From: Candidatus Methylomirabilota bacterium | Lineage (GTDB): Bacteria > Methylomirabilota > Methylomirabilia > Methylomirabilales > Methylomirabilaceae | Direction of reading: 5' to 3' | Length of the DNA: 10,773 nt | Assembly (NCBI GenBank): GCA_003105305.1 | Contig: PQAQ01000212.1 | Span: 1 to 10,773 of the forward strand | Part shown: positions 1 to 10,773 of the stretch, one piece after another | Position numbering within the stretch: the first letter of the stretch is position 1 | Layout: each line of letters starts with the position of its first letter | Translations under genes and position numbers: made by a program | Notes under the pieces: generated by a model | Database searches by the model: none | The model's input: the letters and a program-made list of their open reading frames with translations, nothing else | Told to the model about the DNA's origin: nothing

Positions 1-912
1 GTTATCGGCGTCATCTACGAGGCCAGACCGGGAGTGACCGCGGATGCGGCGGCCCTCTGTCTGAAGTCGGGAAACGCCGTGATCCTGAAGGGGGGCCGGG
101 AAGCGATCCGCAGCAATCGGGTGATCAGCCGTCTGCTTGCCGATGCCGCCGCTGCACACGGCCTGCCGAAAGGGTGCGTGGCGTTTATCGATTCGATTGA
201 GCGGGAGGCGGTGGGTCATCTGCTGCAACTGACAGGGCTCGTGGACCTGATCATCCCGCGAGGAGGCGAAGAGCTGATCCGGACGGTGCAGCGGACCTCG
301 ACGATTCCGGTGCTGGCCCACGACAAAGGGCTCTGTCACACCTACGTCGATGAGGGGGCCGATGTGCGCATGGCGGGGGAGATTGCCTTCAACGCCAAGG
401 CCGAGCGACCGGGCGTCTGTAACGCCATGGAGAGCCTGCTGGTGCACGAGGGTATGGCGGCTCTGTTTCTGCCGCACATCGTTGAGCGATTGCGGCGGGC
501 CGGGGTTGAGATTCGGGGTTGCCCCCGAACAATGGCATTGGTTCCGGGTATATCGCCTGCTACCGAGGCGGACTGGGATACCGAATATCTCGATCTGATC
601 CTGTCGATCAAGGTCGTCGGGTCGTTTGAGGAGGCAGTGGCGCACATCGCCGCGCACGGATCCGGTCTGGCTGAGGCGATCGTCACGGCGGATCACGGGC
701 GGGCCATGCGTTTTCTGCGGGAGGTGGATGCCGGCGCCGTGTTCGTGAATGCCTCAACCCGTTTCACCGATGGCGGCGAGTTCGGGATGGGGGCCGAGAT
801 GGGGATCAGTACGCAGAAGCTCCACGCCCGGGGCCCGGTTGGTCTTACCGGACTGACCTGCGAGAAGTTCATCATATTCGGCGACGGCCAGGTCCGGGAT
901 TCAACCAGATGA
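1..912 (+). CDS. proA: Glutamate-5-semialdehyde dehydrogenase (gamma-glutamyl phosphate reductase), 5' end cut off by the window
   Basis: ProA reduces gamma-glutamyl phosphate to glutamate-5-semialdehyde with NADPH, the second step of proline synthesis, in the cytoplasm. The reading frame is open from base 1 and encodes 303 residues to the TGA at 910-912. The family is usually about 415-420 aa, so roughly the first 115 residues are missing. Seen directly: the conserved stretch VIGVIYEARPGV at the edge, then AAALCLKSGNAVILKGG, and the catalytic-cysteine segment PGVCNAMESLLVH with Cys at codon 140 of the window. The C-terminal STRFTDGGEFGMGAEMGIST and ARGPVGLTGLT blocks are also typical. The GTG at 34 is internal, because conserved ProA sequence lies upstream of it. 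In many bacteria the order is proB-proA-nadD-rsfS, and the downstream genes here fit that. Confidence 0.97.
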   Translation, partial: VIGVIYEARPGVTADAAALCLKSGNAVILKGGREAIRSNRVISRLLADAAAAHGLPKGCVAFIDSIEREAVGHLLQLTGLVDLIIPRGGEELIRTVQRTSTIPVLAHDKGLCHTYVDEGADVRMAGEIAFNAKAERPGVCNAMESLLVHEGMAALFLPHIVERLRRAGVEIRGCPRTMALVPGISPATEADWDTEYLDLILSIKVVGSFEEAVAHIAAHGSGLAEAIVTADHGRAMRFLREVDAGAVFVNASTRFTDGGEFGMGAEMGISTQKLHARGPVGLTGLTCEKFIIFGDGQVRDSTR

Positions 913-915
913 TGG

Positions 916-944
916 GCGAAACGCGAAATCTGAAATGCGAAATC
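916..944. repeat. Short direct repeats of GCGAAATC next to the palindrome
   Basis: Just after the proA stop, GCGAAAC (916-922) is followed by GCGAAATC (923-930) and a second GCGAAATC (937-944). The last copy runs into the left arm of the palindrome at 941. The copies are short, so chance or slippage could explain them. Their position beside the palindrome suggests that they belong to the same inserted element. Confidence 0.5.
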
Positions 945-985
945 CCCCCGCACCCCCCTTTTACAAAGGGGGGACTGGGGGGATT
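941..985. repeat. 45-bp perfectly symmetric palindrome with two C6/G6 blocks per arm
   Basis: The left arm (941-961) reads AAT, C6, gca, C6, TTT. The right arm (965-985) reads AAA, G6, act, G6, ATT. The 3-nt loop is TAC (962-964). 18 of 21 positions pair, and the only mismatch is the central 3x3 block. The hairpin ends 11 nt before the nadD ATG and begins 28 nt after the proA stop. There is no T-run after it, so it is not a classical intrinsic terminator. Palindromes built on CCCCCTTT...AAAGGGGG are familiar as dispersed intergenic repeats in several bacterial genomes. Assigning this one to such a family is my inference. Confidence 0.85.
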
Positions 986-996
986 TTAGGGCAGAT

Positions 997-1710
997 ATGC
1001 ATATCGGAGTAATGGGGGGGACCTTCGATCCGATCCACTTGGGCCATCTGCGGGCCGCCGAGGAGATCTATTGGGCCTTTAAATTGGACAAGATCATCTT
1101 TGTGCCGGCCGCGAGGCCGCCTCACAAGGAAGAGGAGTTCGAGGCGTCGGCCCTGCACCGGTATGAGATGGTCTCGCTGGCCACCGTCTACACGCCATAC
1201 TTCAGCGTCTCGCCGATTGAGCTGAGTCGGCCAGGTCGATCCTACTCGGTTGAGACGCTCCGAGAGTTTCGTAAGTTGTACGGGAATGAGAGCGCCATCT
1301 ATTTCATTATGGGGGTTGATGCGTTCCTTGATATCGGCACCTGGAAAGAGGCGCGAGAGCTGCTGTCGCTGGCGCAGATCATCGTCACCGCCCGTCCGGG
1401 GTGGCGGCTTGATGAGGTGGAGCGCTCAATGCCGCCGGAGCAGCGGCAACTTTTGGGGAATCCCCAATTCAAATACATGAGGGTCTCCGAGATCACGCGG
1501 GAGACCGCAACGGCGCATCAGGAACCCCGTGTGGTTCTGTTGGTTGAGGTGGTCTCGCTGGATATCTCTTCCAGTGAGATCCGACAACTGGTGAAGGAGG
1601 GCAGGAGTATCCGGCACCTGGTGACCGACACGGTTGCCGCATACATCGGCAAGAATCGTCTGTATCAATCCGGCCAAAAGTCTCACCGGCCGACGGAGGC
1701 GTCGACGTGA
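997..1710 (+). CDS. nadD: Nicotinate-nucleotide adenylyltransferase
   Basis: NadD transfers AMP from ATP to nicotinate mononucleotide, giving deamido-NAD in the bacterial NAD pathway. The 237-aa product opens with the nucleotidyltransferase signature GGTFDPIHLGH (residues 7-17), including the H14-x-x-H17 pair. It ends with the second signature ISSSEIR (residues 190-196). The middle contains FIMGVDAFLDIGTWKEA, typical of NadD. The length is slightly above the usual 190-220 aa because of a polar C-terminal tail. The ATG at 997 is preceded only by a weak AGGG (988-991), 5 nt away, right at the foot of the 941-985 hairpin, so translation could be sensitive to that structure. The stop overlaps the GTG start of rsfS (GTGA, 1707-1710), which implies translational coupling. 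Confidence 0.97.
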   Translation: MHIGVMGGTFDPIHLGHLRAAEEIYWAFKLDKIIFVPAARPPHKEEEFEASALHRYEMVSLATVYTPYFSVSPIELSRPGRSYSVETLREFRKLYGNESAIYFIMGVDAFLDIGTWKEARELLSLAQIIVTARPGWRLDEVERSMPPEQRQLLGNPQFKYMRVSEITRETATAHQEPRVVLLVEVVSLDISSSEIRQLVKEGRSIRHLVTDTVAAYIGKNRLYQSGQKSHRPTEAST

Positions 1711-2123
1711 GCGTACCCGAGCGACCTGCAGTGTCCGGTAACATGAGCGGGCGGATCGATCCTGCGACGCTGATGCGGCTTGCGGTGGCGGCCGCCTCCG
1801 AGGTGAAGCCGACCTCTCTGGTGCACCTCGACCTTCGGGGGCTGTGCGCCTTTACTGATCATTTTCTCATCGTGGGTGTGCCATCGGTTCGGCAGGTGCG
1901 GGCCGTCGCCGAACGGATCGAGGAGCGGCTTCGGGAAGCGCGTGTCCGGTTTGCCCATCGAGAGGGCGACCTGGAAGCCCGTTGGATTCTTCTTGACTAC
2001 AGCGATGTAATCATTCATATTTTCGACGAAGAGACGCGGTTGTACTATGATCTGGAGGGGTTGTGGGCTGACGCGCCGAAGCAGGAGTTAGTTCAGGACG
2101 GTTCGTCGGTTTCCTGGAAATAA
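1707..2123 (+). CDS. rsfS: Ribosome silencing factor RsfS (YbeB/Iojap family)
   Basis: RsfS binds ribosomal protein uL14 on the 50S subunit and blocks subunit joining when nutrients are short. The product is 138 aa from the GTG at 1707, or 126 aa from the in-frame ATG at 1743. Family members are usually about 105-130 aa, so the ATG is a realistic alternative. The GTG is preferred because it overlaps the nadD stop by 4 nt. Family features seen directly: TDHFLIVGVPSVRQVRAVAE (compare the usual D-Y-F-V-I-x-x-G-x-S-x-R-Q), then RWILLDYSDVIIHIFDEETR and YYDLEGLWADA. This is the usual position of rsfS, after nadD. It appears to close the transcription unit, since a terminator hairpin starts 27 nt after the stop. 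Confidence 0.95.
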   Translation: MSVPERPAVSGNMSGRIDPATLMRLAVAAASEVKPTSLVHLDLRGLCAFTDHFLIVGVPSVRQVRAVAERIEERLREARVRFAHREGDLEARWILLDYSDVIIHIFDEETRLYYDLEGLWADAPKQELVQDGSSVSWK

Positions 2124-2149
2124 CCCGCTACAATGACGCCGATACCTGT

Positions 2150-2183
2150 GAAGCGGAGGGCGCACGCGCCCCGCTTCTTTTTT
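2150..2183 (+). terminator. Rho-independent terminator after rsfS
   Basis: GAAGCGG (2150-2156) pairs with CCGCTTC (2171-2177). The inner GGCG/CGCC pairing extends the stem past a short AG bulge to a small loop. The stem is followed directly by six T residues (2178-2183). This is the clearest intrinsic terminator in the window. It separates the proA-nadD-rsfS unit from the dksA-comF pair. Confidence 0.9.
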
Positions 2184-2299
2184 GTTGGGGCCGGCTGCAC
2201 CTGCGCACCCCCCTCTCTGTGGGGAGCGAGGGTGATATTCCGAATCGCCGAGGTGGTCGGTGTTCCGGCCGGCCGCGTTTAGCCAGGGGGGTGATGGGG

Positions 2300-2653
2300 A
2301 TGCCGTTGAGAGCAGCGATCCTGGAACGGTTGAAAGAAAAGCTGTTGGAGAAGCGGCGCGCGTTGATCAATACCGTACGAGAGAAACGCGCCAATAATCT
2401 GGAGGGCGGCAGCGACGGCACGCAGGATATTGCCGATCAGGCGACGACCGCCTACACTAAGGAGTTCCTGCTCTCTATCAGCGACGCCGAGCGCCAGCAG
2501 TTGAAGCAGGTGGACGCCGCGCTTGAAAAGATGCGGCAGAAGACGTACGGTCAGTGCGAACGATGCGGCGAGCCCATCAGTGAGAAGCGGCTTGAGGCGT
2601 TACCGTTCGCCCGATTCTGTATTGCCTGCCAGGAGGAAGAAGAACGGAGCTGA
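2300..2653 (+). CDS. DksA/TraR-family C4 zinc-finger protein
   Basis: DksA-type proteins insert a coiled coil into the RNA polymerase secondary channel and modulate transcription, often together with ppGpp. This 117-aa product has a predicted N-terminal coiled coil rich in Lys, Arg, Glu and Leu (about residues 5-35). An acidic tip segment DIADQA (43-48) keeps the D-x-x-D-x-A pattern of the DksA tip. A second helix (about 53-82) leads to a zinc finger C86-x2-C89-x17-C107-x2-C110. It is shorter than E. coli DksA (151 aa) and longer than TraR (73 aa). The ATG at 2300 is chosen because AGGGGG (2285-2290) lies 9 nt upstream. The ATG at 2294 would be only 3 nt from it, and a GTG at 2219 would add a low-complexity extension starting close behind the terminator. 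The stop overlaps the likely comF start. Whether it is a true DksA or another family member cannot be decided here. Confidence 0.9.
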   Translation: MPLRAAILERLKEKLLEKRRALINTVREKRANNLEGGSDGTQDIADQATTAYTKEFLLSISDAERQQLKQVDAALEKMRQKTYGQCERCGEPISEKRLEALPFARFCIACQEEEERS

Positions 2654-3387
2654 AGGAGCTGCTGTCGGCCTTTCTCCACCTCATCTTTCCCTCTCCCTGC
2701 CGAGTCTGTCATCAACCCCTGGACGCCGCCCGCCGATCCCTGGTCTGTGGCCGCTGCTGGCGGCGCATTCAACCCGTGTCCGAACCGTTCTGCCCCCGCT
2801 GCGGCAGACCGTTCATCTCACCAAAGAGCCTCGAGGTCAGTCCTGACCACCTGTGCGGGTCGTGTCGCGAGCGGCTGCCGCCGTTCGCGATCGCGAGGGC
2901 GGCGGCGTTATATCAAGCCGATGGAACGATGCGTCAGGCGATCCTCCTGTTCAAGTACGGCGGTCGACGTACACTCGCCCGCCATTTCGGTCGTCTGATG
3001 GTTGAGGCGGCCGAACACCTATTTGATCCCTGTGAGTTTGACCTGTTGATTCCGGTTCCGCTTCATCGGGGCCGGGAGCGTGCGCGAGGCTTCAACCAGT
3101 CGGCGCTCTTGGCAAAGGAGGTCGGTCGGCGATTCGGTCTTCGCGTCAGTCACCGAATACTGCGGCGAGTCCGGGCCACGGAGGCTCAGAGCGGGGGTCG
3201 GCGAGAGCGGGAGGACAACGTCAGGGGCGCGTTTGTCGTCACGCGACCCGATCGCGTGAGGAACAAAAAGCTTCTGCTGATTGACGATGTGTTGACGACC
3301 GGCGCCACCGCCGGCGAGTGCGCGAGGACCCTCCTTTCTGCAGGGGCTACAGTAGTCGGAGTCTATACCCTTGCCCGGGTGGAATGA
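2650..3387 (+). CDS. comF: ComF-family phosphoribosyltransferase-like protein, probable CTG start
   Basis: ComF proteins pair an N-terminal zinc ribbon with a type I phosphoribosyltransferase fold and are linked to DNA uptake. The E. coli relative is GntX/YhgH. The first GTG in frame (2776) would give 203 aa but delete part of the ribbon. Reading the same frame upstream gives the classical opening LKELLSAFLHLIFPSPC and two more CxxC pairs. From the CTG at 2650 the protein is 245 aa, with C17/C20, C33/C36, C48/C51 and C69/C72. The PRPP-loop motif LLLIDDVLTTGAT has its Asp pair at 212-213. No ATG, GTG or TTG lies in frame between the upstream stop (2593-2595) and 2776, so CTG 2650 (overlapping the dksA TGA as CTGA) or CTG 2659 is the likely start. 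AGGAGG (2631-2636) lies 13 nt and GGAG 0-9 nt upstream of these. The start is inferred; the family is clear. Confidence 0.9.
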   Translation: MKELLSAFLHLIFPSPCRVCHQPLDAARRSLVCGRCWRRIQPVSEPFCPRCGRPFISPKSLEVSPDHLCGSCRERLPPFAIARAAALYQADGTMRQAILLFKYGGRRTLARHFGRLMVEAAEHLFDPCEFDLLIPVPLHRGRERARGFNQSALLAKEVGRRFGLRVSHRILRRVRATEAQSGGRREREDNVRGAFVVTRPDRVRNKKLLLIDDVLTTGATAGECARTLLSAGATVVGVYTLARVE

Positions 3388-3605
3388 TCGCGCGAATACG
3401 GTCCTCGCCGGTTGATAAGACTTGCCAGAGGTCAAAAAGTATGGCTTAAATAATCTATGCCTTCAACGGGGATAGGTGTATTGCTTGCGAGCGAAAGGAG
3501 GTGGTACAGTCGCGAGGGAGTACGAAGACACCACTGACGTATCGGGTTCCGGATTGAACGAGCGAACAAGACAACCCACTTAACCAAAGAATGGAGGACA
3601 TTCAG
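3388..3605. other. 218-nt spacer between comF and the small secreted protein gene
   Basis: No gene is supported here. It holds a perfect 9-nt match to the anti-Shine-Dalgarno sequence, AAAGGAGGT (3494-3502), but no ATG at a normal distance after it. It also holds an AT-rich patch TTAAATAAT (3446-3454) with TTGCCA (3422-3427) 18 nt upstream, which is at best a weak promoter candidate for the next gene. No terminator with a T-run was seen after comF. Confidence 0.5.
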
Positions 3606-3875
3606 ATGAAACGATTGTTTGTTGCCGGCGTTGCTGTCAGTCTGCTTGTGGGGGTCGCCTCGATCTCGGGGGCGGAGACGAAACTGAATAGCTCGAAGAG
3701 CAACGTCCAAAAAGCAGCAAGCCAAGGGAAGGGCGCCAAGGCGGGGTCTGCGGCGCAGGGCCAGCAAGACCCGTGCGCGAGCGTCAAGAATGATCCGGTC
3801 CAATTTCAGAAGTGCCAGGCTGCCTCACATCCCTCCGGTCTGCCCAAGCATCATAGAGTCAAGAGTCGCTATTAA
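3606..3875 (+). CDS. Small secreted protein of unknown function
   Basis: I do not recognise this 89-aa protein. The start at 3606 is chosen because GGAGG (3593-3597) sits 8 nt upstream. It then begins MKRLFVAGVAVSLLVGVASISGA, a clear signal peptide with a basic end, a hydrophobic core and a likely cleavage after GA. The ATG at 3591 overlaps that ribosome-binding site and is less likely. The mature part (about 66 aa) is rich in Lys, Ser, Ala, Gly and Gln, with a stretch like KAASQGKGAKAGSAAQGQQ. It has one pair of cysteines spaced C-x12-C (DPCASVKNDPVQFQKCQ), which could form a disulfide in the periplasm. The C-terminus is basic (HHRVKSRY). It stands alone between comF and the gap promoter, with no obvious partner. 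Confidence 0.75.
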   Translation: MKRLFVAGVAVSLLVGVASISGAETKLNSSKSNVQKAASQGKGAKAGSAAQGQQDPCASVKNDPVQFQKCQAASHPSGLPKHHRVKSRY

Positions 3876-3970
3876 TCCGTGTGGCGTCCGGTCTGATCAG
3901 TGATGTGAGTGAAGCGGTTATTCGATGGAGTGCAGGATCGAGGAGGACGTGAGCAAAAATTTCCAAAGAG

Positions 3971-3998
3971 ATTGACCTAAAGGGATTGACATTTAGGG
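3971..3998 (+). repeat. 14-bp tandem repeat overlapping the gap promoter -35
   Basis: ATTGACCTAAAGGG (3971-3984) is followed without a gap by ATTGACATTTAGGG (3985-3998), with 11 of 14 positions identical. The second copy contains the TTGACA -35 hexamer of the promoter. It could be a duplicated operator half-site or a relic of promoter duplication. Confidence 0.7.
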
Positions 3999-4014
3999 GC
4001 GAGGGCGCTATAAA
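3986..4014 (+). promoter_or_regulatory. Near-consensus sigma-70 promoter for the gap cluster
   Basis: A perfect TTGACA (3986-3991), 17 nt, then TATAAA (4009-4014, one base from TATAAT), followed by an A-rich start region. Transcription would begin at about 4020-4022 and leave a leader of about 90 nt before the gap ATG at 4112. The leader holds a small GGGATTCCC palindrome (4037-4045) and a purine-rich ribosome-binding region, GAGAAGGAGAAGAGAGG, just before the ATG. The rest of the 3876-4111 spacer shows no gene. Confidence 0.85.
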
Positions 4015-4075
4015 AAAAGGCTGATTTGCCTTCTGTGGGATTCCCTCGTGCGCGTTTGTGCGTCCAATGGAATAA

Positions 4076-5113
<1,038 letters not shown>

Positions 5114-5156
5114 CGGCTCTCATATCGCGAGCCTATCAAGCGAGGCGTCACGGTCG

Positions 5157-5173
5157 GCAGCGCGCCGCGCTGC
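5157..5173 (+). repeat. GC-rich hairpin in the gap-pgk spacer with flanking direct repeats
   Basis: GCAGCGC (5157-5163) pairs with GCGCTGC (5167-5173) around a GCC loop. GCGTCA occurs on both sides (5145-5150 and 5175-5180), and AGCCGG is repeated at 5182-5187 and 5192-5197. There is no T-run, so it is not an intrinsic terminator. It could be an mRNA-stabilising or processing structure between the two coding regions, which is inference only. Confidence 0.55.
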
Positions 5174-5228
5174 AGCGTCATAGCCGGGCGAAGCCGGAGC
5201 AATCTCATATTCTCGCATAGTGGGTGAA

Positions 5229-6416
5229 ATGGCTAAACTATGTATCGATGACCTGCAACTCGAAGGGCAGCGACTTCTGATTCGCGTCGATTTTAATGTT
5301 CCGATCGATGAGCGTGGGACAATCACTGACGACACGCGCATCCGCGCCGCGCTCCCGACAATCAGCTATGCGGTCCAACATGGGGCCAAGATCCTGCTCC
5401 TCTCTCACCTGGGCCGGCCAAAGGGCGGCCCGAACCCGAAGCTCAGCCTCGGACCGGTCGCCGGGCGGCTGGCGGCCCTGCTGGGAGGTCCGGTTGAGAT
5501 GGCCGAGGATTGCGTGGGGCCGCAGGTAAAGGCCAGAATCGACAGGATGGCGGCCGGAGATGTCCTGTTGCTCGAGAACTGCCGTTTTCATCCCGAAGAG
5601 GAAAAGAACGACGAGGCTTTCTCCGGAGCGTTGGCCGGGTTATGCGATCTGTACGTCAACGACGCCTTCGGAACGGCGCACCGCGCCCATGCCTCCACGG
5701 TCGGCGTCACGCGATTCGTGAAGCAGTCGGCATGCGGTTTTCTAATGCAGACGGAGCTCAAACAGCTCGGGATGTTACTCGATCGCCCCGCGCGCCCCTT
5801 TATCGCCATCCTCGGCGGCGCGAAGGTGTCCGACAAGATCGGTGTATTGGCCAATCTATTGCCGAAGGTGGACGGTTTTCTGATCGGCGGCGGTATGGCC
5901 TATACATTTCTGAAGGCTCAAGGGCACGAGGTAGGGAGTTCCCGGGTAGAGGCCGACGGGCTGAAGGTAGCGCAAGAGACCATGGAGCAGGCTGCACGCA
6001 TGAACGTGGCCATCCATCTGCCCAGTGACCATGTCATCGCAGAGCGGATCGACGTCAATGCGCCTACCAGGCAGGTAGACGGCAGCATTCCGGTCGGTCT
6101 GATGGGGCTTGATATCGGTCCCGCAACGATCAGCCGATTCACTCGGGAGGTGGAGCGCGCAAAAACGATCCTGTGGAACGGGCCGATGGGCGTCTTTGAG
6201 ATGAGACCGTTCCAGGCGGGGACGTTTGCGCTGGCCAAGGCGGTCGCGACCTCCGGCGCGCACTCGGTCATCGGCGGCGGCGATACGGCGGCCGCTGTCG
6301 TCCAGGCCGGGGTCGCCGAGCGGATGACCCATATCTCGACCGGAGGAGGCGCATCCCTGGAATTCTTAGAAGGGAAAGAGCTGCCGGGCATCGCCGCGCT
6401 TACGGATAAGAACTAG
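5229..6416 (+). CDS. pgk: Phosphoglycerate kinase
   Basis: Pgk transfers phosphate between 1,3-bisphosphoglycerate and ADP to give 3-phosphoglycerate and ATP. The 395-aa product has the standard bacterial length. The N-domain substrate motifs are RVDFNVPID, DDTRIRAALPTI, SHLGRPKGG and ENCRFHPEEEKND, followed by VNDAFGTAHRAHAST. The nucleotide domain shows LGGAKVSDKI, GGGMAYTFLKAQG, WNGPMGVFE, the GGGDTA loop with Asp352, and STGGGASLEFLEG. The ATG at 5229 is preferred over the GTG at 5220 because it gives the usual MAKL-type opening and has GTGGGTGA just upstream. It follows gap by 115 nt and is followed by a heptad-repeat element before tpiA. Confidence 0.97.
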   Translation: MAKLCIDDLQLEGQRLLIRVDFNVPIDERGTITDDTRIRAALPTISYAVQHGAKILLLSHLGRPKGGPNPKLSLGPVAGRLAALLGGPVEMAEDCVGPQVKARIDRMAAGDVLLLENCRFHPEEEKNDEAFSGALAGLCDLYVNDAFGTAHRAHASTVGVTRFVKQSACGFLMQTELKQLGMLLDRPARPFIAILGGAKVSDKIGVLANLLPKVDGFLIGGGMAYTFLKAQGHEVGSSRVEADGLKVAQETMEQAARMNVAIHLPSDHVIAERIDVNAPTRQVDGSIPVGLMGLDIGPATISRFTREVERAKTILWNGPMGVFEMRPFQAGTFALAKAVATSGAHSVIGGGDTAAAVVQAGVAERMTHISTGGGASLEFLEGKELPGIAALTDKN

Positions 6417-6423
6417 TGGTAAC

Positions 6424-6489
6424 AGGGTATAGTCCGAAGGGTCTTTGGAAGTATTTACCCTCAACCCTACACCCTCAACCCTATATCCC
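6424..6489. repeat. Heptad-repeat inverted element, copy 1 (pgk-tpiA spacer)
   Basis: The C-rich arm is a near-perfect 7-bp tandem array: ACCCTCA (6457-6463), ACCCTAC (6464-6470), ACCCTCA (6471-6477), ACCCTAT (6478-6484), then a partial ATCCC. The G-rich arm is degenerate, with GGG at 6425-6427 and again exactly 14 bp later at 6439-6441. GGGTATAG (6425-6432) can pair with CTATATCCC (6481-6489), allowing one bulged base. An inner hairpin, TCCGAAG/CTTTGGA around GGT (6433-6449), lies between the arms. The element ends 10 nt before the tpiA ATG. Confidence 0.8.
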
Positions 6490-6499
6490 GGATTGTGAC

Positions 6500-7258
6500 A
6501 TGCGCAGACCAGTAATTGCCGGCAACTGGAAGATGTATAAAACGCCCTCCGAGGCTGTTGTCCTGGCGAAAGGAATAGTGAAGGCGTTGTCGTCGCTCAA
6601 CGGGCCCGAGGTGGTCGTGTGCCCACCATTTGCGGCGCTGACTGCCGTTGGGCAGGTCGTGGCCGGATCGAGGATAGGCCTCGGCGCGCAGAACCTGCAT
6701 TGGGCAAAGGAAGGGGCCTATACTGGCGAGGTGTCGGCCGACATGCTCCGAGATATCGGGTGTCGCTATGTCATCGTCGGCCACTCCGAGCGGCGGCAGT
6801 ATTTCGGAGAGACCGATGAAAACGTGAATAAGAAGAGCTGCGCCGCCCTGGCAACCGGTCTGATTCCGATCGTCTGTGTGGGTGAGACCCTTGCCGAGCG
6901 GGAGGCGGGACGCGCAGATGCCGTTGTGGAGATGCAGCTTAAAGGGGCGCTGTCGGGCCTCTCGCCTGAGCAGGTACGGCGACTCATCTTTGCGTATGAG
7001 CCGGTCTGGGCCATCGGCACCGGCCAAACAGCCACGCCGATCCAGGCGGAGGAGATGCATGCGCATATCCGAAAGACGATCGCCATGCTGGTCGATGCCG
7101 AGATCGCGTCCGGTGTCCGCATCCTCTATGGAGGCAGTGTCAAGCCGGACAATGCGAAGGAGCTGCTGGACCGACCTGAGATTGACGGTGCGCTGATCGG
7201 CGGCGCAAGCCTGCAGGCTGAATCGTTTGCGGCGATCGCACGGGCCGCTACAAAATAG
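6500..7258 (+). CDS. tpiA: Triosephosphate isomerase
   Basis: TpiA interconverts dihydroxyacetone phosphate and glyceraldehyde-3-phosphate. The 252-aa product has the normal length. The catalytic residues fall at the textbook positions: Lys11 in AGNWKMYK, His95 in [12 protein letters not shown] and Glu167 in [10 protein letters not shown]. The phosphate-binding loop is LYGGSVKP, followed by [11 protein letters not shown]. The frame stays open upstream to a GTG at 6416, but that would translate the heptad repeat as an aberrant N-terminal extension. The ATG at 6500 gives the conserved [13 protein letters not shown] opening. No clear Shine-Dalgarno sequence precedes this ATG; the upstream bases are the repeat's C-rich arm and GGATTGTGAC. 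The gap-pgk-tpiA-secG order is common in bacteria. Confidence 0.97.
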
Positions 7259-7335
7259 AGGGTACGGGGTAGAGGGTAAAGAGTTCAGAACGGACCTTTG
7301 CGGTTCTAAACCCTAACCCCCAGACCCCAAACCCT
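7258..7335. repeat. Heptad-repeat inverted element, copy 2 (tpiA-secG spacer)
   Basis: The G-rich arm has three exact heptads: GAGGGTA (7258-7264), CGGGGTA (7265-7271) and GAGGGTA (7272-7278). The C-rich arm has four: AAACCCT (7308-7314), AACCCCC (7315-7321), AGACCCC (7322-7328) and AAACCCT (7329-7335). Between them AGAAC (7287-7291) pairs with GTTCT (7303-7307), leaving an 11-nt loop. The element starts on the last base of the tpiA stop and ends 19 nt before the secG ATG. There is no T-run after the arm. Confidence 0.85.
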
Positions 7336-7354
7336 GTCTTTTGAGGAGGTTTAG

Positions 7355-7729
7355 ATGGTTATTGCGCTTTCCATCGTACATCTGCTTATTGCAATCGTCC
7401 TTATCGTGATTGTGCTTCTCCAGAGCGGCAAAGGCGCCGACATTGGCGCCGCGTTCGGCGGCGGATCGAGTCAGACCCTCTTTGGCGGACGCGGCGCCGC
7501 GACCTTCTTGAGCAAGCTGACGCTGGCAGCCGCTGTGCTCTTTATGGTTTCATCTCTTATTCTCACCATCATTGCAGAGCGCTCGGGGAGCTCCTCGGTC
7601 ATCACAGAGGAGCGGGTCAGGCAGACTGCTCCAGCCCAAGCCCCGGTTCCTCCAGCCGGCGCTCCGGCGCCATCGACATCTCCAGCCGAACCGACGCCGC
7701 CGGCGCAGGTCCCTTCAGCCGCCAAGTAA
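7355..7729 (+). CDS. secG: Preprotein translocase subunit SecG
   Basis: SecG is the small accessory subunit of the SecYEG channel in the cytoplasmic membrane. The 124-aa product has the family pattern: a first membrane helix (about residues 3-22, rich in Ile, Val and Leu), then LLQSGKGADIGAAFGGG and SSQTLFGGRGAATFLSK. A second membrane helix follows (about residues 51-71, LTLAAAVLFMVSSLILTII). The C-terminal 35 or so residues form a Pro/Ala-rich tail, common but variable in SecG. The start has the strongest Shine-Dalgarno sequence of the cluster, GAGGAGGT (7343-7350), 4 nt from the ATG. It follows tpiA, as in many genomes, and ends 9 nt before the next gene, so that gene is likely translated from the same message. 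Confidence 0.95.
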   Translation: MVIALSIVHLLIAIVLIVIVLLQSGKGADIGAAFGGGSSQTLFGGRGAATFLSKLTLAAAVLFMVSSLILTIIAERSGSSSVITEERVRQTAPAQAPVPPAGAPAPSTSPAEPTPPAQVPSAAK

Positions 7730-7738
7730 CAAGAACTC

Positions 7739-8071
7739 ATGTCCCGCTTGCGCAGCGCCCTCGCCCACGCGTTCGCACTGAGCGGGCAAGACAGCCGGCT
7801 TGAGGCGGACGATCTCGCCTTGCTGGATCGGTTCGCCCGTCTGCTCGGCGACCGCGGTCTTACGACGCCTGCTATATTCCTGGTGGAGTCTCTTGTGCCC
7901 CTCGGTTTCCTTGCGAGTCAGCTGATCCATGCCCTGACGCCAATCATGGGCATGGTGGCTCCTCCGGCCGACATTGAACGGCTTGCGCGTATCCTGGAAC
8001 GACGGGACGTTCCGGCCGTCTTTGTCGACAGGCTCCAACGTTTGGAGGAGGGACAGCGTCGTGAGTCGTGA
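7739..8071 (+). CDS. Unrecognised 110-aa protein between secG and the MutL-like gene
   Basis: I cannot name this protein. It begins 9 nt after the secG stop and ends 11 nt inside the MutL-like gene, so it is probably part of a coupled unit. No strong ribosome-binding site precedes its ATG. The protein looks real: a charged N-terminal helix with LLDRFARLLGDRGL, a central hydrophobic segment TPAIFLVESLVPLGFLASQ (about residues 42-61), and HALTPIMGMV. A C-terminal amphipathic helix rich in Leu, Arg and Glu follows (ADIERLARILERR and VDRLQRLEE). The hydrophobic part is too broken by Pro, Glu and Gln to be a confident membrane span; a soluble helical protein or a peripheral membrane protein is possible. 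Base composition matches its neighbours. Its placement suggests a function tied to the MutL-like protein, which is inference. Confidence 0.8.
   Translation: MSRLRSALAHAFALSGQDSRLEADDLALLDRFARLLGDRGLTTPAIFLVESLVPLGFLASQLIHALTPIMGMVAPPADIERLARILERRDVPAVFVDRLQRLEEGQRRES
8044..8053 (+). promoter_or_regulatory. Strong ribosome-binding site that sets the MutL-like start
   Basis: GGAGGAGGGA lies 7 nt before the GTG at 8061, inside the 3' end of the 110-aa gene. This selects 8061 over a TTG at 7974, which lies within the upstream gene, and over the ATG at 8073. Confidence 0.8.
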
Positions 8072-9854
8072 GATGAGCGCGATCCTCGCGACCGACTGCG
8101 GGAGCACGACCACCAAGGCGATCCTGATCGAGTGGAAAGGCAACGAATACCGCCAGACCTTCCGCGGCGAGTCCCCGACCACCGTCGAGGCGCCGTTCGA
8201 TGATGTCACCCGCGGGGTGTTGAACGCCATTCAGGAGGTCGAGGAGCTGTCCGGACGGACGATCCTGGACGGCGAAAAGATCCTGACGCCCGCCGAGGAG
8301 GGGCGCGGCGTTGATCTCTACGTGTCGACAAGCAGCGCCGGCGGCGGGCTCCAGATGATGGTGGCGGGCGTGGTCACAGCTATGACTGCCGAGAGCGCCC
8401 AACGATGCGCCCTTGGCGCCGGCGCTATCGTCATGGACGTCCTGGCCGGCAACGACGGCCGGGCGGCGCATGAGAAGATCGAGCGTATTCGAGTCCTGAG
8501 GCCCGATATGATCCTGCTGTCCGGCGGCACCGACGGCGGGACGATCTCGCACGTCGTGGAGCTGGCGGAGTTCATTCGGGCGGCCGATCCGAAGCCCAGG
8601 CTTGGCGGCAGTTTCAAGCTGCCGGTCATCTTTGCCGGAAATAAAGATGCGCGGGGCCGGATTCGGGAGATCCTGGGCGACCGGACGGCCCTCGTTATGA
8701 CCGACAACATTCGACCGATCCTCGAGCGAGAGAATCTCGGGCCGGCCCGTCACACGATCCATGATCTGTTTCTTGAGCATGTCATGGCCCAGGCGCCCGG
8801 GTACGGTAAACTCATGGGGTGGACGGGCGCGCCGATCATGCCGACGCCGGCCGCCGTCGGCCTCATTATGGAACAAGCGGCAAAGGCGCAACAGTTGAAC
8901 CTGCTGGGCGTAGACATCGGCGGCGCCACAACCGATGTCTTTTCGGTGGTGGATGGGCAATTCACCCGGACTGTCAGCGCCAATCTGGGGATGAGTTACA
9001 GCGTGAGCAATGTCCTGGCTGAGGCCGGCATTGAGAAGATTGAGCGCTGGCTGGTTGAGCCGATCGCCGAGCAGGAGCTACGGAATCGGATCAAGAATAA
9101 GATGATTCGCCCCACCACCATCCCGCAGACACTCGCGGATCTCGCCCTGGAGCAGGCGATCTCGCGCGAGGCGCTGCGCCTGGCCTTTGACCAGCATAAG
9201 GCGCTGGCCGTCAGCCTGAAGGGGGTCCAGCAGGAACGCACCATCGCAGACGCCTTCGAGCAGGAAGAGGGGGGGAAAAGTCTCATCGATCTGTACACAA
9301 TTGACCTGATTATCGGGAGCGGCGGGATCCTGTCTCATGCGCCGCGCCGCGTTCAGGCGATGATGATGATGATCGATGCCTACCAGCCGCTTGGACTGAC
9401 GCAACTAGCCGTGGACAGCATCTTTATGATGCCGCACCTCGGCGTACTGTCCCAGGTCAATGAGCGAGCCGCCACGGAGGTATTCCTGAAGGATTGCCTG
9501 GTGCCGTTGGGCAGTTGTCTGGCGGCCGACGGGAAGGCGAAGCGCGGCGAGTCGTGTTTCGCGTATACTATTCGATTTGCGGATGGTCGGCACGCCGAGG
9601 GTGCGCTTCGCTTTGGCGAGATCCTTCGTCTCGATCTTCCATCCGGAGCAGAGGCCGAACTCCATGCGGAACCGTCGAAGGGCTTTGATCTGGGCGCCGG
9701 CAAAGGAAAGGCGGTTACGCGGAAGGTCAAAGGCGGTGTCGTTGGACTGATCTTAGATGCCAGGGGACGGCCGCTCGACCTTGCGGAGAATGAATCGGAA
9801 CGGGCCGCCCAACTGCGCGTCTGGGCCGGAGCGATGGATCTGTATCCGACATAG
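8061..9854 (+). CDS. MutL/GlmL-family ASKHA ATPase (glutamate mutase-associated family), orphan
   Basis: This 597-aa protein belongs to the family of MutL/GlmL, the ATPase encoded between the two subunits of B12-dependent glutamate mutase and thought to support or reactivate that enzyme. It is unrelated to the mismatch-repair MutL. The actin-like fold motifs are visible: phosphate-1 loop LATDCGSTTTKAIL (Asp12), phosphate-2 loop LLGVDIGGATTDVFSV (Asp285) and an adenosine-type motif GSGGILSH (from residue 419). Other family-like blocks are STSSAGGGLQMMVAG, LLSGGTDGGT, MPTPAAVGLIME and MMPHLGVLS. The GTG at 8061 has a strong ribosome-binding site 7 nt upstream and overlaps the previous gene by 11 nt. 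No glutamate mutase subunit or other B12 mutase is in the window, so its client is unknown. A heptad-repeat element follows it. Confidence 0.88.
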   Translation: MSREMSAILATDCGSTTTKAILIEWKGNEYRQTFRGESPTTVEAPFDDVTRGVLNAIQEVEELSGRTILDGEKILTPAEEGRGVDLYVSTSSAGGGLQMMVAGVVTAMTAESAQRCALGAGAIVMDVLAGNDGRAAHEKIERIRVLRPDMILLSGGTDGGTISHVVELAEFIRAADPKPRLGGSFKLPVIFAGNKDARGRIREILGDRTALVMTDNIRPILERENLGPARHTIHDLFLEHVMAQAPGYGKLMGWTGAPIMPTPAAVGLIMEQAAKAQQLNLLGVDIGGATTDVFSVVDGQFTRTVSANLGMSYSVSNVLAEAGIEKIERWLVEPIAEQELRNRIKNKMIRPTTIPQTLADLALEQAISREALRLAFDQHKALAVSLKGVQQERTIADAFEQEEGGKSLIDLYTIDLIIGSGGILSHAPRRVQAMMMMIDAYQPLGLTQLAVDSIFMMPHLGVLSQVNERAATEVFLKDCLVPLGSCLAADGKAKRGESCFAYTIRFADGRHAEGALRFGEILRLDLPSGAEAELHAEPSKGFDLGAGKGKAVTRKVKGGVVGLILDARGRPLDLAENESERAAQLRVWAGAMDLYPT

Positions 9855-9858
9855 GAGA

Positions 9859-9947
9859 AAGGGTATGGGGTATAGGGTTTGGGGTTTGAAGAAAAGACCT
9901 ATTGAGTATCTTTTACCCTAAACCCCAGACCCTAACCCCCAACCCCC
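9859..9947. repeat. Heptad-repeat inverted element, copy 3 (after the MutL-like gene)
   Basis: The G-rich arm is AAGGGTA (9859-9865), TGGGGTA (9866-9872), TAGGGTT (9873-9879), TGGGGTT (9880-9886). The C-rich arm is TTACCCT (9913-9919), AAACCCC (9920-9926), AGACCCT (9927-9933), AACCCCC (9934-9940), AACCCCC (9941-9947). The inner stem AAAAGA (9892-9897) pairs with TCTTTT (9909-9914) around an 11-nt loop, the same loop size as copy 2. This is the most complete copy. The element begins 4 nt after the stop of the MutL-like gene and ends 9 nt before the next ATG. Confidence 0.88.
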
Positions 9948-9956
9948 GTTAAAGAG

Positions 9957-10773
9957 ATGGCTCATTCGTATACGCCCGGCTTACGCACGGCGCCACAGAC
10001 CGTAGTCCGGAAGCGGCGGATCCTGCCGATCCCCGGGCGGGTGCTTGTTCATGATGGTCAGGCGGTGACGGCGACCACAGTGATCGCTCAGACCGAGCTG
10101 CCGGGCAAGGTTCATGCGGTCAATGTGGTGAATCTGTTGGGGATCGTCCCCCAGGAGATCCGGCGCTACATGCTGAAGCGGGCGGGTGATGCGGTCAGCT
10201 CTGGTGAGCCGCTGGCCGAGAACCGGCCCGTTTTCAAGTGGCTGAAGACCCAGGTTCCTTCCCCGATCACCGGAACAATCGAGACCGTGTCCGAGGTGAC
10301 CGGACAGGTATTTTTGAGAGAGCCGCCCAAACCTCTGGCCCTTACAGCCTATCTTGACGGCCATGTGGTTGAGACGTTTCCGGGGGAGGGGGCGACTGTC
10401 GAGACGGCGTGCAGTCTGGTGCAGGGAATCTTCGGCATCGGCGGTGAGGCGGTCGGAACGATTGCAGTCGGCGTCGACAATCGCGAAGACGAACTGACGC
10501 CGGAGCGGATTACCGACGCGCACCGCGGGACGATCCTTGTGGGCGGCTCGCTGATCGGTCGTGACGGTATCGCCAGGGCGAAGCAGGCGGGCGCGGCCGC
10601 GGTCGTCGTCGGCGGCATCCACGATCTCGATCTGAGATTTCTCCTCGGGCGGGACCTTGGTGTGGCCATTACCGGAACCGAACAGATTGGGTTTACGTTG
10701 ATCATCACCGAAGGGTTTGGTCGTATTGCGATGGCCAAGCGAACGTTCGAACTGCTGTCCTCCAAGGTCGGTC
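9957..10773 (+). CDS. Unrecognised protein with a barrel-sandwich-like N-terminus, 3' end cut off by the window
   Basis: The frame is open from the ATG at 9957 to the end of the window, giving 272 complete codons and no stop. I do not recognise a named family. Residues 21-45 read RILPIPGRVLVHDGQAVTA, like the PGxVxVxxGxxV turn of lipoyl/barrel-sandwich folds. A second such pattern follows: KRAGDAVSSGEPLAEN (74-89) then VPSPITGTIETVSEVTG (100-116). No biotinyl or lipoyl lysine motif is seen. The later part alternates beta and alpha with glycine-rich strands: GTILVGGSLIGRDGIARAKQ, AAAVVVGGIHDLDL and VAITGTEQIGFTLIITEGFG. It follows the MutL-like gene by 102 nt, filled mostly by a heptad-repeat element. 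The ribosome-binding site is weak (AAAGAG directly before the ATG). A role together with the MutL-like protein is inferred from position only. Confidence 0.82.
   Translation, partial: MAHSYTPGLRTAPQTVVRKRRILPIPGRVLVHDGQAVTATTVIAQTELPGKVHAVNVVNLLGIVPQEIRRYMLKRAGDAVSSGEPLAENRPVFKWLKTQVPSPITGTIETVSEVTGQVFLREPPKPLALTAYLDGHVVETFPGEGATVETACSLVQGIFGIGGEAVGTIAVGVDNREDELTPERITDAHRGTILVGGSLIGRDGIARAKQAGAAAVVVGGIHDLDLRFLLGRDLGVAITGTEQIGFTLIITEGFGRIAMAKRTFELLSSKVG

Follow-up and report, generated by a model that had tools for sequence, protein, structure and literature searches.

What are the inverted arrays of 7-bp units that separate consecutive genes in this contig of a Candidatus Methylomirabilota bacterium (PQAQ01000212.1, positions 1–10,773; the window), and what maintains their period? 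A scan of the window at lags 2–14 found six lag-7 segments scoring at least 11; across 300 dinucleotide shuffles such segments averaged 0.037 and never numbered more than 1. Lag 7 gave the best score, 16, followed by its double, lag 14, with 14. In 400 kb of genome G006, period-7 segments numbered 40 versus 2 after shuffling, followed by lags 14 (15) and 21 (12), both multiples of 7, and then lag 9 (10). Arrays with an inverted partner showed the same period: lag 7 gave 16 in 800 kb of G006 (other lags 4–13, at most 1 each), 25 in 460 kb of G043 (other lags 4–13, 0) and 104 in multi-phylum loci (lag 8, 12; other lags 4–13, 0–2), the last having been picked by a period-7 pattern. The initial annotation had proposed a shared architecture for three spacers (Table 1). 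Period-7 arms are present in all three, but the G-rich arm of element A, which begins 8 nt past the pgk stop codon, is degenerate: it retains two GGG tracts, in phase at a spacing of 14 nt. Several orthologs have fuller element A G-rich arms, and its inner segment is, by eye, part of a stretch that is alike in G000, G006 and G010 (..AGGGTCTTTGRA..).

Table 1 Features of the window
Feature	Positions	Strand	Remarks
Extra period-7 array GCGAAAT	916–943	no strand	proA–nadD gap; absent from the initial annotation
pgk, phosphoglycerate kinase	5229–6416	+	NCBIfam; sole match is a fused pgk/tpi model, score under curated cut-off
Element A, degenerate G-rich arm	6425–6442	no strand	GGG at 6425 and 6439, read from the sequence
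Element A, inner segment	6443–6456	no strand	by eye
Element A, C-rich arm	6457–6489	no strand	ACCCTNN, period 7
tpiA, triose-phosphate isomerase	6500–7258	+	
Element B, G-rich arm	7259–7284	no strand	directly 3′ of tpiA stop codon (7256–7258)
Element B, inner segment	7285–7309	no strand	hairpin-capable
Element B, C-rich arm	7310–7335	no strand	ends just 5′ of secG ribosome-binding region
secG	7355–7729	+	
glmL/MutL-like gene	8061–9854	+	matches under curated cut-offs
Element C, G-rich arm	9860–9885	no strand	5 nt past stop codon of glmL-like gene
Element C, inner segment	9886–9914	no strand	hairpin-capable
Element C, C-rich arm	9915–9947	no strand	
Downstream gene dn	9957–10773	+	without NCBIfam match; continues past window end; matches in 15/15 genomes of the genus

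The 2.1-Mb draft genome has 65 pattern matches at 36 places, versus 5 matches in the reversed control; the window elements account for three of these places. Matches were found in all 15 genomes of the genus, including this one (6 to 135; reversed controls, 0 to 38), with 135 in G009 and no real excess in G005 (6 versus 5). The suggestion of a genome-wide, mostly intergenic family is supported. Going by record titles, 13 or more phyla have the paired GGGTNTA unit. Elements typically lie between co-directional genes, starting soon past a stop codon and ending just ahead of the following start codon; in the G006 sample, arrays were present in 58 of 600 co-directional gaps, 2 of 66 convergent gaps and 0 of 63 divergent gaps. 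Arrays were present in 30 of 121 spacers of 61–130 nt between co-directional genes in 800 kb of G006, about a quarter, indicating that whatever drives them shapes much of the intra-operon DNA there. Neighbouring arm pairs were G-first in 29 cases and C-first in 1 (G000 loci and the 800-kb G006 sample), or 56 and 9 in a looser count that allows overlapping combinations. The placement of the G-rich arm 5′ relative to the genes, stated for all copies in the initial annotation, carries almost no information, because an inverted pair that is G-first on one strand is by symmetry G-first on the other as well.

The layout had been taken to match no named bacterial element, but it has been published for Xanthomonas (PMC4692102) and Geobacter (PMC2700814). 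That bacterial genomes contain heptamers in excess has been on record since 2007 or earlier, without an accepted cause (cited in PMC4692102). As excerpted, Rehm 2015 (PMC4692102) describes the Xanthomonas/Nostoc heptameric repeats GGGAATC and GGGGA(C/T)T, the Xanthomonas units having five conserved and two variable positions and forming 70 and 75 convergent inverted pairs. These repeats are 89–93% intergenic, mostly between aligned ORFs (7–8% divergent), with the G-rich repeat soon past the stop codon, and 83% keep their gene context in the sister species while varying in length (PMC4692102). The elements here resemble them in period, in close convergent inverted pairing and in placement (aligned ORFs, rarely divergent, G-rich arm beside the stop codon). 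They differ in their units, GGGTNTA and several non-G units rather than GGGNATC/GGGGAYT; in the many non-G dialects that use the same layout; and in unit replacement at orthologous junctions, which the excerpts of PMC4692102 do not describe. The 2009 Geobacter metallireducens genome paper, in its excerpted text, lists paired hepta- and octanucleotide tandems as ‘putative global regulator binding sites’ (PMC2700814). Those are likewise 7-/8-nt tandems, mostly in opposite-strand pairs at variable distance with several classes per genome, and our elements also vary in inner length, with period 8 forming a small class among the multi-phylum loci; the Geobacter consensus sequences are different, and the excerpts read those repeats as regulator sites without an analysis of turnover. 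TAACTGA repeats of Beggiatoaceae, cyanobacteria and Bacteroidetes are also intergenic 7-nt arrays in distant phyla, but are described in the excerpts of PMC4679880 as direct repeats, apart from a single indirect one, that mostly lie just 5′ of start codons. To what is already known, the layout, our analysis adds the spread over phyla, the many dialects, a core with loose bases, arms without covariation and the replacement of units at junctions.

A single genome carries many unit dialects, of period 7 or, rarely, 8; by eye, G043 has at least five. The proposed single sequence family is one among many period-7 dialects, and the period is a property of the class rather than of any one sequence. 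Units combine a conserved core of five or six bases with one or two loose bases, a description that holds for the GGGT dialect and rests on few units for the others. Among 176 units that played no part in detection, CCC was kept in 95–99%, and base 7 was A in 30%, C in 26%, G in 7% and T in 36%. The TCAGC dialect (n = 23) had a core conserved at 87–100% and two loose bases; the remaining cores are based on 13–52 units, GTTCA being conserved at only 73–96%. A seventh base this loose makes the identity of AAACCCT with the plant-type telomere unit a coincidence. A eukaryotic-type telomere repeat would consist of uniform TTTAGGG units at replicon ends, whereas here the seventh base varies and the elements sit between genes. 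The variety of dialects contradicts, as a general account, a DNA G-quadruplex element whose G-rich arm would be the functional part, as discussed for the Xanthomonas/Nostoc repeats: GGGTNTA arms with four G-tracts fit the G-quadruplex pattern, and similar units form G-quadruplexes in vitro according to the excerpts of PMC4692102, but arrays without G-tracts (TCAGCNN, GTTCANN) occupy the same junctions in congeners, making this the least probable of the accounts considered here.

A core beside loose bases suggests that each array is read unit by unit, and is compatible with one protein dimer per 7 bp. One-dimer-per-unit binding is a feature of ω/ParB–parS of plasmid pSM19035, whose unspaced 7-bp WATCACW repeats, direct or inverted, require two or more units for high affinity (excerpts of PMC9499535). 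The units here are not WATCACW, and parS is a plasmid partition site with mixed repeat orders for which the excerpts mention no inner segment. The fixed 7-bp packing of that system provides a precedent for host-selected architectural or regulatory arrays, in which an oligomerising DNA-binding protein would be needed at junctions and the sequence would track the paralogue in use. Each of five Methylomirabilis genomes encodes 8–14 RHH_1 domains, as such an account would favour, but G041 and G042 have one each and G043, despite its dialects, has no match. Indeed, Y1 transposase, reverse transcriptase and RHH_1, the only three families searched, yielded none common to all eight carriers: Y1_Tnp, the only transposase family searched, was missing from two of the eight (G009 and G041), RVT_1 from G000 and G041, and RHH_1, the sole RHH family searched, was found in seven, the exception being G043, for which completeness is not given.

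Comparison of orthologous gaps showed how the arrays change. At several Methylomirabilis operon junctions, one unit has given way to an entirely different one with the location, period and layout unchanged. The initial annotation had the period held while bases drift; the finding is stronger, because the entire unit can be swapped and the period stays. Given an array in one genome, the probability of an array in the same gap of another was 0.64 versus 0.19 (0 of 2,000 shuffles), or 0.84 versus 0.21 when both gaps were 60–400 nt. The unit was the same in only 61 of 180 same-gap pairs, compared with 329 of 1,593 pairs of unrelated gaps. The glmL–dn junction had seven states and nine Fitch steps among 15 genomes, with a shuffled mean of 9.4, and so no phylogenetic signal. 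Turnover is not universal, as the pgk–tpiA junction kept a GGGT-type unit in all nine labelled genomes with an array. Because related species may keep an array in a given gap with a different sequence, why the period is seven becomes testable. Strong retention at junctions also fits selection for function, yet some junctions are short or empty (pgk–tpiA in 3 of 12 labelled genomes, tpiA–secG in 2 of 14), and with the uneven RHH_1 counts this makes host selection a rather unlikely explanation.

Neutral by-products of replication, arising by slippage in 7-nt steps with the inverted arm made by fold-back copying and tolerated in gaps but not in genes, would account for the differences in unit number between orthologs, and a polymerase-footprint origin of heptamers is an earlier suggestion discussed in the excerpts of PMC4692102. 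Neighbouring units did share variable bases in G000 (a value reached by 4 of 500 shuffles) and in a pool of G000 with G006 (0 of 500, mixing two genomes), but not above shuffles in G006, G041 or G042 singly (105, 500 and 356 of 500). Fold-back copying also predicts that the two arms of an element be alike, whereas the covariation that had been put forward as a check was absent: in four of four genomes, the two arms of an element resembled each other no more than swapped arms did. Together with a conserved core beside loose bases and the recurrence of the GGGT core across phyla, these results render a replication origin improbable.

The missing covariation also weighs against an mRNA hairpin between cistrons that would serve as terminator, attenuator or 3′-end stabiliser. 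Such a hairpin would suit the mostly co-directional gaps and positions soon past stop codons. Elements B and C folded significantly (sense/antisense z −2.83/−4.68 and −5.79/−6.05), the fold of element A did not beat shuffles (sense/antisense z +0.26/−1.15), and T was moderately enriched a few bases 3′ of the C-rich arm. However, sense folds were no better than antisense folds in 57 multi-phylum elements (−41.4 versus −42.7 kcal/mol, p = 0.056 in the wrong direction) or in 32 Methylomirabilis elements (−39.8 versus −40.7, p = 0.28), and no Rfam family scored above gathering. None of the seven terminator-like sites in the window, a number equal to that in shuffles (mean 7.6), fell on an element, and the window elements lack the GC-rich stem with an immediate T run of an intrinsic terminator. 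Neither better folding of the sense strand nor covarying arms, as expected of a structured RNA under selection on the mRNA strand, were seen, and such an RNA element appears very unlikely.

In our best reading, the elements are fast-turnover, probably mobile, junction-dwelling palindromes that are read unit by unit, and host function, though possible, is not needed to explain the data. Each comprises two inverted arrays of 7-bp units around a short inner segment, between two genes, and would be a short-lived occupant of an operon junction: elements would arrive, lose parts and give way to others whose core differs, by a route that we infer from the observed turnover, while the junction and the 7-bp layout outlast any individual element. 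That they form a non-autonomous, mobile-type class of many dialects, with a set of related, non-identical factors recognising the core once per 7 bp, is a tentative proposal that we put slightly short of an even chance. REP/REPIN palindromes with their RAYT transposases are similarly dispersed and intergenic, with several families per genome, and cyanobacteria carry short tandem heptamers, the STRR. To our knowledge, REP/REPIN contain no 7-bp arrays, and the IS200/IS605-type Y1 transposase is absent from two carrier genomes, as above. Dispersal of elements as whole units is supported in three other genomes: inner segments were alike (score at least 12) in 27 of 741 pairs in G041, 18 of 171 in G042 and 3 of 28 in G043, with 0 in each shuffled set, and an ordered 24-nt arm block recurred at six places in G043 with at most two mismatches. 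The corresponding counts were 0 of 253 pairs in G006, 0 of 120 in G000 and 0 of 75 in G007, G009, G010 and G013 together; these counts thus do not show copying of whole elements in the window’s own genus. Inspection by eye revealed neither a target-site duplication nor a clean insertion boundary.

More speculatively, and with little confidence, an undescribed machinery at gene junctions in more than ten bacterial phyla, including a 0.7-Mb Patescibacteria genome, may read a 5–6-bp core per 7 bp and write, spread or replace inverted arrays; what is inherited would then be the location and the 7-bp ruler, not the sequence. The data by themselves show units that look as if read singly, arms that do not covary as a stem would, and operon junctions that are occupied anew by other sequences. 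If mobile, the elements make up a large class for which no enzyme is known; if functional, they constitute a junction signal with exchangeable sequence. The GCGAAAT array of the window adjoins a C6/G6 palindrome (940–986), and G009 and G013 carry other heptads in that gap. Elsewhere in the window, lag 6 scores 13 in one stretch (10587–10633), within a gene.

Lag autocorrelation of the window revealed a 7-base period in the three intergenic gaps in which the initial annotation had described heptad arms, and in a fourth array (table). The periodic arms were borne out, as six segments reached a lag-7 score of 11, compared with a mean of 0.037 and a maximum of 1 in 300 dinucleotide shuffles. All 13 genes called in the window, among them proA, nadD, gapdh, pgk, tpiA, secG, a glmL-like gene and the gene downstream of it (dn), lie on the plus strand of this 2.12-Mb, 80% complete draft genome (G000); calls came from home-made callers, and the check by eye covered the window only.

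Repeat features and compared genes in the window (positions in nucleotides)
Feature	Position	Remarks
Element A		pgk–tpiA gap
Element B		tpiA–secG gap
Element C		gap between the glmL-like gene and dn
Fourth period-7 array	916–943
Fourth array (GCGAAAT) together with its adjoining C6/G6 palindrome	916–990	AAATCCCCCC..GGGGGGATTT
14-nt direct repeat	3965–3998	ATTGACCTAAAGGG/ATTGACATTTAGGG; upstream of gapdh
tpiA	6500–7258	82% identical to congener G003
dn	9957–10772	96% identical to congener G003

In support of the proposed element family, a genome-wide scan with ACCCYNNACCCYNNACCCY recovered mostly intergenic copies, with 65 matches at 36 separate places in G000 (our own count of the list) versus 5 for the reversed control. 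All 15 Methylomirabilis genomes searched had matches (6 to 135; controls, 0 to 38), including G005, which had no real excess (6 versus 5). Overall, 30 of 41 genomes were matched, with fewer matches in the order's remaining families and 0 in the six genomes of the class's other family. In an 800-kb sample of the complete congener genome G006, heptads of any type (score ≥10) occupied 58 of 600 co-directional gaps, 2 of 66 convergent gaps and 0 of 63 divergent gaps; among co-directional gaps of 61–130 nt, 30 of 121 were occupied. Within co-directional gaps, the median distance from the upstream stop to the G-rich arm was 5 nt (G000, n = 17) or 10.5 nt (G006, n = 30), and that from the C-rich arm to the following start was 17.5 nt (G000, n = 22) or 25 nt (G006, n = 25). 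Of 123 arms loosely defined in the G006 sample, 64 lay in coding sequence or at an edge and were excluded from placement. Neighbouring arms at most 110 nt apart were G-first in 29 cases and C-first in 1 (G000 loci and the G006 sample). That the G-rich arm always lies 5′ relative to the genes, as first annotated, is true by inverted symmetry and uninformative on gene orientation, a logical artefact for which we rejected orientation relative to genes. The likeness to telomere units was discarded in view of the variable seventh base and the intergenic position of the elements. No support remained for a purine-first or keto-first polarity across all unit types (hereafter dialects) after removal of the G-rich ones.

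Across 400 kb of G006, 40 segments scored ≥12 at lag 7 versus 2 in shuffled sequence; the runner-up lags were its multiples 14 (15 segments) and 21 (12), followed by lag 9 (10). At scores ≥11 across 800 kb, 69 of 89 lag-7 segments were intergenic and 20 coding; for lags 6, 9 and 12, the respective counts were 5 and 59. Arrays with an inverted partner at most 80 nt away numbered 16 at lag 7 in G006 (at most 1 at other lags from 4 to 13) and 25 in 460 kb of G043, a 0.7-Mb Patescibacteria genome (0 at other lags from 4 to 13). Among multi-phylum loci, which were picked by a period-7 pattern, such arrays numbered 104 at lag 7, 12 at lag 8 and ≤2 at the rest. TAGGGTN, TCAGCNN and AGGCTGA arrays coexist in G006 with hybrids whose two arms are built of different units. 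At three loci (L098:12141, L100:18822 and L068:19801), the arms were different, non-complementary heptads, each clean alone.

Comparison of orthologous junctions revealed that the site and the period are inherited, and the sequence mostly is not. Among 32 orthologous gaps common to at least 3 of 12 genomes (gaps over 400 nt dropped), an array in one genome predicted an array in the orthologous gap (0.64 versus 0.19; 0 of 2000 within-genome shuffles reached this clustering), and the values were 0.84 versus 0.21 when both gaps measured 60–400 nt. The annotated impression that the period is kept while bases drift was upheld at these gaps, as a unit was common to only 61 of 180 same-gap pairs; the corresponding counts were 329 of 1593 for unrelated-gap pairs and 52 of 180 for one-genome pairs. 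Several array-bearing gaps measure just −4 to 30 nt in other congeners. The tpiA–secG junction carried the GGGT dialect (unit GGGTNTA) in 8 of 14 genomes, TCAGC in 1, GTTCA in 3 and a short gap in 2; glmL–dn carried six unit types and one remnant in 15 genomes; and at pgk–tpiA the unit was unchanged among 12 labelled genomes (GGGT dialect, 9; short gap, 3). With dialect labels assigned by eye and a four-protein tree in which several nodes were weakly supported (49–65), Fitch steps numbered 9 at glmL–dn (mean of shuffles 9.4; 464 of 1000 needed no more steps), 5 at tpiA–secG (5.7; 241 of 1000) and 3 at pgk–tpiA (2.8). Two well-supported sister pairs, G007/G012 and G009/G013, were unlike at glmL–dn. 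Assignment to Methylomirabilis rests on the title of record L137 (Candidatus Methylomirabilis oxygeniifera), whose junction sequence is identical to that of congener G011. In the G005 remnant (L253), the C-terminus of the glmL-like protein is the translated C-rich arm (..DLYPTYTLSPNP), indicating that an array in decay can lengthen a gene. At this junction, ten further genomes had a readable upstream protein end (four did not); in these ten, the stop lies 1–3 residues past a conserved ..LY and the array begins within about ten bases of it. The gapdh–pgk gap holds other repeats (..GTCATTGCGAGG..) in G001, G005, G009 and G013, and heptad arrays in G007, G010 and G012.

The elements are real and not unique; their kind is already described and still unexplained. 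The initial annotation knew of no named bacterial element with this layout, but Rehm 2015 (PMC4692102) describes it in Xanthomonas, with 186 and 183 repeats and 70 and 75 convergent pairs, mostly with aligned ORFs; 83% of repeats are retained, with changed length, beside the same genes in the sister species. PMC2700814 likewise describes classes of tandem hepta- and octanucleotide sites in Geobacter metallireducens, mostly as opposite-strand pairs, and MacGregor 2015 (PMC4679880) describes TAACTGA arrays across several phyla. The open-licence literature, outside which most subscription journals fall, yielded no description of units being replaced at orthologous junctions. The new part is multi-dialect, fixed-period turnover at orthologous operon junctions, which merits follow-up.

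To avoid detection bias, unit composition was taken only from units unused in array detection. In the genus, the GGGT-dialect unit (n = 176) read A 89%, C 99%, C 95%, C 99%, T 73% or C 19%, and A 73%, followed by a loose last base (A 30%, C 26%, G 7%, T 36%); the TCAGC (n = 23) and GTTCA (n = 52) dialects were 87–100% and 73–96% conserved, respectively, each with two loose bases. The GGGAATC unit of Xanthomonas is conserved at positions 1–4 and 6, according to Rehm 2015 (PMC4692102). The suggested covariation of arms was absent: own arms were no more alike than swapped arms in G000 (19 elements, P = 0.78), G006 (10, P = 0.56) or two carriers outside the genus, G041 (10, P = 1.0) and G042 (15, P = 0.53). 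In G043, own arms fell below swapped arms (9 rows from an earlier run in which some elements were counted in both orientations). Neutral slippage with fold-back could explain the arrays, and neighbouring units did share variable bases above chance in G000 (4 of 500 shuffles reached the value) and when G000 was pooled with G006 (0 of 500). Sharing was at chance in G006, G041 and G042 alone (105, 500 and 356 of 500), leaving an effect of within-arm slippage for G000 and the pool only. The arm and neighbouring-unit tests speak against a covarying stem. They also argue that recent slippage is not the sole source, and we regard the slippage reading as improbable. The same tests favour retention of each unit for the sake of its core.

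A role of the elements as RNA could draw on elements B and C, which folded better than shuffles on both strands; the G-rich arm of element A is degenerate, and its RNA fold was no better than shuffles. Comparing sense with antisense folding is a clean test because an inverted element is alike on both strands save for G-U versus A-C. The sense strand did not fold better in either of two sets, 57 multi-phylum elements (P = 0.056, with the difference the other way) and 32 from Methylomirabilis (P = 0.28), and selection on the mRNA strand was rejected. A terminator reading was also rejected, as no terminators were predicted on the window's elements. No Rfam family exceeded threshold in the window; of four sub-threshold matches, three were microRNA-type hairpin models on elements B and C and the fourth a plant snoRNA model elsewhere. 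An RNA role is therefore very improbable. G-quadruplex formation, which the G-rich arms might suggest, is scarcely credible as a general function and is contradicted by non-G dialects in the same junctions.

The pattern extends across phyla. Searching one genome per species from 84,980 species (genome_contigs collection) for TAGGGTNTAGGGT and ACCCTANACCCTA separated by 15–40 nt yielded 76 stretches, compared with approximately 0.03 expected by chance (our own arithmetic, assuming even composition). By record title, these span at least 13 phyla, although single labels may be wrong because most records are MAGs; they include Cyanobacteria, Patescibacteria, Acidobacteriota (Pyrinomonadaceae), Elusimicrobia, Planctomycetes, Bacteroidetes, Chloroflexi, Gemmatimonadetes, Kapaibacteria, Armatimonadetes, Omnitrophota, Desulfobacterales and Methylomirabilota. 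Among 112 distinct elements with flanks (these 76 loci, selected by the pattern itself, plus G041–G043), 57 were co-directional, 18 convergent and 7 divergent; of the rest, 1 lay within an ORF, 15 sat at a contig edge and 14 had no called gene within 250 nt. For comparison, those loci have 188 co-directional, 38 convergent and 54 divergent gaps measuring 60–400 nt. Masking of the GGGT dialect left 96 lag-7 segments scoring ≥12 in the 76 loci (470 kb), versus 0 in shuffles (lag 8, 29). Two genomes, G026 and G028, had 5 period-7 segments in 74 kb versus 1 shuffled. Relatives from the order and class that lack the GGGT dialect had 1 lag-7 segment scoring ≥11 in 154 kb (0 shuffled); the trait is therefore patchy, and period 7 was rejected as a universal one.

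The inner segments between arms were alike between copies in G041 (27 of 741 pairs), G042 (18 of 171) and G043 (3 of 28), compared with 0 in shuffles, and G043 carries an ordered arm block at six places; together, these indicate that dispersal as units happens. Likeness across dialects was weak in G041 (36 of 572 pairs versus 3 shuffled) and absent in G043 (2 of 119 versus 2). Within any single Methylomirabilis genome checked, inner segments were not common to copies; between orthologs at pgk–tpiA, they were alike by eye among G000, G006 and G010 and between G004 and G007. Given unit dispersal in other genomes, and despite unlike inner segments within Methylomirabilis genomes, we tentatively favour, over all rivals, palindromes of a mobile type: the arrays would move and turn over fast, and a recognition factor would read them unit by unit. 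Arrays selected by the host for a protein, with which the retained junction sites would also agree, are a possible but unlikely alternative. Searches for Y1_Tnp, RVT_1 and RHH_1 found no common agent among them: Y1 transposase was absent from G009 and G041, reverse transcriptase from G000 (an 80% complete assembly) and G041, and RHH_1 from G043 (no completeness figure is given for G041–G043).

G043 has six reverse-transcriptase domain matches (locus L291 and five other places), many for 0.7 Mb. Its heptad family adjoins a hairpin leader at six places (L246:565, L247:8062, L300, L308, L310 and L311). The leader, CTTTTRC..GYAAAAG-like on the minus strand and varied between copies, has GGAG in the loop in 2 of 6 and ends at CAT, the start codon of a gene called 19–21 nt away; it could be a common 5′ leader. 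A palindrome akin to the window's C6/G6 palindrome occurs in the same gap in G004 and G006 and in a different gap in G010. The window's arrangement is reminiscent of the intergenic C-tract/G-tract motifs that PMC4666352 treats as intrastrand triplex repeats. Finally, the unequal identity of tpiA and dn to G003 (table) suggests possible recombination between congeners inside the locus.
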